Shown here: piece by piece, positions 1 through 64,000 of the stretch | Numbering within the stretch: the first letter of the stretch is position 1 | How the letters are laid out: each line of letters opens with the position of its first letter | Source: Methylosarcina fibrata AML-C10 | GTDB lineage: Bacteria; Pseudomonadota; Gammaproteobacteria; Methylococcales; Methylomonadaceae | Assembly: GCF_000372865.1 (NCBI RefSeq) | Contig: NZ_KB889965.1 | Location: 2,470,547 to 2,534,546, forward strand | Direction: 5' to 3' | Length of the DNA: 64,000 nucleotides | Position numbers and translations under genes: made by a program | The notes under the pieces: model-generated | Seen by the model: the letters and a program-made list of their open reading frames with translations, nothing else | Told to the model about the DNA's origin: nothing | The model's database searches: none

Positions 1-338
1 TCGGCTTCGGTTGCGGCCGGTTTGGCGCCCAATCGATTGCGGTAACGGTCCGGGTCGTAGGCGGCCTTAAGATCGCCGGAATCGGCCAGATCGATCAACA
101 GATCCGGCTGACGCAGGCAGCTTTCGGCGACAAACGGGCTGGCACCGAAAACCCGGACCATCGAAGCGCCTATTTCGGGCTCGGGATTGAATTCAAGCTT
201 GTATTCGGCAAGACGGTCGGCCAATGCGCGCAACGAAGCGCTTACGGTTGCCCGCAATGTTTCGGGAAGAACAGTTAATTCGGATTCGGGCAGATTGAAC
301 AAGAGAGGCATTCCGGTCGATGAAGGGACGTTCATCAT
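1..338 (-). CDS. glnE: Glutamate-ammonia-ligase adenylyltransferase, N-terminal part (cut by window edge)
   Basis: Reading the minus strand from a double ATG at 338/335 gives about 112 codons that run off the left edge. The product has the N-terminal pattern of GlnE: an acidic Leu-rich helix, then VFGASPFVAESCLRQPDLL and DLADSGDL. GlnE adenylylates and deadenylylates glutamine synthetase to control nitrogen assimilation in the cytoplasm. The full protein is about 950 residues, so only the first tenth is here and no catalytic motif is visible. No strong Shine-Dalgarno sequence precedes the start. It is co-directional with the integrase downstream, so the integron sits just upstream of glnE's 5' end. 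The family assignment rests on N-terminal similarity only. Confidence 0.75.
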   Translation of the reverse strand, partial: MMNVPSSTGMPLLFNLPESELTVLPETLRATVSASLRALADRLAEYKLEFNPEPEIGASMVRVFGASPFVAESCLRQPDLLIDLADSGDLKAAYDPDRYRNRLGAKPAATEA

Positions 339-418
339 ACCCAAAATCGAGAGCGAGTCAAAAGCGTTGCGCTTGTATATAAAGTATATCCGGCTCGGCA
401 AACCCTCCATCCGGTCAA

Positions 419-436
419 AGTTCCCTTAGGGAAACT
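419..436. terminator. Short hairpin after the integrase stop codon
   Basis: The stretch AGTTCCCTTAGGGAAACT is an almost perfect inverted repeat ending two bases from the intI stop codon. It lacks a clear U-tract on the minus strand, so calling it a terminator is weak; it is at least a stable small hairpin at the 3' end of intI. Confidence 0.3.
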
Positions 437-437
437 C

Positions 438-1427
438 TTACAATGAATCCAGCGGGCTCATCACGCCCTTGCCGCCTTTGTTGAGCACGTGGGTGTATAT
501 CATCGTCGTCGAGACGTCGGCATGGCCGAGCAATTCCTGGACCGTGCGGATGTCGTAACCCCCTTCCAATAAATGCGTGGCAAACGAATGGCGGAAAGTA
601 TGCGGCGTCGCCGGCTTGGTCGAGCCGGCATCGCGCACTGCTTGTTTCACCGCTCGCTGAATCGCCTGCTCCTGCACATGGTGCCGGCGAACCGCGCCGG
701 TACGAGGATCAGTGGACAACTTATTGGCAGGAAACACATACTGCCAAATCCATTCCTTGGCCGCATTCGGATATTTTCGCTCCAGCGCATACGGCAAATA
801 CACCTTGCCGGCTCCCGCTTCCAAATCGCTCCGATGCAGTTCTCGCACTTTCTGCAGATGAGCCTGCAATGGCGCGATCAGCGATACCGGCAGCATCGTC
901 ACCCGGTCCTTGAAGCCCTTGCCGTCGCGGATCAAAATTTCCTTGCGTTTCATGTCGATGTCCTGAACTCTCAGCCGCAGACATTCCATGATCCGCATGC
1001 CGGTGCCGTACAAAAGGCTGGCAATCAGCCAGTTCGTACCACCCAAGCGCGACAGAATCGCCTGGACTTCTTCGCGATTCAACACCACCGGCAAGCGCTT
1101 GGGCGCCTTCGCCTGCTCGACATTGTCCAGCCAAGGCAATTCGATAGACAACACCTCCTTATACAGAAACAACAGAGCGCAACGCGCCTGATTCTGAGTG
1201 GAAGCCGAGACCCGGCCGTTGACCGCCAGATGAGTCAAAAACTGTTCCACATCCTTAGCCCCCAACTCTCGCGGATGCCGCTTGCCAAAATGCAGAATAT
1301 AGCGTTTAATCCAGTCCGTATAGGCCTGTTCGGTACGGATGCTGTAGTGCTTCAGACGGATTTTGTCCTTGACCTGATCGAGCAACTTAGGCGGCTGACC
1401 AGAAATGGTATTTGATGTGTCTTGCAT
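438..1427 (-). CDS. intI: Integron integrase (tyrosine recombinase, IntI family)
   Basis: The 329-residue enzyme recombines attI and folded single-stranded attC sites to insert, excise and shuffle cassettes. An N-terminal SAM-like core-binding domain (about residues 15-105) precedes the catalytic domain. Visible catalytic residues are Arg in GTGMR (about 145), HTFRH (about 278), the GH of [11 protein letters not shown] and the Tyr nucleophile in MIYTHV (about 312). The extra helix that separates IntI from XerC/D is present around residues 214-229 ([16 protein letters not shown]). Length and all key residues are intact, so it should be active. The start at 1427 gives an N-terminus of family length. 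It is divergent from the cassettes, with PintI and Pc candidates in the 120 bp between them. Confidence 0.95.
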
Positions 1428-1474
1428 AATTTTTAGGTTGTGATAAATTTAGACATATGTATGAGTTACTTAGA

Positions 1475-1503
1475 ATTTTAATTTTATCGAATTATTTAGG
1501 CAA
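1475..1503 (-). promoter_or_regulatory. Candidate PintI promoter of the integrase
   Basis: On the minus strand TTGCCT (1498-1503) and TAAAAT (1475-1480) are separated by 17 bases, a good sigma70 arrangement about 50 bp before the intI start. No CTGT-N8-ACAG LexA box is visible around it, so the SOS control seen in many integrons is not evident here. Confidence 0.5.
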
Positions 1504-1507
1504 TCCT

Positions 1508-1536
1508 TTGACGCAATATTTTGCGTCATTTAGGAT
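1508..1536 (+). promoter_or_regulatory. Candidate cassette promoter Pc
   Basis: TTGACG (1508-1513) and TAGGAT (1531-1536) are separated by exactly 17 bases and point into the array, ending 12 bp before the attI recombination point. This is where a Pc would have to act to transcribe the first cassettes. The -35 and spacer lie inside a perfect 8-bp inverted repeat (1509-1528). Confidence 0.65.
1509..1528. repeat. Perfect inverted repeat inside Pc/attI
   Basis: TGACGCAA and TTGCGTCA are perfect 8-bp arms around TATT. The repeat covers most of the Pc -35 box and spacer and ends 20 bp from the attI cleavage point. It may be an operator for a dimeric repressor, an IntI accessory site in attI, or both. 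Confidence 0.6.
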
Positions 1537-1547
1537 GGCTAATTAAC

Positions 1548-1554
1548 GTTGGAC
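1548..1554 (+). other. attI core site (cassette insertion point)
   Basis: GTTGGAC matches the GTTRRRY core and is the junction between the non-cassette region and cassette 1. Recombination is expected between G1548 and T1549. The same heptamer begins the second copy of this cassette at 11885. Confidence 0.75.
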
Positions 1555-1579
1555 GTCGCCATAGCGTAGGTTGCACACG

Positions 1580-2344
1580 ATGATCGGATCTAGAACTCGT
1601 TATTCGCTCGCGCAGTATCTCGAACTTCATGAGACGGCTTTTGTTGTGGCTTCGGTGAACAAACACGGCATCCGTTTTTCCACTGAAGAAGGAAGGCTAC
1701 TTACTGGGCTTATCAACTGCTTCCGTTCCGCGAACGATGAGCAGCTATTGTCTCTTATCGAGGAAATCGCCCGAACCGATAGTGACCTTCGCGCTCGCGT
1801 GGAGAAGAAGTATCGGCACGAGGAGCGATTCGGTGATTTACGGCGCTGCTTACAACTTGACGGGTACATCATTGAGAATAAGCGGCTTACGCAGACTGAC
1901 CCCTCGATCAGTGATGCTCCTCCGCTCGACGACGACCTTCTTATTGAGTTGAATGCTTCTGGCTTGTCTAACGCCGACGAGATCGTGAGAAAAGTCAATT
2001 CGTCGTCAGAGCTATTTCGTTCGTCGCCGCACAATTACAACGCATGCCTCAACGACATTCGCGTCGCCCTAGAAACGTTGGCGAAGGCGATCGCGGTTAC
2101 TCAACAATCAAATTGTTCTCCACCCTACGACAATACTAAGTGGGGTTCGGTCATTGGGTTTCTCAGGATCGTAGGCTTCATCACTCAGGAAGAGGAAAAA
2201 GGGCTTGCCGGTGTATACAGCTTTGTTAGCCCGGGGTCGCATCGACCAGTTGGGCTCTCCGAGGAACAAATGGCTCGCCTCGGTCGATCACTTGCGCTCG
2301 GCATGTGCTGGTTCCTAGTCAAGAGCTATAAGGCAGCACAGTGA
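1580..2344 (+). CDS. Cassette 1: abortive-infection (Abi_C-like) protein, copy 1
   Basis: The protein is 254 residues if the ATG at 1580 is used; an in-frame TTG at 1571 is the alternative, but AGG at 1568-1570 is spaced for the ATG. The C-terminal half has the pattern of the abortive-infection C-terminal domain: LETLAKAI, then GSVIGFLR, then the signature EEEKGLAGVYSFVSPGSHRPVGLSEEQ and a final hydrophobic helix. Proteins with this domain are linked to phage exclusion; the molecular activity is not established. The N-terminal half is helical and charged and I do not recognise it. As first cassette it sits directly behind Pc. An identical protein is encoded at 11917-12681. Confidence 0.75.
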   Translation: MIGSRTRYSLAQYLELHETAFVVASVNKHGIRFSTEEGRLLTGLINCFRSANDEQLLSLIEEIARTDSDLRARVEKKYRHEERFGDLRRCLQLDGYIIENKRLTQTDPSISDAPPLDDDLLIELNASGLSNADEIVRKVNSSSELFRSSPHNYNACLNDIRVALETLAKAIAVTQQSNCSPPYDNTKWGSVIGFLRIVGFITQEEEKGLAGVYSFVSPGSHRPVGLSEEQMARLGRSLALGMCWFLVKSYKAAQ

Positions 2345-2350
2345 AGCGAC

Positions 2351-2417
2351 GCCCAACCCTTCAGTCAACCGGACCTGCGCGAAAAGCCGCGCAGGCCGGT
2401 TACTTCGAACGTTATAC
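2351..2417 (+). other. attC site 1
   Basis: GCCCAAC (2351-2357) and GTTATAC (2411-2417) bracket a stem in which CCGG-A-CCTGCGCG pairs with CGCGCAGGCCGG, leaving an extrahelical A. It ends cassette 1 (1549-2411). Confidence 0.85.
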
Positions 2418-2705
2418 ATCCGGTTGCAAAAGTACGTCGGCTGGAACACCAAGCGCGTAAGCTCGTTTTGTGGCCCCGATAGGCAACTTTCGCTTACCGT
2501 TCACAATTTCGCTATAGTGTCCTTTTTGCAGTCCGAGTATTGCTGCGAATTCACTTTGTGTCAGTCCGTATTGTTCTCGCCTGAATTCCAGCGCATCAGC
2601 AATGCTAACACTAACAGCTTTGCCGGCTTGCACCTCGGCAAGAAGACGCAAAATCATTGTAGGTTTCGGTTCGCGTCTATTTAGTTCTACTAAGTTCGTA
2701 CTCAT
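2412..2705 (-). CDS. Cassette 2: XRE-family HTH protein, antitoxin-like, reverse orientation
   Basis: A 97-residue helix-turn-helix protein read against the array. Residues about 45-90 form an HTH_3/Cro-C1 domain (YGLTQSEFAAILGLQKGHYSE, then VNGKRKLP), and a helical N-terminus resembles HigA-type antitoxins. The start is the ATG at 2705 (MSTNLVEL); a longer form is possible but less likely. Its start codon abuts attC 2 and its TAA stop lies inside the core heptamer of attC 1, so the gene fills the whole 374-bp cassette. No toxin gene fits in the cassette. Reverse orientation suggests its own promoter, as in many cassette toxin-antitoxin modules. It could be a solitary antitoxin or a small repressor. 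Confidence 0.8.
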   Translation of the reverse strand: MSTNLVELNRREPKPTMILRLLAEVQAGKAVSVSIADALEFRREQYGLTQSEFAAILGLQKGHYSEIVNGKRKLPIGATKRAYALGVPADVLLQPDV

Positions 2706-2791
2706 GTATAACCCGTCATTCAACGCGACGCCAGGAAGCATAGAGGTTTTGTTTAGAGTCCAACTTGGCGCGCGTTAATTTTGCGTTATGC
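2706..2791 (+). other. attC site 2
   Basis: GTATAAC (2706-2712) and GTTATGC (2785-2791) enclose TCAACGCGACGCC, which pairs with GGCGCGCGTTAA when one A is left unpaired. Its reverse strand is the only upstream DNA available as promoter for cassette 2; TTGGAC and TATGCT (2737-2763, 15-base spacer) are a weak candidate. Confidence 0.8.
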
Positions 2792-2883
2792 GTCAAGCTG
2801 AGCGGCTATAAGCCACGATGGCGAAAATGAGGGTAAGGTGAAGGGAAAAGGGGAAAATAGCCGTAAAGCGATTGTAGACGGTT

Positions 2884-3123
2884 TTAGACGGTAGTCTGTG
2901 GATGCGTGACAATGGGCGTGGTCACGATGGGCGTTTGATCAGGATAGTTAAAAACGCCGTCACGAACGTAGTCCGCAATGATTTTGTCAACGCCGCGAGC
3001 GCAAACGGCAGCGAAGGTTAAGCCGGTTTTTTCACAGATGACGTTTAAGCCTTGAATCTGCATGGGCGTGATGGGAAAGCTGGCGCGGGCACGAAAGCCG
3101 CCGTTTTTACGTTGTTTGTACAT
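2884..3123 (-). CDS. Cassette 3: small ribbon-helix-helix-like protein A
   Basis: A 79-residue protein, no family recognised with confidence. A basic start (YKQRKNGGFRARAS) and a short strand (ASFPIT) are followed by two helices (PMQIQGLNVICEKTGLT and FAAVCARGVDKIIADYV), the layout of a ribbon-helix-helix DNA-binding fold. The tail repeats TPIVT twice. The ATG at 3123 has GAGG nine bases upstream, and a perfect 12-bp palindrome lies at 3155-3166. Such proteins act as plasmid partition, relaxosome or antitoxin repressors; which applies is unknown. It and protein B (3445-3660) flank a 140-bp palindrome. Confidence 0.6.
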   Translation of the reverse strand: MYKQRKNGGFRARASFPITPMQIQGLNVICEKTGLTFAAVCARGVDKIIADYVRDGVFNYPDQTPIVTTPIVTHPQTTV

Positions 3124-3154
3124 GAAAGGAACCTCGTTAAAGTGAAAAATTGTT

Positions 3155-3166
3155 ATGTTATAACAT
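3155..3166. promoter_or_regulatory. 12-bp palindrome, candidate operator
   Basis: ATGTTATAACAT is a perfect palindrome 32 bp upstream of the small RHH-like gene ending at 2884. Position and symmetry fit an autoregulatory operator for a dimeric repressor; this is inference. Confidence 0.45.
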
Positions 3167-3210
3167 TGGAAAAAGAAAAAAAAGCAAGGTCATACCAGAA
3201 TCAGGGCGCT

Positions 3211-3350
3211 CCGCCCGCAAAGCCAGGAGCCTAACACGGCTTGATTCCCTAAAGTCAAGGGAGGCTTCGCCGTTCCGCTACACTGGCGTTACGCGGACCG
3301 CCCTTGACTTCAGGGAACCCGACGCCGTGTTTATCCTGGCTAAGCGGGCG
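3211..3350. repeat. 140-bp imperfect palindrome in cassette 3
   Basis: Matching arms are CCGCCCGC (3211-3218) with GCGGGCGG (3343-3350), AGCCAGGA (3221-3228) with TCCTGGCT (3333-3340), ACACGGC (3234-3240) with GCCGTGT (3324-3330), and a 17-base block at 3245-3261 with 3301-3317 (one mismatch), all about centre 3280.5 apart from one three-base offset. A further outer pair CGCTCCGCC/GGCGGAGCG lies near 3208 and 3370. The ends do not fit attC core heptamers. It resembles a plasmid cis-site (transfer, resolution or replication) more than a terminator. Confidence 0.8.
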
Positions 3351-3444
3351 GGGTTGCCCTAGGGGGGCAGGCGGAGCGAAAGCTTAAAGTGCGCTCTAAA
3401 CGAAAAAGAAACAAAAGCACCTGCTAAAGAAACCGTTACGAAAA

Positions 3445-3660
3445 TTAAGAACCGAAGCGCGAATTAGCACGGGAACGCTGACCATTTTGAGAAGAGCGGA
3501 TGTAGCCTTCGGAAAGACAATCCTCCATGTACAGCTTGAGCGCCGCCGATGGGCTGATCCGCTGAGCTTTGCACAACTTGGCAAATTGTTCTTTCAAGCC
3601 GTCATTGACGCGAAAAGTAAAGGTCGAATTTTCAATCGAGAAATCAGCAAAATCAGTCAT
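3445..3660 (-). CDS. Cassette 3: small ribbon-helix-helix protein B
   Basis: A 71-residue protein from the ATG at 3660, with CAGGTG as ribosome site seven bases upstream. The N-terminal strand SIENSTFTFRVNDGL is followed by two helices (KEQFAKLCKAQRISPSAALKLYMEDCL), a good match to the CopG/Arc ribbon-helix-helix fold used by antitoxins, plasmid copy-control repressors and relaxosome accessory proteins. The Ser/Arg-rich tail looks disordered. It is co-directional with protein A (2884-3123), with the 140-bp palindrome between them. Iteron-like GTGC repeats begin about 70 bp upstream of its start. No toxin or relaxase gene accompanies it. Confidence 0.65.
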   Translation of the reverse strand: MTDFADFSIENSTFTFRVNDGLKEQFAKLCKAQRISPSAALKLYMEDCLSEGYIRSSQNGQRSRANSRFGS

Positions 3661-3730
3661 AAAAAGCACCTGAGTAAAATGTTAGGAAGACTTCGGAATA
3701 TCTAACGTAAGTTATTACTTTGTTAGTACA

Positions 3731-3795
3731 GTGCCTATTATAAAGTAAGTGCAAAAGTTTACAAGGGTTAGTGCAAATGGGAAAACTGTGCAATT
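3731..3795 (+). repeat. Iteron-like GTGC repeats upstream of RHH protein B
   Basis: GTGC followed by an A/T-rich tail occurs at 3731, 3749, 3771 and 3788 (spacings 18, 22 and 17), with GTGCAAAAG, GTGCAAATG and GTGCAATTA most alike. Spacing near two helical turns is typical of plasmid iterons or repressor arrays; four degenerate copies are suggestive only. Confidence 0.35.
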
Positions 3796-3850
3796 ATAAG
3801 TCATTGAATATAAAGGTGAAAAAAAACGATGTGTCACCCATGAGACAAAG

Positions 3851-3923
3851 TGCCCGTGTTACAAGGACGGGCACTAAGGCCGCCCCGCCACCGCGCCGGC
3901 CGCTAAGGCGGCCGGCTCTGTGT
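3851..3923. repeat. Two perfect GC-rich hairpins in cassette 3
   Basis: AGTGCCCGT/ACGGGCACT pair around GTTACAAGG, and shortly after GCCGGCCGC/GCGGCCGGC pair around TAAG. Neither has a U-tract. They lie in the roughly 285-bp gene-free stretch between the GTGC repeats and attC 3. Confidence 0.5.
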
Positions 3924-3946
3924 CTGATCGGCCATAAAGCCGACTG

Positions 3947-4032
3947 GCATAACAAGGGCGTTCGAGCGGACGGCGCTCGAAGAAAAGGCATCGAAAAAAA
4001 CTACAACGCCGCCGCTCAACTTTGCATTAGGC
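3947..4032 (+). other. attC site 3 (mutated core)
   Basis: GCATAAC (3947-3953) begins the site. GTT-C-GAGCGG-A-CGGCG pairs with CGCCGCCGCTCAAC, leaving extrahelical C and A. The right core reads ATTAGGC (4026-4032) instead of GTTAGGC, which should impair recombination and could lock cassettes 3 and 4 together. Confidence 0.7.
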
Positions 4033-4110
4033 CGCACAACCGGACCGGTTTAGCCGCCCCGCTCGTTCGCAATTCATTCGGTCCAGCCGTCAACCGCCTG
4101 GCAAACAGCA

Positions 4111-4323
4111 ATGGCTTCCCCGCCTCCCAGCGCTCCCTCGCAGCGCACGACTCCGGTCACCACAGTCATCATTGGTCTTGTTGCTGGCTTCGTCACTTCG
4201 GGAGTGGTGTCATGGGCCACGCCGGACGGCAACCTTGTCGTGACTTTGGTTCCTGGTTTGGCAGTTGGTCTTGTGTCCTTCAGCCTCGCCTTGTGGTGGT
4301 TCCGTCGTAGCAGGGCAAAGTGA
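4111..4323 (+). CDS. Cassette 4: small two-helix membrane protein
   Basis: A 70-residue hydrophobic protein. After a Pro/Ser/Thr-rich start, two membrane helices span about residues 17-34 (TTVIIGLVAGFVTSGVVSW) and 42-63 (VVTLVPGLAVGLVSFSLALW), ending in the basic cap FRRSRAK. No family recognised. The start is the ATG at 4111; no clear Shine-Dalgarno is present, so it may rely on transcription and translation from upstream. It is the only gene in the cassette and is followed by the unusually long attC 4. Small membrane proteins like this are common in integron cassettes and mostly uncharacterised. Confidence 0.55.
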   Translation: MASPPPSAPSQRTTPVTTVIIGLVAGFVTSGVVSWATPDGNLVVTLVPGLAVGLVSFSLALWWFRRSRAK

Positions 4324-4378
4324 GCACACGGTTGTTCGCTTCTCACTCACGTCAACGCCGCGGTGCCTGCGCGGTGCG

Positions 4379-4504
4379 GCCTAACCAGTCGCTCAAGTTG
4401 ACGCCCAGCGGCATGCGGGCCTGGCCGCGAGGCCGTGTTGCTTATCATCGGCCTCGCGGCCAGGCCCGCATGCCGCCGGTCGCAACTTAGCTCCAACGTT
4501 AGCG
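4379..4504 (+). other. attC site 4, long perfect stem
   Basis: GCCTAAC (4379-4385) and GTTAGCG (4498-4504) enclose a hairpin whose central arms are perfectly complementary over about 26 bp (from GGCATGCGGG at 4410 on the left to CCCGCATGCC on the right) around a 13-base loop. At about 126 bp it is one of the two longest attC sites here. Confidence 0.75.
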
Positions 4505-4534
4505 TAGCAAGACGAAATATAGGAGACAATCGTC

Positions 4535-5443
4535 ATGGCAATAGTCGTTTCATTCATTAACTTCAAAGGCGGAGTTGGCAAGACTACTTTGTCTGTCGAA
4601 ATTGCGGCTTCACTCTATAAAAAATTCAATTCTCGTGTGCTCATGATTGACCTTGACCCACAATCAAATTGCACTCTCTATTGGATGACAGAAAAAGATT
4701 GGGAAGAGCACATTGAAAACAAAGGCACCTTACTAAATTTCTTTGAGGCTGGCCTAAATGAGAAAGATTTTGATATTTCGTCGATAATTGCAATGCCTTC
4801 AAGGTTCAAAAAATCCGCCTGGTATAGCAAATTCGATGAAATAGCGAATAGGGGAATCAAGTTAATTCCGTCCCACATGGAGTTGTTCGGCGTGGATTTA
4901 AAACTTGCAACTAAGTTTGGCTTTGATAACCCAAAAGCACAGTTAATGCTTAAAAAGGCGATCAAGCCAATCCAGAATGATTTTGACTTTATATTTATTG
5001 ATTGTCCGCCAAACTTGTACTTGGCAACACAAAATGGACTTTTTACAAGTGACTATTATGTAATAGTGGCTCTTGCGGAATACCTTTCAACTCTTGGTAT
5101 AGCTCATATCCAAAAATCAATAAATGACCTATTCGACAAAGCAAATCAGATATTTGAATTTGACCAAAAAGCATTCAACAAGCCTGAGCTTGCGGGCGTG
5201 GTATTTAATCGCCTGCGTTACCTAACAGGTGGTACTGGTAACGAAGAAAAATGGCTTAATAAAATACGGTCTGAGTATGGGGATTTGATCTTTGATACAG
5301 TTATTCCTCAGTCACAAAAAATCGCTGAACGCCCCGAACAGAGCGAGCCAATCGCACTATCAGATTATGCCGCAGATTCTCAATACTCCAATAGAATTCA
5401 TAAAGCAGCGGAAGAATTCTACGAACGAATTACAAGGCCATAA
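4535..5443 (+). CDS. Cassette 5: ParA/MinD-type ATPase
   Basis: A 302-residue P-loop ATPase of the ParA/Soj class. It shows the deviant Walker A KGGVGKTT at residues 11-18 (signature Lys present), the Walker A' region VLMIDLDPQSN at about 35-45, and Walker B FIFIDCPPN at about 151-159. Such enzymes dimerise on nucleotide and DNA and position plasmids, chromosomes or protein complexes; some occur in defence or regulatory loci. The cassette is more A/T-rich than its neighbours, suggesting a different source. A small partner gene starts 11 bp downstream within the same cassette, so the pair should be co-translated. No parS-like iterons were seen. Its real cargo cannot be told from sequence. Confidence 0.85.
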   Translation: MAIVVSFINFKGGVGKTTLSVEIAASLYKKFNSRVLMIDLDPQSNCTLYWMTEKDWEEHIENKGTLLNFFEAGLNEKDFDISSIIAMPSRFKKSAWYSKFDEIANRGIKLIPSHMELFGVDLKLATKFGFDNPKAQLMLKKAIKPIQNDFDFIFIDCPPNLYLATQNGLFTSDYYVIVALAEYLSTLGIAHIQKSINDLFDKANQIFEFDQKAFNKPELAGVVFNRLRYLTGGTGNEEKWLNKIRSEYGDLIFDTVIPQSQKIAERPEQSEPIALSDYAADSQYSNRIHKAAEEFYERITRP

Positions 5444-5454
5444 CGGTGGCAAGC

Positions 5455-5796
5455 ATGACCGAATCAGATAAAACAAAGCTCCAAAGTATTCTCCGGAAAA
5501 TTGATGCTCTTAAAAAGGAAGTTGAAGAATTGATCGGAGGTGACAATGAAAAGTCAACAAAGAAACCCGAAGTAAGCATAGAGGCTAAGGCATTAATCGA
5601 GTCTATTGGCGCGCTCTCCACCAGTGATTTAGAAACTAGACTAAATACTTTAGGCCATAAAGATCTGGGCGATGTCTTTGTTGCTGTTGGTGGCTCTAGT
5701 GGAGATAAGCGCAAACCAAAAGCGTGGCTTATAGAAAGAATCATGTGGTTAGCAAAGGAATTTTCCGAAAGCCACAAGTCCATCAGAGAGTCATGA
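5455..5796 (+). CDS. Cassette 5: small partner of the ParA-like ATPase
   Basis: A 113-residue protein, family not recognised. The first 40 residues form a charged coiled coil (KTKLQSILRKIDALKKEVEEL), followed by a Lys/Ser linker and a C-terminal helical part (DLETRLNTLGHKDLGDVFV, then KRKPKAWLIERIMWLAKEF) with a helix-extension-helix look. The ATG at 5455 has GGTGG seven bases upstream; a GTG at 5446 is an in-frame alternative. Small coiled-coil genes directly after parA often encode the DNA- or cargo-binding partner that stimulates the ATPase, so this is the best guess. The two genes occupy one 1.4-kb cassette. Confidence 0.65.
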   Translation: MTESDKTKLQSILRKIDALKKEVEELIGGDNEKSTKKPEVSIEAKALIESIGALSTSDLETRLNTLGHKDLGDVFVAVGGSSGDKRKPKAWLIERIMWLAKEFSESHKSIRES

Positions 5797-5799
5797 AAA

Positions 5800-5921
5800 C
5801 GCTAACAAGTCGGTCAAAGGGACGCGCCGCCCTGTTCCGGTTTTACAGGATGATTGAAAATTCAGGCGCACCGGCTTCGGTCAAAGCCCTCGGCGGCGCG
5901 CCCCTTACCGTAACGTTATGC
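5800..5921 (+). other. attC site 5
   Basis: CGCTAAC (5800-5806) to GTTATGC (5915-5921). GTCAAAGGGACGCGCCGCC pairs with GGCGGCGCGCCCCTTACC; a long central loop separates the arms. Closely related to attC 11. Confidence 0.8.
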
Positions 5922-5947
5922 AACCAACCACAAAGCGGAGTCTCAGA

Positions 5948-6445
5948 ATGAAAAACATCAGTATTGTTTCGTTACTTATCGCATCTAGCTTTTCTGGCCT
6001 AGTTCAAGCTGGGGCGGTAGAGGATTTGAGTGCAATCTTAAATAATCGTGCAGGTTCGTCTTCCGAGGATCGTCGCTCGGATGTCAAAGGGCCTCTTGGG
6101 GTAAAGCTTGGCTGTAAAGGCGATACTCTCGAAGCCAACGTATCAATAACAGGCGTTTCGGGAAAACTGGAAGGCGACACTGCGGTTATGTCTGTCACTT
6201 ATGGTGGCAAGTACTATCGCCAAGGATGGGATGTTCCGTGTCAGAAGGTGTCATCCAATCTGGGTGGCTTGGAAGAAAGAAGTGTTTCGGGAACGTATTC
6301 GTTCCGAGTTACAGGTAAGGCGTTCCAAAAGCCAACAATCACATGGGGGCAAGGTTCAAACTTCGGTGAAGTTGGCGACCCAGGGCATGACTCCAATGTG
6401 TTCGCCATTCGCGCTGTACAAAATGCAATTGCAAGCGCATTTTAA
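5948..6445 (+). CDS. Cassette 6: secreted protein of unknown function
   Basis: A 165-residue protein with a clear Sec signal peptide (MKNISIVSLLIASSFSGLVQAGA, cleavage after about residue 20). The mature part has two cysteines (GCKGD and DVPCQK) that could form a periplasmic disulfide and is rich in beta-strand patterns (LEANVSITGVSG, AVMSVTYGGKYY, SVSGTYSFRVTG). No family recognised. The ATG at 5948 is chosen over the in-frame ATG at 5918 because GGAG lies eight bases upstream and the signal peptide starts there. Single gene in its cassette. Confidence 0.6.
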   Translation: MKNISIVSLLIASSFSGLVQAGAVEDLSAILNNRAGSSSEDRRSDVKGPLGVKLGCKGDTLEANVSITGVSGKLEGDTAVMSVTYGGKYYRQGWDVPCQKVSSNLGGLEERSVSGTYSFRVTGKAFQKPTITWGQGSNFGEVGDPGHDSNVFAIRAVQNAIASAF

Positions 6446-6448
6446 ACA

Positions 6449-6517
6449 GCATAACCCGTCGCTCAAGCCGACCCGCTTCCGCTACGCTCCAGCGGTCGGC
6501 TTAGCTCTGCGTTATGT
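6449..6517 (+). other. attC site 6
   Basis: GCATAAC (6449-6455) to GTTATGT (6511-6517), hairpin arms AAGCCGACC-CGCT and AGCGGTCGGCTT. The internal sequence is almost identical to attC 8. Confidence 0.85.
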
Positions 6518-6648
6518 GGCCAACAGAATGGGAGCTCATCTTTGCAACTAACCCCCAAATTTAAGAGTGGCAAATTTCAATGTCCACATTGCCAGGTTGC
6601 GTCGCAGCAACAGTGGTTCGATGTCAACAGTTCCAGCAAGGCAGCAAC

Positions 6649-7861
6649 TAGTAGTCAGTCACGAAGAAACACAAGGATACAGGCGAGCCAGTTTACGTCG
6701 TGCCTGTTGCGTCGTAAATCGCCAATTGACGGGCGTCGCCTTGGTGTTGCGCGGTAGGATATTGGCTTCGACCTCACGCCGGAGGCTCTCTGTGTCCGGT
6801 ATCCGCTGTGATAAACACATGTTCGACAAGACGGCCAGTTCGATCTCAGCGATGTTTAGCCAACTGCCATGCTTGGGCGTGTAGTGGAACTCCAGCCGTC
6901 GCGCCAATTCACGGGCTTGCTCTGCTGGAAAGGCTTCATACAAAGACGCCATTTTATGGGTATTCAGATTGTCCAGCACCACCCGGATCACCGCCGCGTC
7001 CGGATAAAGTTCAGCGATATGCTTCATGCTGTGCGCGAATTCGATTTTGGTCCGCCGCGCGGTGATGTCCACCTGCCGAAAACCGCGTTTAGGTTCGCAG
7101 ATCATCATCAAATCGCAGACGCCTTTCCGTTCATAGCCGGTGTCATAGCGGGCCGGTTGACCGGGCTCAGGCGGGAGAGGTTGGCGGACTTCCGCAATGA
7201 GTTGCTTCGGACTTTCGTCGAAACACACAACCGGGCGCAACGGATCGTAGGGTTCTTCATAAAGGTCCAGCACGTCTTCCATCGCCGCGACAAATTCAGC
7301 ACTCACCTCGGGAATGCACCACTCTTGCTTCTGCCAGGGTTTGAGAGTGTTTTTTTAAAAGCTGACGGATGGTTTCATAGCTGCAACGGTCGGCATACGC
7401 TAATTCCACCACTTTGTCCGCCAACAACCGCAAGGTCCAGTGATCATGCCCTGTCGGCGCCTCACTACAAGCCAAGGCGATAATATGGGCGGCCTGCTTC
7501 TCCGTCAGTTTTGGGGCACGTCCTGGACGGGGGCGTTCTTTCAGGGCGGCTTCCGGGCCTTCTTCCACACACCGTTGGCGCGTCGTCAACACCATTGATT
7601 CCGAGACACCCAAAGCTTGGATAATGTCTTTATCCTGAATACCCGCTGCCGCTTTTAATAAAATTCGCGCGCGTGTCAGATGGCGTGCCGCGGCTTTTCC
7701 TTTGTTGATCATGGCTTCCAAGCCACGCTTTTCGTCTTCAGTCAGATTGACTTTGTATTTAAGAGCTGGCATTGCTTGACCTCAATCAGTAACCATCAAT
7801 GCCACTATAGAGTGACTTACAAGCCCAATATATCCTTTTGATTTAAATTGACTGACTACTA
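6649..7861. mobile_element. IS630-family insertion sequence
   Basis: The element is 1209 bp (6651-7859) between TA target duplications at 6649-6650 and 7860-7861. Terminal inverted repeats are GTAGTCAGTCA (6651-6661) and TGACTGACTAC (7849-7859). TA targeting and the transposase type are characteristic of the IS630/Tc1-mariner group. It lies inside the DUF4145 cassette gene and exact excision would restore that frame. Confidence 0.92.
6659..7772 (-). CDS. IS630-family transposase, two frames joined at an A7 run
   Basis: The first frame (7772-7296) encodes an N-terminal helix-turn-helix region (KDIIQALGVSESMV; KERPRPGRAPKLTEKQ). The second (down to 6659) encodes the DDE catalytic domain with Asp in CFDESPK, Asp in VVLDNLNTHK and Glu in NIAEIEL. 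The protein register (LLKKN, then TLKPWQKQEWCIP, EVSAEFVAAM) continues smoothly only if the ribosome or polymerase slips at the run of seven A residues near 7350-7356. The join needs a +1 shift or loss of one A. Programmed or transcriptional slippage is known in this family; an inactivating mutation is the alternative. The stop codon lies in the left inverted repeat. Joined length is about 345 residues, normal for IS630. Confidence 0.85.
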
Positions 7862-8515
7862 GCATCATTAAACACGTATTCTATGACTACAGAACCCAAA
7901 TACGAGATTATCAACAGGAAGCTATTGCTAAATTTATTAACGAAGTAGAACTTGCAAATAACAGGCATATGCCCGAGTTTGTTCCAAATGGTTTTTCTGT
8001 CGCCACCTGTTCGACATGCGGAAAAATATCTCTCTGGGTTAACGAAGAAATTGTTTACCCAAAGCAAACCCCGGTTGCTCCGCCAAACTCAGATATGGAA
8101 CAGGAAATTCAGGATTTATACCTTGAAGCTTCTACGATTGCCATAGATTCCCCTAAAGGTGCAACCGCACTATTAAGACTGGCTTTGCAGTTACTTCTCA
8201 AACAGCTCGGTAAATCAGGGAATAACATTAACAATGATATTAAGGAGCTTGTTGCTGGAGGTTTAAGTCCAAAAATTCAGCAAGCGTTAGATTTGCTGCG
8301 AGTAGTCGGCAATAACGCCGTACATCCCGGTCAGATAGACCTTGATGATGGGCGAGATATTGCCCTAAAGCTATTCCATGTTATTAACTTCATCGCTGAT
8401 GAAATGATTACTAAGCCAAAAGAGCTCGACTTGCTGTACGCAGACGTCGTGCCGGAAGAAACAAAGCAATACATTAAGGTGAGGGATGGCAAGTGAGGCA
8501 CCCCATAAGTGCCGC

Positions 8516-8578
8516 ACATAACATGTCGCTCAAAGGGACGCTCCGCTTCGCTGCGCGCCCCTTAGCTTGGCGTTATGC
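8516..8578 (+). other. attC site 7
   Basis: ACATAAC (8516-8522) to GTTATGC (8572-8578), arms CAAAGGGACGC and GCGCCCCTTAG with an extrahelical A. Confidence 0.8.
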
Positions 8579-8604
8579 ACCATCATCTCCGAGTGCAGTG
8601 ACAA

Positions 8605-9165
8605 ATGGCTGAGTTAATAGAGTTTGAGACAGAACGACTTCGTTTACGTCAGTGGAAGCCCACCGACCGCGAACCCTTCGCCATGCTCAACGCCGATTCA
8701 AGAGTCATGGAGTTCTTCCCTTCGCCACTGACGCGCACAGAGAGCGACGCAATGGCTGACCGTTGCCAATCTCTAATTTCAGAACGCGGATGGGGCTTTT
8801 GGGTTGCCGAAACGAAGGAAGCCAGTCAGTTTATTGGCTTTGTAGGTTTGCACATACCGGTAGCCGAACTTCCCTTTTCCCCATGTATAGAAATTGGCTG
8901 GCGGCTTGCCTTTCAATATTGGGGCAAGGGTTTCGCCACGGAGGCCGCAAAAGGTGCGCTTCATGTTGGCTTCGAGTTGCTCGGCTTGACCGAAATCGTG
9001 TCCTTCACTACCGTTCAGAACATCAGGTCACGGGCGGTTATGGAGCGCCTCGGAATGCGCGCGACCTCCACCTTCGAGCATCCCAGTGTGCCGATTGGTA
9101 GCCCGCTTCGTGAGCATTGCTTGTATCAGTTGTCTCGTGAGCAATGGGGAGCATATATTGCATAA
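8605..9165 (+). CDS. Cassette 8: GNAT-family N-acetyltransferase (RimJ/RimL-like)
   Basis: A 186-residue acetyl-CoA-dependent acetyltransferase. It opens with the Acetyltransf_3 hallmark (ETERLRLRQWKPTDREPF), has the IEIGWRLAFQYWGKGFATEAA acetyl-CoA-binding region at about 95-115 (pyrophosphate loop in WGKGFATEA), and the SRAVMERLGM motif at about 145-155. RimJ/L-type enzymes acetylate protein N-termini, amino groups of small molecules or antibiotics; the substrate here is unknown. Resistance-type GNAT enzymes are frequent integron cargo, but nothing in the sequence points to a specific drug. The TAA stop lies inside the left heptamer of attC 8. Confidence 0.88.
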   Translation: MAELIEFETERLRLRQWKPTDREPFAMLNADSRVMEFFPSPLTRTESDAMADRCQSLISERGWGFWVAETKEASQFIGFVGLHIPVAELPFSPCIEIGWRLAFQYWGKGFATEAAKGALHVGFELLGLTEIVSFTTVQNIRSRAVMERLGMRATSTFEHPSVPIGSPLREHCLYQLSREQWGAYIA

Positions 9166-9228
9166 CATGTCGCTCAAGCCGACCCGCTTCCGCTACGCTC
9201 CAGCGGTCGGCTTAGCTTTACGTTGGGC
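9160..9228 (+). other. attC site 8
   Basis: GCATAAC (9160-9166) to GTTGGGC (9222-9228). The heptamer contains the stop codon of the GNAT gene. Internal sequence nearly identical to attC 6. Confidence 0.85.
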
Positions 9229-9249
9229 ACTTCACTTTTGGAGTACGTT

Positions 9250-9696
9250 ATGAATTCGAGACGATTTGTCGTTGCGGTATTGGCGATATTCATCTTCGCC
9301 TTGGTGTGGAATGGGTTTGTCCACATGGTGCTTCTCAAGGAGGCCGGTTCGGCTCTTGAAGGAATAGCACGCCCCGCCGGGGAACGGAATATGGTACTTG
9401 GCCTCCTGCTTACCGCAGGGGTCGCAACGCTTTTCGTCTATTCATATATTTCATTTGTCCGTACACCCGGCATCAAACGGGCACTCGGTCATGGTGTATT
9501 CTTTGCGCTTCTGGCCGGTCTGTTTGTCGATTTGAATCAGTTCTTCCTATACCCAATTCCAGGCTCATTAGCGGCTGCGTGGTTTCTTTCCGGTTTCATT
9601 GAATTCTGCATCTATGGTGCTCTAGTGGCCTGGCTATATCCCATAGCTGCCCAACCCGTCGCTCCAAGGGACGCGCCGCAAGCGGCGCGCCCCTGA
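9250..9696 (+). CDS. Cassette 9: four-helix membrane protein with attC-encoded tail
   Basis: A 148-residue inner-membrane protein, no named family. Four hydrophobic segments are visible: FVVAVLAIFIFALVWNGFV (about 5-23), MVLGLLLTAGVATLFVYSYI, GVFFALLAGLFVDLNQFFLY and AAWFLSGFIEFCIYGALVAWLY. The ATG at 9250 has GGAG seven to eight bases upstream and is preferred to the TTG at 9223. The frame runs through the left heptamer of attC 9 and stops within it, so the last 16 or so residues (AQPVAPRDAPQAARP) are encoded by the recombination site. Its length therefore stays constant wherever the cassette moves. Confidence 0.65.
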   Translation: MNSRRFVVAVLAIFIFALVWNGFVHMVLLKEAGSALEGIARPAGERNMVLGLLLTAGVATLFVYSYISFVRTPGIKRALGHGVFFALLAGLFVDLNQFFLYPIPGSLAAAWFLSGFIEFCIYGALVAWLYPIAAQPVAPRDAPQAARP

Positions 9697-9711
9697 GCTT
9701 GCACGTTAGGC
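9649..9711 (+). other. attC site 9
   Basis: GCCCAAC (9649-9655) to GTTAGGC (9705-9711). GGG-A-CGCGCCG pairs with CGGCGCGCCC around CAAG. Near twin of attC 10. Confidence 0.88.
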
Positions 9712-9726
9712 GTCTCAGAGAGGGCC

Positions 9727-10530
9727 ATGAGCAGTTTTCAAATCGACTACGACAGCGTCGCGGAGATCTATGACCTGTACGTGGCGGCGGACTACGACAT
9801 CCCGTTCTTCCTGCAGGAGGCAGCGACTGTAGAGGGGCCGGTCCTGGAATTGACCGCAGGCACGGGGCGGCTCTCACTTGCATTGATCCAGGCAGGAGTG
9901 CAGTTGACCTGCGTCGACGGGTCCCGGGGGATGCTTGACGTCCTGTCTCGGAAATTGAGGGACCGTGGTCTCAGCGCGGAAGTCCTGTGTGCCAATGTCT
10001 GCCAACTTGAGCTTCACACACGCTTTCAGCTGGCGCTGCTGCCGTTCCAATCGTTCATGGAGATCGTAGGCGAGCCGCGCCAGCGCCAAGCACTTTCGGC
10101 AGTGTTTGCGTGTTTGGGCGCGGGCGGCCGCTTCATCTGCACGATGCACAATCCCGCGGTGCGCCGAGCCCAAGTAGATGGAACATTGCGCGTCGTTGGG
10201 AGGTTTCCGATCCCGGACGGAAGCCTCGTCGTCTCCGGCTTCGAACAGGGCGGACATCCTCTGGTGAAGCGGCTGCAGTTCTTCGAGTTCTTCGGCAGCG
10301 ATGGACGGCTGCGCTCGAAACAGCTGCTGCCAATGGAGTTCGAATTCGTCGAAAGAGATCATTTCGAGATGATGGCGCGAGACGCGGGATTCCATGTTCT
10401 GGGTCTTTATGGAAACTACGATCGCTCTCCGTTCGATCCAGGTCGGAGTCCAGTCATGATCTGGGTGCTTCAGAAGGCAGACGCCCAACCATCCGTTGCA
10501 ACGGACGCGCCGCAAGCGGCGCGCCGCTGA
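9727..10530 (+). CDS. Cassette 10: class I SAM-dependent methyltransferase
   Basis: A 267-residue Rossmann-fold methyltransferase. Motif I is LELTAGTGRLSLAL (about 41-54), motif II acidic residue in LTCVDGSRGML (about 62-72), and a motif IV-like LALLPFQSFM at about 100-110. The early pattern YDSVAEIYDLY is typical of the Methyltransf_25 group acting on small molecules. Substrate unknown. The last 16 residues (DAQPSVATDAPQAARR) are translated from attC 10 and share DAPQAAR with the tail of the cassette 9 protein. The ATG at 9727 follows GAGAGGGCC with normal spacing. Confidence 0.85.
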   Translation: MSSFQIDYDSVAEIYDLYVAADYDIPFFLQEAATVEGPVLELTAGTGRLSLALIQAGVQLTCVDGSRGMLDVLSRKLRDRGLSAEVLCANVCQLELHTRFQLALLPFQSFMEIVGEPRQRQALSAVFACLGAGGRFICTMHNPAVRRAQVDGTLRVVGRFPIPDGSLVVSGFEQGGHPLVKRLQFFEFFGSDGRLRSKQLLPMEFEFVERDHFEMMARDAGFHVLGLYGNYDRSPFDPGRSPVMIWVLQKADAQPSVATDAPQAARR

Positions 10531-10544
10531 ACGGAGCGTTAGGT
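10483..10544 (+). other. attC site 10
   Basis: GCCCAAC (10483-10489) to GTTAGGT (10538-10544), stem CGG-A-CGCGCCG / CGGCGCGCCG around CAAG. Confidence 0.88.
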
Positions 10545-10548
10545 CTTC

Positions 10549-11205
10549 ATGGTTACTACAACACATTCAAATAGCTATTGCGAAGCTTGGATAAATGATA
10601 AATGGAAAGTGGTGTCGGTACAGTCCGCACGTACACGTCCAGCACTCGTCGTGCGCTGCCTTGAGTGCCATGGCCCAATAGTTCTAATGCAAGCAGGCCG
10701 CAATAACACAACCCGAGCACACGCCGAGCATCGACCAGGCCATTCGGGTTGCTCGCTCGGCCATTATTTCGACGGGACACGCACACCACATCCACAACAA
10801 GTTGAAGCCCCATCCAATTTTTCGGATGAATTGCCCGAGAATGAAGTTGTCGTTGAGGACGATGAATCTTCTTTTCCAGAAGGAAAAGAGAAATTCAAGC
10901 AACATCGCTATCTTGAGCGCGACGGTAAAATTGCTAGGCGGGCAAAAGCGCAACGGCTTGCCAAAACAGGAAAACTTGAGTGTGAAGTTTGCCAGCTAGA
11001 TTTCGCTGCTAGTTATGGGGAAATTGGTCATGGCTTCATCGAAGCTCACCACAAAACTCCCGTCGCGCAACTAGCTGGATCAAAAAGGACAAAGATTGAA
11101 GACTTGGCACTTGTTTGCTCAAATTGCCATAGAATGCTGCATCGAGGTGATTCGCTTTTGACTGTTGAGCAACTCAAAGAAAGGTATTGTAAAAACAAAA
11201 CCTAA
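10549..11205 (+). CDS. Cassette 11: HNH endonuclease
   Basis: A 218-residue nuclease. The C-terminal HNH/McrA-like domain is complete: CEVCQLDF (about 145-152), GFIEAHHKTPV with the catalytic His pair, DLALVCSNCHRMLHR with the second Cys pair (VCSNC) and the final His. The N-terminal half has its own CXXC (RCLECHG) and a His-rich stretch (HAEHRPGHSGC) that may bind a second zinc or nucleic acid, then an acidic linker (VVVEDDESS). HNH proteins of this type include modification-dependent restriction enzymes such as McrA, so a role in defence against incoming DNA is likely but unproven. No partner methylase is present. The TAA stop lies in the left heptamer of attC 11. Confidence 0.88.
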   Translation: MVTTTHSNSYCEAWINDKWKVVSVQSARTRPALVVRCLECHGPIVLMQAGRNNTTRAHAEHRPGHSGCSLGHYFDGTRTPHPQQVEAPSNFSDELPENEVVVEDDESSFPEGKEKFKQHRYLERDGKIARRAKAQRLAKTGKLECEVCQLDFAASYGEIGHGFIEAHHKTPVAQLAGSKRTKIEDLALVCSNCHRMLHRGDSLLTVEQLKERYCKNKT

Positions 11206-11322
11206 CAAGTTGGTCAAAGGGACGCGCCGCCCTAAGGCAGTTTTGAAGGTTGGCTTTTGAATCGGGTTCGGCGGCTTCGCTTGGTTTCCTTTAGCGGCGC
11301 GCCCCTTACCTTTACGTTAGCC
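11200..11322 (+). other. attC site 11
   Basis: ACCTAAC (11200-11206) to GTTAGCC (11316-11322). Arms GTCAAAGGGACGCGCCGCC and GCGGCGCGCCCCTTACC; internal loop long. Related to attC 5. Confidence 0.82.
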
Positions 11323-11363
11323 CTCAATCCGCCCCCCACACATCTCTATCAGGAGAACGACCG

Positions 11364-11810
11364 ATGAGTACCGAAGCAGAATCCGTATCCCCGACATCTC
11401 CGTCAGCTAACGCCGATTGGTTCTTACAATCGCTTGTTCGTATGGCCAATGAATCAAGTCTGGAAATTGGCATCACGCTGCAAGTCAGCGGAATGCTCGT
11501 GTCCGGGAACCTTGTCAGTGGCAAGCAGTACTTCGAGGGTTTTGCAAACGACTTCGCGAGTCCCTTTGCCAACGACCCGGAAACAGCAAGCGCAATAAAG
11601 GATAGCTTCGGCGCTTATGGGGAAATTTACGGCCCGCCGAAGGAGGGCGAACCTGACCGCCCTGCGCCGCAGTTCGTGCATTTGAAAGACGCGCGCTTTT
11701 TCAACACTGCTGGTAATCCCATTCCAGGCAACAAAGGTGTGTGGTGGCGAGGGCGCATTTGCGAAGTAGGTGGCTTCTCTTTGGGTAGTCTCAGTGCCAA
11801 TGCGGGCTAA
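11364..11810 (+). CDS. Cassette 12: GvpU-like protein
   Basis: A 148-residue soluble protein resembling proteins annotated as gas vesicle accessory protein GvpU: LEIGITLQVSGMLVSGNLVSG (about 34-54), YFEGFANDF, FVHLKDARFF and the conserved end GVWWRGRICEVGGFSLGSLS. No gas vesicle structural gene is in the window, and cassette homologues usually stand alone, so a role in gas vesicles is doubtful. AGGAG precedes the ATG at 11364 with good spacing. The stop codon overlaps the left end of attC 12. The identification is from memory of family motifs and needs a profile search. Confidence 0.55.
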   Translation: MSTEAESVSPTSPSANADWFLQSLVRMANESSLEIGITLQVSGMLVSGNLVSGKQYFEGFANDFASPFANDPETASAIKDSFGAYGEIYGPPKEGEPDRPAPQFVHLKDARFFNTAGNPIPGNKGVWWRGRICEVGGFSLGSLSANAG

Positions 11811-11891
11811 CCCGGCGCTTAACCTCGCTCCCTTCGGTCGCTGGACGCTGCGCGATAAAGCCGCGCAGCGCCGGTTAGCTCTACGTTGGAC
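11805..11891 (+). other. attC site 12
   Basis: GGCTAAC (11805-11811) to GTTGGAC (11885-11891). GG-A-CGCTGCGCG pairs with CGCGCAGCGCC. Shares its internal sequence with attC 16. Confidence 0.8.
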
Positions 11892-12748
11892 GTCGCCATA
11901 GCGTAGGTTGCACACGATGATCGGATCTAGAACTCGTTATTCGCTCGCGCAGTATCTCGAACTTCATGAGACGGCTTTTGTTGTGGCTTCGGTGAACAAA
12001 CACGGCATCCGTTTTTCCACTGAAGAAGGAAGGCTACTTACTGGGCTTATCAACTGCTTCCGTTCCGCGAACGATGAGCAGCTATTGTCTCTTATCGAGG
12101 AAATCGCCCGAACCGATAGTGACCTTCGCGCTCGCGTGGAGAAGAAGTATCGGCACGAGGAGCGATTCGGTGATTTACGGCGCTGCTTACAACTTGACGG
12201 GTACATCATTGAGAATAAGCGGCTTACGCAGACTGACCCCTCGATCAGTGATGCTCCTCCGCTCGACGACGACCTTCTTATTGAGTTGAATGCTTCTGGC
12301 TTGTCTAACGCCGACGAGATCGTGAGAAAAGTCAATTCGTCGTCAGAGCTATTTCGTTCGTCGCCGCACAATTACAACGCATGCCTCAACGACATTCGCG
12401 TCGCCCTAGAAACGTTGGCGAAGGCGATCGCGGTTACTCAACAATCAAATTGTTCTCCACCCTACGACAATACTAAGTGGGGTTCGGTCATTGGGTTTCT
12501 CAGGATCGTAGGCTTCATCACTCAGGAAGAGGAAAAAGGGCTTGCCGGTGTATACAGCTTTGTTAGCCCGGGGTCGCATCGACCAGTTGGGCTCTCCGAG
12601 GAACAAATGGCTCGCCTCGGTCGATCACTTGCGCTCGGCATGTGCTGGTTCCTAGTCAAGAGCTATAAGGCAGCACAGTGAAGCGACGCCCAACCCTTCA
12701 GTCAACCGGACCTGCGCGAAAAGCCGCGCAGGCCGGTTACTTCGAACG
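11886..12748 (+). repeat. Second copy of cassette 1 (direct duplication, 863 bp unit)
   Basis: The segment from the GTT core at 11885 to the GTT core at 12748 repeats 1548-2411 at a constant offset of 10337 bp; gene, stop, attC and even non-coding reading frames coincide. Identity begins and ends exactly at the recombination points, so the copy moved as a cassette and not by general homologous recombination. Confidence 0.95.
11917..12681 (+). CDS. Cassette 13: abortive-infection (Abi_C-like) protein, copy 2
   Basis: The 254-residue product is identical to that of cassette 1, including the C-terminal Abi_C signature (EEEKGLAGVYSF, then SHRPVGLSEEQ). The ATG at 11917 corresponds to 1580; a TTG at 11908 is the alternative. 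About 10 kb from Pc, this copy may be weakly expressed, while the first-position copy is directly behind Pc. Identity at DNA level argues for a very recent event. Whether both copies are needed is unknown. Confidence 0.75.
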   Translation: MIGSRTRYSLAQYLELHETAFVVASVNKHGIRFSTEEGRLLTGLINCFRSANDEQLLSLIEEIARTDSDLRARVEKKYRHEERFGDLRRCLQLDGYIIENKRLTQTDPSISDAPPLDDDLLIELNASGLSNADEIVRKVNSSSELFRSSPHNYNACLNDIRVALETLAKAIAVTQQSNCSPPYDNTKWGSVIGFLRIVGFITQEEEKGLAGVYSFVSPGSHRPVGLSEEQMARLGRSLALGMCWFLVKSYKAAQ

Positions 12749-12754
12749 TTAGGG
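12688..12754 (+). other. attC site 13
   Basis: GCCCAAC (12688-12694) to GTTAGGG (12748-12754). Same sequence as attC 1 up to the cleavage point. Confidence 0.85.
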
Positions 12755-12758
12755 TCTT

Positions 12759-13097
12759 ATGCGTTTTCTTGCCTCAATACTTTTCTGTTTAACCTTGGTT
12801 GGATGTGCTTCTGAAAGCACGCAGCTTAATGAGCGCACTAAGTTCTGGAAGTCTGAATTGGCTCATAACATTCCTACAGGAACTCCAAAAGAAAAAGCAC
12901 TTCAGTGGGGTAAAGAGCATCAGGTAAAGTTTGCCTTCCTAGAAAAACAAAACTGGCTTTACGCTAACGTTGAGCGAGTACCTGATTCTGGTATAGGCTT
13001 CCCTTGTTCTGAATGGAACATAATTCTTAAAGTGTTTTTAGGTGCCGATGGCAAGTCTGTTGGTAATGAAGTAAACGCGGTGGGTTCTTGTCTATGA
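12759..13097 (+). CDS. Cassette 14: small lipoprotein
   Basis: A 112-residue protein with a type II signal peptide: MRFLASILFCLTLVGC, lipobox LVGC with acylated Cys at residue 16. Residue 17 is Ala, not Asp, which favours outer-membrane sorting. The mature part (FWKSELAHNIPTGTPKEKALQW, then NIILKVFLGADGKSVGNEV) resembles small periplasmic lipoproteins of unknown function found in cassettes. The ATG at 12759 lies eight bases after TTAGGG of the attC core, so the recombination site itself may supply the ribosome site. Confidence 0.7.
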   Translation: MRFLASILFCLTLVGCASESTQLNERTKFWKSELAHNIPTGTPKEKALQWGKEHQVKFAFLEKQNWLYANVERVPDSGIGFPCSEWNIILKVFLGADGKSVGNEVNAVGSCL

Positions 13098-13101
13098 GTA
13101 A

Positions 13102-13167
13102 CCCTAACCCATCCATCAAGCGGGACGCTGCGCTGACGCGCATCACCCCTTATGTCAAACGTTAGCC
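13102..13167 (+). other. attC site 14
   Basis: CCCTAAC (13102-13108) to GTTAGCC (13161-13167). The stem (GCGGGACGCTGCGC / GCGCATCACCCC) is poorer than in the other sites. Confidence 0.65.
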
Positions 13168-13189
13168 ACCCAACAACACGGAGTACCCA

Positions 13190-13741
13190 ATGGGTCAACA
13201 ATTTAAGGAATTATCCGATAAATATATCCAGTTCATCAAAGGACAAAAAATCTTCTTTGTAGGGACAGCAACCGCAGATAGTCGCGTGAATATCTCACCA
13301 AAAGGTATGGACTCGTTTAGGGTTCTAAGCAATTCGCGTATTGCTTGGCTAAATGTAACCGGTAGCGGTAATGAATCGTCCGCTCATGTGCAGCAGAACC
13401 CGCGAATGACCATCATGTTCTGTGCCTTTGATGGTCCGCCTCTGATCTTGCGGCTTTACGGAACGGCAAAGGTTGTGCACAGGACTTCTCCCGAGTGGGA
13501 TGATCTTTTTGGCCGATTTGTCCCATTGCCTGGCGCTCGACAAGTTTTCGACGTCAGAATTGATCTTGTGCAAACTTCTTGTGGGATGGCTGTTCCCTAT
13601 TTTTCGTATGCCGGTGATCGAGAATTGCTCTCTGATTGGGCAACAAAAAAAGGTGATGACGGTTTGAAGCAATACTGGGAGGAGAAGAACCAAATGAGCA
13701 TTGATGGCATCCCTACCCACATCGTCGCTAAAAATGGCTAA
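13190..13741 (+). CDS. Cassette 15: pyridoxamine-phosphate-oxidase-like flavoprotein
   Basis: A 183-residue protein with the PNPOx-like split-barrel pattern: FFVGTATADSRVNISPKGMDSFRVL (about 22-47), IAWLNVTGSGNESSAHVQQNPRMTIMFCAF (about 50-80) and LRLYGTAKVV (about 86-95). Members bind FMN, F420 or haem and reduce or oxidise varied small molecules; true PdxH has extra residues not seen here. GGAG lies seven to eight bases before the ATG at 13190. The stop overlaps the first bases of attC 15. Single gene in its cassette. The substrate cannot be predicted. Confidence 0.8.
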   Translation: MGQQFKELSDKYIQFIKGQKIFFVGTATADSRVNISPKGMDSFRVLSNSRIAWLNVTGSGNESSAHVQQNPRMTIMFCAFDGPPLILRLYGTAKVVHRTSPEWDDLFGRFVPLPGARQVFDVRIDLVQTSCGMAVPYFSYAGDRELLSDWATKKGDDGLKQYWEEKNQMSIDGIPTHIVAKNG

Positions 13742-13804
13742 CACATCGCTCCAGCCGACGTCAGGCCGCATCGCGGCCTTCCTCGGCTGAGCTTGGCGTT
13801 ATGC
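13736..13804 (+). other. attC site 15
   Basis: GGCTAAC (13736-13742) to GTTATGC (13798-13804). CAGCCGA pairs with TCGGCTG, and AGGCCGC with GCGGCCT. Confidence 0.82.
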
Positions 13805-14178
13805 ATAAGGCTCTCCGAGCATTTCTGGCAACAATAGTTGCTCTTGTCAGCGTGCCAGCATATGCATGGCTTGCGGCAGAGCTTGCTGCCTATTACGAGA
13901 TGTTCTCAACTGGCATGAAATCTCGTGCGGAGCTAGGTGACGACTTGGGGTTTGGCATTCTCTTGTTCATGGTAGTGCCACTGTTCACATTGGCCGGCGC
14001 TTTGCTTGTATGGGGCTCTTTTGGTTTCGTACGGGGCGCTCGAAAACCACTCTCACTAACGGGAATACCAATGCATAACATGGCGGTCGACCTCGCTCCC
14101 TTCGGTCGCTGGGCGCTGCGCAATAAAGCCGCGCAGCGCCGGTCACCCCTATGTTCGGCAGAAGGAGAAAGACGATGA
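13801..14178 (+). CDS. Cassette 16: small membrane protein, start and tail inside attC sites
   Basis: A 125-residue protein of unknown family. A signal-anchor-like helix (LRAFLATIVALVSVPAYAWLA) and a second membrane segment (GILLFMVVPLFTLAGALLVWGSFGFV) are visible. The ATG at 13801 is inside the right core heptamer of attC 15 (GTTATGC). The frame then reads through all of attC 16 (AVDLAPFGRWALRNKAAQRR) and stops at 14178, where its TGA overlaps the ATG of the next cassette gene at 14175 (ATGA). Translation of the two cassettes may therefore be coupled, an accident of cassette order. The natural C-terminus in another context would differ after the attC. Confidence 0.55.
   Translation: MHKALRAFLATIVALVSVPAYAWLAAELAAYYEMFSTGMKSRAELGDDLGFGILLFMVVPLFTLAGALLVWGSFGFVRGARKPLSLTGIPMHNMAVDLAPFGRWALRNKAAQRRSPLCSAEGERR
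14073..14159 (+). other. attC site 16
   Basis: GCATAAC (14073-14079) to GTTCGGC (14153-14159; third core position C is unusual). Stem CGCTGCGC / GCGCAGCG; nearly the same internal sequence as attC 12. Confidence 0.75.
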
Positions 14179-14943
14179 CCGCAAGAAATCAGAAAGAACA
14201 CGACGCAGAAATTATTGAGCAATTTACCAAGCAGGCAATTCCCTTCACCGAGTTGCCCGGACACTTGGACTCAATCCAAATGCTTATTGAGATGAGCAAG
14301 GTTGCTGGCGGTGACCTTGTTCTTGATGTCGCATGTGGGCCTGGGCTCGTCGCTTGCGAATTTGCCAAGGTGGCTCAACATGTTACGGGGATTGATCTCA
14401 CCAAAAAGATGATCGAGCAAGCCAGGAATCGCCAAAAAGAACTTGGTTTGGTCAATCTCTCATGGGGCATCGGAACAGCATCCCCATTGCCTTACACATC
14501 CGCTTCTTTCTCCATCGTCGTTACCAGATACAGCTTCCATCACTTTCTCGAACCGAAGGCAGTTTTGAGAGATGATCAGAGTGTGTAAGCCGAAAGGGGT
14601 TATTTTGATCGCAGATGCAGCATTGCCTGCCGACAAAGTTGATGCCTATAACCGCATGGAAAAACTCCGCGATCCATCTCATACCGAAGCGTTGTCATTC
14701 GAGTCATGGGAACAACTTCTTCGAGAATCCGGGTTGAGAAATCTTCAGCGTGGAAGCTACAAGGTTCCGATGGAGCTTGAGAAACAACTCAAAGCATCGT
14801 TCCCCAATCCGGGAGATGATGAGAAGATAAGGGAGATATTCAGAAACGACATCAATGCCAATTCATTGGGAATGGATGCTCGCTTAGTCGGCAGCGAAAT
14901 TCATTTTTCGTATCCGATATCAATCTATGTCGGAAACAAATAA
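14175..14943 (+). pseudogene. Cassette 17: SAM-dependent methyltransferase, frameshifted
   Basis: The first frame (14175-14588) holds motif I VLDVACGPGLVACEFA and motif II VTGIDLTKKMIEQA of a Methyltransf_11-type enzyme and breaks off after FHHFLEPKAVLR. The rest (MIRVCKPKGVILIADAALP onward, to 14943) is in another frame. Loss of one GA in the run TTGAGAGATGATC at about 14568-14578 explains it: restoring GA gives the normal AVLREMIRVCKPKG. The intact product would be about 256 residues. The second frame has an ATG at 14572, but it lacks the cofactor-binding half, so the gene is probably dead. AGGAG precedes the start at 14175. Confidence 0.85.
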
Positions 14944-14989
14944 GCCGAACAAGGCGATCCATTGCCGCCGGTGAGCTTTAACGTTAAGC
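14944..14989 (+). other. attC site 17, short or degraded
   Basis: GCCGAAC (14944-14950) to GTTAAGC (14983-14989) is only 46 bp, shorter than typical attC sites, with a weak stem. It marks the junction of cassettes 17 and 18 but may not recombine. Confidence 0.5.
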
Positions 14990-15012
14990 CGCATTAATCA
15001 GATGAGGAACAC

Positions 15013-15846
15013 ATGGGAACTGACAAAGACTGGGAGAAATGGGGCGCTACGGATCCTTATTTTGGCGTCCTTAGTAGTGAACACTTCAGGAAAGAAAATA
15101 TTGATGACCAAGCACGGGAGGAATTTTTTCTTACCGGCGAGGATCATGTTGCCAGGGTTCTTGATTTGATGTCCGAAAATTTCGACGAAAAGTTAATTTT
15201 GCGTAGCGTATTGGATTTCGGTTGTGGCGTAGGACGCCTCGCCATTCCGTTTGCACGTCGAGCGGTTAAATGCGTTGGCGTTGACGTTTCGCCGGCAATG
15301 CTCTCCGAAGCGGCAATCAACTCAATGGAAGCCGGAGTACAAAATATTGAATACACCAACTCCGGCAGCGATCTTTCAGAAATCAAAGATCAGTTTAGTT
15401 TGGTGCACACCTACCTCGTGCTTCAGCACATACCGTGGAATCGGGGAAGAAAAATAATCCAGCAGCTTGCCGATAAGGTGGAGGACGGTGGTTTTCTTGC
15501 TATCCATTTTTTCACGTCAAGCGGTGCGCCTAAAATTGTTCGAGCGCTGGTTCGAATAAGGTACGCCATTCCTCCGGTCAATTGGATCAGAAACCTGCTA
15601 AGGCGGCGTCCCATGTTTGAACCGGCCATGCAATTGCACATCTACGACGAAAAAACCATTTCCAGTGATCTTGAAAATCTTGGGTTTGACAAAGTGGTGT
15701 CCTGCGTCGAGCCGGACATGGACGGATTCAAGAATATTTTCTTGCTGGCACGCCGCAAAATGCTGTCCAAGCCGGTAACCGGGAATGCCCTGCCCCCACA
15801 CCATGCGGCATGCGAGTCCGCACCGGGCGGTTCAGCAACGCGATGA
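15013..15846 (+). CDS. Cassette 18: class I SAM-dependent methyltransferase
   Basis: A 277-residue methyltransferase. Motif I is VLDFGCGVGRLAIPFA (about 66-81), motif II CVGVDVSPAMLSEA, and the motif IV region SLVHTYLVLQHIPWNRG. The C-terminal lobe (MQLHIYDEKTISSDLENLGF) is normal for the Methyltransf_25/UbiE-like group. The last 20 residues after ARRKMLS are rich in Pro, His and Gly and appear to be coded by the integron/chromosome junction. The gene overlaps the 3' end of the histidine kinase gene (15832) on the other strand. No attC follows, so this is the distal end of the array. Confidence 0.8.
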   Translation: MGTDKDWEKWGATDPYFGVLSSEHFRKENIDDQAREEFFLTGEDHVARVLDLMSENFDEKLILRSVLDFGCGVGRLAIPFARRAVKCVGVDVSPAMLSEAAINSMEAGVQNIEYTNSGSDLSEIKDQFSLVHTYLVLQHIPWNRGRKIIQQLADKVEDGGFLAIHFFTSSGAPKIVRALVRIRYAIPPVNWIRNLLRRRPMFEPAMQLHIYDEKTISSDLENLGFDKVVSCVEPDMDGFKNIFLLARRKMLSKPVTGNALPPHHAACESAPGGSATR

Positions 15847-18006
15847 GGACCTGGAGCGGCATAGTGCCCTGACGTTTTCGGAAGATTTCTCTACCGGGAA
15901 ATGGATTCTGAATTCAGCGCCCGGATCCCGATTCCCTGCCTCGATCCGCCCGTTCATGCCGGCCGTCATTTGCTGCGCCAAGGCCAGCCCGATACCCGTC
16001 CCGACGGTCTCACGCGTCAGTTCGTTTTCGGAGCGGTAAAAAAGTTTAAATATTTTTTTCAGTTGGTCTTTGGCGATGCCGGGACCGTAATCGCGTACTT
16101 TGAACTGAATACGGACGTCGCTTGATCGATGGCAGGACAATTCGATCGTCTTTATATCGGCCTTGGCGGAAAATTTGACGGCATTATCGGCCAGGTTGAT
16201 CATGATCTGGATAAACCAGTCGGGATTGACCTTGATTCTGGCCTGAGCCGCATCCTCATCGCAGGACAGCTTTAAACAAAAGCCTGCCCGCTCGATTTGG
16301 GTTGAAATTTTCGATTGCAGGCTGTCCATGAGTTCGGCAACCGTCAGGCTTTTCAATTCCGGTTTTTTTTCATTCCGGGTCATTTTGGCAAGCTGCAACA
16401 CATTATTGATCAGCCGGGTCAGGCGCTCGCTTTCATCCAAAATGAAGTCGTAATAGGTCTTTTTCCTGGCTTCATCCACCCAGCCGGCTTGCAGCATCTC
16501 GCCGTACATACGGATCGAGGTGAGCGGCGTTTTCAGTTCATGGCTGACGGCAGAAACAAAATCCTGTTGCTGATTCATTAGATTGATCTGGCCGACGCCG
16601 AGCCGGTGCATCCAATAAAAGCCGGCCCCAAAAACGACGGTCAGCACGACGGTCAGCCAGATGATGACCCATCCCCCCGGCCCCACCGGAAGCTGAGTAA
16701 TGCTGAAAACCAGTTGTAATTCGCTCAACGGATCGGACAACCGGTCTTGATAAAGCAGTTCGCCCTGAAGCTCGCTCTGAAGCTCGGCGGCGCTCGACAG
16801 ATAACCTCGCGGCGCGCGCCCGGCAAAGGCGGACAGGACGTTGCCCTGAAAAACAGCCAGCAAATCGCTCATCTGCGACAGCGCGGTTTCCTGAAACGCC
16901 GTGTTGACAGTCTCTTGCAAAAACGCGTCTTTTTCGATCAACAGCCCCTGGATATAGCGCTGGCCGTTCAGCCAGACTTTGCGGAACAGGACAAACTGGC
17001 CGCTATCCAGTTGACTGAATTCGAAAGGGTCGACGGCGCTTTCAAAGGTGCGAATACGCAAGGCTTGCGCCTCCGGATGTGCTGCCGATGTAATCGGACG
17101 ACGGCTCTCTTCCGATGCATAACCGGATGATTTTTTTGCTTCGTTGATCGATTCGGGCAGGGCATTTTGCTCGGTCCGCGCCTTTTTCGGCATCGCCTTG
17201 AGGGCCTTAGGGGAATTTTCTTCGTTCTTTGCCTGATCGGCTTCTTTCTGAAAGGTTTGCCTTAATTTGATATCCTCCAGCCGGCCCAATTTGCTTTCTT
17301 GTTTGCTTTTTCCGGGGGATAGTTTGTTAAGCTCGTCGAAGACCGCCTGGCCGGCGCCGGCGGAAGGCGCGGCAGGTTTCCGGAGCTCGCCGTCTTCGCC
17401 GGATCGGGCAAACGAAGCAGTCTCTTGTTCGTTTTCAACCATTTCCTTGTCCTGCCGCTTGGCCAAATGAGCGCGCATCTCCTGATCATTTTTTCCGGCA
17501 TCGGCATGCTGATTTCTCACCAGCCGGTTTGCGCTTAATATCTGTTGAATCCGATTCTGCAAGGCGGCCCTTTCAGACAGCTCCCGTTCGGCAATGCCGT
17601 AACTCCCCGCTTTTTCGATCTCTTCGGGAAGAAAGGGCGTTAACAGCTTGCCGGCCGCATCCACCTGAAAATAACCGATCAACCCCGGTATTTCCGCTTG
17701 AACCGGATACCGGGAAAGCGGCGATCGTTGTAAAAAATTGGCCGTCGGAGCGCCGGCCACGTTCAGAAAGGCATAATCGGTAAACGGGCGTTGCTCTTCG
17801 GTATGAATCCATCGCATCAGGTGATTATTGATCCGGCGGGTCAGTTCCTCGGCCATTAACTGATGCTGATGAAAAGTCTCCCATTTCAAGCGGCTGTAGG
17901 ACTGCTGGATCAATACCGCCGTCGGTATCGCCAGGCTCAGGAAAAACATCAGCAGCCACCGCCGGAGTCTTGCTTTATCCAGGCCTTGCAGGTGATTCCG
18001 TTTCAT
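15832..18006 (-). CDS. Membrane histidine kinase with long periplasmic region
   Basis: A 724-residue sensor kinase starting at the ATG at 18006, which overlaps the response regulator stop (ATGA). Order: TM1 (WLLMFFLSLAIPTAVLI, about 13-29), a periplasmic region of about 400 residues including a Lys/Glu/Gln-rich low-complexity stretch (about 180-320), TM2 (VIIWLTVVLTVVFGAGFYW), a HisKA domain with the phospho-acceptor in SHELKTPLTSI, and HATPase_c with the N box INLADNAVKF, DYGPGIA and GTGIGLALAQQM. Its C-terminal dozen residues (RALCRSRSSSRC) run into the integron junction and may not be native. It presumably senses an envelope signal and drives the adjacent regulator. Confidence 0.9.
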   Translation of the reverse strand: MKRNHLQGLDKARLRRWLLMFFLSLAIPTAVLIQQSYSRLKWETFHQHQLMAEELTRRINNHLMRWIHTEEQRPFTDYAFLNVAGAPTANFLQRSPLSRYPVQAEIPGLIGYFQVDAAGKLLTPFLPEEIEKAGSYGIAERELSERAALQNRIQQILSANRLVRNQHADAGKNDQEMRAHLAKRQDKEMVENEQETASFARSGEDGELRKPAAPSAGAGQAVFDELNKLSPGKSKQESKLGRLEDIKLRQTFQKEADQAKNEENSPKALKAMPKKARTEQNALPESINEAKKSSGYASEESRRPITSAAHPEAQALRIRTFESAVDPFEFSQLDSGQFVLFRKVWLNGQRYIQGLLIEKDAFLQETVNTAFQETALSQMSDLLAVFQGNVLSAFAGRAPRGYLSSAAELQSELQGELLYQDRLSDPLSELQLVFSITQLPVGPGGWVIIWLTVVLTVVFGAGFYWMHRLGVGQINLMNQQQDFVSAVSHELKTPLTSIRMYGEMLQAGWVDEARKKTYYDFILDESERLTRLINNVLQLAKMTRNEKKPELKSLTVAELMDSLQSKISTQIERAGFCLKLSCDEDAAQARIKVNPDWFIQIMINLADNAVKFSAKADIKTIELSCHRSSDVRIQFKVRDYGPGIAKDQLKKIFKLFYRSENELTRETVGTGIGLALAQQMTAGMNGRIEAGNRDPGAEFRIHFPVEKSSENVRALCRSRSSSRC

Positions 18007-18710
18007 GGCTGTTGCCCGATCAGCCGGTAACCGGCGCCGCGCACGGTGATCAGAAATCGCGGTTCGGCGGGATCGACTTCTATCTTGCGGCGCAATTTGG
18101 CGATATGGATATCCACGGTACGGGTTTCGATGTCCAGATGATTGGCATATCCCCACACTTTGCTGAGCAACTCCTCGCGCGAAACCGGCCGGTTCGCGTG
18201 ACCGTGCAGATATTGCAGAATCTCGATCTCGCGCCGGGTGAAAGAGAGCGCTTGCGGCCCGCGCCTTCCCGACAGATTCCGGCAATCGATCGACAGCTCG
18301 CCTCCCAGTTGTATCGAGGGATCTTGCGACAAGCCCTGACGGGTTCGGCGCAAGACCGCCTGCACCCGGAGCACCAGTTGCGCCACCGAAAACGGCTTGG
18401 CGACATAATCGTCCGCGCCCAGCGACAAGCCTTCGATGATGTCTTCATCGTTGCTTTTTGCCGTCAGCATGATGACGGCCAGATCGCGGTTCTTTTCCCG
18501 AATCCGGTTGCAGATCTCAAAGCCGTTCATGCCCGGCAGCATGACGTCCAGCAGGATCAGGTCGAATTTTCCGCTCAAAGCCTTGGTCAGGCCCTCCGTG
18601 CCGTGGCCGGAAAAATCGACGTCGTAACCGTGATAGACGAAGACGTCGATCAGCCCGGTACGGATGGCGGCTTCGTCTTCAATAATCAGAATGCGTAATT
18701 TACGGGACAT
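18003..18710 (-). CDS. OmpR-family response regulator
   Basis: A 235-residue two-component regulator. The receiver domain has the acidic pair (IIEDEAA), the phospho-acceptor Asp in LILLDVMLPGMNG (about 52) and Lys in ADDYVAKPFSV. The C-terminal winged helix is of OmpR/PhoB type (LSFTRREIEILQYLHGH, then VSREELLSKVWGY, VDIHIAKLRRKIE). The ATG at 18710 follows GAGG; upstream in-frame codons lie in the intergenic region. Its stop overlaps the kinase start, so the two are co-translated. It is divergent from pspA at 18949, with a 28-bp direct repeat in between that is a plausible binding site. Confidence 0.93.
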   Translation of the reverse strand: MSRKLRILIIEDEAAIRTGLIDVFVYHGYDVDFSGHGTEGLTKALSGKFDLILLDVMLPGMNGFEICNRIREKNRDLAVIMLTAKSNDEDIIEGLSLGADDYVAKPFSVAQLVLRVQAVLRRTRQGLSQDPSIQLGGELSIDCRNLSGRRGPQALSFTRREIEILQYLHGHANRPVSREELLSKVWGYANHLDIETRTVDIHIAKLRRKIEVDPAEPRFLITVRGAGYRLIGQQP

Positions 18711-18828
18711 CGCAACCCTCGGGCCGGAACACACGGACAGTGTAGCAAGCCTATAAAATTTATGAGCGACCGCAGTGTAAATTTTTTGTAAAACCTGCGC
18801 CGAAGGTTTTACCGAACCGTGCCTGTTT

Positions 18829-18917
18829 ATTGTGACTCCGCGCGCATAGACTGAACGATTGATCAGCATCGTTCCAGTGGCCGAAACCCATTGTGACTCC
18901 GCGCGCATAGACTGAAC
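18829..18917 (+). repeat. 28-bp direct repeat between response regulator and pspA
   Basis: Two identical 28-bp copies at 18829-18856 and 18890-18917 begin ATTGTGACTCC and end CATAGACTGAAC. Start-to-start distance is 61 bp, about six helical turns. The second copy ends 32 bp before the pspA ATG. Likely operators for the adjacent regulator, or a tandem duplication of promoter DNA. Confidence 0.85.
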
Positions 18918-18948
18918 ACCGTCAATCATTTACGCACGAGGTCAGATC

Positions 18949-19479
18949 ATGGCTTTAATTACAAGACTGGGGAGGCTTTTCCGGGCCGACCTGCATGCGG
19001 TGCTGGACGCAATCGAAGAACCGGCTCTGCTGCTCAAACAAAGCATCCGGGAAATGGAAGAATCCGTTGCCGCCGACGAACAGCAAATTCGCCAATGGGA
19101 ATACGAATGCCGGCAACTGGCGGGTAAACGCGACCGGCTGGCGGCATCGCTGGACGATCTGGAAGAAAAGTGCGCGCTCTGTTTTAAATCCAATCAGGAC
19201 GACCTGGCACGGTCTTTCATTAAACGCAGGCTCGAAACGCAGCAGGCGATGCAGTTGCTTGGGGAAAAAATAACGACCATGCAGGAAAAAATGTCCCGTT
19301 TAACTGATCAGCTCGCGGAACATCACGTGCAATTAACGGCGATGAAGCAGAAAGCCGAAGTCTTTCTGGAAGAAGGCGCCTTGAACACGACTCATCGGGA
19401 AAACCCATCGGTGTGCGTCCGGGATGAAGACGTGGAAACCGCTTTCCTTTCTGAAAAACAAAAATGGAGCGACTCATGA
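18949..19479 (+). CDS. PspA/IM30-family protein
   Basis: A 176-residue coiled-coil protein. It starts with the PspA-type helix (ALITRLGRLFRADLHAVLDAIEEPALLLKQSIREME) that binds membrane, followed by long heptad helices (LDDLEEKCALCFKSNQDDLARSFIKRR). It is about 45 residues shorter than E. coli PspA, lacking the last helix. PspA proteins form ESCRT-III-like assemblies that protect the inner membrane under envelope stress. GAGG lies about nine bases before the ATG. Its TGA overlaps the ATG of the next gene. A signal from the divergent kinase/regulator may control it, judging from the 28-bp repeats upstream. Confidence 0.85.
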   Translation: MALITRLGRLFRADLHAVLDAIEEPALLLKQSIREMEESVAADEQQIRQWEYECRQLAGKRDRLAASLDDLEEKCALCFKSNQDDLARSFIKRRLETQQAMQLLGEKITTMQEKMSRLTDQLAEHHVQLTAMKQKAEVFLEEGALNTTHRENPSVCVRDEDVETAFLSEKQKWSDS

Positions 19480-20045
19480 AAAAGCCGACATTTTGGGAAG
19501 GCGTCGTTGTCGCGTTGTCGGCCAGCCTCGCCGGCGCCATCGGATTTTTTGCCTTGTCCTTCCTGTTTGCGGAAGACATGGCAATCCGTCTGGTCATCAG
19601 CGGATCGGCTTTTGTCTACAGCCTTTACCTGCTCAGCCGCAGCGGGAAACGCATCGGCCGGATCACGGTGGTGCTTTCATGGTGCCTCCTGTCCGCGGCG
19701 GTCTGGCTGTTCTTTCCGTCCCTGATTCTGTTTTTAATGCTGAATGTCCTTCCGATCTGGCTGATTCGCTCGCTGTATTTTTATAGCCGCCTGTTTCCAG
19801 CCCTGGCCGATTTGGGTTTATGCCTGGCCGGCGTCGCGTCGGCGTTCTGGGCATTGCATTACACCGGCAGCCCGTTCCTGACGTTTTGGTGCTTTTTCCT
19901 GATCCAGGCGTTGTTCGTTGCCATTCCCCCAGGAAACAAGCCAACGTTTGCCGATGAAACGGTCTTCTCGAACAGCGAAGCGGAATTCAAACGCGCCTAC
20001 CAGGCAGCGGAAGCGGCCGTGCGCAAACTTTCAACACTACCTTAG
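19476..20045 (+). CDS. Multi-pass membrane protein in the pspA operon
   Basis: A 189-residue inner-membrane protein of unknown family. The ATG at 19476 overlaps the pspA stop (ATGA) and has GGAGCG upstream; an in-frame ATG at 19464 is less likely. Five or so hydrophobic segments are seen, among them GVVVALSASLAGAIGFFALSF, LVISGSAFVYSLYLL, VLSWCLLSAAVWLFF and FLTFWCFFLIQALFVAI, then a soluble tail (AEFKRAYQAAEAAVRKL). Tight coupling with PspA suggests it recruits PspA to the membrane or acts with it, as PspB/C do elsewhere, though it does not resemble those proteins. Confidence 0.7.
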   Translation: MKKPTFWEGVVVALSASLAGAIGFFALSFLFAEDMAIRLVISGSAFVYSLYLLSRSGKRIGRITVVLSWCLLSAAVWLFFPSLILFLMLNVLPIWLIRSLYFYSRLFPALADLGLCLAGVASAFWALHYTGSPFLTFWCFFLIQALFVAIPPGNKPTFADETVFSNSEAEFKRAYQAAEAAVRKLSTLP

Positions 20046-20056
20046 GAGAAATGCTG

Positions 20057-21289
20057 ATGAAAACCAGACTCTTGACCCTCGGACTGTTTGCCGCGACCGC
20101 TGCGACGGTCGCCTTTTACCCGGCAGTCCGGCAGGCCGTCGCCACGACCGCAAAACCGGTCACAACACCATCCAAAGGGATTAATCCGGCTACGATACCG
20201 CCGGTGGCCGCCGCCAATCAACGCCCGCAAATCGAGGTGGTATTCGTTCTCGACACCACCGGCAGCATGAGCGGACTGATCGCGGCGGCCAAGGAAAAAA
20301 TCTGGTCGATCGCCAGCACCATGGCCTCCGCGCAAACCGCGCCGGACATCAAAATGGGGCTGGTGGCCTACCGCGACCGCGGCGATGCTTATATCACCCA
20401 GACCATTCCTCTCTCCGGCGACCTGGATTCGATGTATGCCAAGCTGATGGATTTTCAGGCCGATGGCGGCGGCGACGGTCCCGAAAGCGTTAATCAGGCT
20501 CTTCACGATGCGGTGAATAAAATCACCTGGAGCCAAAGCCCCACTATCTACAAAGTCATCTTTCTAGTCGGCGATGCGCCGCCGCACATGGATTACCCGG
20601 ACGACGTCAAATACCCGGTTACGGTCGCGTTGGCCAGACAAAAAGGCATCATCGTCAACGCGATCCAGTGCGGGCAAGACCGTAGCGTTACCGCCGATTG
20701 GCAGCAAGTCGCCAGTCTGGGGCAAGGCAGTTATTTTCAGGTCGGGCAATCCGGCAATGCGGTCGCCATTGCGACGCCGTACGATAAAAAACTGGCGGAG
20801 TTATCCGCCCAATGGGATAAAACGCGCCTCTTCTACGGCAATGATGAAGAAAAGGCGAAGCAGGCGGAAAAAGTGGCCGCGACCGAGAAACTGCATAAAG
20901 AAGCCAGCACCGAATCGCAAGCGCGCCGGGCAACCTTTAATGCCTCCCCCAGCGGTAAAACCAATTTTCTCGGCGAAAACGAACTGGTCGATGCGGTCGC
21001 CAGCGGCCGGGTAAAGCTGTCCGGTCTGCCGAAAAAATCCCTGCCGGAAAGCCTGCAAGTCCTCTCGCCTGCCGCCCGGGAAGAATTTGTCGGCAACGCG
21101 AAAAAGGAACGGAGCGAGCTGGCATCCGAAATCAAAAAACTGTCCGAGCAGCGTAACGATTACTTGCGGCAGAAAGTCGTTGCCGAAGGCGGAAAAAAGG
21201 ATTCGCTGGATGCCCAATTGTTCGGCGCCATCCGCCGGCAAGCCAAAGACAAGGGGTTGGTTTACGAGGCTGACAGCGCTAAATATTAA
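20057..21289 (+). CDS. Secreted von Willebrand factor A-domain protein
   Basis: A 410-residue exported protein. An N-terminal signal or anchor helix (LLTLGLFAATAATVAFYPAV) precedes a vWA domain at about residues 58-250 with the metal-binding MIDAS motif VVFVLDTTGSMS, the conserved Thr region and IFLVGDAPPH. The last 140 residues are charged and helical (LAELSAQWDKTRLFYGND, then EFVGNAKKERSELASEIKKLSEQ), likely coiled coil. The ATG at 20057 is eight bases after AGGAG; the ATG at 20051 is too close to it. Third gene of the pspA operon. PspA, membrane protein and vWA sets with a two-component system have been inferred to form envelope-stress modules; the exact role is unknown. Confidence 0.82.
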   Translation: MKTRLLTLGLFAATAATVAFYPAVRQAVATTAKPVTTPSKGINPATIPPVAAANQRPQIEVVFVLDTTGSMSGLIAAAKEKIWSIASTMASAQTAPDIKMGLVAYRDRGDAYITQTIPLSGDLDSMYAKLMDFQADGGGDGPESVNQALHDAVNKITWSQSPTIYKVIFLVGDAPPHMDYPDDVKYPVTVALARQKGIIVNAIQCGQDRSVTADWQQVASLGQGSYFQVGQSGNAVAIATPYDKKLAELSAQWDKTRLFYGNDEEKAKQAEKVAATEKLHKEASTESQARRATFNASPSGKTNFLGENELVDAVASGRVKLSGLPKKSLPESLQVLSPAAREEFVGNAKKERSELASEIKKLSEQRNDYLRQKVVAEGGKKDSLDAQLFGAIRRQAKDKGLVYEADSAKY

Positions 21290-21542
21290 GGACTGTTTCA
21301 AGTGCCGCTTTTGACCGGATTCCGCAAGTCTGTAGCCGCTCGAGGATATTCATGACGGCTGACAAGATATCCTTTTCCGATTATTATTGATGATTTACAT
21401 TATAACGAACGGGCAACGCAAAACGAGAATCAACAATATCGTGCACCGGTATCAAAACACTCGGTTGAACGTTCCGGTCGGATGCATCCGACCGCCGCGC
21501 CGGGGGACCAACACGGACCCGTCATTTCATTCAGGAGAATCC

Positions 21543-21911
21543 ATGAACACTTTTGGCCAGCATATCTGTCCGTATGTCGATGCCGAGCTGCGTGCGGCCG
21601 TTGAAGCCGAAGCGCAGGGTCGGGCCGAGGAAGCGTTCGCGTGCCTTGAACGGGCTCATGTGTTGGGTCAAGCTTCCACCGTGCAGCATGTACGCGTTCA
21701 CTGGCGGATGTTCGCGTGGGGCTGGCGCCGGCGTAACGTTCGCGAGTGTTTTGGGCAACTCCTTCGCATCGTCGGCGCCGCCCTGCTGACTGCTGCCGGT
21801 CTGGTACCGGAAGGCAATACGGGCGGATCCGGTATAAGCCCCTTCAAACCGCTCCCTGTGGCGCCAGAACTCCAGACCATTCTGCAGCGGGTACGCTCGC
21901 AGATGCGGTAG
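21543..21911 (+). CDS. DUF3703 family protein
   Basis: A 122-residue protein with the family pattern of DUF3703: AEAQGRAEEAFACLERAHVLGQ (about 19-40), VQHVRVHWRMFAWGWRRRNVRE, and the closing VPEGNTGGSGISPFKPLPVAPEL. The function is not known; family members are soluble or weakly membrane-associated and are often near metal-related genes. AGGAG is well spaced before the ATG at 21543; upstream in-frame codons belong to the 250-bp non-coding stretch after the vWA gene, where I see nothing else. Confidence 0.75.
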   Translation: MNTFGQHICPYVDAELRAAVEAEAQGRAEEAFACLERAHVLGQASTVQHVRVHWRMFAWGWRRRNVRECFGQLLRIVGAALLTAAGLVPEGNTGGSGISPFKPLPVAPELQTILQRVRSQMR

Positions 21912-21941
21912 TCCGAGACGGTATAGTTTCAGGAGAGTCGA

Positions 21942-22337
21942 ATGATCTATAAAGGCAGTTGTCATTGTAAAGCCGTGACGTTTGAGGTTGAAGCCGCCGA
22001 GCATTTAGAGGTCGAGAACTGCAACTGCTCAATCTGCTCGAAGGCCGGTTTTCTTCATCTAATCGTGCCATTGAATCAATTCAAGCTCATCAGTGGAGAG
22101 GAAAATTTAACAACCTATATGTTTAATACCGGGATCGCAAAGCATACCTTTTGCCGTGTGTGCGGCATCAAACCATTTTACATACCCCGATCGAATCCCG
22201 ACGGTATCGATGTCAACGCCCGCTGTCTCGATACCAAACCGCTATCCCTACAAATAATTGAATTTGACGGGCAAAATTGGGAACAGAATGCCCACAAAAT
22301 AGCTCACAAAAGCCTGGACTCAGGGAGGCTGGCGTAA
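21942..22337 (+). CDS. GFA / CENP-V family zinc protein
   Basis: A 131-residue protein of the glutathione-dependent formaldehyde-activating enzyme (GFA) family. Zinc ligands are visible as GSCHCKAVTFEV (Cys 7, 9), CNCSICSK (about 28-35) and TFCRVCGIKPFY (about 71-82). The founding enzyme was proposed to form S-hydroxymethylglutathione from formaldehyde; many members have other or unknown roles. A formaldehyde link would suit a methylotroph, but the other pathway enzymes are not nearby. AGGAGAG precedes the ATG. It follows the DUF3703 gene by 30 bp and may share its transcript. Confidence 0.88.
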   Translation: MIYKGSCHCKAVTFEVEAAEHLEVENCNCSICSKAGFLHLIVPLNQFKLISGEENLTTYMFNTGIAKHTFCRVCGIKPFYIPRSNPDGIDVNARCLDTKPLSLQIIEFDGQNWEQNAHKIAHKSLDSGRLA

Positions 22338-22592
22338 ACGCAGCCGCTTTCTGTTCGATCTGCCAGGACTCATGAAATAACGCGATGACCCTGCCCCGCA
22401 TACGAATACCCTTGCCACGCTTTTCCCACCTGTGATACAACTTGTCCGGGCAGCATATTTGCCCGTCGGAAAAACGAGGGATGACTCATCCCGTGCATCC
22501 GGCCGAAAGCGCGGCTCGAATCGATCGTGGCTTACCTTTCCGGTCGACCTCCATGCTCAATCGTAACCAGAATCGACTGCGATGGAATTCCG

Positions 22593-22642
22593 GCTTCGGC
22601 CCGAAAAAGGCCGAAGCTGCCGGCAAACTTGGCTTTTGCCGG
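22593..22642. repeat. Two consecutive hairpins in a 400-bp gap
   Basis: GCTTCGGCC (22593-22601) pairs with GGCCGAAGC (22609-22617), then CCGGCAAA (22620-22627) with TTTGCCGG (22635-22642). They lie in the gap 22338-22736 between the GFA and cupin genes, where no convincing gene is seen. No U-tract, so a terminator or RNA-structure role is uncertain. Confidence 0.5.
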
Positions 22643-22736
22643 GATTCGAGAATCATTGAAAATAAAACCTTAACGAAGCGCTCCGGCAGCCGTTGACTTC
22701 CTGTCGGCGACTCAAGAGGGCAGGTAGGAGAATCCA

Positions 22737-23219
22737 ATGCCGAATGAAAAAAAGACTGTCGCGGTGGCGGCATCCGAAGTCGTCCCGAGAACTCAGCCTT
22801 CGCTCTATCCGGAGCCGTTTGCCTCCCGGGTGAACGGACGCATCAAGCGCCAGCTCGGAGAGGTCTTCGGACTGACGAATTTCGGCGTGAATCTGACGCG
22901 CCTCGAGCCCGGCTCCATGTCGGCGCTCAGGCACTGCCATTCCCGGCAGGATGAATTCATCTATATCCTCGAAGGCGCCCCCACCCTGATAACCGATGCC
23001 GGAGAGATCCGGCTGGCTCCCGGAACGTGCGCAGGATTCAAGGCCGGAGAAGGCGACGGCCATCACCTTGTTAACCATACCCATGAGGCTGTCGTCTATC
23101 TCGAGGTAGGCGACCGCTCTCCCGGCGATGGCGCCTTTTATCCTGACGACGATCTCGAGGCCTGCTTCGTGGACGGTTCCTGGATTTTCCGGCACAAGAA
23201 CGGCGAGCCGTACCGGTGA
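22737..23219 (+). CDS. Cupin-domain protein
   Basis: A 160-residue single cupin. The two cupin motifs are present: motif 1 ALRHCHSRQDEFIYILEGAPTL (His 62, His 64, Glu 69 or so as metal ligands) and motif 2 LAPGTCAGFKAGEGDGHHLVNHT. The C-terminus (FYPDDDLEACFVDGSWIFRHKNGEPY) matches a group of proteobacterial cupins of unknown enzymatic role. AGGAG is five to six bases before the ATG at 22737. It is followed by two methyltransferase genes on the same strand, possibly as one operon, though gaps of 48-80 bp leave room for separate promoters. Confidence 0.85.
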   Translation: MPNEKKTVAVAASEVVPRTQPSLYPEPFASRVNGRIKRQLGEVFGLTNFGVNLTRLEPGSMSALRHCHSRQDEFIYILEGAPTLITDAGEIRLAPGTCAGFKAGEGDGHHLVNHTHEAVVYLEVGDRSPGDGAFYPDDDLEACFVDGSWIFRHKNGEPYR

Positions 23220-23299
23220 ACGGCCTAATTGTTGGATTATTCTTGAGGATCGGCAGATATCCCGGCCTGCCCTCGGCTTGACCAGAGGCTTTTAAACCC

Positions 23300-23899
23300 A
23301 TGACTCCCGAGCAGACCGCTCTCATTTACGACCGAATCGCTCAACACTGGGACTGCTCCGAATTCAATAACAGCAATGGTATCGGCCAGCACGAACGGGC
23401 GTTGCGGTTTGTTTCCGAATTCGGAAGCGCGATCGACATCGGCTGCGGCGGCAGCGGCCGGATAATCAATCTGCTGCAAAGCCGGGGATTTACCGTAGAA
23501 GGCCTGGATTTATCCGAAGAGATGCTGAAGCGTGCCCGAAGGCACCATCCCGAAGTACGGTTTCACATGGCCGATATCTGTTCCTGGCGCTTCCCGAAGC
23601 GTTACGACTTTATTACCGCGTGGGACAGTATCTGGCATGTGCCCCTTTCCCGGCAGCCTGGCGTGCTCCGCAAACTCTGCGACGGACTCACTCCCGGCGG
23701 AGTGCTGATTTTCACGACCGGCGGGGTCGAAACGCCCGATGAAGTCACCAATCCGTGCTTCGGCCAGCCGTTGTATCATGCGGCGCCCGGAATTCCGGCG
23801 ATATTGCGCATCCTGGAAGAGGCCGAATGCGCGTGCCGGCACCTGGAGTACGACCAGTTTCCCGAAAAGCACGTCTACATCATTGCGCAGCGGGCCTGA
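23300..23899 (+). CDS. Class I SAM-dependent methyltransferase
   Basis: A 199-residue methyltransferase. Motif I AIDIGCGGSGRIINLL (about 43-58), acidic residue of motif II in VEGLDLSEEMLKRARR, and DFITAWDSIWHVP as motif IV. Short C-terminal lobe, as in Methyltransf_25 proteins that act on small molecules. Substrate unknown. It starts at ATG 23300, 80 bp after the cupin gene, and precedes a second methyltransferase by 48 bp; the two share fold but little sequence, so they are not a recent duplication. Confidence 0.88.
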   Translation: MTPEQTALIYDRIAQHWDCSEFNNSNGIGQHERALRFVSEFGSAIDIGCGGSGRIINLLQSRGFTVEGLDLSEEMLKRARRHHPEVRFHMADICSWRFPKRYDFITAWDSIWHVPLSRQPGVLRKLCDGLTPGGVLIFTTGGVETPDEVTNPCFGQPLYHAAPGIPAILRILEEAECACRHLEYDQFPEKHVYIIAQRA

Positions 23900-23947
23900 C
23901 ATGAGCCCGCATACCAATTTTATATCGGCACAGCGGAATCCGCCTTT

Positions 23948-24718
23948 ATGACTACCGTTACCGAACACTATGAAAATCATCTGGCTCCTGTCTACCTGTG
24001 GATGGCAGGCGGTTTCGACGCCGCCGTTGCCCGTGGCGAAAGCGAGATCGACGCCGTTTGTCCGCAACCCTCGAACGGCTGCACCGCGGTGGATCTCGGC
24101 GCGGGCTTCGGCATGCACGCCGTTCCGCTGGCTCGTCGAGGTTATTCCGTGACGGCTGTCGATAGCTCGCCAACACTGCTCGAAGTATTGCAGGAGCATA
24201 TCGGAACGCTGCCGATTCGAACGGTGAAGGATGACCTGCTGGCTTTTCAAAAACATCTGGATGCCGAAGCCCGGCTCATCCTGTGCATGGGCGACACACT
24301 GACCCATCTTCCGGAACAGGCTTCCGTCGAACGGCTGTTTTCTCTTGTTGCAGAATCATTGCACCGGGACGGTACGTTCATTACCACCTTTCGGGATTAC
24401 ACGTCCCCCCTCGCCGGAACGGAGCGCTTCATTCCGGTAAGAAGCGACGATCAGCGCATTCTGACCTGCTTTCTGGAATACTTTCCCGATTACGTGGCCG
24501 CACATGACGTGCTTCAGGAACGGATGGGTTCTGCCTGGCAGCTACGGGTCGGCGCTTATCGGAAACTCAGGCTCTCGCCGGCCTGGGTAGCCGCGGCGCT
24601 GGAAGACAGAGGGTTTACCGTTCGCATCGAGCCCGGGCTGGCCGGCATGGTTCGCGTGGTTGCGGGCAAGAGATCGTTCCCCGAGCAGCGAGGAACAGAC
24701 CCAAAGTCGGGCACTTGA
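23948..24718 (+). CDS. Class I SAM-dependent methyltransferase
   Basis: A 256-residue methyltransferase. It has a motif I TAVDLGAGFGMHAVPLA (about 46-62) and SVTAVDSSPTLLEVL (motif II), then LILCMGDTLTHLPE at motif IV. The last 40 residues form the usual final strands (GFTVRIEPGLAGMVRVVAGKR). The C-terminus after residue 245 looks unstructured. Substrate unknown. It is the last plus-strand gene before the minus-strand YVTN gene; the 268 bp between them hold no gene that I can support. Confidence 0.86.
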   Translation: MTTVTEHYENHLAPVYLWMAGGFDAAVARGESEIDAVCPQPSNGCTAVDLGAGFGMHAVPLARRGYSVTAVDSSPTLLEVLQEHIGTLPIRTVKDDLLAFQKHLDAEARLILCMGDTLTHLPEQASVERLFSLVAESLHRDGTFITTFRDYTSPLAGTERFIPVRSDDQRILTCFLEYFPDYVAAHDVLQERMGSAWQLRVGAYRKLRLSPAWVAAALEDRGFTVRIEPGLAGMVRVVAGKRSFPEQRGTDPKSGT

Positions 24719-24986
24719 CCTACCCTCTAAGCCCATGCCGACCGATACGCAGATGACCGGATCGGTTTCTTGCCGTGAAACATTCAAGGAAGATGGCAAT
24801 TCTCCGCCTGTACGCGCAACCCGACCTCGACGGCAGCCCGATTCTTTCTCTGCCCGAGGCCGAACGCCTTTTTGTAAGGACGGCGGGTCATCCCAAATCA
24901 ACTATTGATCAGATAATTGTTGAATCGGAGCGTGGAGATTAAAGCCACCGAAAGCCCGATCACCCGGCGGCTTTGCTTAACTCAGG

Positions 24987-26357
24987 TTAATCAGTAATCA
25001 TGAAGGCATTGGTCGCCGTTGCCGACTGACCGTCCGGATTCGTGACGGTCATACTCTCGCTGCCCGTAGTTGCCGACAAGGAAAGATCCGCCTGGACCGA
25101 ACAGGACGTACTGGTACAGCTTACCGACTGAATCGTGATGCCGGTGGCAGGGCTGATCGTCACGGTCGACGTCGAGCTAAAATTGGTGCCGGTTATCGTG
25201 AAGGTCTGCGTGTTGTTTCTAGACACAAACCGGGGAGAGATGCTCGTGATCGTGGGCGTTCCAGCCGTATCAGCCGTAGTAATGGCCCCTTCAATCACCG
25301 TCCACGGGTTGAGGTCCGTGGTAATCGTGCTCACCACGGTCAGGCTCGCGGTATCGATGATGGAAACGGTGCCGCCGAGCGGATTGGTGACGTAGAGCTT
25401 GCTGCCGTCGTGGTTAAGCTCGACCCAGTAAGGCCCCGTATCGGTCGGAATCGATTGCGTACTCCAATCGCTTATATTAATCACGACCACGCTGTTGGCA
25501 TTAGCCACCGCGACATACGCACGAGCGCCATCGGGTGAGACGGTGATTGCCCAAGGGGTTGAGCCCAATGTAATAGTCTTTACCACCGCATGCGTCGCTG
25601 TATCGATTACCGTTGACGTGCCGCCTGTGGTGTCGGAAGTTAAAACATACTTGTTGTCTGGAGTGACCGCGACATACGAAGGATTCGTGCCCACCGCGGT
25701 GGTCCAGGCAACCGTCTGGGTTGCGGTATCAATGGCGGAAACCGTGTTGGAACCGTAGTTGGCCACATAAACCTTAGTTCCGTCGGGCGATACTCTGATG
25801 TTGCGTGGAGCCGAGCCGACGGTGATCGTTTTCTTGACGGTATCCGTCGAGGTATCGATTACCGAAACCGTGCCGCTGCCGGTATTGCCGACATAGACGA
25901 AGCCGCCGGTATAAACCATGAAACGAGGCGCACCTCCCACGGCAATGGTTTTGGTTACGGTATTGGTCGTGGTATCGATCACCGAAACAGTGCCGTTATC
26001 CTTGTTGTCGACGTACAGCTTATTTGCCGTCGGATGATAGATCATGAATTCCGGCTTGGTACCCACCGTAATGGTGGCCAGCACGGCTCTCGTTGAGGTG
26101 TCCAGTACCGAGACGGTTCCCGACGTCTGGTTGGAGGCATACAATTTTGTTCCATCGGGGGATAACACGAGACGCAATGTGACGTTACCTACCGTGGTAT
26201 GGCCGATTTCGGTCCCGGAGTCGGGGTCTATAAAGGTCACAACCCCTGGATCCCATTGATTCGCAACGTAAGCCTGATAGGTCGTTGCCGCGTTGGCGGC
26301 AAAAACACTCCCCATAACTAAAGCAAGACATAACAGCCTGGCGGATAGATTTTTCAT
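24987..26357 (-). CDS. Secreted YVTN beta-propeller protein with TIG domain
   Basis: A 456-residue exported protein. Signal peptide MKNLSARLLCLALVMGSVFA with cleavage near ANA. Residues about 25-370 are tandem propeller repeats of about 40 residues, each with a version of KLYVTNPLGGTVSIIDTASLTVV and a TITVG strand, forming one seven- or eight-bladed propeller. Residues about 375-455 look like an IPT/TIG immunoglobulin-like domain (TITSISPRFVSRNNTQTFTITGTNF). AGGAG precedes the ATG. Such proteins are surface or periplasmic and are thought to bind proteins, metals or glycans; no enzymatic residue set is visible. Single gene with its own 190-bp upstream region. Confidence 0.88.
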   Translation of the reverse strand: MKNLSARLLCLALVMGSVFAANAATTYQAYVANQWDPGVVTFIDPDSGTEIGHTTVGNVTLRLVLSPDGTKLYASNQTSGTVSVLDTSTRAVLATITVGTKPEFMIYHPTANKLYVDNKDNGTVSVIDTTTNTVTKTIAVGGAPRFMVYTGGFVYVGNTGSGTVSVIDTSTDTVKKTITVGSAPRNIRVSPDGTKVYVANYGSNTVSAIDTATQTVAWTTAVGTNPSYVAVTPDNKYVLTSDTTGGTSTVIDTATHAVVKTITLGSTPWAITVSPDGARAYVAVANANSVVVINISDWSTQSIPTDTGPYWVELNHDGSKLYVTNPLGGTVSIIDTASLTVVSTITTDLNPWTVIEGAITTADTAGTPTITSISPRFVSRNNTQTFTITGTNFSSTSTVTISPATGITIQSVSCTSTSCSVQADLSLSATTGSESMTVTNPDGQSATATNAFMITD

Positions 26358-26548
26358 TTTATTCTCCTAAGATAAAGTTGGATTTGATCAATATTCATTA
26401 CTCCCTTTACCTATAAATTAAAGTCAATAAGCATAGGGTTGACGGTTGAAACTCGGATCCTCCCTGCTTGGCGAACTTGTTGCTTTGTTTGACGTCCTAA
26501 AACAATAAAAATTGGAAGACCATACCGACTCGTCAATCGGTATACGTT

Positions 26549-26818
26549 CTAATTGCTTCGACTCATGCTACGATACCGGTCCCTTGCTTTTAATTGCCGA
26601 GCGATGGATCTTCTCGGAACCTTGGCTATCGGGTGCCAACGAACGGGTACTCCTTTCAATTTAACCATACCTGAACCGAACTCGTTGCCGTACCATGCCC
26701 CTTCTTTGAATTGGGCGTACCATAAGGTCTCGTCCGCGTAATCGGAATCATGTCGAAACATAACGAAAACATATTCGTCATTGTCCGGTAATTGCTCGTT
26801 TGCGCTTATCCAGCTCAT
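26549..26818 (-). CDS. DUF551-like small protein
   Basis: An 89-residue protein. MSWISANEQLPDNDEYVFVMFR and the later VPVRWHPIAKVP fit the DUF551 pattern (WISV.E.LP, then W.PLP), a domain found in phages and genomic islands with no known function. Residues 70-89 are basic and look like an unstructured tail. Upstream DNA (26819-26991) holds no other feature. It could be a phage remnant. Confidence 0.6.
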   Translation of the reverse strand: MSWISANEQLPDNDEYVFVMFRHDSDYADETLWYAQFKEGAWYGNEFGSGMVKLKGVPVRWHPIAKVPRRSIARQLKARDRYRSMSRSN

Positions 26819-26991
26819 GTTGGCTTCCTGCCCAGTTTCAAAAAGCTGATCGGTATTCCTTTTCTCCGCTTAAGAAAACAATTGATTCTCATAAAGCAAT
26901 TGACGAGTTTGGCTTTAATCAGGGAGGGACAGATCCGTTTCGAAGCAGGTGCCGGACGATTCAGTATTTCGCACGGCCGAATCGGCAGAAC

Positions 26992-27237
26992 TTAGGCTAA
27001 ATCGCATTGCTCGGCCCAAACGCCGCCGACCCACGCTACGTGAAAGTCCCCCTTTGAGGGTCGGTAAATACACAATCCGAATCCATCGGTCAGCAAGTAA
27101 TCGCCTTTGGCAAAGGTATAACCGGGCAATCGCAGTTGGTCAAACTGGACGGCGGGGCGGTAGTTGACGACCTCCAATGCCTCAAGGCTGCCCGGGCATG
27201 CGATGTCTTCCTGTATTTTTTGCTCGATGGATTTCAT
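26992..27237 (-). CDS. Hypothetical 81-residue protein
   Basis: Unrecognised. From the ATG at 27237 the product reads MKSIEQKIQEDIACPGSLEALEV and then shows alternating hydrophobic strands (FDQLRLPGYTFAKGDYLLTDG, FHVAWVGGVWAEQC). A longer form to 27291 would need an upstream start. Only a weak GAG-type ribosome site is seen. It lies between DUF551-like and HicB-like genes on the same strand, in a region of small accessory genes. Confidence 0.45.
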   Translation of the reverse strand: MKSIEQKIQEDIACPGSLEALEVVNYRPAVQFDQLRLPGYTFAKGDYLLTDGFGLCIYRPSKGDFHVAWVGGVWAEQCDLA

Positions 27238-27363
27238 TGTGGCTCTACGACTGCTTAAAAAGTGGACCCCAAGAAGCGTTGCTGATGACATTTCTCATCG
27301 GAAAAATCGGGCTTCGCATTGTTTAGCCTGGGCATTAGGCGCGTGAACCGTTAATCGACGAGA

Positions 27364-27651
27364 TTATTTACGTAAGCGCGCCAACGGTAACTGAATGACC
27401 ACGTCATCGTCATCGGGTAGGCCTTGTTTTGTTTCTATGTCCAGGATTTTCACTCTACAGGAATTTTGTGGAGGCTCGATTCCTATTTTTTCCAACGTGC
27501 GAATTCGAAGAGTGATCATCGCTTTCAGCGTTTCCAGGGCTTTTTTCTCGGTCGGCCCTTTCGCTACGCAACCAGGTATATCGGGACTGTAGGCAGAAAA
27601 CTGTTTGGTTGAACTGTGATAGATGGGTTGGACTATGGCTACTAGTTTCAT
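27364..27651 (-). CDS. HicB-like antitoxin-type protein, no HicA seen
   Basis: A 95-residue protein with the HicB/UPF0150 partial RNase H-like fold: KQFSAYSPDIPGCVAKGPTEKKALETLKAMI (about 16-46), with the signature DIPGC. The C-terminal third is acidic and strand-rich, without an obvious HTH. HicB normally neutralises the small HicA RNA interferase encoded next to it. I find no HicA-like ORF within several hundred bases on either side, so this is an orphan or works with a distant partner. Confidence 0.7.
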   Translation of the reverse strand: MKLVAIVQPIYHSSTKQFSAYSPDIPGCVAKGPTEKKALETLKAMITLRIRTLEKIGIEPPQNSCRVKILDIETKQGLPDDDDVVIQLPLARLRK

Positions 27652-27914
27652 TCTCGCTCTCTCTAATGAATTACTCGACTGCCGGCTCCATTTCTTTCTG
27701 ATTCCGCTGATTTTTTCCTTTCTCAGGAGATTTTTCTAGAGCATAAACTCTACCTATTCCATTAAGAAGTTATAAATGTTTAATAACGATAATTTCCCTA
27801 TAGAGAATAGGTATATAAAATAACCATTTGAAAAAAGTATGGATTCCCTGGCCGGCTCATTCCGGCAGCAGATTTTCGAACGCTGCACGTTCCTGCACCG
27901 TAGCCCGGCACGCC

Positions 27915-27931
27915 CGCACCAAATTGGTTCA
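27915..27931 (+). promoter_or_regulatory. NtrC-like binding site
   Basis: CGCACCAAATTGGTTCA matches the NtrC consensus TGCACY-N4-TGGTGCA except at two positions. It sits about 103 bp upstream of the sigma54-type promoter at 28018, a normal enhancer distance. GC-rich TGCAC half-sites lie just upstream (about 27885-27900). Confidence 0.5.
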
Positions 27932-28017
27932 AAACCATCGCCATCCCTAGTAAAACGAATCTCGCAAGCAGATTAAATGAATAGCAAAACGCCATGAAAT
28001 GGATGAATTTCTTATTG

Positions 28018-28033
28018 TGGTGCAGTTATTGCA
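28018..28033 (+). promoter_or_regulatory. Candidate sigma54 promoter of the FNT-cyanase operon
   Basis: TGGTGCAGTTATTGCA matches TGGCAC-N5-TTGCA: GG and GC are separated by exactly 10 bases. Transcription would start near 28044, about 75 bp before the first gene. The 467-bp region 27652-28118 contains no gene. Sigma54 control suits a nitrogen operon. Confidence 0.6.
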
Positions 28034-28118
28034 TTAGTGAGGGCACATGGTATTGCATGTCCAAAGAAGTTCTTTTAATTGAACTGCACTTGTTAATTTA
28101 TCAAGCGAGAGAAAAACG

Positions 28119-28931
28119 ATGTCTTATTTAGTTCCCTCAGAATTTGTCACTAAAATGGTGGATGCCGGTGAATCCAAAGTCTTCATGTCGACCCGGGACA
28201 CGGTGATCAGAGCCTATATGGCCGGAGCCATCCTGGCGTTGGCAGCGGTCTTTGCGGTTTCGATGTCCGTACAGACGGGCTCTCCGCTGATCGGCGCCAT
28301 ACTATTCCCCGTCGGTTTTTCCATGCTGTATTTGCTGGGCTTCGATCTGCTGACCGGGGTATTTGTGTTGACGCCGCTGGCCTGGATCGACAAACGCCCG
28401 GGGATAACGATCGGCGGTATTTTAAGGAACTGGAGCCTGGTCTTCGTCGGCAATTTTCTGGGCGCTCTGACCGTGGCGGTAATGATGTCGATCGTCTTCA
28501 CTTTCGGCTTCTCGACCGAGCCCAATGAAGTCGGCCAAAAAATTGCCGGCATCGGCGAAGCGCGTACGCTCGGCTATGCCAAATACGGCGCAGCCGGCAT
28601 GCTGACGCTGTTTATCCGGGGCATGCTGTGCAACTGGATGGTATCCACCGGGGTGGTCGGAGCGATGATTTCCACCACGGTCAGCGGCAAGGTGATCGCC
28701 ATGTGGATGCCGATCATGCTTTTCTTTGCGATGACTTTCGAGCACTCCATCGTCAACATGTTTCTTTTCCCCTCGGGTCTGATCATGGGCGGCAAATTTT
28801 CGATCATGGATTATCTGATCTGGAACGAAATCCCGACCGTGCTGGGCAATCTGGTCGGCGGCCTCGCCTTCACCGGGCTGACCTTGTATTCGACGCACGT
28901 AAAGACGGCGCCGAAACGTTCCGCGCTCTGA
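28119..28931 (+). CDS. Formate/nitrite transporter family channel
   Basis: A 270-residue FNT-family membrane channel. Six hydrophobic segments are visible, including AYMAGAILALAAVFAVSM, LFPVGFSMLYLLGFDLLTGVF (FNT loop region), LVFVGNFLGALTVAVMM, FIRGMLCNWMVSTGVVGAMI and NMFLFPSGLIMGG. The signature GNFLGAL and the LCNWMV motif with the central gate region are present. FNT proteins are pentamers moving formate, nitrite or hydrosulfide. Given the cyanase two genes downstream and the sigma54 promoter, nitrite or cyanate transport is the likeliest role. Weak AGAGAAAAACG ribosome site before the ATG. First gene of a three-gene set with a kinase/phosphatase and cyanase. Confidence 0.9.
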   Translation: MSYLVPSEFVTKMVDAGESKVFMSTRDTVIRAYMAGAILALAAVFAVSMSVQTGSPLIGAILFPVGFSMLYLLGFDLLTGVFVLTPLAWIDKRPGITIGGILRNWSLVFVGNFLGALTVAVMMSIVFTFGFSTEPNEVGQKIAGIGEARTLGYAKYGAAGMLTLFIRGMLCNWMVSTGVVGAMISTTVSGKVIAMWMPIMLFFAMTFEHSIVNMFLFPSGLIMGGKFSIMDYLIWNEIPTVLGNLVGGLAFTGLTLYSTHVKTAPKRSAL

Positions 28932-28998
28932 GCTGCGGTCAAACCACAGGCCCCGGCCGATCTCTCGGCCAGGCCGCTTCCGACCGTTGAACGCTCTG

Positions 28999-30732
28999 AT
29001 GGCCAGTCAATTAAAAATTTCGGTGGGACAATACTCCGACCCGGGCCGCAAGGAAGTCAACCAGGATTTTTACGGTGTTCATATCCCGAAAGAACCCCAG
29101 TTGAGTGCTAAAGGGATTGCCGTTGCCCTGGCCGACGGCATCAGCAGCAGCGAGGTGAGCCAGATTGCCAGCGAAGCCGCGGTGACCAGTTTTCTGGAAG
29201 ATTATTTCTGCACTTCGGAAGCCTGGTCTGCCGAGAAGTCGGGATACCGGGTATTGACGGCGATCAACTCCTGGCTGCATGCGCAGACCCGGCAAAGTCC
29301 CTACCGTTACGATAAAGACAAAGGTTACGTCTGCACCTTGAGCGCTCTGGTGATCAAGTCGGCCACGGCGCATCTCTTTCACGTGGGCGATACGCGCATC
29401 TATCGTTTGCGCGGCAGCGATCTGGAGCAATTGACCAGCGACCATCGTTATTGGGTGTCGCAGGAGGTAAGCTATCTTGGCCGCGCTTTAGGCGTCAATC
29501 CTCAGATCGAAATCGATTATCGGGCGCTGCCGGTGGAAACGGGCGATCTATTTATCTTGGCGACAGACGGTGTCTACGAATATGCCGGCCTTGATTTCAT
29601 TATCAAGGCCGTTCAGGATCATCAAAATGACCTGGAGACGGCTGCAAAAGCCATTGCCGACGAAGCCTACGGGCAAGGCAGTCCGGATAATCTGACCACT
29701 CAGATTATCCGGATCGACAGCTTGCCTCGCCTGGATGCGGACGAGCTTTATCGCCGGTTTACCGAATTGCCGTTTCCTCCGATGCTGGAAGCCCGAATGG
29801 TCTTCGACGGGTATAAAATCGTCAGGGAAATCCATGCCAGCAGCCGCAGTCATGTGTATCTGGCCGTGGACAACGGCACCGGGACGCCCGTTGCCATAAA
29901 AACTCCCTCGATCGATCTTCGGAGCGATCCGGCCTATCTGGAAAGATTCCTGACGGAAGAATGGATCGCCCGGCGCATCGACAGTGCCCATGTACTAAAA
30001 CCGTGCGCACCGGCGCGCAAACGCAATTATCTTTATTTCGCCACCGAGTTCGTCGAAGGCCGGACCCTGACGCAGTGGATGATCGACCATCCGAGACCGG
30101 ATCTGGAAACCGTGCGCGGCATCGTCGAACAAATCGCCAAAGGTCTGCGCGCTTTTCACCGGCTGGAAATGCTGCATCAGGATCTGAGACCGGACAACAT
30201 CCTGCTGGACAGTACCGGCACGGTCAAGATCATCGATTTCGGCGCGGTCAAAGTGGCCGGCCTGATGGAAATGGCTTCTCCCTTGCAGAAAAGCCATCTT
30301 CTCGGCACCGCCCAATATACCGCGCCGGAATATTTTCTGGGAGAAAACGGAACCACCCGTTCGGATCTGTTTTCCCTGGGGGTGATCGCTTATCAAATGC
30401 TGTCGGGAAAACTGCCTTACGGAACCGAAGCCGCCAAAGCCAGAACCCGGGCTGCGCAAAAGAAATTGAATTATTGCTCGGTACTCGACGACGACCTGGA
30501 AATTCCGGCCTGGGTCGACGACGCGCTCAGAAAGGCGGTGCATCCGAACCCGTATCAGCGTTATGAGGAATTATCCGAGTTTATCCATGACCTGCGCCAC
30601 CCGAACCCGGCGTTTTTAAATAAAACCCGTCCGCCGCTGATCGAACGCAATCCGGCGGGCTTCTGGAAAAGCGTTTCCTTCATCCTGGCCATGACCGTTG
30701 TCGTGTTATTGTTCAAGTTAACCCATCCATAG
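28999..30732 (+). CDS. Bifunctional PP2C phosphatase / Ser-Thr protein kinase
   Basis: A 577-residue fusion (ATG 28999; a TTG at 28987 adds four residues). Residues about 1-235 form a PP2C phosphatase with the metal-binding ALADGISSSEVSQ, HVGDTRIYRL, LILATDGVYEY and GSPDNLT motifs. Residues about 260-540 form a eukaryotic-type kinase with the lysine in VAIKTP, the catalytic loop HQDLRPDNILL (HRD altered to HQD), the IDFGAVK magnesium motif and TAQYTAPEYF. A C-terminal helix (FILAMTVVVLLFKL) anchors it in the membrane. The same three-gene set is known next to nitrate/nitrite or cyanate genes; it may regulate the transporter by phosphorylation, but no substrate is shown. It follows the FNT gene by 67 bp. 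Confidence 0.9.
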   Translation: MASQLKISVGQYSDPGRKEVNQDFYGVHIPKEPQLSAKGIAVALADGISSSEVSQIASEAAVTSFLEDYFCTSEAWSAEKSGYRVLTAINSWLHAQTRQSPYRYDKDKGYVCTLSALVIKSATAHLFHVGDTRIYRLRGSDLEQLTSDHRYWVSQEVSYLGRALGVNPQIEIDYRALPVETGDLFILATDGVYEYAGLDFIIKAVQDHQNDLETAAKAIADEAYGQGSPDNLTTQIIRIDSLPRLDADELYRRFTELPFPPMLEARMVFDGYKIVREIHASSRSHVYLAVDNGTGTPVAIKTPSIDLRSDPAYLERFLTEEWIARRIDSAHVLKPCAPARKRNYLYFATEFVEGRTLTQWMIDHPRPDLETVRGIVEQIAKGLRAFHRLEMLHQDLRPDNILLDSTGTVKIIDFGAVKVAGLMEMASPLQKSHLLGTAQYTAPEYFLGENGTTRSDLFSLGVIAYQMLSGKLPYGTEAAKARTRAAQKKLNYCSVLDDDLEIPAWVDDALRKAVHPNPYQRYEELSEFIHDLRHPNPAFLNKTRPPLIERNPAGFWKSVSFILAMTVVVLLFKLTHP

Positions 30733-30745
30733 AGGCATGTAAAAA

Positions 30746-31237
30746 ATGAAAACCGCACCGACCCAAACCCCGTCCTGCTGCAAAGCCGATTCGCTGCTCA
30801 CCAAGGAACAGATGACCGAGCGCATCATTTCCGCCAAAGTTAAAAAACAACTGACCTGGACCGCGCTTGCCGAACAAGTCGGCGTCGACGAGGTCTGGCT
30901 GGCCTCGGCATGCCTGGGCATGAACAGCATGAAGCACGATCTTGCCGAAAAGCTTTGCGCCGTTCTGGAATTGCCCGCCGAAGTTCTGACCGCCCTGACC
31001 GTGTTTCCTCATAAACGATGGTCGTTCGAGATACCGCAGGATCCGCTCATTTACCGGCTTTATGAAATCGTCGGCGTTTACGGGGAAACCTTGAAAGAAG
31101 TCATTCACGAGAAATTCGGAGACGGCATCATGAGCGCCATCGATTTCAGCATGACGGTCGGCAAAGAAGAAAACCCGGCCGGCGACCGGGTCGTCATTAC
31201 CCTGAACGGCAAATTTCTGCCTTATAAATCCTGGTGA
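30746..31237 (+). CDS. cynS: Cyanase
   Basis: A 163-residue cyanate hydratase that converts cyanate and bicarbonate to ammonia and carbon dioxide. The N-terminal helical domain (LTWTALAEQVGVDEVWLASACLG) and the C-terminal catalytic domain (PLIYRLYEIVGVYGETLKEVIHEKFGDGIMSAIDFSM) are complete; the active-site Arg, Glu and Ser are in YRLYE, LKEVIHEKFGDGIMS. Typical length is about 156. The start at 30746 is preceded by a modest AGAGG. It ends the sigma54-type operon with the FNT channel and kinase/phosphatase, pointing to use of cyanate or nitrite as nitrogen source. Confidence 0.96.
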   Translation: MKTAPTQTPSCCKADSLLTKEQMTERIISAKVKKQLTWTALAEQVGVDEVWLASACLGMNSMKHDLAEKLCAVLELPAEVLTALTVFPHKRWSFEIPQDPLIYRLYEIVGVYGETLKEVIHEKFGDGIMSAIDFSMTVGKEENPAGDRVVITLNGKFLPYKSW

Positions 31238-31294
31238 TTTCTACCGCCGGATCGGCGGACCGAGAGTGTTTGATCATAAGGCCCGCTCCTTCCG

Positions 31295-33439
31295 CTAAGG
31301 ATTAAAAAAGCCGTAGTGTTCCATTCCTTCCAACAGGCCCATGGCATAAGGGTACTTGGCAAAATAGACGTGTTCCGTATCGCCGAGTATCGACAATTCC
31401 TCGCGATTGCGGTTGGCGGCCACGACGCCGAGGGTATTTCCGCGCAACATGTCTTCATCGGCCCCGGAACCGCCCATGACCAGAATTCGCTCCAGCGGAA
31501 TCTGCCATTGCTGGGCAATATAGCGCAAGGCCTTGCCTTTGGAAGCCCGCGCCGGGACAAGATCAAAAAATTGCCCGAACGAAAGCGTAGGATTTACGGA
31601 AAATTCGTGCTGCCTCAAAATCGCCAGAATTTCTTCCATGGGCGGGGCGATGTCGCCGTTGTAATAATAGGATAATTTAAAGCGGCTCTGCTCGGTCTTG
31701 GCTGGCGTCAACCCCTCTATGCCCGGAAGCTCGCCGATGACGCGGCGCAAGGCGTGCGGTGTCCATAAATGGTCGATGTGCCGCGTCCAGGCAATATCGG
31801 CGATCAATTGAGGAGCATAATAAATTTCGGTGCCGAGGCTGGTAATAAGAATATCGGGCGTCGGGATCCGATATTTTTTCAACACGGCCAGCGCCGAATC
31901 CAGCCTCCGCCAAGTGGCAACCCCGAAAAGAAATTTTTTGCGTTTGTCGCGGATAAACTGAATGAACCTGCACAATGCCTCGGCATCGCCGAGCAGTGTC
32001 TGGTCAAGTGCCGTAAAAATGGCCCGCGTCCGGAACCGGTCGCCGGTTGCCACGGCAGGCGTTTTCGGAAGCCGTTCTCGCCGCTCCGTCAACGGCTGAA
32101 CTTTTTGCAGATAGGCTTGCGCATGAGCGTCCCAGGAGTAAAAGCAGGCGACATTTTTTAACCCGCTGGCGGAAAATTCCCGCCAGATATCGGGACTGTC
32201 GAGAATCGTCAACAACGCCTCGGCCAAGGCCGATTTAGCCAGCGGATCGACCAGCAAGCCGTTACGGCAATTGCCGATAATATCTACAGGACCGCCATTT
32301 TCCGTAGCAACCAGAGGCAATCCGCTGGCGGCCGCTTCCAGCAGCGTTAAACCGAAAGGCTCGGTTAAGGCCGGATTGATAAAAACACCCCGGGACGCCG
32401 CCGCGAGACGGTAAATTCCGGCAACGTCTTTGGCGTTATGGTGTTTCGGCAGGGCAATTCGTCCATACAAATCGTAACGGTCCGCAACCAGCAGCAGCTC
32501 CGTCAGAACCGTTTGCGGCCCTTCGCTGAGCTCCCTGATATCCTCCCTATTCCCGGCAATGATCACAAGATTGGCCACTGCCTGCAACCGGTGCGACTCG
32601 CCGTAGGCTTCGACCAGACCCACGATATTTTTTCGCTCGTCCGGCCGGGATAGCGCCAATATCATGGGCTTGTCCGGCTCGTGCAGAAATTTTTTTATAT
32701 TTTTTGCGAATGCGAAGTCTATGTCCCCGGAAGCGGGAGGGTAAAATTGTTTGAGGTCGGTGCCCGGCGGTATGACCGCCATCCTGTCCGGAATATAACA
32801 GTCGTAGAGCTCGTATTGCTCGGCGATTTCATTTTGAGTGCTGGTAACGACCAGGTCGGCGTTGGTCAGCGTGTCTTCCTCGGCCCCGATGCGGCGGGAA
32901 ATATGGTAGCGCTGCTCGATTTCCTCCATCGAGAATCCCACGGCAAGCAATTGGCGGAGTTTCTCCCGCCCCAGGGAATGGCCGGTGTAAATTAGCGGCA
33001 GTCCCGTCAAATGAGCGAGCCGAACGCCGACATAGCCGGCATCAGCGTAATGACTGTGCAGAATATCCGGTAGACAAGGCTGCTTATGGAGCCACTCGAG
33101 TAAATTATCAACGAAACAATCCAGATGGTCCCATAACTCTTCCTTACGGATATACTCGTCGGGACCCGCCTGGATGCGGACTATTTGAGCGTTATCCGCC
33201 AGCGGCTCATTTAAAGCGGCGTAATCGGAAGAGACTTCCTCGGATGTTATCCGGCGCGTGACCAAATCGACGCGCCCGACATTCGGTTGTTTTGCCAAAG
33301 CCTTGGCCAGCTCGACGACGTACTTGGTTTGACCGCCGGTATCCGCATCGCGCCCCAGCTCCAGATCGCGGCTGCGGATCAAGCCGTGAATGCTGATCAA
33401 GACGATATACAGCGGTTCGGTTCGAGTATTTCCCATCAT
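31295..33439 (-). CDS. sps: Sucrose-phosphate synthase with degenerate phosphatase domain
   Basis: A 714-residue enzyme from the double ATG at 33439/33436. N-terminal GT4/GT-B glycosyltransferase (about 1-460): ISIHGLIRSRDLELGRDADTGGQTKYV, HSHYADAG, LALSRPDERKN and EPFGLTLLEAAASGLP. C-terminal HAD phosphatase-like domain (about 470-714) begins IFTALDQTLLGD, where the nucleophile Asp of D-x-D is Ala, and ends GGSGADEDML, where GDSGND is altered. The synthase makes sucrose 6-phosphate; the second domain looks non-catalytic, as in plant SPS, so a separate phosphatase would be needed. Sucrose is a compatible solute in halotolerant methanotrophs. Confidence 0.88.
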   Translation of the reverse strand: MMGNTRTEPLYIVLISIHGLIRSRDLELGRDADTGGQTKYVVELAKALAKQPNVGRVDLVTRRITSEEVSSDYAALNEPLADNAQIVRIQAGPDEYIRKEELWDHLDCFVDNLLEWLHKQPCLPDILHSHYADAGYVGVRLAHLTGLPLIYTGHSLGREKLRQLLAVGFSMEEIEQRYHISRRIGAEEDTLTNADLVVTSTQNEIAEQYELYDCYIPDRMAVIPPGTDLKQFYPPASGDIDFAFAKNIKKFLHEPDKPMILALSRPDERKNIVGLVEAYGESHRLQAVANLVIIAGNREDIRELSEGPQTVLTELLLVADRYDLYGRIALPKHHNAKDVAGIYRLAAASRGVFINPALTEPFGLTLLEAAASGLPLVATENGGPVDIIGNCRNGLLVDPLAKSALAEALLTILDSPDIWREFSASGLKNVACFYSWDAHAQAYLQKVQPLTERRERLPKTPAVATGDRFRTRAIFTALDQTLLGDAEALCRFIQFIRDKRKKFLFGVATWRRLDSALAVLKKYRIPTPDILITSLGTEIYYAPQLIADIAWTRHIDHLWTPHALRRVIGELPGIEGLTPAKTEQSRFKLSYYYNGDIAPPMEEILAILRQHEFSVNPTLSFGQFFDLVPARASKGKALRYIAQQWQIPLERILVMGGSGADEDMLRGNTLGVVAANRNREELSILGDTEHVYFAKYPYAMGLLEGMEHYGFFNP

Positions 33440-33685
33440 AAGTTTTACTGTCGATCCCGGCCTTATCGAATAAAACCTTGTCCGGCGCCGGTTCAAGCAA
33501 ATTTGTTTCCGAAGCGGAAGCCAATTCCCTGAACTCTGTCCGCGCAGATCGCGAAGCTCGGTTATGTTTTGCAGACTCGATCAAGCAATTCCCAGCGGTA
33601 AGGATTGCGCCGCAAGAAAAGGCCTGGATGATATCGACAAAAATTCTGAAGTCAGCGAAAAGTTCGGAAGGTCCTTAATGTGCCT

Positions 33686-33730
33686 GTTTCATTACCGTTA
33701 ATGAAACAATAATGAAACAAACATGAAATA
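33686..33730. repeat. Inverted repeat with reiterated ATGAAACA
   Basis: GTTTCATTA (33686-33694) and TAATGAAAC (33699-33707) are perfect arms around CCGT, followed by ATGAAACA and ATGAAATA. The cluster lies in the 300-bp gap (33440-33739) upstream of sps and downstream of dapB, both on the minus strand. It may be an operator of sps or a terminator-like end of the dapB transcript. Confidence 0.5.
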
Positions 33731-33739
33731 ATCGACCGC

Positions 33740-34558
33740 CTACCGGTTTACCCGGCTAAGGTCGGGTTGCCGGCGCCTTTTCGGAGAGTCATTGCCGAAA
33801 TTGAGCTGCCTGGACCATTCCTGATTTGTTGCTTGTACGAGCAAATCTTCAAAAGTATAAAAACCGATCGGACAAGCCTGCAATTGGGAAAGAGCAAAAG
33901 CCGCTCCCGTCCCGAAAGCTTCGCGCCGTATCGATGAATGGGACAGCCGGACGGTTTGATGCGGAAATCCGAAAATAACTTCGTGTTCGCCGATAATTCC
34001 GCCGATTCGCAACGAGGTGACCCGGTTGCTTTCCATGCCCAAATTTTCCGCGATTTTCAGGGCAGTACCTGAAACTTCCGGTTTTTCCTTGAAATGTTGC
34101 TCGATGATTTCAACGTCGGCGAAAGGCGCGACTTTGCGCAACAGATTGGCGGCTACCATCAGGAAATTGATTCCCAAGGTGATGTTAGGGGAACACATGA
34201 CACGGGTATTCCGACCCAGGCTTCGAACATAAGCCAGATCACTTTCCGAGTAAGAAGAGATCGCGCTTACCAGCATAATCCGGTGCTTACGAATTATTTC
34301 GCCGTACAGGCGGACAGCTTCCGCCGAAGAAAAGTCCACTACTGCATCGACCGGATACCGGTCAAATATCGCCTCGAACGATTGCTGTTCCATCCCGATG
34401 ATGGGAATGGCTGTTTCCGGATGCGTTCGCACACTTGCGCCGGCGGTACGCCGGGCAATCCAGCACAATTCGAAACGCGGATCCTTACTTAATACATTGG
34501 CAACGGCTTTTCCCGTTTTGCCATAGCCGACAAGACCAATACGTATTTTATAGGTCAA
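33740..34558 (-). CDS. DapB-like dihydrodipicolinate reductase, divergent active site
   Basis: A 272-residue Rossmann protein. The TTG at 34558 is chosen because AAAGGAG lies six bases upstream; an ATG at 34609 would add 17 residues of poor pattern. The dinucleotide-binding motif IGLVGYGKTGKAV and the central VVDFSSAEAV, CSPNITLGINFLM are typical of DapB (diaminopimelate/lysine pathway, NAD(P)H-dependent). The substrate motif reads EQHFKEKPEVSGTAL, where true DapB has HH..KVDAPSGTA, so the catalytic Lys and first His are altered. It could be a DapB paralogue with another substrate. About 300 bp separate it from sps on the same strand; the 305 bp upstream (34559-34863) show no gene. Confidence 0.8.
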   Translation of the reverse strand: MTYKIRIGLVGYGKTGKAVANVLSKDPRFELCWIARRTAGASVRTHPETAIPIIGMEQQSFEAIFDRYPVDAVVDFSSAEAVRLYGEIIRKHRIMLVSAISSYSESDLAYVRSLGRNTRVMCSPNITLGINFLMVAANLLRKVAPFADVEIIEQHFKEKPEVSGTALKIAENLGMESNRVTSLRIGGIIGEHEVIFGFPHQTVRLSHSSIRREAFGTGAAFALSQLQACPIGFYTFEDLLVQATNQEWSRQLNFGNDSPKRRRQPDLSRVNR

Positions 34559-34863
34559 GAAAAATCTCCTTTGGTACCCATCCCCCGTTGGGACGTTCAT
34601 CAAACACAATATATTGATAAATGGACAATTTTGACCGGGTGATCATGTGTAACAGCGGTTGCTTCCAAGGGGATGTTAACACGTCAAAGCAAATTAGACC
34701 AAACTTGTACGGCTTTATTTAGATAATGAAAGGACACTCCGAAGAACGTTCGGCTGAAAATTGTCCGAGAGAAATCGCAGAAAAATTTTGGCCTGGGGTT
34801 GTTTTCTCATTTAAACTCACGGCTTCACAATAACAAAAATCAGACAAGCATAGGAGCCTCTCT

Positions 34864-36042
34864 ATGGAAGCCTATCCTTCCGAACTTCTGCTGATCGCTT
34901 TTGTCGCGATGCTTGCACCGCTTGTGGCCGAGTTGCCCAGCGGTGCCCGCTTGCCTGTCGTGGTTCTCGAAGTCGTTTTGGGAATCATCATAGGCCCCTA
35001 TATGCTTGACCTGGCCAAACCGGAAGGCATGATCGGGACACTGGGAGAGCTCGGCCTGGCTTTTCTGCTATTCATGGTCGGGCTTGAGATCGATTTCGAC
35101 AAGATTCGCGGCAAACCCCTGTCATTGGCAGTCGGCGGCTGGCTTCTCTCCCTCTTCGCGGCCACGATTTGCATGTATTTCTTCAATGTCATTGGCTTGA
35201 TTCAAAGTCCGCCATTGCTGGCGGCAGTCGCATTGTCCACCACAGCCTTGGGCGTATTGGCGCCTATTTTACGAGACCGTGGAGAGTTGGACTCTTCTTT
35301 CGGAACCTACATGGTTGCAGCCGCCGCAGCGGGTGAATTCGGCCCGTTGATCATCATTTCACTTTTGCTGATTCCCGCCCATGACACTGTTCTCCACGGT
35401 CTGTTCATGGTGACTTTTATCATCATCGCATTTGTCGCTGCGAATATTGCTCTCAATGCGCGCACGTCACGAATGATTGAAATCATGAAGCGTACTATGC
35501 AAAGCAGCGGTCAGCTTCCCGTGCGGATTTGCATACTGCTCCAGATTTTGTTTGTCGCGCTCGCCGCCAAATTCGGTTTAAATATCGTCATGGGCGCTTT
35601 CGCTGCGGGTATGGTGACCGGACTTGCCATTAAAGGAAAGGAGGGAGAAACACTGCGGCAAAAGCTTGACGCAATCGGCTACGGCTTTCTGATCCCCATA
35701 TTCTTCATCGTTGCGGGCATGAAATTCGATGTCAGCGCCTTATGGTCCGCACCTCTGGCTCCGGTACAAGTAGCTCTATTACTGGGCTTGCTGGTCCTGG
35801 TGCGCGGAGTTCCTCTGGTCTTATATAAAAGCGAACTGGCCCCCGAAGAGAAACTGCCCTTTGCATTTTATTCCGCCACGGGCCTCCCCTTGATTATGAT
35901 CATTAGCGAAATAGGCGTTTCGTCCGGGCATATGCGGCCGGACAGAGCGGCCATTCTGGTCAGTGCGGGCATGCTTTCGGTCCTGTTATTCCCGGTCCTG
36001 GCAGTGAAATTACGCGGAAAGATGAAATGGCCCTGGCAATAA
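34864..36042 (+). CDS. CPA2-family cation/proton antiporter
   Basis: A 392-residue membrane transporter with about 12 hydrophobic segments, of the Kef/GerN-type CPA2 family. Visible signatures are GLAFLLFMVGLEIDF (early conserved Asp/Glu), ALSTTALGVLAPIL, GMVTGLAIKG and IPIFFIVAGMKFD. It lacks the C-terminal TrkA nucleotide-binding domains of Kef, so it is not gated that way. Na+/H+ or K+/H+ exchange would help salt or pH tolerance and fits with the sucrose synthase nearby. TAGGAG-like ribosome site before the ATG at 34864. Divergent from the dapB-like gene. Confidence 0.88.
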   Translation: MEAYPSELLLIAFVAMLAPLVAELPSGARLPVVVLEVVLGIIIGPYMLDLAKPEGMIGTLGELGLAFLLFMVGLEIDFDKIRGKPLSLAVGGWLLSLFAATICMYFFNVIGLIQSPPLLAAVALSTTALGVLAPILRDRGELDSSFGTYMVAAAAAGEFGPLIIISLLLIPAHDTVLHGLFMVTFIIIAFVAANIALNARTSRMIEIMKRTMQSSGQLPVRICILLQILFVALAAKFGLNIVMGAFAAGMVTGLAIKGKEGETLRQKLDAIGYGFLIPIFFIVAGMKFDVSALWSAPLAPVQVALLLGLLVLVRGVPLVLYKSELAPEEKLPFAFYSATGLPLIMIISEIGVSSGHMRPDRAAILVSAGMLSVLLFPVLAVKLRGKMKWPWQ

Positions 36043-36117
36043 TTTCGAAAAGCAACTTGCTTGAAAACAATAGCCGTGGGTGTCTCGAAAATTCCTAGAT
36101 TTTTTCGCCATACCGGG

Positions 36118-38385
36118 TCAGATAACGACGATCTCATTCCGATCAAGTACTTCGCCTATCGCGCAGGCCTCCCGAACGCCGTTTTGACGAAGGGCGTTCA
36201 GGCATTTTTCCGTCTGACCCGGCGGAACCGAAAACAAAAGGCCGCCGCTGGTTTGCGGATCGAACAGCGCCGGATGGGTTCGAGGAGTCACTTCCCTGCT
36301 CAACAACGGCTTGAGGGACCGGTAGTTCCGTTCGGCGAGCGACGCGGCATAGCCTTTGGCGAATAATTCGGCAACGCCGTCGAACAGCGGAATTGCCCGG
36401 TAGTCGATGGCGATGCCCAGCGCGCCGCTGCCGCCTCCCATCATTTCGAAGGCATGACCCAAGAGACCGAAACCGGTGACGTCGGTGCAGCCGGCCACGT
36501 CGAAAGAGCGAATGACGTCCAGGGCAATCCGGTTCGATTGCCCCATGCTCGACAACGCCGCCTCGACCCACTTTCCGTTCGCCTGCGCCAGCATGTTCGC
36601 CGCAAAAATGACGCCGGTGCCGATCGGCTTGGTCAGAATCAGGCGGTTGCCTGTTCGGGTCAGCCGTTTTCGGAGCACCCGCTCCGGCTCGACTTCGCCC
36701 TGGACGGCGACCGCAATCGCCGGTTCCGCGCCTTCGCCGGTGTGACCGCCGACGAGCGCGGCCCCGTCCTCCTTCATTACGTCGAGCACGCCGCTCAGCA
36801 CTTGAACAATATCCTCCCGCTGAATCCTTTCGGTGGCCGGACCAAGGGTCAGGCCGACTTGCGCCGTTTTGGCGATGCCGCCCATCGCATAGACGTCGCT
36901 GAGCGCATGCTGGGCGGCAATCCGGCCGAACAGGAACGGATCGGACAGGAACGAACGGAATTGATCGAGGCTTTGCAGGCACAGCCTGTGTTCGCCGAAG
37001 CGGGTCAGGGCGCAGTCTTCGCCGTCCTTCGCTCCGAGCAGCACCGCATCGTTCCGGGGGATCGGCAACCGGTCGAGGGCCTGAGTCAGGACCGAAGCGG
37101 CCAGTTTGCTGCCGCAGCCGCCGCAGGTGTTGTCCTGCCAGTCTTCCGGAATCAGGCTGGCGATAGGGCGCGGCATCGTCCGCTCGACACGGCCGGGATG
37201 GACGTCGAAGGTGCGGGCTTGAAAGCGCCGCATGAAGTGCCGGTCGATCCGGTCCTTGACCCGCCACAACAGCGACGGCCCCAGCCAGCGCAGGATCGAA
37301 GCATTGCCCTGATGCACGACGGCCTTGCGCTCGCCGACGGTAATCAGCGACAGTACATGTTTTTTCGGACGAAAGGTTTTCAATCCGGACCGGCGGGTAA
37401 AAAAAGCGAAGATGTTATGCGTCAACACCGGCCCCTGCCGGACCGCATAGACGCCGGCCTTTTTCAGAGGCGACGGCAAAAAATGAATGCAGTCGCCGGC
37501 GGCAAAAAGAGCGTTGTTGCCTTCGACCCGCAAGTGTTCGTCGACTTTTAAAAAACCGTCCCGATCGACCGGCAGCCCCGAACTTTCAAACCACGGCGGC
37601 GCGGCCGCCTCGGTGGCGATCAATACGCGGTAAAATGCCTGCGTATCAAGCCGGTCTTGAGCATCCTTGAGCAGCAGGCCGTCTTCCTGAAGCCGCACCA
37701 CGTCGGTGTTCGGCAAAACTCGGACGTCGGCCTTCCGGAGCGCTGCGGACAAGTGCCGCTGCGCGCGCAGGTCCCGGGCCGACACCAGATATTCATGCCG
37801 ATGGATCAGGCTGACCTCGGCGTTCCAGCCGTTTCGATCGATCAGCATTTTCAGGATGATCGCGATTTCGACGCCTGCGGCGCCGCCGCCGACCATGGCC
37901 AAAGACAATGGCCGGGACCCTTGATAAGCTTTCAGTTCCGCGATCAGCCGGTCCCAATGCCCGATGAACCGGGAAATCGGTTTGAGCGGAATCAGTTTGG
38001 CGTCGGACTCCCCGGCTGAACTCTCGATCGGCCTGGGCGCGATGCCGACGTTGATCGAAGCGCAGTCGTACCGAATCTCCGGGCGATTCTCCAGCCGGAT
38101 TCTTTTTCGTTCGGCATCGATGCCGGTGATTCTGGCCCGGATGAAGCGATGGCCGAGTTCTTCGCAAAGCCGCCTGAGATCGAAATGGCAGTCTTCATAA
38201 TCGTAATAGCCTGCAAGATAGCCGGGCAGCATGCCGGAATAAGGCGCATGGGTCTGGTCGGAGATCAGCGTGACTCGAAGCCCCGCGATCGGCTTCATCG
38301 CCAGCTTTTTCAGCACCTGAATGTTGGCGTGCCCGCCGCCGAGCAGCACCAGGTCCGAAACGATCGGCGCCGAGGTTCTATTCAT
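36118..38385 (-). CDS. selD: NADH-dehydrogenase-like / selenophosphate synthase fusion (SelD)
   Basis: A 755-residue fusion. Residues about 1-370 form an FAD/NAD-dependent oxidoreductase of the NDH-2 type (LVLLGGGHANIQVL, later FAAGDCIHF). Residues about 400-755 form SelD, which makes selenophosphate from selenide and ATP: the catalytic loop TCGGCGSKLAAS has the active Cys and Lys, and DGEDCAL, SDVYAMGG, GGHTGEG and TDVTGFGLLGH are present. The fusion may reduce selenium for SelD or regulate it. Its start overlaps the end of selU by 8 bp. No selA, selB or selenoprotein is in the window; with selU it points to tRNA selenouridine use. Confidence 0.93.
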   Translation of the reverse strand: MNRTSAPIVSDLVLLGGGHANIQVLKKLAMKPIAGLRVTLISDQTHAPYSGMLPGYLAGYYDYEDCHFDLRRLCEELGHRFIRARITGIDAERKRIRLENRPEIRYDCASINVGIAPRPIESSAGESDAKLIPLKPISRFIGHWDRLIAELKAYQGSRPLSLAMVGGGAAGVEIAIILKMLIDRNGWNAEVSLIHRHEYLVSARDLRAQRHLSAALRKADVRVLPNTDVVRLQEDGLLLKDAQDRLDTQAFYRVLIATEAAAPPWFESSGLPVDRDGFLKVDEHLRVEGNNALFAAGDCIHFLPSPLKKAGVYAVRQGPVLTHNIFAFFTRRSGLKTFRPKKHVLSLITVGERKAVVHQGNASILRWLGPSLLWRVKDRIDRHFMRRFQARTFDVHPGRVERTMPRPIASLIPEDWQDNTCGGCGSKLAASVLTQALDRLPIPRNDAVLLGAKDGEDCALTRFGEHRLCLQSLDQFRSFLSDPFLFGRIAAQHALSDVYAMGGIAKTAQVGLTLGPATERIQREDIVQVLSGVLDVMKEDGAALVGGHTGEGAEPAIAVAVQGEVEPERVLRKRLTRTGNRLILTKPIGTGVIFAANMLAQANGKWVEAALSSMGQSNRIALDVIRSFDVAGCTDVTGFGLLGHAFEMMGGGSGALGIAIDYRAIPLFDGVAELFAKGYAASLAERNYRSLKPLLSREVTPRTHPALFDPQTSGGLLFSVPPGQTEKCLNALRQNGVREACAIGEVLDRNEIVVI

Positions 38386-39463
38386 GCTGCAACTCCTGCA
38401 AAAACGCCAGACAGTCCTCCCACAGCCCCTGAAACAGCGTCTTGCGCGATTTCAACGATAGCGAGTACAGATACTGTTTGTCGTAATAAACGGACAAGAG
38501 ACGCTCGATCCAGTCCAGGTGCGCCTCTCTGCCTTCTTCGGTCATCGCATCGGCGGCAAACGCTTCTGCTACGAGCCGCCGGATCCGGTCGCATTCCAGG
38601 CCGCCGAGCTTGTTTCCGATCCGTTCGACGTTCCGGAGAAAAGCCTGAGACAACTCGTCCGCAGCCATGCCCCAAACCAAAGGCCGCCGGACGTATTCCT
38701 GATAAATGGCCAGGGCCCGCTGCCGCGGCGGAGCTTCGATCCGGACCATCGGCGCTCTGGCCATGCGCGCATGGAAAGGATCGGGCACGTAGCAGCGTCC
38801 GATGTTGGGACTTTCATCTTCCAGCACGTAGCCTGGCGCAAGCGGGTATAATGCCTGCGCCAGGCTGTTTTCGAAAGTGGCCTGCTGCGGCTGACGGCCA
38901 TCGAAATGCGCTCCGAAGGCGCTGCCGCGATGACGGGCCAGGGCTTCCAGATCGACGATGCGCTCAAGCCGGCGCAGCAGGCGGGTTTTACCGGAACCGG
39001 TCATGCCCGACAGAACGACGAACGGCGCCGGATTTTCCAGCGTTTTTAAGGCTTCATGCCGCAAAGCCTTATACCCGCCCTCGACTCGCAGCACCTCATG
39101 CCCGCTTTGCACAATCCAGTCCTGCGCGATGCGCGAGCGAAGCCCTCCGCGCCAGCAAAAAAGCAGCGCCGCTGCGCCGGGATGGCGCAGGATCTCGGCG
39201 CACCAGCGGCGGATCAGCGCTTCTTTATAGTCGCCGCTGACCAGCCGGTGACCCAATGCTTTCGCCGCTTCCGAGCCTTCGTTCTTGTAAGTCAGCCCGA
39301 CCCGATGACGGTGCGCGTCGGAAAGAATCGGGATATTGACCGTATGCGCAAAATGGGCCTTTTCATATTCGCCCTCCGACCGGACGTCGATCACGGACAG
39401 GTTGCCGTTGGCGGCAAGAAGCGCAAAAGCTTCGTCGGCAGGAATCGTCGGATGCGGAACCAT
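38378..39463 (-). CDS. selU: tRNA 2-selenouridine synthase
   Basis: A 361-residue enzyme that replaces sulfur by selenium in 2-thiouridine at the tRNA wobble base. Rhodanese domain (about 1-125) with the active-site loop FCWRGGLRS, then a P-loop (LSGMTGSGKTRLLRRLE, about 150-166) as in the SelU/YbbB family, and a helical C-terminus (DWIERLLSVYYDKQYLYSL). All key residues are present and the length is normal. It is upstream in the operon and overlaps selD by 8 bp, which supports co-translation. Confidence 0.93.
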   Translation of the reverse strand: MVPHPTIPADEAFALLAANGNLSVIDVRSEGEYEKAHFAHTVNIPILSDAHRHRVGLTYKNEGSEAAKALGHRLVSGDYKEALIRRWCAEILRHPGAAALLFCWRGGLRSRIAQDWIVQSGHEVLRVEGGYKALRHEALKTLENPAPFVVLSGMTGSGKTRLLRRLERIVDLEALARHRGSAFGAHFDGRQPQQATFENSLAQALYPLAPGYVLEDESPNIGRCYVPDPFHARMARAPMVRIEAPPRQRALAIYQEYVRRPLVWGMAADELSQAFLRNVERIGNKLGGLECDRIRRLVAEAFAADAMTEEGREAHLDWIERLLSVYYDKQYLYSLSLKSRKTLFQGLWEDCLAFLQELQHE

Positions 39464-39567
39464 GATGATAACAATGGAAATTGAAAGAGTTTACGCTTTT
39501 TTCCGGAAATCCTGAGATAAATTGCTGTCTGACGGGTAATTTTTCAACAACCGGTCATGAAATTGAT

Positions 39568-40098
39568 ATGCATCGAATCAGGAAAATCCTATTCTTCATA
39601 CTTATAGGAATGACGGCCATCGTGATGGCCAGTTTTATCGTTCCGGAACGGATCCAAATTCCGGTCGGGGGCGCCACCCCCGCGGATTGGAACAAGGACT
39701 CGTTCTGGTACGAGCCTTGGGGTGTCTCGGGCGTCCATAAAGGCATCGATATTTTCGGCAAAAAAGGCACCCCGGTCCTTAGCGCCGTGGACGGGATCGT
39801 CCTCTATACCGGCCGGATTCCGGTCGGGGGCAACGTCGTCATCGTTTTAGGTCCGAAATGGCGTTTTCATTATTATGCGCACCTGGAAACGATCGGCGTT
39901 TCCGCCCTGACTCCGGTAAAATCCGGCCGCCCCCTCGGCACTCTGGGCGACAGCGGCAATGCCAAAGGCAAGCCGCCGCACTTGCACTATGCGATCGTCC
40001 GGCTGTTTCCGGCCTTCCGGGCGGCAGTCGGCTCGACCCAAGGATGGAAAAAAGCGTTTTTTATCGATCCCAACGCGTATTTGACGGGTAAAATGTAA
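39568..40098 (+). CDS. M23-family metallopeptidase
   Basis: A 176-residue membrane-anchored LytM-type peptidase. A signal anchor (ILFFILIGMTAIVMASFIV) precedes a complete M23 domain: first zinc ligands in VHKGIDIFGKKGTPV (H-x3-D), VVIVLGPKWRFHYYAHLE and the final HLHYAI motif (GKPPHLHYAIV). Such enzymes cleave peptidoglycan cross-links. The start at 39568 is chosen because the anchor begins there; no good ribosome site is seen and upstream in-frame codons to 39481 are implausible. Divergent from selU, with which it shares a 104-bp intergenic region. Confidence 0.87.
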   Translation: MHRIRKILFFILIGMTAIVMASFIVPERIQIPVGGATPADWNKDSFWYEPWGVSGVHKGIDIFGKKGTPVLSAVDGIVLYTGRIPVGGNVVIVLGPKWRFHYYAHLETIGVSALTPVKSGRPLGTLGDSGNAKGKPPHLHYAIVRLFPAFRAAVGSTQGWKKAFFIDPNAYLTGKM

Positions 40099-40217
40099 AG
40101 GATCGGACGGGCTGTCGGGATTCCCGAGGAATGGCATTGGAAAAACCCTTGCTGTACCGAACGATACGCTTAAACACGGCTATCATTGCCCTTCCTTTCG
40201 GCGCACTCGAGGCGAGC

Positions 40218-40808
40218 ATGAAACAAATAAAAAATATCTGCATTTATTGCGGCTCCGGCCACGGTCGGCTACCGGCCTATGCGGAGGCGGCCCGCGCCCT
40301 GGCCCGGTCGCTGGTCAAACGCAACATCGGCCTGGTCTACGGCGGCGCCAGCGTCGGCCTCATGGGCGTGGTGGCGGATCAGGTGCTGCAACTCGGCGGC
40401 CGGGCGGTCGGCGTCATACCCGAAGCACTGGTCCGGAAGGAAGTGGCACACCATCATTTGACCGAGCTGCACGTTACCCAGTCCATGCACGAACGCAAGA
40501 CGCTGATGGCCGAGCTGTCCGATGCGTTCATCGCGCTTCCCGGAGGGCTTGGAACGCTGGAGGAACACTTCGAGATATGGACCTGGGCACAGCTCGGGAT
40601 TCACAACAAGCCCTGCGGCCTGCTCAATGCCGAAGGCTATTACGATCCTTTGATCGCGTTTCTGGAACATGCGACCGCGGAGCAATTCGTCGGTCGGACG
40701 CACCGCGCCATGCTGCTGGTCGAGCAGGAGGCCGATGCGTTGCTGGACCTGATTGCCGATTACCAACCGCCGGCGGTGGCCAAGTGGGTCGACAAGGACG
40801 AGACCTGA
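40218..40808 (+). CDS. LOG-family (TIGR00730) nucleotide hydrolase
   Basis: A 196-residue protein of the LOG family, which hydrolyses nucleoside 5'-monophosphates to base and ribose 5-phosphate (cytokinin riboside phosphate in plants, AMP-like substrates in bacteria). Visible motifs are NICIYCGSGHGR, IGLVYGGASVGLMG, the signature ALPGGLGTLEEHFE (PGGxGTxxE, about 116-129) and the R/K pair in MHERKTLM. The ATG at 40218 is preceded by GAGGCGAGC. It ends 12 bp from the parE stop on the opposite strand. Confidence 0.92.
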   Translation: MKQIKNICIYCGSGHGRLPAYAEAARALARSLVKRNIGLVYGGASVGLMGVVADQVLQLGGRAVGVIPEALVRKEVAHHHLTELHVTQSMHERKTLMAELSDAFIALPGGLGTLEEHFEIWTWAQLGIHNKPCGLLNAEGYYDPLIAFLEHATAEQFVGRTHRAMLLVEQEADALLDLIADYQPPAVAKWVDKDET

Positions 40809-40819
40809 CAAGGAAAGTT

Positions 40820-42709
40820 TTAAATATCCGCCAGATTGCCTTTGGTTTCCAGCCAGACTTTCCGGTCCGTGGCGCGCTTTTTGGCCAGCAGCAGATCGAG
40901 CTGGCCGGTGGTGTCGTCGTCCTCGTCGACGGTAAGCTGCACCAGCCTCCGGGTATCGGGATTCATCGTGGTCTCGCGAAGCTGGCCGGGATTCATTTCG
41001 CCGAGGCCTTTAAAACGCTGGACATTGATCGTGCCCTTGAGCTTTTCGGCCTTGATCCGGTCCAGCACGCCGAGCCGCTCGGCTTCATCGAGCGCGTAAA
41101 ACACCCGCTTGCCGACGTCGATCCGGTAAAGCGGCGGCATCGCGACGAAGACATGGCCGGCCCGGACCAGCGCATTGAAGTGCTGGTAAAACAGAGCGCA
41201 GATCAACGTGGCGATGTGATTGCCGTCGGAGTCGGCGTCGGCCAGGATGCAGACCTTGCCGTAGCGAAGATTGCGCAGGTCGCCGGAGCCCGGTTCAATG
41301 CCCAGCGCGACGGCGATGTCGTGCACTTCCTGAGACGCCATGACCTGATTCGAATCGACTTCCCAGGTGTTCAGAATCTTGCCGCGCAGCGGCATGATCG
41401 CCTGAAAGTCGCGCTCGCGCGCCTGCTTGGCCGAGCCTCCGGCCGAATCGCCCTCGACCAGGAACAATTCGGTTCGGGCAATGTCCTGCGCCGAACAATC
41501 GGCCAGTTTGCCGGGCAGCGCCGGTCCTGCGGTGATCTTTTTGCGAATGATCTTTTTACTCGAGCGAAGCCGTTTTTGCGCGCTGGCAATGATGACCTCA
41601 GCTATTTTCTCACCCTCGGCAGGATGCTGGTTCAGCCAAAGGCTGAAGCTGTCCTTGGCGACGCCGGAGACGAAGGCGACGCATTCGCGCGAACTGAGCC
41701 GCTCCTTGGTTTGCCCGGAAAACTGCGGATCTTCCAGCTTGACCGAAAGCACGAAATGACAGTTTTCCCAGACGTCTTCGGGAGCCACCTTGACCCCGCG
41801 CGGCAGAATGTTGCGGATGTCGCAAAATTCGCGCATCGCTTCGGTCAGGCCCGCCCGAAGCCCGTTCACGTGGGTTCCTCCCTGGGCGGTCGGCACCAGG
41901 TTGACGTAGCTTTCGGCGAGCATTTCCTCCGGGTTTTCGACGGCCCAGATAATGCCCCATTCGACCGCCTCGTGTTCCGCCGCCATCGCCCCCATGAAAG
42001 GCTGCTCGGGAAAAAATTCGATGTCGCCGATGCGGTCCAAGAGATATTCCTTCAGACCGTCCTGATAACACCAGGTATATTCTTCCTCGGGCTGCTCGAC
42101 CTTCAGGCTGATCTTCAGACCGGGGCATAAAACCGCCTTGGCGCGCAGGACCTGCTTGAGCTTCAGCACCGACACCTTGCTGGAGTCGAAATATTTCTCG
42201 TTGGGCCAGAATTTAACCGCCGTGCCGGTATTGTTTCGGCCGACGGTGCCGGTTTCGGTCAGTTCGGAAACCTTGTCGCCGTCGGCGAATTCCATCCGGT
42301 ATACCTTGCCGCCCCGCTTGACTTCGACTTCCAGTTTTTCCGACAAGGCATTCACCACCGAAACGCCGACGCCGTGCAAGCCCCCGGAAAACTGGTAATT
42401 CTTGTTGGAAAACTTGCCTCCGGCATGAAGCTGGGTCAGGATCACCTCGACGCCGGGAATGCCCTGCTCTGGATGGATGTCGACCGGCATGCCTCGCCCG
42501 TTGTCGCTGACCAGCACCGAGCCGTCCTTGTAAAGAACCACGTCGATGCTGTCGGCATGGCCGGCCAGGGCCTCGTCGACGCTGTTGTCGACCACTTCCT
42601 GCACCAGATGGTTGGGACGGGTGGTGTCGGTGTACATGCCCGGCCGCTTGCGCACCGGTTCCAGGCCGCTTAAAACTTCAATCGCCGCGGCATTGTATTC
42701 ACTTTTCAT
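40820..42709 (-). CDS. parE: DNA topoisomerase IV subunit B
   Basis: A 629-residue type II topoisomerase ATPase subunit, essential for chromosome decatenation with ParC. The GHKL ATPase region has QEVVDNSVDEALAG, DNGRGMPVDIHPEQG and GGLHGVGVSVVNALS; the TOPRIM domain has LVEGDSAGGSAKQARERDFQA and ADADSDGNHIA; the end is FKGLGEMNPGQL. Length is normal for ParE (about 630), shorter than GyrB, and the PLRGKILN and QRFKGLGEM patterns fit ParE. The start is at 42709. parC is not in the window. Confidence 0.96.
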   Translation of the reverse strand: MKSEYNAAAIEVLSGLEPVRKRPGMYTDTTRPNHLVQEVVDNSVDEALAGHADSIDVVLYKDGSVLVSDNGRGMPVDIHPEQGIPGVEVILTQLHAGGKFSNKNYQFSGGLHGVGVSVVNALSEKLEVEVKRGGKVYRMEFADGDKVSELTETGTVGRNNTGTAVKFWPNEKYFDSSKVSVLKLKQVLRAKAVLCPGLKISLKVEQPEEEYTWCYQDGLKEYLLDRIGDIEFFPEQPFMGAMAAEHEAVEWGIIWAVENPEEMLAESYVNLVPTAQGGTHVNGLRAGLTEAMREFCDIRNILPRGVKVAPEDVWENCHFVLSVKLEDPQFSGQTKERLSSRECVAFVSGVAKDSFSLWLNQHPAEGEKIAEVIIASAQKRLRSSKKIIRKKITAGPALPGKLADCSAQDIARTELFLVEGDSAGGSAKQARERDFQAIMPLRGKILNTWEVDSNQVMASQEVHDIAVALGIEPGSGDLRNLRYGKVCILADADSDGNHIATLICALFYQHFNALVRAGHVFVAMPPLYRIDVGKRVFYALDEAERLGVLDRIKAEKLKGTINVQRFKGLGEMNPGQLRETTMNPDTRRLVQLTVDEDDDTTGQLDLLLAKKRATDRKVWLETKGNLADI

Positions 42710-42776
42710 AATGGCTGATGACTTTTAACTATGCAGTACATGGGGAAGCCAGGCCGCCTGAGGCCGTCCTCTTCCG

Positions 42777-43247
42777 CTATAAAAATTCCCATTCCCGGAG
42801 GCAGGCCGCCTGTCCGTGGTAACGGCCCTCGGCATCGAGCAAATTCCAGACCTCGGAATTTTTAATCAGAAACCGTTTGCCCGACGACTGGGCAATTCGG
42901 ATTCCCTGATAATGATCGATATACCCTTTTTGCCTGACTTCCGCCAATAGCTTGTCCCTTTCTGCCTGCGCCAAGGGTTCGGCGGACAGCCTGGAAGGCA
43001 CTCGGGACAATTCTTCCCAGCTTAATTCAAAGAGCGACAGCGCCTGCAGGTTTCCGTAATTGAACATCGGATCGTCCGCCGTGTCGTGGGAGAGAATGGC
43101 AAGAGGAGCATGAAACAACAGGCGGGCAAACTCTTCGTCGGAACCCGCTCCGGGAATCAACTCCCGTCCGAGCAATCGCCGGTAACTCTGCCTGAAAAGG
43201 CTTGCATGCTCGATCTGAAAACGGTTGGCCGGACCAGGATAATCCAT
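42777..43247 (-). CDS. MEKHLA-domain protein
   Basis: A 156-residue protein with the MEKHLA (PAS-like) pattern: LFHAPLAILSHDTADDPMFNYGNLQALSLFELSWEEL (about 50-86) and GIRIAQSSGKRFLIKNSEVWNLLDAEG, ending in AACLREWEF. In plants the domain is at the C-terminus of HD-ZIP III factors; bacterial stand-alone forms are of unknown role and probably bind a ligand or light-related cofactor. It lies between parE and motD on the same strand, 67 bp before the parE start, so it may be transcribed with it. Confidence 0.82.
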   Translation of the reverse strand: MDYPGPANRFQIEHASLFRQSYRRLLGRELIPGAGSDEEFARLLFHAPLAILSHDTADDPMFNYGNLQALSLFELSWEELSRVPSRLSAEPLAQAERDKLLAEVRQKGYIDHYQGIRIAQSSGKRFLIKNSEVWNLLDAEGRYHGQAACLREWEFL

Positions 43248-43480
43248 TCGACAGAATAAAAGAAAAAAGAAGGAAATCGGGGGATTGCGCGGAACTTCAG
43301 CGCTTTGGCCCTATTATAAAGGATTCGGCACCGTTTATGAATGCACGCCCGCCTACGGGATGAAACGATTCAACGCCGCCAAAATCGGGACCATCCGGCT
43401 CATAGCTTTGAACAAGGCCCGCTACTTCACAGCCGGACAGTGTCTCTCCCTTCCTTTTCGTGGCCTGTCCGCTTCACTCG

Positions 43481-44332
43481 TTACCGGGCAGCCTGGACCA
43501 CCGATTCCGGCTGCTTCTGCGTTAAATCGGCGCGCTCCTGGCCGCTGGAACCGTACCTTTCAAAGCCCTGAGCAATCAGCAGCACGACGACCCGCCGGTT
43601 TTTAAAGCGTCCTTGTTCGGTCTCGTTGTCAGTGACCGGATGGTATTGGCCGTATCCGATCGCAGACAACCGGACCGGATCGATGCCGTCCTTGATGAAC
43701 TCCTGTACCACGCGGGTGGCCCGCGCCGAAGACAGTTCCCAGTTGGACGGAAACTCCGGCGTACTGATCGGATTCGTGTCGGTATGCCCTTCAATGTTAA
43801 TTGTATTGGGCAGAGCTTTGAACTCCTTGGCGATTTTTTGCAGCAAGGGTTTCGCGCCTGCCGCCAGCTCCGCATCGCCGCTTAAAAACAACAGCTCGCT
43901 GTTCAACTCCAATTCAATCCAGTAATCTTTTTTCTTGATCGATACCAGATTCTCGTCGACCAGCGGCCCCAGAGATTTGGTCAACAGATCCGACACCATA
44001 GCCAACTGCCTTTTTTCGTTGGCCAGATCGAAACCGGTCGCCATCTCTTCCAGAACCGGATTCGGCTCCGATGCGGCAATGACGGCGTTGGCCTGGGCGG
44101 CGGCCTGAACCGCCACAATTTCTTTCAACTGCCGGTTTTTTTCATTGAAGGCGGTCTCCAGGGAGGAGGAAAAGGCTTTGTATTTTTCTTCATTGACCGC
44201 CGAAATCGAATACATCACCACAAAAAATGCAAATAGAAGGGTGACAAAATCGGCATAGGATACCAGCCATCGATCGTGATTGTGAATCTCTCCGGGTGAT
44301 TTTTTCCTGCGGCGGCTCATAATGTCGGACAA
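43481..44332 (-). CDS. motD: Flagellar motor stator MotD (MotB-like)
   Basis: A 283-residue MotB-family stator. N-terminal helix with the proton-carrying Asp in WLVSYADFVTLLFAFFVVMYSI (Asp about 26), a plug/linker rich in Ala and Gln, and a C-terminal OmpA-like peptidoglycan-binding domain (LPNTINIEGHTDTNPI, NWELSSARATRVVQEFI, NRRVVVLLI). MotD with MotC forms a second stator complex in pseudomonads and relatives, powering rotation. It follows motC by 69 bp on the minus strand. The region between MEKHLA and motD (43248-43480) holds no gene. Confidence 0.9.
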   Translation of the reverse strand: MSDIMSRRRKKSPGEIHNHDRWLVSYADFVTLLFAFFVVMYSISAVNEEKYKAFSSSLETAFNEKNRQLKEIVAVQAAAQANAVIAASEPNPVLEEMATGFDLANEKRQLAMVSDLLTKSLGPLVDENLVSIKKKDYWIELELNSELLFLSGDAELAAGAKPLLQKIAKEFKALPNTINIEGHTDTNPISTPEFPSNWELSSARATRVVQEFIKDGIDPVRLSAIGYGQYHPVTDNETEQGRFKNRRVVVLLIAQGFERYGSSGQERADLTQKQPESVVQAAR

Positions 44333-44401
44333 ATAGGAGGTTGATGGATATCCATGCTGTCAAAATTGAAAATCGCCAAGCATCTGTTCCGGGCGAAAAC
44401 G

Positions 44402-45163
44402 TTATTGTAGTTTTACATCGGCATCCTGCAGATAACCTTCCAGTTTTAATTTGATATTCCGCGGATTTTCTCCCTCGGCGATGGAAGTAATGCCTTCGGT
44501 GATCATTTCTTTGGACTGAGTATTCGCATAAACGTACGTTTTCAGTTTGCTGGCGATGGGTAAAAAGATCAAGTTGGCCGAACCCACGCCGTAAACCGTC
44601 GCCACGAACGCGGTCGCGATGCCTGCGCCCAGCAGTTTCGGCTCGGACAGATTTTCCATGACGTGAATCAACCCCATCACGGCCGCCAGCATGCCGATCG
44701 TCGGCGCATATCCGCCCATGGCGTCGTACATTTTGGCCGCTTGCAAATCGAACGCTTCTTTGGTGTTCATCTCCAATTCCAGAATGTCGCGGATTTCTTC
44801 CGACTCGTTGCCGTCCACCAAAAGCTGTAGCGCCTTCTGTGTGAACGGATCGGTCTCTTCATCGATCTCGTCTTCGAGCCCCAGCAAGCCTTCTTTGCGC
44901 GCCAATATGCTCCACCGGACGATTTTGTCTATTTGCTCTCGGAAATTCATCGGCTTGGGCAAAAAAACCCAGAGGAACATCTCAAGGCTTCTAATAAATA
45001 CAAGAGGCGGAAATTGCAGCAGAGTGGCGCCGACGGTGCCGCCGAACACGATAATGAAAGCGGGACCATTGACCAGGGAACTGAGCTGGAGCCCTTCCAG
45101 GAAGTTGCCGAAAAGAAGGGCGCAGGTGCCGATCAGAACGCCTATGATGCTTAATATGTCCAT
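44402..45163 (-). CDS. motC: Flagellar motor stator MotC (MotA-like)
   Basis: A 253-residue MotA-family membrane protein from the ATG at 45163 (MDILSIIGVLIGTCALLFGNFLEG); a TTG at 45175 is possible. Four membrane segments and the cytoplasmic loop with the charged pair region (SILARKEGLLGLEDEID, DPFTQKALQLLVDG) and the conserved APTIGMLAAVMGLI and GAGIATAFVATVYGVGSAN are present. It pairs with MotD. The 365-bp gap upstream (45164-45528) to fliN holds nothing I recognise. Confidence 0.92.
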   Translation of the reverse strand: MDILSIIGVLIGTCALLFGNFLEGLQLSSLVNGPAFIIVFGGTVGATLLQFPPLVFIRSLEMFLWVFLPKPMNFREQIDKIVRWSILARKEGLLGLEDEIDEETDPFTQKALQLLVDGNESEEIRDILELEMNTKEAFDLQAAKMYDAMGGYAPTIGMLAAVMGLIHVMENLSEPKLLGAGIATAFVATVYGVGSANLIFLPIASKLKTYVYANTQSKEMITEGITSIAEGENPRNIKLKLEGYLQDADVKLQ

Positions 45164-45528
45164 TTTATAATTCAATTACTTGCCGATAAAAAGCCCGCGG
45201 CAAAGGCTGTCCGACGATAGGCTCCGGTCATGAGTTTTTATATTGAAAAACAGTCGTGTCCGGTCGGGAAAAAAATATCGTGATGAGTGCAATTACCCAA
45301 ACCTTGTTTATTTTTGCTTCACTTTAGCCCCTGAAAACCCGGGAAACCGCTTGTCCCGGCTGCAACTGAGTGAAGCAAAAAGCCTTCCTGGTCTTTTTTT
45401 GAGCTTTTTCCTCTTTTGCCGACCCTTGATTCTCGCCGATTCAATTCACAGGAATTTCGATAATGGATAATATTCTTGAATTTTAGACAGTGACTGCGGA
45501 ACTGCAAGAAAACTCGGGTATAAAAGCC

Positions 45529-45912
45529 TTAGGTCAGTTTCTTGACTCTTTCCGAGGGGCTGATCACGTCCGTCAAACGAATACCGAATTTTTCGTGAGT
45601 CACCGCCACCTCGCCATGGGCGACCAATGTGCCGTTCACGAAAACGTCGAGAGGCTCCCCGGCATAACGGTCCAACTCGACAATGGAACCGGGTTTCAAT
45701 TCCAGCAGTTGTTTGATGTCTACCTCGGTCCTGCCTATTTCGATCGAGACGGCAACCGGCACGTCGAGCACAAGATCAAGGTTTAATTCATTCGTTTCCG
45801 CTTCTCTGGAAGAATGTTCCTTGTTGTCCGTCAGGGTCAATTCTTCGAATACGACGCCTTTGATTCTTTGCTCCTGTCGGTGGGCGATACCGGGATCCTG
45901 TTCTTTGCTCAT
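45529..45912 (-). CDS. fliN: Flagellar motor switch protein FliN
   Basis: A 127-residue C-ring component. The SpoA/SpoIIIJ-like C-terminal domain is complete (LDLVLDVPVAVSIEIGRTEVDIKQLLELKPGSIVELDRYAGEPLDVFVNG, TLVAHGEVAVTHEKFGIRLTDVIS). The N-terminal 35 residues are charged and disordered, as usual. It forms with FliM and FliG the switch that binds CheY-P. It is 144 bp downstream of fliM on the same strand, so likely in one transcript; fliG and other flagellar genes are not here. Confidence 0.95.
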   Translation of the reverse strand: MSKEQDPGIAHRQEQRIKGVVFEELTLTDNKEHSSREAETNELNLDLVLDVPVAVSIEIGRTEVDIKQLLELKPGSIVELDRYAGEPLDVFVNGTLVAHGEVAVTHEKFGIRLTDVISPSERVKKLT

Positions 45913-46055
45913 CTTTTTTTCCAGCTTGAAGGTTGTTGCTCATTCTCTGATGCGTGTCCGGTTTGCGGTACCGGCTTGGATAATGACGCGAATCGATTCA
46001 CTTTCGGGTCTAACCCGGGCGAAACCATTCATCCCTGTACGTCGTTTGAAAGGCT

Positions 46056-47048
46056 CTAATCCATTCCGGCGCCGATCCTGTCGACGATCTGCAGCGCATT
46101 ACGGCCTCCGGAGACGCCTGCCTTGCCCTCGTAAACGGGTATGCCGTGAACGCTGAGAACGACGGCATTCGGCTCGTCAATCGGTATCACATCGCCTTTT
46201 TTTAACCGCATGACGTCTCCGATCGTCATCTTTTTTTCAGCCAAAAGACCGATCATGCTAATCTCGGTGCGGAGAATCTGTTGGCGGAAGGCCGTTCGCC
46301 AGCGGTCGTGTTCTTCCGTATGGCCGGCGGGCGGCTTGCTCAGCAACTCCTTGACGGACTCGATCATCGAGTAAGGCATGGCGATACTCAAATCGCCTTC
46401 GCTTCCCTTCAATCGAATGCGGTTCATTGAAATCACTGCAATGTCGTCGGGCCGGACGACATCGGCACAGCTCGAACGGGTTTCCGAGCCCAGATAGTCG
46501 CAATTCAGAGGCAAAACCGGCTCCCAGGCTTCTTTCAAATCCTTGAGCATCCGATCGATGAATAACCGGATGACCCGCAGCGTGACGGAAGAAACCGGTT
46601 GTTTATCGATGGCTCGGTTGACTTGCACCCCGCTCCCGAAATACAGGTCCACCAGGCTGAACACCAGACGCGGGTCCAGCGCAATCAGCGCCCTGCCCGG
46701 CAAAGGAGAAAGCCGAGCCAGCGCAAAAAAAGTCTGGAGAGGCAACCCCTGGGTATATTCGGAAAACTGCTGAACCTGTATGCCGGAGCTTTCTACTTCG
46801 ACGGCAATGCCTAAAAAATCGGACAGCGAATTTCTGCATTCTACGGAAAAACGCTCATTGATCCGGTCCAGAATCGGCATCCGTCCGCGAATGATTCTTT
46901 CGCGGCTGTTGAAATCGTAACTTCTTACCCGGTCCTCGGGCTGCCACTCTTCAGCCGGCGTGACGTCTGCCGCCGGCTCCGCGAAATCAAATTCATCGAT
47001 GCCGCTCAGCAAGGCATCCAATTCTTCCTGGGTAAACGAATCGCTCAT
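46056..47048 (-). CDS. fliM: Flagellar motor switch protein FliM
   Basis: A 330-residue C-ring protein. The N-terminal CheY-binding peptide region (SFTQEELDALLSGID) is followed by the CheC-like middle domain (RMPILDRINERFSVECRNSLSDFLGI, PGRALIALDPRLVFSLVDLYFGSG) and a C-terminal SpoA domain (IGDVMRLKKGDVIPIDEPNAVVLSVHGIPVYEGKAG). All normal. The start at 47048 is at family length. About 220 bp upstream lie free of genes before the LTA-synthase-like gene. Confidence 0.95.
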   Translation of the reverse strand: MSDSFTQEELDALLSGIDEFDFAEPAADVTPAEEWQPEDRVRSYDFNSRERIIRGRMPILDRINERFSVECRNSLSDFLGIAVEVESSGIQVQQFSEYTQGLPLQTFFALARLSPLPGRALIALDPRLVFSLVDLYFGSGVQVNRAIDKQPVSSVTLRVIRLFIDRMLKDLKEAWEPVLPLNCDYLGSETRSSCADVVRPDDIAVISMNRIRLKGSEGDLSIAMPYSMIESVKELLSKPPAGHTEEHDRWRTAFRQQILRTEISMIGLLAEKKMTIGDVMRLKKGDVIPIDEPNAVVLSVHGIPVYEGKAGVSGGRNALQIVDRIGAGMD

Positions 47049-47272
47049 AATATTACATGGAAAATCGGGCGAAATTGCCTTTTAACTTCCTGCATCAACC
47101 ATTTTACGGATCGTTTTTCGGCAGCCGGAGATTTCCTTTCGGTCCGAACCTTTATCAAAGGCTCGGCACTCGCAAAGAATTCGATTTCATCCGTTCATGG
47201 TGGATGCACTGCTTAAAAGATAGCGCATTTATGCGGATTCGGTGTTTTTATTGATGGTGCCGCAGTTGAAGA

Positions 47273-49186
47273 CTATCGGTAACGGCTCAAGCGATGAGTC
47301 CAGATATAATCCGCGGACTGATAATACGCCATGTCTTCGAGAAGAATCCGGGGCTCGGCATCGGCAGCTAAAGGCTTGTGCGCGCCCAACGGATCGGCGA
47401 TGACTTCTATCTTTTGTTGAGGAGACAAAATGACCAGTTTATTGTCCTTGAATAATCCGAGCTTCTGATAGTTGCTGATTAATGCCCTGCCTTCGCCCTG
47501 CGGCATCTGCATGATGTTGCGCCCGTAAAACTGGCTTTCATAGCTGAAATTCAATAATCCTAAAACCGTCGGCGCGACGTCGATCTGACTGGACAGCGTG
47601 TCGTTCCTGCCCGGCTTTACGTATTTGGGCGCATAGATCAATAACGGGATATGGTACCGATCGACCGGAAGATCGACTTTGCGGGCGCTGCCGGCGCAAT
47701 GATCGGCCACCATCACGAACACGGTATCGTCGAACCAGGGTTTGCCGTGGGCGGCGCGGATGAACTCGCCCAGGGCGTAATCGGTGTATTTGACGCCGCC
47801 TGCACGGCCCGTCCCCGACGGTATGTCGATCCTGCCGTCGGGATAGGTATAAGGGCGGTGGTTGCTGGTCGTCATGATTTGAAAAAAGAAGGGTTTGCCG
47901 TTTCGATAATCGTTGTCGGCTTCCTTGATCGTGCGCTTGAAGATAATATCGTCGGATACGCCCCAGGCATTGGCAAAGGTGACTTCCTCGGGGGTAAATT
48001 CGGTTTGATCGACGATGCGATAGCCGTTCCCCGAAAAAAACGCGTTCATGTTGTCGAAATAACCTCTGCCTCCATATAAAAAAACGGTATCGTAGCCATG
48101 CTGTTGAAATACCCGCCCCAAATTGAACAATTTGCCGTTGTCGGGGCGTTTGACGATGGACTGTCCCGGTGTCGGCGGAATGGACAAGGTCAAGGCTTCC
48201 AGTCCGCGGATGGTTCGAGTACCGGTCGCATAAAAATTGGTAAACAGCAAACCTTGTTTCACCCATTCGTCCAGGAAAGGGGTCCATTGTTCCGAACTGC
48301 CGAAAGCCCCTAAAAATTCGGCGCTCAGGCTTTCCACTGTGATCAGGATCACGTTCAGCCGCTTTTCCGCTCCGGACGGCTTGATCATTCGCCTGATGTC
48401 GTACAACCCTTCTTCCTTCGTTGCCGGCGACTCGGCCAGTTCCGAGCGGATAAGGTCGGACAAGCTCCGGTCGTCCGCCAGCCTGTAAAAGTGGCGGTAA
48501 TCCAGTTCGTTGTTTCTGTACGCCGCAAAAAATTGATACGGACCGTTGCCGGCGATTTCGTTGAGATAGGTATTGGCGGAAAACTGATGCCAGGTCTGGC
48601 CGACCACGGCATAGCTAAGGGCGGGAAAAAACAGCAATGGGACGGCGATTTTCGAGCGCGAAGAAAAAGCTTCACGGGCGTGAAAGCATTCGAACAGCCA
48701 TTTTTTCACGAAGATAAAGCAGGCGGCGCTCAGTATCAAGAGCCCCGTCAGAATCCATGCCAACGGATACGATTCGACAATATTGCCGACGACTTCATGA
48801 GTGTAAACCAGATAATCGACCGCAATGAAATTAAACCGGACGCCGAATTCGTCCCAGAAAGTCCATTCGGCCGTTTCAATAAAAAACAGCAGATACAAAT
48901 GAATAAAAAAACCGGCAGACACCAGCCGTTTATTCAAGTTGCTCCGGAAGAGAGAATCCGGAAGGATCAGCAAATACAACGTGAACGGAATCGATACGTA
49001 ACTATAAAAAGCCAGGTCATTAATAAAGCCCAACATAAAAGCCGAACCGATTTGATCAAGAGAAGTGTCGATGTCAGGCCACTGCTTTACCAGCAACGCC
49101 AGCCGAAGCAGGGCGAATGCGGCCAGATTAACCAGCAAGAACAGTAGAATGAGAGAAAATCTGGACTTTTTGAATAGTTTTGACAT
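47273..49186 (-). CDS. LTA-synthase-family sulfatase-like membrane enzyme
   Basis: A 637-residue membrane phosphotransferase of the LtaS/OpgB superfamily. Five N-terminal membrane helices (LILLFLLVNLAAFALLRLALL onward to LAWILTGLLILSAACFIFV) precede an extracytoplasmic sulfatase-fold domain with the metal-binding Glu in ITVESLSAEFLGAFG, the catalytic Thr in FYATGTRTIRGLEAL, and the late VADHCAGSARK. Gram-negative members add phosphoglycerol or phosphoethanolamine to periplasmic glycans or lipids; the substrate is not predictable. Single gene; the 405 bp upstream (49187-49591) show only A/T-rich promoter-like DNA. Confidence 0.9.
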   Translation of the reverse strand: MSKLFKKSRFSLILLFLLVNLAAFALLRLALLVKQWPDIDTSLDQIGSAFMLGFINDLAFYSYVSIPFTLYLLILPDSLFRSNLNKRLVSAGFFIHLYLLFFIETAEWTFWDEFGVRFNFIAVDYLVYTHEVVGNIVESYPLAWILTGLLILSAACFIFVKKWLFECFHAREAFSSRSKIAVPLLFFPALSYAVVGQTWHQFSANTYLNEIAGNGPYQFFAAYRNNELDYRHFYRLADDRSLSDLIRSELAESPATKEEGLYDIRRMIKPSGAEKRLNVILITVESLSAEFLGAFGSSEQWTPFLDEWVKQGLLFTNFYATGTRTIRGLEALTLSIPPTPGQSIVKRPDNGKLFNLGRVFQQHGYDTVFLYGGRGYFDNMNAFFSGNGYRIVDQTEFTPEEVTFANAWGVSDDIIFKRTIKEADNDYRNGKPFFFQIMTTSNHRPYTYPDGRIDIPSGTGRAGGVKYTDYALGEFIRAAHGKPWFDDTVFVMVADHCAGSARKVDLPVDRYHIPLLIYAPKYVKPGRNDTLSSQIDVAPTVLGLLNFSYESQFYGRNIMQMPQGEGRALISNYQKLGLFKDNKLVILSPQQKIEVIADPLGAHKPLAADAEPRILLEDMAYYQSADYIWTHRLSRYR

Positions 49187-49591
49187 TGCCGTGAATTTTT
49201 TCGAACAAAAAATTAACTCAAAGACGATCGGCCCGCCTCTAATTACCCGAATTCATGACTTCGGCCTGGAGTAAAAAAGCGCACGCCGTTCCACTGCCGA
49301 AGCGGACGAAACGCTCCGGCTCGGAACAAGAAATTTCTTGGGCCATGTCGAGAAGAAAATAGGGAAAAAATGCAGCGGATGCCGTTCGAACGAAAACTGC
49401 CGGCACTCTACTCGATTCCGGATTAACCGGAGGTTAATGGAGGGTTAATTTTGTGTTAAAAAAAGGATTTGCCGGGAGGAATCCGAACTCGATCCGGTCT
49501 GTCCGGAATTAAGCCTTTGTTTTTCATGCGCTATTAACACGGCAGAATTCGTTAAATTGAACTGTCTGACCCTTTCCTAACCAAGCTCCGT

Positions 49592-50023
49592 TCACCGCCA
49601 CAGCGGAACGGTGAAATAAACCAGGAAAATATAACGCAGCGCCTTGCCGGCGCCGACCAACAGCAGAAAAAGCCACAACCTTACTCTCATAATGCCGGCA
49701 ATCAGGGTCAGCGCGTCGCCGCCCACCGGCATCCAGGCCAGCAGCAGCGACCAGTAACCGTAACGCTGATACCAGCGTTGGGCCTGTTCGATCTGCGCCT
49801 TGCTGAAATAAAACCAGCGCCGGCCCTGAAAATGCAATAGATAAAGTCCCAAAATCCAGTTCACGACCGAGCCCAGGGTGTTGCCGACCGTGGCGATTAC
49901 CGTTAAAACCCAAGGATCGCCGCCCTGGCGCAGCAGCGCCAGCAGGGTCACCTCGGAATAAAAGGGGAAAAAGGTCGCCGCAAGAAAAGCGGAACCGAAA
50001 AGTAACAGATACGACGCCATCAT
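49592..50023 (-). CDS. YqaA-type SNARE-associated (DedA-like) membrane protein
   Basis: A 143-residue inner-membrane protein. The DedA/VTT-type pattern ATFFPFYSEVTLLALLRQGGDPWVLTVIATVGNTLGSVVNWILG (re-entrant region with Glu), and later AWMPVGGDALTLIAGIMRV, is clear. DedA-family proteins flip lipids such as undecaprenyl phosphate or phosphatidylethanolamine; YqaA members are the short form. Start ATG 50023 (or 50020) overlaps the stop of the upstream amidotransferase gene (TAATG), so translation is coupled. Confidence 0.88.
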   Translation of the reverse strand: MMASYLLLFGSAFLAATFFPFYSEVTLLALLRQGGDPWVLTVIATVGNTLGSVVNWILGLYLLHFQGRRWFYFSKAQIEQAQRWYQRYGYWSLLLAWMPVGGDALTLIAGIMRVRLWLFLLLVGAGKALRYIFLVYFTVPLWR

Positions 50024-50685
50024 TATTCCTTATGTAAAAGCCATCTGAAAAGAGCAAATTGGGAAGGCAGATACAACAGATATTCCGGATGCCACTGAAC
50101 GCCGAGAATCCGGCGTTCCCCGCAGGATTCCACCGCCTGGACAATCCTGTCAAGATCCCATCCCACCACCTTGAGCCCCGCGCCCGGCCTGTGGATGGCT
50201 TGATGATGCAGGCTGTTGACCCGAAATTTCCATTTTCCACAGATTCCGGCCAGTTGCGAATCCGCCTCCAGGCGCACGCGCTTGGTCGGCAGCAAGCCGG
50301 GCCGGTTGTGGGTATGCACTCGGAGCGAACGGATGTCCTGATAGAGGCTGCCGCCGAGCACGACGTTGATCAACTGAGCGCCGCGACAGATGCCCAAAAG
50401 GGGCAAGTTGTCCCGCAAGGCTTTGTTGATCCATTCAATTTCCAGGAGATCGCGGTCCGGATCCAGCTTGACCCTGGCGTTGAGATCGCCGTCGTAATGC
50501 TCCGGACTGATGTCGTTGCCGCCGCCGATGATCAAGGCATCCAGAGGCTCGCCGCTGGGCGGATGGCGAACGCTGATGCGTTCAGGCACAGCTCCGGCCA
50601 GACGCAAGGCCAGCGCGGTGCACCACCAACCGGGAGCCCACCGCCGGGCGTTTCCGGTTACACCCACTCGTTGCCTTTTAGCCAT
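50023..50685 (-). CDS. Class I glutamine amidotransferase-like (peptidase C26) hydrolase
   Basis: A 220-residue GAT-I protein of the gamma-glutamyl hydrolase (PuuD-like) group. The nucleophile elbow is LLGICRGAQLINVVLGG (Cys about 92), the catalytic His is in GVQWHPEYLLY, and DALIIGGGNDISP and NSLHHQAIH match C26 enzymes that cleave gamma-glutamyl amides. The ATG at 50685 is chosen at family length; it lies inside the end of the amidoligase gene (28-bp overlap). The TAA overlaps the YqaA start. Together with the amidoligase it probably removes or trims the bonds that enzyme makes. Confidence 0.9.
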   Translation of the reverse strand: MAKRQRVGVTGNARRWAPGWWCTALALRLAGAVPERISVRHPPSGEPLDALIIGGGNDISPEHYDGDLNARVKLDPDRDLLEIEWINKALRDNLPLLGICRGAQLINVVLGGSLYQDIRSLRVHTHNRPGLLPTKRVRLEADSQLAGICGKWKFRVNSLHHQAIHRPGAGLKVVGWDLDRIVQAVESCGERRILGVQWHPEYLLYLPSQFALFRWLLHKE

Positions 50686-51671
50686 CGATCCATATACTCC
50701 ACCCAATCGCTGCGGTTTACGCCGATCACAAGCCGGTCGGCATGTAAAAAATCCGCACCCAGCTTGTCAAGATCGGCCGGCCGATAAGCCAGTTGTTCCA
50801 CGATCCACCATTTATTCCAGGCCTCCGACAGCGACCAGTTTTTCCGGTCGATCCGGCAATTCGGCAGACGGTAATGAAAGGCGGGACGGGGCTGCACCTT
50901 CGGATCGTTCACGACCCGATGCACGGCGATGCTGTCGATATGCGCCAGCATCGGCAATAAATCCAGGGCCCGGTTGCGACTCGGGTTGTATTCGAGATAA
51001 TCGGCAACAATTTGTTCCATCGACGGTTTCGGCTGAGACAGCAATTTTTTCAGGTAGGCTTCCGGATAAAGATCGATGTATGGACTTATTTTGCGAGTAA
51101 CGTCGACTTCATGCGCATCCACCAACCACCATTGCAGCAGGGCAAACGCCTTCAAATAAGAAAGCAGAGTTTCGGCATCCAGGCCGGGAATTTCGGTATT
51201 GACGTGCACGCCATAGGCCGCCAGAAGCGATTCCTCGGTGCCGACGGCGCCGGCGTTGCGCAAGGCCTCGACCATAGGCAGCAAGGCTTCGACGTCGGTA
51301 AAAACAATCGGCGGGCAGGCAATTTCGACAGGAACCAGAAGCATCGCTCCCTGAGCCAAAAAATCGACCCAGGCTTGATTCAGCAGGCCGGCCCAGTGTT
51401 CGTTCGGTTTGTCTTGTTCATTCTCTTCGGCCAACCGTTTCAGATAGCTCCAGTCGAGCTCCAGTTTGAAATCGCCCAGTTTCTCCTGATGGAAGATCCA
51501 TTCTACCGCCGTTTTCTTTTTAAGTGTACCGCCGAGAGAGGTTTTGAGCACCTCGGCCGTTTGTTCCAGGCTTAAACCGGAAAACTCCAATTCGAACCCG
51601 ACCCGCCTGGGGTGGCCGTCCTGTTTATGGGTAACGGGCGGAGACTTGAAACACACACCGGAACATGACAT
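50658..51671 (-). CDS. Amidoligase (ATP-dependent, Amidoligase_2 type)
   Basis: A 337-residue protein of the glutamine-synthetase-fold amidoligases. The first core strand RVGFELEFSGLSLEQT (about 24-39) carries the conserved Glu pair, WSYLKR and VPVEIACPPIVFTDV follow, and YGVHVNTEIPGLD holds the His/Asn/Glu motif. These enzymes form amide or peptide bonds on small molecules or proteins. The ATG at 51671 (MSCSGVCFKS) is chosen; a longer form to 51749 is less likely. It is followed by an overlapping GAT-I hydrolase and a DedA-like membrane protein, a context described for proteobacterial amidoligases. Substrate unknown. Confidence 0.82.
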   Translation of the reverse strand: MSCSGVCFKSPPVTHKQDGHPRRVGFELEFSGLSLEQTAEVLKTSLGGTLKKKTAVEWIFHQEKLGDFKLELDWSYLKRLAEENEQDKPNEHWAGLLNQAWVDFLAQGAMLLVPVEIACPPIVFTDVEALLPMVEALRNAGAVGTEESLLAAYGVHVNTEIPGLDAETLLSYLKAFALLQWWLVDAHEVDVTRKISPYIDLYPEAYLKKLLSQPKPSMEQIVADYLEYNPSRNRALDLLPMLAHIDSIAVHRVVNDPKVQPRPAFHYRLPNCRIDRKNWSLSEAWNKWWIVEQLAYRPADLDKLGADFLHADRLVIGVNRSDWVEYMDRWLKGNEWV

Positions 51672-52296
51672 AGCACACTTTGCATCAATTGAATTCGGAT
51701 TTTTTAAGCGTCTCCAAAATGGAAAAGCCAATATTGAATAATACGCCAAAGCCGCCCGATTTTACCTGCGGATAAATGGCGGCTTTCGAGTCTGCGATTC
51801 AGGCCGTTAAAAAACGGTGACTCATCTAAAGACTCCTGCCGGGATAAAAAAATCCCCCGGAGAAAAACGGAAAAGCGCCTCAACCGGGATTTCTCGCCGC
51901 ACGAAAGCATAATAAAAACTCGTATGACCGGAAGCGGCTCGGGTCTAATCGCAGGATTTTAAGAGCGACGGTTTGAGCAACTCAAATTCCATTGGTCGAG
52001 CGGCATCGGCGCATGCAATTTTCTCTTTTAGTACTTCAGTACAATAGGTATCCTGTGCAAGTTTCGGTATATTTCGAATCAGCCAGGTTTATGGGTTAGC
52101 GTCAGAAAAATTCTGCCCCCGATTCAGTTGAACGGATGTCGGTTTTCATCCTTGGCGGCTCTTGAGTTCAATCGGTCGAAAGAAGCTGCTCAAGTAATAG
52201 GGATATAACTATAAAAATATTCCGGGCTTGGATCCGAGCTCCCTAACGTCAATCGCTACAACGAATACGCAAATACAATCATAGGAAGTCTGAATT

Positions 52297-53736
52297 ATGT
52301 CGTATTTAGATAATTATCAAACGCTCGACAACCGCATGAGCGGCCGGCGGAAGCATGATCAGTTTTTCATGAAACTGGTGGAAACCATGAATATCGGAGT
52401 GGCGGTAACCGACTCCGAACGCAAGATCATCTATTCCAACAAAAATGTCGGGGTAATAACCGGCCATTCCGATAATAACCGGATCGGAATGGATTTGGCC
52501 GATTCGTTTGATTATTTAAATGGCGAGATTGTCAAAATCACCTATCAGGATTGTCTTAAAGACACCAAAGCCTCAGTGGAACTCTCCTGGCAGCAGCCGA
52601 ATGGAAAACCCGTCAATGCCCGTATTTGCATAACCTCCTTCGATGCGCCAAGCCAGAAAAACCGGCTCTTTCTAGTAGCGATCACGGACATCACGGAGTT
52701 TAAAAATGCGCAAAGGGCCATCGTTCATTCAGAAAACAAATACAAAGCCGTAGTGGAAAACTCCCTGACCGGCCTGTTCATCGAACAAGACGATAAAATC
52801 GTCTTTGCCAACGAACGGTTGAGTGAAATGTTCGGTTTTGAAAAGGATCAATTGATCGGCACGGAAACCCATCGTTTTCTTCCACTCCGCGCCAAGGGAT
52901 TTACCGAAGAAATCCAGACGCACCGGAAAGACGGCAAATCCATCTGGATTAAATTGAAAAGCCGTAGCATAACTTATCATGGCAAGCCCGCCGTTTTATG
53001 CAACATCATTGAAATTTCCAGAGAAAAAATGATGGAAAACCGTCTGCTCGACCTCGAACGCAAACTATGCGATCTATCCGATAGCCGGCATGCCGATCAT
53101 CTGAATCAAAGAAAAAAAACCGCCGCAGACATTCATAACGGAGTCGGAAGAGCGCTGGCCACAGCCAAAAACCTGCTGGAAAAAGCGATGGCGTCCCGGA
53201 CGGACGATCAGGATCTTCTGAAGGATTTGAATAAAATTAACGTCATTCTGCAAAATGCTTCGTCTGAAACCAGAAGAATTACGCGTCTCCTTCATCCGGC
53301 GTTGCTCGACGATTTGGGGTTGAAAGCAACCATTGTCTGGCACTGCCACCAGTACCAGGACCTTTATCCTTCGATAAAAATTTCTTTAGCCGTGACGATC
53401 GAGGAAAATAAACTGGCCGAGCCGCTGAAAACGGCGATTTATAGGATTCTACAGGAAGCTCTCAACAACATAGCCGAACATTTGGGCACGACCCGGATCA
53501 AGATTCATTTGTTCTCGGGCATGGGAAAGCTCAATCTGGTCATTAAAGACGACGGCTTGAGCCTTTCGTTTCTTACCGATGAGCTCCTCGCTCCGCACCG
53601 TTTCGGCCCAGGGCAAACCGACATAAAGGAAATAGCCCGAAAGACCGGAGGAAAATTCGCCACCGGCAAAAACATCGATAATCAGGGGCAATATCTCTGC
53701 TTTTCCTGGCCCATGGATTCTTCTCATCGCGGATGA
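52297..53736 (+). CDS. PAS-PAS histidine kinase, NarL-type (HisKA_3), orphan
   Basis: A 479-residue cytoplasmic sensor with two PAS domains (about 20-145 and 150-265: VAVTDSERKIIYSNKNVGVITGH; SLTGLFIEQDDKIVFANERLSEMFGFE), a HisKA_3 dimerisation helix with the phospho-acceptor in AADIHNGVGRALATAKN, and a HATPase region (YRILQEALNNIAEHLG, LVIKDDGLSLSF). The N box is present, but the DxGxG part is altered (DDGLS), so ATP binding may be weak. No membrane helix. No response regulator gene is adjacent. AGGA nine bases before the ATG. The 625 bp upstream (51672-52296) hold only a short GTACT/AGTAC repeat and promoter-like A/T-rich DNA. Confidence 0.85.
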   Translation: MSYLDNYQTLDNRMSGRRKHDQFFMKLVETMNIGVAVTDSERKIIYSNKNVGVITGHSDNNRIGMDLADSFDYLNGEIVKITYQDCLKDTKASVELSWQQPNGKPVNARICITSFDAPSQKNRLFLVAITDITEFKNAQRAIVHSENKYKAVVENSLTGLFIEQDDKIVFANERLSEMFGFEKDQLIGTETHRFLPLRAKGFTEEIQTHRKDGKSIWIKLKSRSITYHGKPAVLCNIIEISREKMMENRLLDLERKLCDLSDSRHADHLNQRKKTAADIHNGVGRALATAKNLLEKAMASRTDDQDLLKDLNKINVILQNASSETRRITRLLHPALLDDLGLKATIVWHCHQYQDLYPSIKISLAVTIEENKLAEPLKTAIYRILQEALNNIAEHLGTTRIKIHLFSGMGKLNLVIKDDGLSLSFLTDELLAPHRFGPGQTDIKEIARKTGGKFATGKNIDNQGQYLCFSWPMDSSHRG

Positions 53737-53988
53737 GTTCGGGAAAGACCGGCCGCATAGGCCGGCTTTGCCGGAAAAAGGAGCCTGGTCAGGGACAAAA
53801 AACAGTGTTTCGCTTATCCTTCCGTTGAACGCTCCTTTGTTCAGATTATCGACCGTGCGTTCAAAAAAGGGAGAGAATGCCGCCAAGGCATGTGTTTTAA
53901 TCCGAACCCAACGGGCTGTTAACTGTTGCGAGGATACAGGCCGGCTCTCCGTAACAAGGGCAGTGCGTCGAATCGAAGGAGTTCTCCC

Positions 53989-54300
53989 ATGAGCAAACCC
54001 CAAAGTTACCGCACCTTCAATGAGTTTTATCCGTTTTACCTTGGCGAGCACACCCACCGGGTTTCCCGCCGGCTGCATTTCGCCGGCACCTCGATAGCTC
54101 TGGTTCTGCTCGTTGCGGCCGTCGCCGCTTCGATTTGGTGGCTGGCGGGTCTGGCCTTCCTTCAGGGCTACGCCCTTGCCTGGTGCGGGCATTTCTTTTT
54201 CGAGCACAACCGGCCCGCCACCTTCAGATATGCCTGGTTCAGTTTTCTTGCCGACTGGCGGATGTGGTGGGAAATTCTAACCGGCAAGATTCGCTTGTAA
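53989..54300 (+). CDS. DUF962 / Mpo1-like membrane protein
   Basis: A 103-residue two- or three-helix membrane protein. FNEFYPFYLGEHTHRVSRRLHFAGTSIAL (about 9-38) with the His-containing motif, ALAWCGHFFFEHNRPATFRYAWFSFLADWRMW and the His residues match DUF962/Mpo1, a family that includes a yeast Fe(II) dioxygenase of 2-hydroxy fatty acids. Bacterial function is not established. AAGGAGT precedes the ATG at 53989. The following gene is a truncated haemoglobin, 96 bp away. Confidence 0.9.
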   Translation: MSKPQSYRTFNEFYPFYLGEHTHRVSRRLHFAGTSIALVLLVAAVAASIWWLAGLAFLQGYALAWCGHFFFEHNRPATFRYAWFSFLADWRMWWEILTGKIRL

Positions 54301-54396
54301 AACATCGAATCTTTTTGAAGGGGTAAAGAGCGCCTTGAATAATGCTGATGCCAACCCTACTATAACGGATTACCCTGACTTGAAGAGCACTATGCC

Positions 54397-54786
54397 ATGA
54401 CCTCTCTGACGCCTTACCGCCTGCTCGGCGGCGAACCGGCCCTGCGCTGCCTGGTCGACCGCTTTTATTTTTATATGGATATTCTGCCCGAGGCTCAAGG
54501 CATCCGCACCATGCACCAAGCCGATCTGGCCTCCGCCAGGGACAAGCTGTTCAAGTTTTTATCCGGCTGGCTGGGCGGCCCCAATTTGTTTATCGAAGAA
54601 TTCGGCCATCCCATGTTGCGGGCCCGCCATTTGCCGTTTGCCATCGGCGAGGCGGAGCGCGACCAGTGGATGCTGTGCATGAACAAAGCGCTGGCGGAAA
54701 TGACCATGGATTCCCAGTTGAGAACCACCATTCAAAACGCCTTGCAGCAGTTGGCGACGCACATGATTAATCGGGAGCCGGATTAA
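54397..54786 (+). CDS. Group II truncated haemoglobin
   Basis: A 129-residue TrHb2 (GlbO-type). It has LLGGEPALRCLVDRFYFYMD with the B10 Tyr/Phe region, the GWLGGPNLFIEEFG loop, the proximal His in PMLRARHLPFAI and ERDQWMLCMNKAL with the family Trp (G8). TrHb2 proteins bind O2, NO or peroxide and are linked to NO detoxification or oxygen handling. Length and all hallmark residues are normal. It lies 96 bp after the DUF962 gene; the 3' end is followed by the convergent histidine kinase at 54873. Confidence 0.93.
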   Translation: MTSLTPYRLLGGEPALRCLVDRFYFYMDILPEAQGIRTMHQADLASARDKLFKFLSGWLGGPNLFIEEFGHPMLRARHLPFAIGEAERDQWMLCMNKALAEMTMDSQLRTTIQNALQQLATHMINREPD

Positions 54787-54872
54787 AACCCGCCAGCGCT
54801 GCGCCAAGCTTTGATAAATAAACCCTTGCGCTCTTCGGCGCCGTCCGGCCCGAGAGCCTGCCTTTCGATGCG

Positions 54873-56132
54873 TTATCCGAACCGCCATCGAACCAGGGTA
54901 CCGGCCTGTTTCACGCTGTCCACGGTAAGCCGCCAGCGGTAATGCTCACAAATGCGTTTCGATATGGCCAGGCCCAAGCCGCAGCCCCGGCTCAAGGAAC
55001 CGCGAAACCCTCGATCGAATATCCGCCCGAGGTCTTTCTCGTCGATTCCTTGTCCGGTGTCTTCCACCGCAAACTCGTGCTCGGTCAGACGGATCGTTAT
55101 CGATCCTTCCCGGGTATAAAGAAACGCATTTTTTATCAAATTGCCCATCAACATCGATACGATCGGTCTGGGTGCCAGAACGGCGGGATGACCCTGTATT
55201 TCCTTGATCACCTTGACCTCGCCGGCCAATAAAACGCTATGGTCGTCGACGAGTTGCTCGACCAGGTCGGCCAGATCGGTTTTATCGGAGTCCTCATCGG
55301 CCGAAACCGGGGTTCTGGCCAGCGTCAATAGCGTATCCAGGCGATCGGCCATTTCCCTGGCCGCTCTGTGGATGCGCTCGACTCGCCGGGCGGTATCGGC
55401 ACAGATGTCCGGCTTCGCCAACAATCCCTCGCTGGCCGCCATGATGACGGCCAACGGCGTTCTTAACTCATGGCTGGCGTTGCCGGTGAATTCTCTTTCC
55501 CGCTGAATCAGCGCCTGCAGGCGCCGGCTGTAGGCGTCGAATTCCAGCGCCAGAATGCCGACTTCGTCGTCGGTATAATCCTCGGCCAAATAGCCGCTGG
55601 CCTTTTCCGGATCCAGCAACTTGATCCGGGACGCCAGAGAGGTCACTGGTTCGATCACTTTTTTCGAAAACCAAAGACCGTACCAGATCGCCAGGCAAAG
55701 AATGATCAACACGGCGGTCAGCAGATACAGAATCAGGCTGTGCTCGAGCTCTTCGAAGTCGGTGTCGTCGTAAATCAGGGTATAACGCATCCGGTTTTGC
55801 GTCTTGATGGCGACATCGTAGCCGTGCTGGTTTCGCACCACGTCATGGATCCCGTCGCGGTAACGGGATAAGAACATCAATTCGGGATAAGGATTGCTGT
55901 CGTCGCCTTTGAACACCACCCAATTTTTCGAGCGCGTGAGAGTCAAATCGGGATCTTTTTCGGCTAGGTTGATGAAGTGATCCAGTTCCTCGGTCAGATA
56001 GGAGTCGAGAAACCGTCTTTCCAGCGATTGAAAGGAAATTTTCAGGAAAACCAGCATGAACAGGCCGAGCAACAGGCCCAGGACCGGATAGGTGACGAAG
56101 ATCCGGAAGCGGATGTTATGACGGTAGGGCAT
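54873..56132 (-). CDS. Membrane sensor histidine kinase (PhoQ/QseC type)
   Basis: A 419-residue kinase. TM1 IFVTYPVLGLLLGLFMLVF, a periplasmic sensor of about 110 residues, TM2 LILYLLTAVLIILCLAIWYGLWF, a HAMP region, HisKA with GNASHELRTPLAVIMA (phospho-His about 225) and HATPase_c with NLIKNAFLYT, VEDTGQGI and RGCGLGLAISKRI. Its start overlaps the regulator gene end by 17 bp. With the PepSY-like protein upstream, it is the kind of operon that controls envelope or metal stress. The ligand is not known. Confidence 0.94.
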   Translation of the reverse strand: MPYRHNIRFRIFVTYPVLGLLLGLFMLVFLKISFQSLERRFLDSYLTEELDHFINLAEKDPDLTLTRSKNWVVFKGDDSNPYPELMFLSRYRDGIHDVVRNQHGYDVAIKTQNRMRYTLIYDDTDFEELEHSLILYLLTAVLIILCLAIWYGLWFSKKVIEPVTSLASRIKLLDPEKASGYLAEDYTDDEVGILALEFDAYSRRLQALIQREREFTGNASHELRTPLAVIMAASEGLLAKPDICADTARRVERIHRAAREMADRLDTLLTLARTPVSADEDSDKTDLADLVEQLVDDHSVLLAGEVKVIKEIQGHPAVLAPRPIVSMLMGNLIKNAFLYTREGSITIRLTEHEFAVEDTGQGIDEKDLGRIFDRGFRGSLSRGCGLGLAISKRICEHYRWRLTVDSVKQAGTLVRWRFG

Positions 56133-56805
56133 TGTCCGCCTTCAATTGATAGCCGACGCCGCGGATGGTATGCAGCAACGGCGGAGTAAACGATTTGTCG
56201 ATGGCCTGGCGCAGGTGATGGATATGAACGCGCAAGGCTTCACCGTCCGGCGGCGTATCGCCCCAGACGGCATATTCAAGATTCGGCCTCGTGACGACGC
56301 TGGGAGACTTTCTCATCAGCAATTCCAGAATCTGAAATTCAATCGCCGTCAGCTCGATGGGCATTCCGCCCCGTCTGACTTCGCGGGTATCCGGCTGAAG
56401 CTCCAGGTCGGCGACGCGCAACATCGCATGCTGATGGACCCCGCTGTGCCGGCGCACCAGAGCATTCAGCCTGAGTTTGAGTTCCTTGAGTGAAAACGGC
56501 TTGACCATATAATCGTCCGCGCCCTGCTCGAACCCGTCGATTCGGTCCGCCAGCGTATCACGGGCGGTCAGCATCAAAATGGGAACCCAGTTGCCTGCAT
56601 CCTGACGCAGCCGTCGGCACAATTCCAGACCGTCGATGCCCGGCAGAGTCAGGTCCAGCACGATCGCTTCGTACGGGTTGACCACCGCCAAATGCAGGCC
56701 GGTGATACCGTCCGCAGCGGTATCGACAATGTCGCCCTGACTTTCCAGATAGTCCGTCAGCTCGAAAGAGAGATCCTTGTTGTCTTCAATGATGAGTAAC
56801 CGCAT
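56116..56805 (-). CDS. OmpR-family response regulator
   Basis: A 229-residue regulator. Receiver: IIEDNKDLSFEL, phospho-acceptor Asp in AIVLDLTLPGIDG (about 51), Thr in MLTARD and Lys in DDYMVKPFSL. DNA-binding winged helix of OmpR type (IELTAIEFQILELLMRKSPSVVTRPNLEYAVWGD, VHIHHLRQAID). Upstream is the PepSY-like gene (56848) on the same strand; downstream is the partner kinase, overlapping by 17 bp. Probably autoregulated, but no clear repeat operator was seen. Confidence 0.95.
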   Translation of the reverse strand: MRLLIIEDNKDLSFELTDYLESQGDIVDTAADGITGLHLAVVNPYEAIVLDLTLPGIDGLELCRRLRQDAGNWVPILMLTARDTLADRIDGFEQGADDYMVKPFSLKELKLRLNALVRRHSGVHQHAMLRVADLELQPDTREVRRGGMPIELTAIEFQILELLMRKSPSVVTRPNLEYAVWGDTPPDGEALRVHIHHLRQAIDKSFTPPLLHTIRGVGYQLKADNALPS

Positions 56806-56847
56806 AATCGCACCGGCAAAGCCGAACGCCGGCTCATTCCGTCCGGC

Positions 56848-57312
56848 TCAGGGTTCCTTGCCGACGATTTTACCTTCGCCGTCCACAGAGACATTCCACT
56901 CGCCGTCCGAAGAAGTCACGGTAAAATCGTATTCTTCGCCCGGCCCGTTCGGATTGACCACCAGTATCGCTTCCTTGATTTTGTAATCGTTGAAAGCGGC
57001 TTTCAAATTGTCGAAAGCGGCGGGTGGAACCATGCCGGAGGCATCGACCAGTACGCCGTTGACGTAAAAGGGACCGTTCGCGCGATACAGTTCGATCCGT
57101 TTCTCGTCGCCTTCTTTAAAATAAAGTTCGTAAAGATCCTGACCGAAATGTTTTTTCTTGCGCGCGGTTAAATCGACGATGTCCGGATGTTTTTTGGAAA
57201 ACTGGGCCAATATTTTTTCGGGGATGGCGTCCTTATTGAGAATTTCGGCGTAAACCGATGAAGCGCCGAGCGCGGTGACCGCAAAAAATAAAGCTGACAA
57301 ACAGTTGCGCAT
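56848..57312 (-). CDS. Periplasmic PepSY-like protein
   Basis: A 154-residue exported protein. Signal peptide MRNCLSALFFAVTALGASSVYA, then two PepSY-like units (IPEKILAQFSKKHPDIVDLTARKKKHFGQDLYELYFKEG; FDNLKAAFNDYKIKEAILVVN, EYDFTVTSSDGEWNVSVDGEGKIVG). PepSY proteins inhibit proteases or modulate sensor kinases and are often next to two-component genes. It is first in the operon with the regulator and kinase, 42 bp before the regulator. The 427 bp to the next gene (57313-57739) contain the divergent promoters. Confidence 0.85.
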   Translation of the reverse strand: MRNCLSALFFAVTALGASSVYAEILNKDAIPEKILAQFSKKHPDIVDLTARKKKHFGQDLYELYFKEGDEKRIELYRANGPFYVNGVLVDASGMVPPAAFDNLKAAFNDYKIKEAILVVNPNGPGEEYDFTVTSSDGEWNVSVDGEGKIVGKEP

Positions 57313-57739
57313 GATTCTATCCTTTATAAATTAAAGAGGTGAAGAAGAGGCTGCCGAGAGAATTTGATGATCCCGGACAGTTTGAGAAATTGTAAAATGA
57401 CGACAAAGGTTGACATAAAAAGCACCGTTTCCGTTTATCTCGAACGAGCTTTCAAAAAGCCGCTGCAACCTGGTTTTTTCTCAAACAATGCAGTTCCAAC
57501 GCCCCATTGATAACTCGCCCGCAAATCTTGCCTATATTAACTGCCCTCTTTCAATTTTTAAAGCCTGTCAGCTCCGGATACCTATTGCTCTTTCAATCGC
57601 TGCCGAGGTCCCGTTCCACTGTGCGAGCCGACCAGCCGGTGCGAAAATCCTCAGGAAAATGCATAAGACGGGCCTTTTTTCAGCTACATTTCATCTTAAT
57701 TTTCTATCATGGCCTTTATTGTCAAATAAGGAGCTGATT

Positions 57740-58321
57740 ATGCAGACAAAAAATTACATTAAAGTCTGGGACCTGCCCATCAGGATTTTCCACTGGCTGC
57801 TGGTCGCAGAATTTTTTACCGCTTATTTTACCGAGGATGACTTATTGCCGGTTCACGTCGGGGCCGGCTATCTGGTCATTGCCCTGCTGATCTTCCGATT
57901 GATCTGGGGTTTTGCCGGCAACCGCTACGCGCGCTTTTCCGGTTTTCTGTGCAGTCCGGCGCGCTCCATGGCCTATGTCAGGGATCTGATTTCGCGCAAG
58001 GCCAAACGGTACGTCGGCCACAATCCCGCCGGCGCCGCGATGATTCTGCTGTTGCTGCTCAGTCTGGCGCTGACCTGCGCCAGCGGACTGGCGGTTTATG
58101 GCGCCGATCAAGGCGCGGGGCCTCTGGCCTTTATCGGCGACCGACATGAAAAAATATGGGAAGAAGTTCACGAGTTTTTTGCCAATGTCACCCTGTCGCT
58201 AGTGGGCCTGCATGTGTTGGGCGTTCTGCTGGAAAGTTACCTGCATCGGGAAAATCTGCTCAACGCCATGTGGACAGGAAAGAAAAAACCCGACGATGAG
58301 CCGGATCTTCCCTCCAATTGA
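57740..58321 (+). CDS. Cytochrome b561-type membrane protein
   Basis: A 193-residue b-type cytochrome with four helices. Haem-ligating His residues fit in LPIRIFHWLLVAEFFTAYF (H about 18), VHVGAGYLVIALLIFRLIWG (H about 38) and HEKIWEEVHEFFANVTLSLVGLHVLGVLLESYLHREN. The charged C-terminus follows. AAGGAG lies eight bases before the ATG at 57740; a longer in-frame extension upstream is implausible. It immediately precedes a P-type metal ATPase, so electron transfer or redox sensing may be coupled to metal transport. Confidence 0.9.
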   Translation: MQTKNYIKVWDLPIRIFHWLLVAEFFTAYFTEDDLLPVHVGAGYLVIALLIFRLIWGFAGNRYARFSGFLCSPARSMAYVRDLISRKAKRYVGHNPAGAAMILLLLLSLALTCASGLAVYGADQGAGPLAFIGDRHEKIWEEVHEFFANVTLSLVGLHVLGVLLESYLHRENLLNAMWTGKKKPDDEPDLPSN

Positions 58322-58347
58322 ATGAAGACTTTATTGAAGCCGGGCAC

Positions 58348-60273
58348 ATGACCTCATCCAGAAGCGAACATCTTATCGCACTCCTGAGCATTGCCGGGAT
58401 CGCGGCTTATCTGATCCTGCATTACGCGGTTGAAACCGGATTCGATGCCTATACGGTATCGCTGGATGCGTCCGTGAGTTCCGCCGCCGGCCGAATTGTC
58501 ACGGGACAATGGCATTTCCAACTGCTGCCGGTGCAGTTACCGCTGATTGCGGTCCTGGTCCTCGGCGGAGTGCCCTTGATTTACCGGATTGCCGCCAAAC
58601 TGCTTCGGGGAGATTTCGGCGCCGACCTGCTCGCCGCCCTGGCCATTGTCACGGCCGTGCTGTTGCATGAATTGCTGGCAGGAAGTCTGGTGGTGCTGAT
58701 GCTGTCGGGCGGAGCGGTACTCGAATCGTATGCGGTGCGCAAGGCGTCTTCGGTGCTCGAAGCCCTGGCCCGGCGCATGCCTTCGATCGCGCACAGAAAA
58801 TCGGGCGAAAACTTAAACGACGTCGGCACCGAACAAATCGGAATCGGCGATATTCTACTGATCCTGCCGCATGAAATCTGCCCGGTGGACGGCACGGTCC
58901 TGGAAGGATCCGGGACCATGGACGAATCCTACCTTACCGGCGAACCCTATTTGATGTCGAAAATTCCGGGCTCTTCGGTTCTTTCCGGCGCGATCAACGG
59001 GGATTCTGCATTAACCGTTCGCGCGGACAAGCTGGCGATCGATTCCCGTTACGCCAAAATTATGGAGGTCATGCACGCCTCCGAACAGGATCGTCCCCGA
59101 ATCCGGCGTCTCGGCGATCAGTTGGGCGCGATTTATACGCCGCTGGCGGTCGCAGTCGCGGCAAGCGCCTGGTGGGCGAGCGGCGAGATCCTGCGTTTTT
59201 TGGCGGTGCTCGTCATCGCCACGCCCTGCCCCTTGCTGATCGGCATTCCGGTCGCCATCATCGGCTCGATTTCTCTGGCCGCCAAACGGGAAATCATCAT
59301 CAAGAATCCGGCGGTACTGGAAAACCTGGCGTTGTGCCGAACCGCCATTTTCGACAAAACCGGGACGCTGACCTACGGACGTCCTTCCTTATCGGCTCTG
59401 ATCCCTTCGCCTGGACATGACGAACGGGAAGTGCTGACTTTAGCCTCCAGCCTGGAGCGCTATTCCAAACATCCTCTGTCCGGAGCCATCATCAAGGCAG
59501 CCGACCAGACGGCCCTACCCGTTCTGGCTGTCGCCCACATCCGGGAATTGCCGGGCGAAGGTCTCCAAGGCGACGTCTCGGGACGGCACGTTCAGATCAT
59601 CAGCCGCAAACAGTACGGAGAAAAACTCAACGGGGATCCGGGCTTACTGCCGCCGATTTCGGGCGGCCTGGAATGCCTCGTGCTGATCGATCGTCACTAC
59701 GCGGCGACCTTGCAGTTCAGGGATGAAATCCGCACGGACAGCTCTTCCTTTATCACTCATTTGCAACCGAGTCACTTGTTCGAACGGGTCATGCTGGTCT
59801 CCGGAGACCGGGAATCGGAAGTCCGCTATCTCGCGGATGAGGTCGGCATCCGGCATGTGTTCTTCGGACAAAGTCCTGAACAAAAACTGGAACTGGTGCG
59901 CAAGGAAACAAAAGCGGCGAAAACGGTGTTTTTGGGCGACGGCATCAACGACGCGCCGGCCTTGACCGCGGCGACGATCGGCATCGCCTTCGGTCAGAAC
60001 AGCGACATCACCTCGGAAGCGGCCGATGCGGTGATCATGGACAGCTCGCTGTTAAAGGTTGACGAACTGTTCCATATCGGCGAGCGCATGCGCAAAATCG
60101 CTCTGCAAAGCGCCGTGGGCGGCATGGCTTTCAGCATGATCGGCATGATCGCGGCCGGCTTCGGCTATCTGACGCCGGTCGCAGGCGCGCTTGCGCAGGA
60201 AGTCATCGATGTACTCGCAGTGTTGAATGCATTAAGAGCCGCGATTCCGCCCAAGTCGCTTTCGGATTTTTGA
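58348..60273 (+). CDS. P1B-type metal-transporting ATPase without HMA domain
   Basis: A 641-residue heavy-metal P-type ATPase. TGEP in SYLTGEPYLMSK, ion-binding TM motif IATPCPLLIGIPV (CPC), phosphorylation site IFDKTGTLTYG, the SKHPLSGAI His-Pro motif and GDGINDAPALT are all present. No N-terminal CXXC or HMA domain exists, and the last helices read LAQEVIDVLAVLNALRA, not the HEGGT of cobalt/zinc types, so the metal is unclear (copper or another). The ATG at 58348 is used; a TTG at 58318 overlaps the cytochrome stop. It forms a likely operon with the cytochrome b561 gene. Confidence 0.92.
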   Translation: MTSSRSEHLIALLSIAGIAAYLILHYAVETGFDAYTVSLDASVSSAAGRIVTGQWHFQLLPVQLPLIAVLVLGGVPLIYRIAAKLLRGDFGADLLAALAIVTAVLLHELLAGSLVVLMLSGGAVLESYAVRKASSVLEALARRMPSIAHRKSGENLNDVGTEQIGIGDILLILPHEICPVDGTVLEGSGTMDESYLTGEPYLMSKIPGSSVLSGAINGDSALTVRADKLAIDSRYAKIMEVMHASEQDRPRIRRLGDQLGAIYTPLAVAVAASAWWASGEILRFLAVLVIATPCPLLIGIPVAIIGSISLAAKREIIIKNPAVLENLALCRTAIFDKTGTLTYGRPSLSALIPSPGHDEREVLTLASSLERYSKHPLSGAIIKAADQTALPVLAVAHIRELPGEGLQGDVSGRHVQIISRKQYGEKLNGDPGLLPPISGGLECLVLIDRHYAATLQFRDEIRTDSSSFITHLQPSHLFERVMLVSGDRESEVRYLADEVGIRHVFFGQSPEQKLELVRKETKAAKTVFLGDGINDAPALTAATIGIAFGQNSDITSEAADAVIMDSSLLKVDELFHIGERMRKIALQSAVGGMAFSMIGMIAAGFGYLTPVAGALAQEVIDVLAVLNALRAAIPPKSLSDF

Positions 60274-60410
60274 TCGAAGCCTACTCTGTAACGAGCCGCC
60301 GCATTGATTGACCACGCCAGAGCCGAACGACACCGCCCTTCTGATCGTTCGGGATGAATTTCTTGGCTGACAAGAACTGCCGAAAAACTTCCGACAGTTT
60401 CTTAAAGGCA

Positions 60411-60440
60411 TAAAAAAAGGAGGACCGAAGCCCTCCTTTT
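60411..60440. terminator. Bidirectional rho-independent terminator
   Basis: AAAAGGAGG (60415-60423) pairs with CCTCCTTTT (60432-60440) around an 8-base loop, with A- and T-runs on both sides. It lies between the convergent ATPase and barrel-protein genes. Confidence 0.85.
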
Positions 60441-60466
60441 GTTGGACAGGAAACGAAGCGTTACGC

Positions 60467-61345
60467 TTAGAAGCCTATGCCGATGTATCCGCCGGCAGTA
60501 TAGCCATCGGTGTTAACACCGTCGGAAGCACCGCCGGTCAAGTGATAACGAGCATCGACACCGATGAAGATGTCTTTCCACAATCTGTAGTCAGCACCGC
60601 CGCCGAACATCAGGCCTGGATTCAACACGGTAATGGATTCGGACGGTGGGCTGATGACATGCAAACCCAAACCGATAGGTATGATCCACGGTCTCAGTGG
60701 GCTGTCTTTCATGAATTTGATTTTGGGGGCAGCCGTTATGGTCAACTGGTTGACGGTAACACTCCGAGGCGTACCGGCAGCAACCAATCCGGTCGGGTCC
60801 TGAGCGATCGCGTTCCCTTGAACATGACCGCCGAATTCCTTGTATTCAAACATCAACTCAGCGAGCACTTGAGTATTGTCCATCATGCCCCAGACGTCGT
60901 CAGTCAAGCCGAAATCAAACCCTGCGCCGATATACCATGCGTCGGTATCCGACTGGTCCTGAGCGCCCACCGGAACAACATCGCTTTGAATGGAGACGCC
61001 GTTTCTGGCCTGATCAGAGTGAGCAAAACCGCCGCGGAAGAAAATGGTATTATCATGATGGTCCTGTGCTTTGACAGGAGCGGATTTGACCTGCTGCATC
61101 CATTCGTCCAGTTCCTGGACTTTTTGAGCATCGGCACTGGGCGCGCCTTGAGCCGCTCTCAGGCTGTTCAACTCAGCCTGCATGGCCTGCAATTGAGCTT
61201 CCAGGGCATCGACTTTGCTGCTCGTCGCTTCGGCAATACGCTCGGCTTTCGAATGTGCTAAAGCTTGCGGAGAAACCAAAGCGCCTGCCATTGTGAGTGT
61301 TGCTGCGGCAATAGCACAGCCCGTTTGAGTTTTTTTAAATGTCAT
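60467..61345 (-). CDS. Outer-membrane beta-barrel protein with N-terminal coiled coil
   Basis: A 292-residue exported protein. Signal peptide ATLTMAGALVSPQALA (cleavage near residue 30), a coiled-coil stretch (ATSSKVDALEAQLQAMQAELNSLRAA, about 40-65), then amphipathic beta-strands typical of a small barrel (IFFRGGFAHSD, AWYIGAGFDFGLT, VLAELMFEYKEFGG, LTITAAPKIKFM, WIIPIGLGLHVI, IFIGVDARYHLTGG) ending in GGYIGIGF with terminal Phe, as outer-membrane proteins do. A coiled coil before the barrel resembles trimeric or cell-wall-associated porins. GAGGGGGG before the ATG suggests strong translation. The 612-bp upstream gap (61346-61957) is A/T-rich with no gene seen. Confidence 0.82.
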   Translation of the reverse strand: MTFKKTQTGCAIAAATLTMAGALVSPQALAHSKAERIAEATSSKVDALEAQLQAMQAELNSLRAAQGAPSADAQKVQELDEWMQQVKSAPVKAQDHHDNTIFFRGGFAHSDQARNGVSIQSDVVPVGAQDQSDTDAWYIGAGFDFGLTDDVWGMMDNTQVLAELMFEYKEFGGHVQGNAIAQDPTGLVAAGTPRSVTVNQLTITAAPKIKFMKDSPLRPWIIPIGLGLHVISPPSESITVLNPGLMFGGGADYRLWKDIFIGVDARYHLTGGASDGVNTDGYTAGGYIGIGF

Positions 61346-61957
61346 TGATCCCCCCTCATGAGGTTGTTATTTTACAAAATTTAGCTTTTTAACAACAAAG
61401 CCTATTTCACGGAACTAATAGTAGCAGTAAAGCTGGATGAGTTCAAGTTTTTATTCCATTTTTCCCAAATAAGAATTTACTAAAATATCAATTGCTTACA
61501 CAACTTCATTCACTTCAATTATTTCCTTGTGTAAAACTTACAACAAATTATTGCGTGTTTCCTACAGGGTTCAACCGATTTTATCGAGTCCGTTTTTTAT
61601 CTGATTCGACCTTCGTTCGTCCTTCTCCGTTCAATCGAAGCCTTTCGCCAAAAAATGATAAATCGCCCAGACTGTCGGAAAGCTTTGGCCGCAGTTATCC
61701 CTCTTGCATTTTCAATTTAAAGCTTCGGTTTGGAACGGTTTCAGGCCAGAAATGCGCCTTACTCTAATAAATAAACTGATGATCCGCAAGAAAAAGAGAA
61801 TGAAACCGGCCGATCATCCGCAAGGCCTCCGGCACGGCAGCGCAGGAAAAAAGCACAACGGACAGAAAATTTGGAGCAGTCATGGTAAATTATGGCGCAA
61901 TGGGTCCAGCCGGAACCATTGCTAATTTGTCTATATCCCCTAACGCGATAGACCTTC

Positions 61958-63058
61958 ATGACTTCAACTTCGGATATCACTCTTATCGGCGGCGGCATTA
62001 TCGGCCTGATGACCGCACGAGAACTATTGGCGGCCGGAGCCTCCGTCACAATTCTGGAAAGAGGCCTGATCGGGCAGGAGTCGTCCTGGGCGGGCGGAGG
62101 CATCCTGCTGCCGCTTTATCCCTGGCGGCAAAGCGATGCGATCACGCGCCTGGTCGTCCAGAGCCTGCAACTTTATCCGGCCCTGGCTTCCCGGCTCAAA
62201 GCCGGCTCCGGCCTGGATCCGGAGTGGACTCCCTGCGGCCTGCTGATCACGAAAAATCCCGATGTCACCGCGGCCGTAAACTGGTGCAGAACCAACAACA
62301 TCCGCCACGAACCGGCCGGCCCGCAATTTTTCGACCGCTTTGACACCGAACCGGACCATCCGCTCTGGTTGCCGGATATTGCCCAGGTGCGCAATCCCAG
62401 ACTGGTGAAGTCGTTGAAACAGGATCTTCTTAACCAAGGAGCCGATATTCGGGAACATTGCGAAATCACCGGCCTCGTCCTTGTCGGCAACCGGATCACG
62501 GCGATAAAAACCGCTTCCGGCCACTTGCCGGTCCGTCAGCTTGTCCTCACGGCAGGCGCCTGGACAGGGCGGCTTTTCCGGCAGCTTATTCCCGAATTGA
62601 GCGCTGCGGCCCCGTCGATCGCGCCGGTCAAAGGACAGATGCTGCTGTTCGAAGCCCGGCCCGACACGCTGCCTTACATGGTTCTGGACGGCGATCAATA
62701 TCTGATTCCGCGGCGCGACGGCCGGATTCTGGCGGGCAGCACGGTGGAGCGGGCGGACTTCGACAAAAACCCTTCGCCGGAAGCCCGGGAGCGGCTGCTT
62801 GAATTCGCCTTCCGCCTGATGCCGTCGCTCAAGCCATTTCCTCTGATCCACCACTGGGCAGGCGTCAGGCCCGGCACCGAACACGGCATTCCTTACATCG
62901 ACCGGCATCCCGACATCGTCAATTTGAGCATCAATGCCGGACATTTCCGTAATGGCCTGGCGATGGGCCCGGCTTCGGCCCAGTTGATGGCCGATTTGAT
63001 TTTGAACCGTCCGCCCAAAGTCGACCCGGAACCTTACCGGCTGAGCAGCCCGCATTAG
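61958..63058 (+). CDS. thiO: Glycine oxidase ThiO-type FAD enzyme
   Basis: A 366-residue FAD-dependent amine oxidase of the DAO/ThiO group. FAD-binding motif [31 protein letters not shown] (about 6-36), [15 protein letters not shown] typical of ThiO, ALTAG-type VLTAGAWTG and the end [14 protein letters not shown] and [11 protein letters not shown] are present. ThiO converts glycine to dehydroglycine for the thiazole ring of thiamin. No other thi gene is in the window; pyrD follows 77 bp downstream. Confidence 0.92.
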
Positions 63059-63135
63059 CAGGATCGGGCCCCGGCCGTCCTGCTTCGCTCGAACTTGATG
63101 TTCTTCTAAACGATTATCCCCTTAATGCCGAATTC

Positions 63136-64000
63136 ATGAATCCATATCCTCTGTTACGCCCTCTGTTATTCTCTCTCGATCCCGAAACTGCGCACGAGAT
63201 CACACTCAATCTGCTGAAGGCGGCTCATCGCGCCGGTTTGTCCCGGCTGACCCATCCGGCCATCCAAGACAAACCGGTACGGGTCATGGGCCTGGAATTT
63301 AAAAATCCGGTCGGCCTGGCGGCCGGACTCGACAAGAACGGAAATTATATCGACGCTCTCGCCGGCCTGGGTTTCGGTTTCATTGAAATCGGCACGGTAA
63401 CGCCCAGACCGCAGCCCGGCAACCCGAAACCGCGCCTGTTCCGGTTGCCCGAACACCAGGCCATCATCAACCGGATGGGTTTTAACAATCTCGGCATCGA
63501 CCATTTATTGGCGCAAGTCGCCCGGAGCGCTTATTCCGGAGTTCTCGGCATCAACATCGGCAAGAATTTCGATACGCCGATCGAAAACGCCGTCAACGAT
63601 TATCTCGTCGGTTTACGGAAAGCCTATCCGGCCGCCGGCTATATTACGATCAACATTTCCTCGCCGAACACGAAAAATTTGCGGCAGTTGCAACAAGGCG
63701 ACGAAATTAAAACGCTGATTTCGGCATTGAAGGTAGCACAGCTTGAATTGCACCAGGAACACGGAAAATACGTGCCGCTGGTGTTGAAAATCGCGCCCGA
63801 TCTGAGCCCCGAGGAAGTCCGCCATATCGCCCGGCTGTTGCTGGAATTTGCCGTCGACGGCGTCATCGCAACCAACACCACGATAGACCGCGACGCCGTG
63901 GCGGGCCATCCTCTGGCCGAGGAATCCGGCGGACTGAGCGGCGCGCCGGTAAAAGAAAAGTCGACCGCCGTCGTAAAAATGCTGGCGGACGAATTGCAAG
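63136..64000 (+). CDS. pyrD: Dihydroorotate dehydrogenase (quinone), 3' part cut by window edge
   Basis: The frame is open from the ATG at 63136 to the right edge: 288 codons of about 340. It reads [23 protein letters not shown], then [52 protein letters not shown] and [20 protein letters not shown] with the catalytic Ser, then VLKIAPDLS and TNTTIDR. These are class 2 (membrane-associated, quinone-using) PyrD motifs of pyrimidine synthesis, acting at the inner membrane. It follows thiO by 77 bp. Confidence 0.95.

Follow-up and report, generated by a model that had tools for sequence, protein, structure and literature searches.

According to the main text of two surveys of phage shock protein (PSP) systems, the LiaRS two-component system of Bacillus subtilis controls a PspA homologue together with its membrane anchor, LiaIH (PMC9239133, PMC11237479). 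In Actinobacteria and Firmicutes, pspA adjoins kinase and regulator genes, and the PspA partners given in the main text of the latter survey include PspC, PspAA, Toastrack and LiaI-LiaF-TM, with no occurrence of 'von Willebrand' or 'vwa' there (Ravi et al. 2024, PMC11237479).

We analyzed a 64,000-nucleotide stretch of the Methylosarcina fibrata AML-C10 genome (the window), in which two genes on the minus strand are divergent from a three-gene operon on the plus strand. The former code for a sensor histidine kinase (HK; 724 aa, 15832–18006) with HisKA and HATPase_c matches and for a response regulator (RR; 235 aa, 18003–18710), which consists of a receiver (Response_reg) and a Trans_reg_C domain like other OmpR/PhoB-type regulators. 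The operon codes for a short PspA/IM30 protein recognized by the PspA_IM30 profile (176 aa, 18949–19479), a membrane protein without Pfam or NCBIfam match (189 aa, 19476–20045) and a vWA protein with a hydrophobic N-terminus and the MIDAS-type motif DTTGSMS (410 aa, 20057–21289). Start codons of the five genes were picked by aligning relatives. The RR/HK and the PspA/membrane protein frames each overlap by four bases (ATGA). Elsewhere in the window, two overlapping frames at 14151–14943 jointly resemble one SAM-dependent methyltransferase and possibly represent a broken gene, as judged by eye.

The best reading of these data is that a Lia-like pair of PspA and anchor, together with the vWA protein, has a PhoB-like two-component system of its own, and that this set is controlled unlike PspF-PspABC. 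With a probability of roughly 0.6, the locus is a dedicated envelope-stress module with its own two-component system, the envelope signal being suggested by the homology of PspA. Like the PspF-PspABC system of Escherichia coli, it encodes a PspA-family protein as presumed inner-membrane effector. In contrast to that system, the five genes comprise no PspB, PspC or PspF, the neighboring regulator is of the Response_reg/Trans_reg_C type with an adjoining kinase, and PspA covers only positions 4–138 of the 220 profile positions. PspC (PF04024) had no match in the genome at E 0.001, with a positive E. coli control. The dedicated sortase system of Proteobacteria also has its own kinase and regulator. 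Its target (TIGR03788) matches the vWA protein weakly (E 6e-7), but the score of 28.2 bits is below the cut-off (551.65), the match is restricted to the vWA domain, and the five genes do not include a sortase. We regard LiaRS-LiaIH as the nearest working analogue, as both combine a two-component system with neighboring genes for a PspA homologue and for a membrane partner. However, none of the five proteins matches LiaI, LiaF or Toastrack in Pfam, and the locus was therefore not filed as a Lia member. It further differs in its divergent layout, the added vWA protein and a membrane protein modeled with six helices, compared with the four helices named for LiaI in the survey text. This combination of genes was not met in searches of open-licence papers. 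For Gram-negative bacteria, the locus adds a compact type of PspA module that is accompanied by a private two-component system and recurs in distantly related bacteria. The original prediction of a self-contained system that differs from PspABC is supported by the five-gene layout recurring in many gammaproteobacterial families, the unconserved flanks, the near-private promoter and the lack, in this genome, of a PspC match and of a further PspA above the Pfam cut-off.

The PspA_IM30 match of the short PspA reached 61.9 bits and lies above the gathering score of 33.9. As the C-terminal part of canonical PspA is missing, the protein is, by its profile coverage, a truncated member of the PspA/IM30 family. 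The N-terminal part of PspA, which is the part covered by the homology, binds membranes. A profile built for the short-PspA family aligns with approximately residues 1–152 of Vipp1/PspA chains, and the family has its own conserved C-terminal motif with the consensus VxDxDVExAFLREKQ. The equivalog model for phage shock protein PspA (TIGR02977) gave 45.7 bits, below its cut-off of 242.95. No other PspA above the Pfam cut-off was found in the genome; a second profile match lies below it and contains three internal stops. The membrane protein was modeled as six helices (residues 6–149, hydrophobic by eye) followed by a C-terminal helix (161–187) with a mean pLDDT of 90. Searches of Pfam (E 10) and NCBIfam (E 0.1) assigned it to no family; the best Foldseek hit (E 0.35) was not trusted and the best match in a PDB sequence search had an E of 0.14 only. 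The PspA and membrane protein frames overlap or adjoin in all modules measured. In the vWA protein, the motif DTT[GS]SM is kept throughout an alignment of 21 sequences. The C-terminal part is conserved as well and matches no known family, and a PDB sequence search at E 0.01 gave no match. From its hydrophobic N-terminus, the vWA protein is presumably exported. The proposed operon of short PspA, membrane protein and vWA protein stands, with five real genes at the locus and a PspA that is truncated relative to the profile.

In the kinase model, residues ~34–444 are located between two long helices, which by eye are presumed to be the membrane helices TM1 and TM2. The deduced order is presumed TM1, periplasmic region, presumed TM2, HisKA and HATPase_c; HAMP was not matched. 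A periplasmic region of about 400 residues with a charged stretch had been predicted and agrees with these boundaries, the charged stretch corresponding to residues ~165–315. This stretch is a variable linker that differs between relatives and is flanked by two conserved parts. Its pLDDT falls below 50 at positions 168–216, 264–270 and 288–314 (mean of the kinase model, 76), and residues F223, L226 and L248 within the linker are invariant. For the sensor region (34–444), searches of Pfam, NCBIfam and PDB sequences gave no credible hit to a known sensor domain such as Cache or PAS or to any other family, and the fold-search rows (VIA-align) covered mainly residues 465–708, which is almost only the kinase core. 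For the RR, 34 relatives with 62–87% identity were found. Three protein parts, namely the kinase sensor, the membrane protein and the vWA C-terminus, are thus unnamed by the family libraries searched.

A scan of genome contigs for the vWA protein yielded 38 loci (L007–L044), to which L004–L006 were added. A close, module-type vWA gene is present in 19 of them (L004–L021 and L023), and in 14 of the 19 the layout described here is complete with all five genes (13 at first; the membrane protein gene of L023 was found later). Four others (L004, L005, L006 and L013) are truncated where the locus or contig ends. In L012 (602–4801), which derives from a Leucothrix sp. MAG, HK and RR are divergent from a vWA gene only, with the promoter box described below but without PspA and the membrane protein, so that PspA may be accessory. 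L027 lies at a contig edge and begins within a vWA gene. Further loci with vWA relatives (L022, L024–L026 and L028–L043) originate from Verrucomicrobia, Planctomycetota, Acidobacteriota and others. Queried with the window proteins at E 1e-4, which a distant PspA could escape, these loci, many with short flanks, gave no PspA or membrane protein match. Above the floor of 60 bits applied to kinase and regulator matches, only generic kinase or regulator matches were observed, in L038 and L041.

For a broader comparison, 28 stretches were fetched, 22 for the membrane protein and six for a vWA orthologue in the family, some of them from genomes shared with the vWA scan; G575, cut by a contig end, was left out. 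Homologues of all five genes in divergent orientation are present in 26 of the 28 loci, which confirms the expected conservation of the gene set in relatives. The kinase gene of L091 is cut by a contig end and the regulator of L084 is short. L100 is a 5-kb contig with an other-type vWA gene, PspA and the membrane protein, and with neither kinase nor regulator. Its operon (278–3055) is rearranged, the order being box, other-type vWA, PspA and membrane protein. L107 contains a degenerate module with stops in the membrane protein frame and a retained box, in which no vWA gene was found. In L097 (1410–4251), kinase similarity extends over residues ~27–701, compared with an open frame of 444 aa, and this copy may be interrupted. 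Flanking open reading frames of at least 100 aa were never common to more than two other loci (E 1e-10), so that, within the flanks available, the module extends no further than the five genes.

In a class-wide draw of 369 Gammaproteobacteria, a profile of the membrane protein had matches in 24 genomes, which belong to 19 families. With a single-sequence query, the membrane protein was found in four of the 61 genomes of the relatives' sample, its own included. In a phylum-wide draw it was present solely in its own genome (1 of 398). A close vWA orthologue occurs in seven of 201 genomes of the family, again including its own, and 12 more have weak matches only. Judged by these sequence searches, the reach of the module is wide but patchy. 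Against plasmids, the membrane protein gave no match and the vWA protein ten weak ones, none covering 80%. A defence system was considered and rejected, as PADLOC gave just weak coiled-coil, receiver or ATPase resemblances; PHROGs contained no match for the three operon proteins.

To describe the shared regulatory region, we compared 38 distinct intergenic regions, from which duplicate copies (L004, L005, L080, L101–L104 and L106) had been dropped. The comparison revealed the consensus TGTAAA-N5-TGTAAA-N14-TTTTAC-N7-TGYCTR, followed by a TAGACT-like -10 hexamer. In M. fibrata, site A of this box (18776–18793, plus strand) consists of two half-sites 11 bp apart, TGTAAAT-N4-TGTAAAA. Site B, GTTTTACCGAACCGTGCCTG (18806–18825, plus strand), is expected to overlap the -35 region. 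The operon -10 hexamer TAGACT (18847–18852, plus strand) follows 39 bp after TTTAC. The motif GTAAA-N6-GTAAA of site A is exact in 36 of the 38 loci, L086 and L088 having a GTAAC variant; in site B of L020 and L021, TTTGC replaces TTTAC, and TGYCTR is a consensus with departures among the 38 loci. With a pattern permitting the GTAAC and TTTGC variants, the box is present in all 38 regions; since GTAA and TTT-C were required by this pattern, their invariance is by construction. The distance between the second GTAAA and TTTAC amounts to 15 bases in 30 loci, 16 in seven and 14 in one. In 32 of the 38 loci, the spacing between TTTAC and the best TAGACT-like hexamer is exactly 39 bp; six loci have other spacings. 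At +39, at least four of six bases match TAGACT in 33 loci (3.8% expected per locus). Counted from the -10 hexamer, TTTTAC-N7-TGYCTR covers the -35 region, and class II activation by PhoB-like regulators involves a site over this region. A sigma-70 consensus at the native -10 was not found by a promoter scanner, a behavior that activated promoters may show. At the sequence level, the intergenic region shared by both gene sets contains a two-part box that is conserved and keeps a constant spacing to the operon -10.

The three-part pattern was then searched in 25 module genomes. It gave 25 matches in 24 genomes, 23 of them at modules and two elsewhere (G390 and G582); the modules of G344 and G390 carry the GTAAC variant. 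Both off-module boxes are positioned 120–132 bp 5′ of the start of a vWA gene, in reading direction, with a hexamer matching TAGACT in four of six bases at +39. Since a backward control also gave matches in two of the 25 genomes, what makes these extra boxes convincing is that they precede vWA genes, rather than how many there are. The genes behind them (L129:1501–2778 and L133:211–1536) are stand-alone second vWA genes in two module-bearing genomes; compared with a second vWA subfamily, the L133 product is 45–53% and the L129 product 36–37% identical.

A fuller pattern including GNCT was found in 23 of the 369 Gammaproteobacteria, comprising 22 of the 24 genomes with the membrane protein and one of the 345 without it, compared with two of 369 genomes for the backward control. 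It detected both extra vWA sites again and missed G436, which has a variant site B, and G575, whose contig begins inside the module. The single match outside module genomes, a box in G420, was rejected as a module and taken as chance, as no module gene was located within the 3 kb read. Fisher's p for the association of box and membrane protein (4.5e-32) is descriptive, because the pattern was derived from the same loci that were counted; the scarcity of the box in the 345 genomes without the protein carries more weight. In G397, the box precedes a vWA-PspA-membrane protein operon with an other-type vWA and a TAGAGT hexamer at +40. Taken together, the shared promoter is, by these pattern counts, almost confined to module genomes. 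The box makes the target of the regulator predictable, and its link to vWA genes points to a PspA partner that is unmentioned in the main text of the two PSP surveys (PMC11237479, PMC9239133).

The original prediction had drawn attention to two identical 28-bp repeats between the RR gene and pspA. The copies (18829–18856 and 18890–18917, plus strand) are indeed exact, the reported 61 bp being the distance from start to start and the gap 33 bp, and such a pair is far above chance in shuffles of the window. A third copy with up to three mismatches was not found in the window (0 expected, 100 shuffles), and the 23-bp core with up to three mismatches occurs at only these two places in the whole 4.98-Mb genome. 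A genome-wide family or mobile element was rejected, as the inserted stretch occurs in the genome just once, other matches comprising 14–19 bases. The distance between the -10 hexamer and the operon start is 102 bp, compared with 35–54 bp in the other loci with a -10 at +39. The extra length corresponds to a 61-bp insertion (18857–18917, plus strand) of 33 bp plus repeat copy 2, seen solely in this genome, the only one of its genus in the comparison. Sequence 3′ of copy 2 resembles the leaders of relatives such as L005 and L009 by eye.

It is highly improbable that the response regulator binds to the two repeats as a tandem of sites, although their exact duplication within the shared intergenic region might suggest this. 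The repeat includes the -10 hexamer, and copy 1 alone retains the ancestral distance to the box. Moreover, none of the 37 other intergenic regions contains the repeat twice; the best single match (20 of 28) is located at the homologous -10, and the longest direct repeats in these regions do not exceed ten bases. Absence from relatives, together with a lack of regulator binding, had been named in advance as evidence against the repeats as part of the system, and the former is what the comparison revealed. The conserved element is a different one (18776–18825), and as the repeats are 3′ of it, 18829–18917 is less likely to be the regulator-bound stretch. In sum, the repeats are a local peculiarity of a single genome. 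They derive from a 61-bp insertion of the duplication type, placed after the native -10 and before the start codon, that duplicates the -10 region, and they might at most change the leader or supply a weak second transcription start.

Two further explanations concern the output of the system. The vWA protein might be the main output with PspA and the membrane protein as helpers, directed to the surface or matrix in adhesion or mechanosensing and not primarily a response to membrane damage. It is the most conserved operon product in the first alignments (mean column identity of 64% versus 53% and 55% for the other two, from differing sequence sets), the extra boxes mark stand-alone vWA genes, and L012 keeps vWA alone. 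Some vWA gene is also kept while its kind changes, a second subfamily (~30% identical to the first) occurring in L084, L092, L093 and L096 and another type in L100. On the other hand, L012 is the only uncut, non-degenerate module observed to lack PspA and the membrane protein, and conservation by itself does not rank importance. We consider this explanation unlikely. It is quite improbable that the regulator serves a broader PhoB-like regulon with the module as one of many targets. Such a role would fit the box, which shares the 7-4-7 layout of PhoB/OmpR sites; yet in the 25 module genomes, a search for the complete three-part box revealed it solely at modules and 5′ of two vWA genes.

A dedicated envelope-stress module remains our preferred reading. 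It is favored by the 26 of 28 complete loci, by the box in 38 of 38 regions and by the extra boxes before vWA genes; against it stand the six of 38 loci without the best hexamer at +39, L012 without PspA, the C-terminally incomplete short PspA and the patchy spread. Regulator binding and membrane protection are what we infer from these features. The kinase would detect envelope perturbation via its periplasmic region and phosphorylate the regulator, which would bind sites A and B and, with B overlapping the -35 region, activate the operon by class II activation. By analogy with LiaI and LiaH, the membrane protein may be the inner-membrane anchor of the short PspA, whereas the vWA protein may act in the periplasm through its metal site, as a tether or a feedback signal. 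A more far-reaching and unlikely version is a trans-envelope complex of an undescribed kind, built on demand, in which a metal-dependent vWA protein in the periplasm would be coupled to a cytoplasmic mini-PspA by way of a new membrane family with six helices. The private kinase would read the vWA protein's state via the short conserved motifs of its flexible linker in the periplasm and thereby close a feedback loop spanning the inner membrane.

The regulator probably also activates its own gene. A candidate -10 hexamer of the RR/HK genes, TACACT (18739–18744, minus strand), was assigned by eye, and in several relatives TAAACT, TAGGCT or TAGACT was observed at this position, likewise by eye. 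In L083, L089 and L094, the presumed RR -10 is located only ~7–10 bases from the start codon by eye, and the presumed RR mRNA would be leaderless or nearly so.
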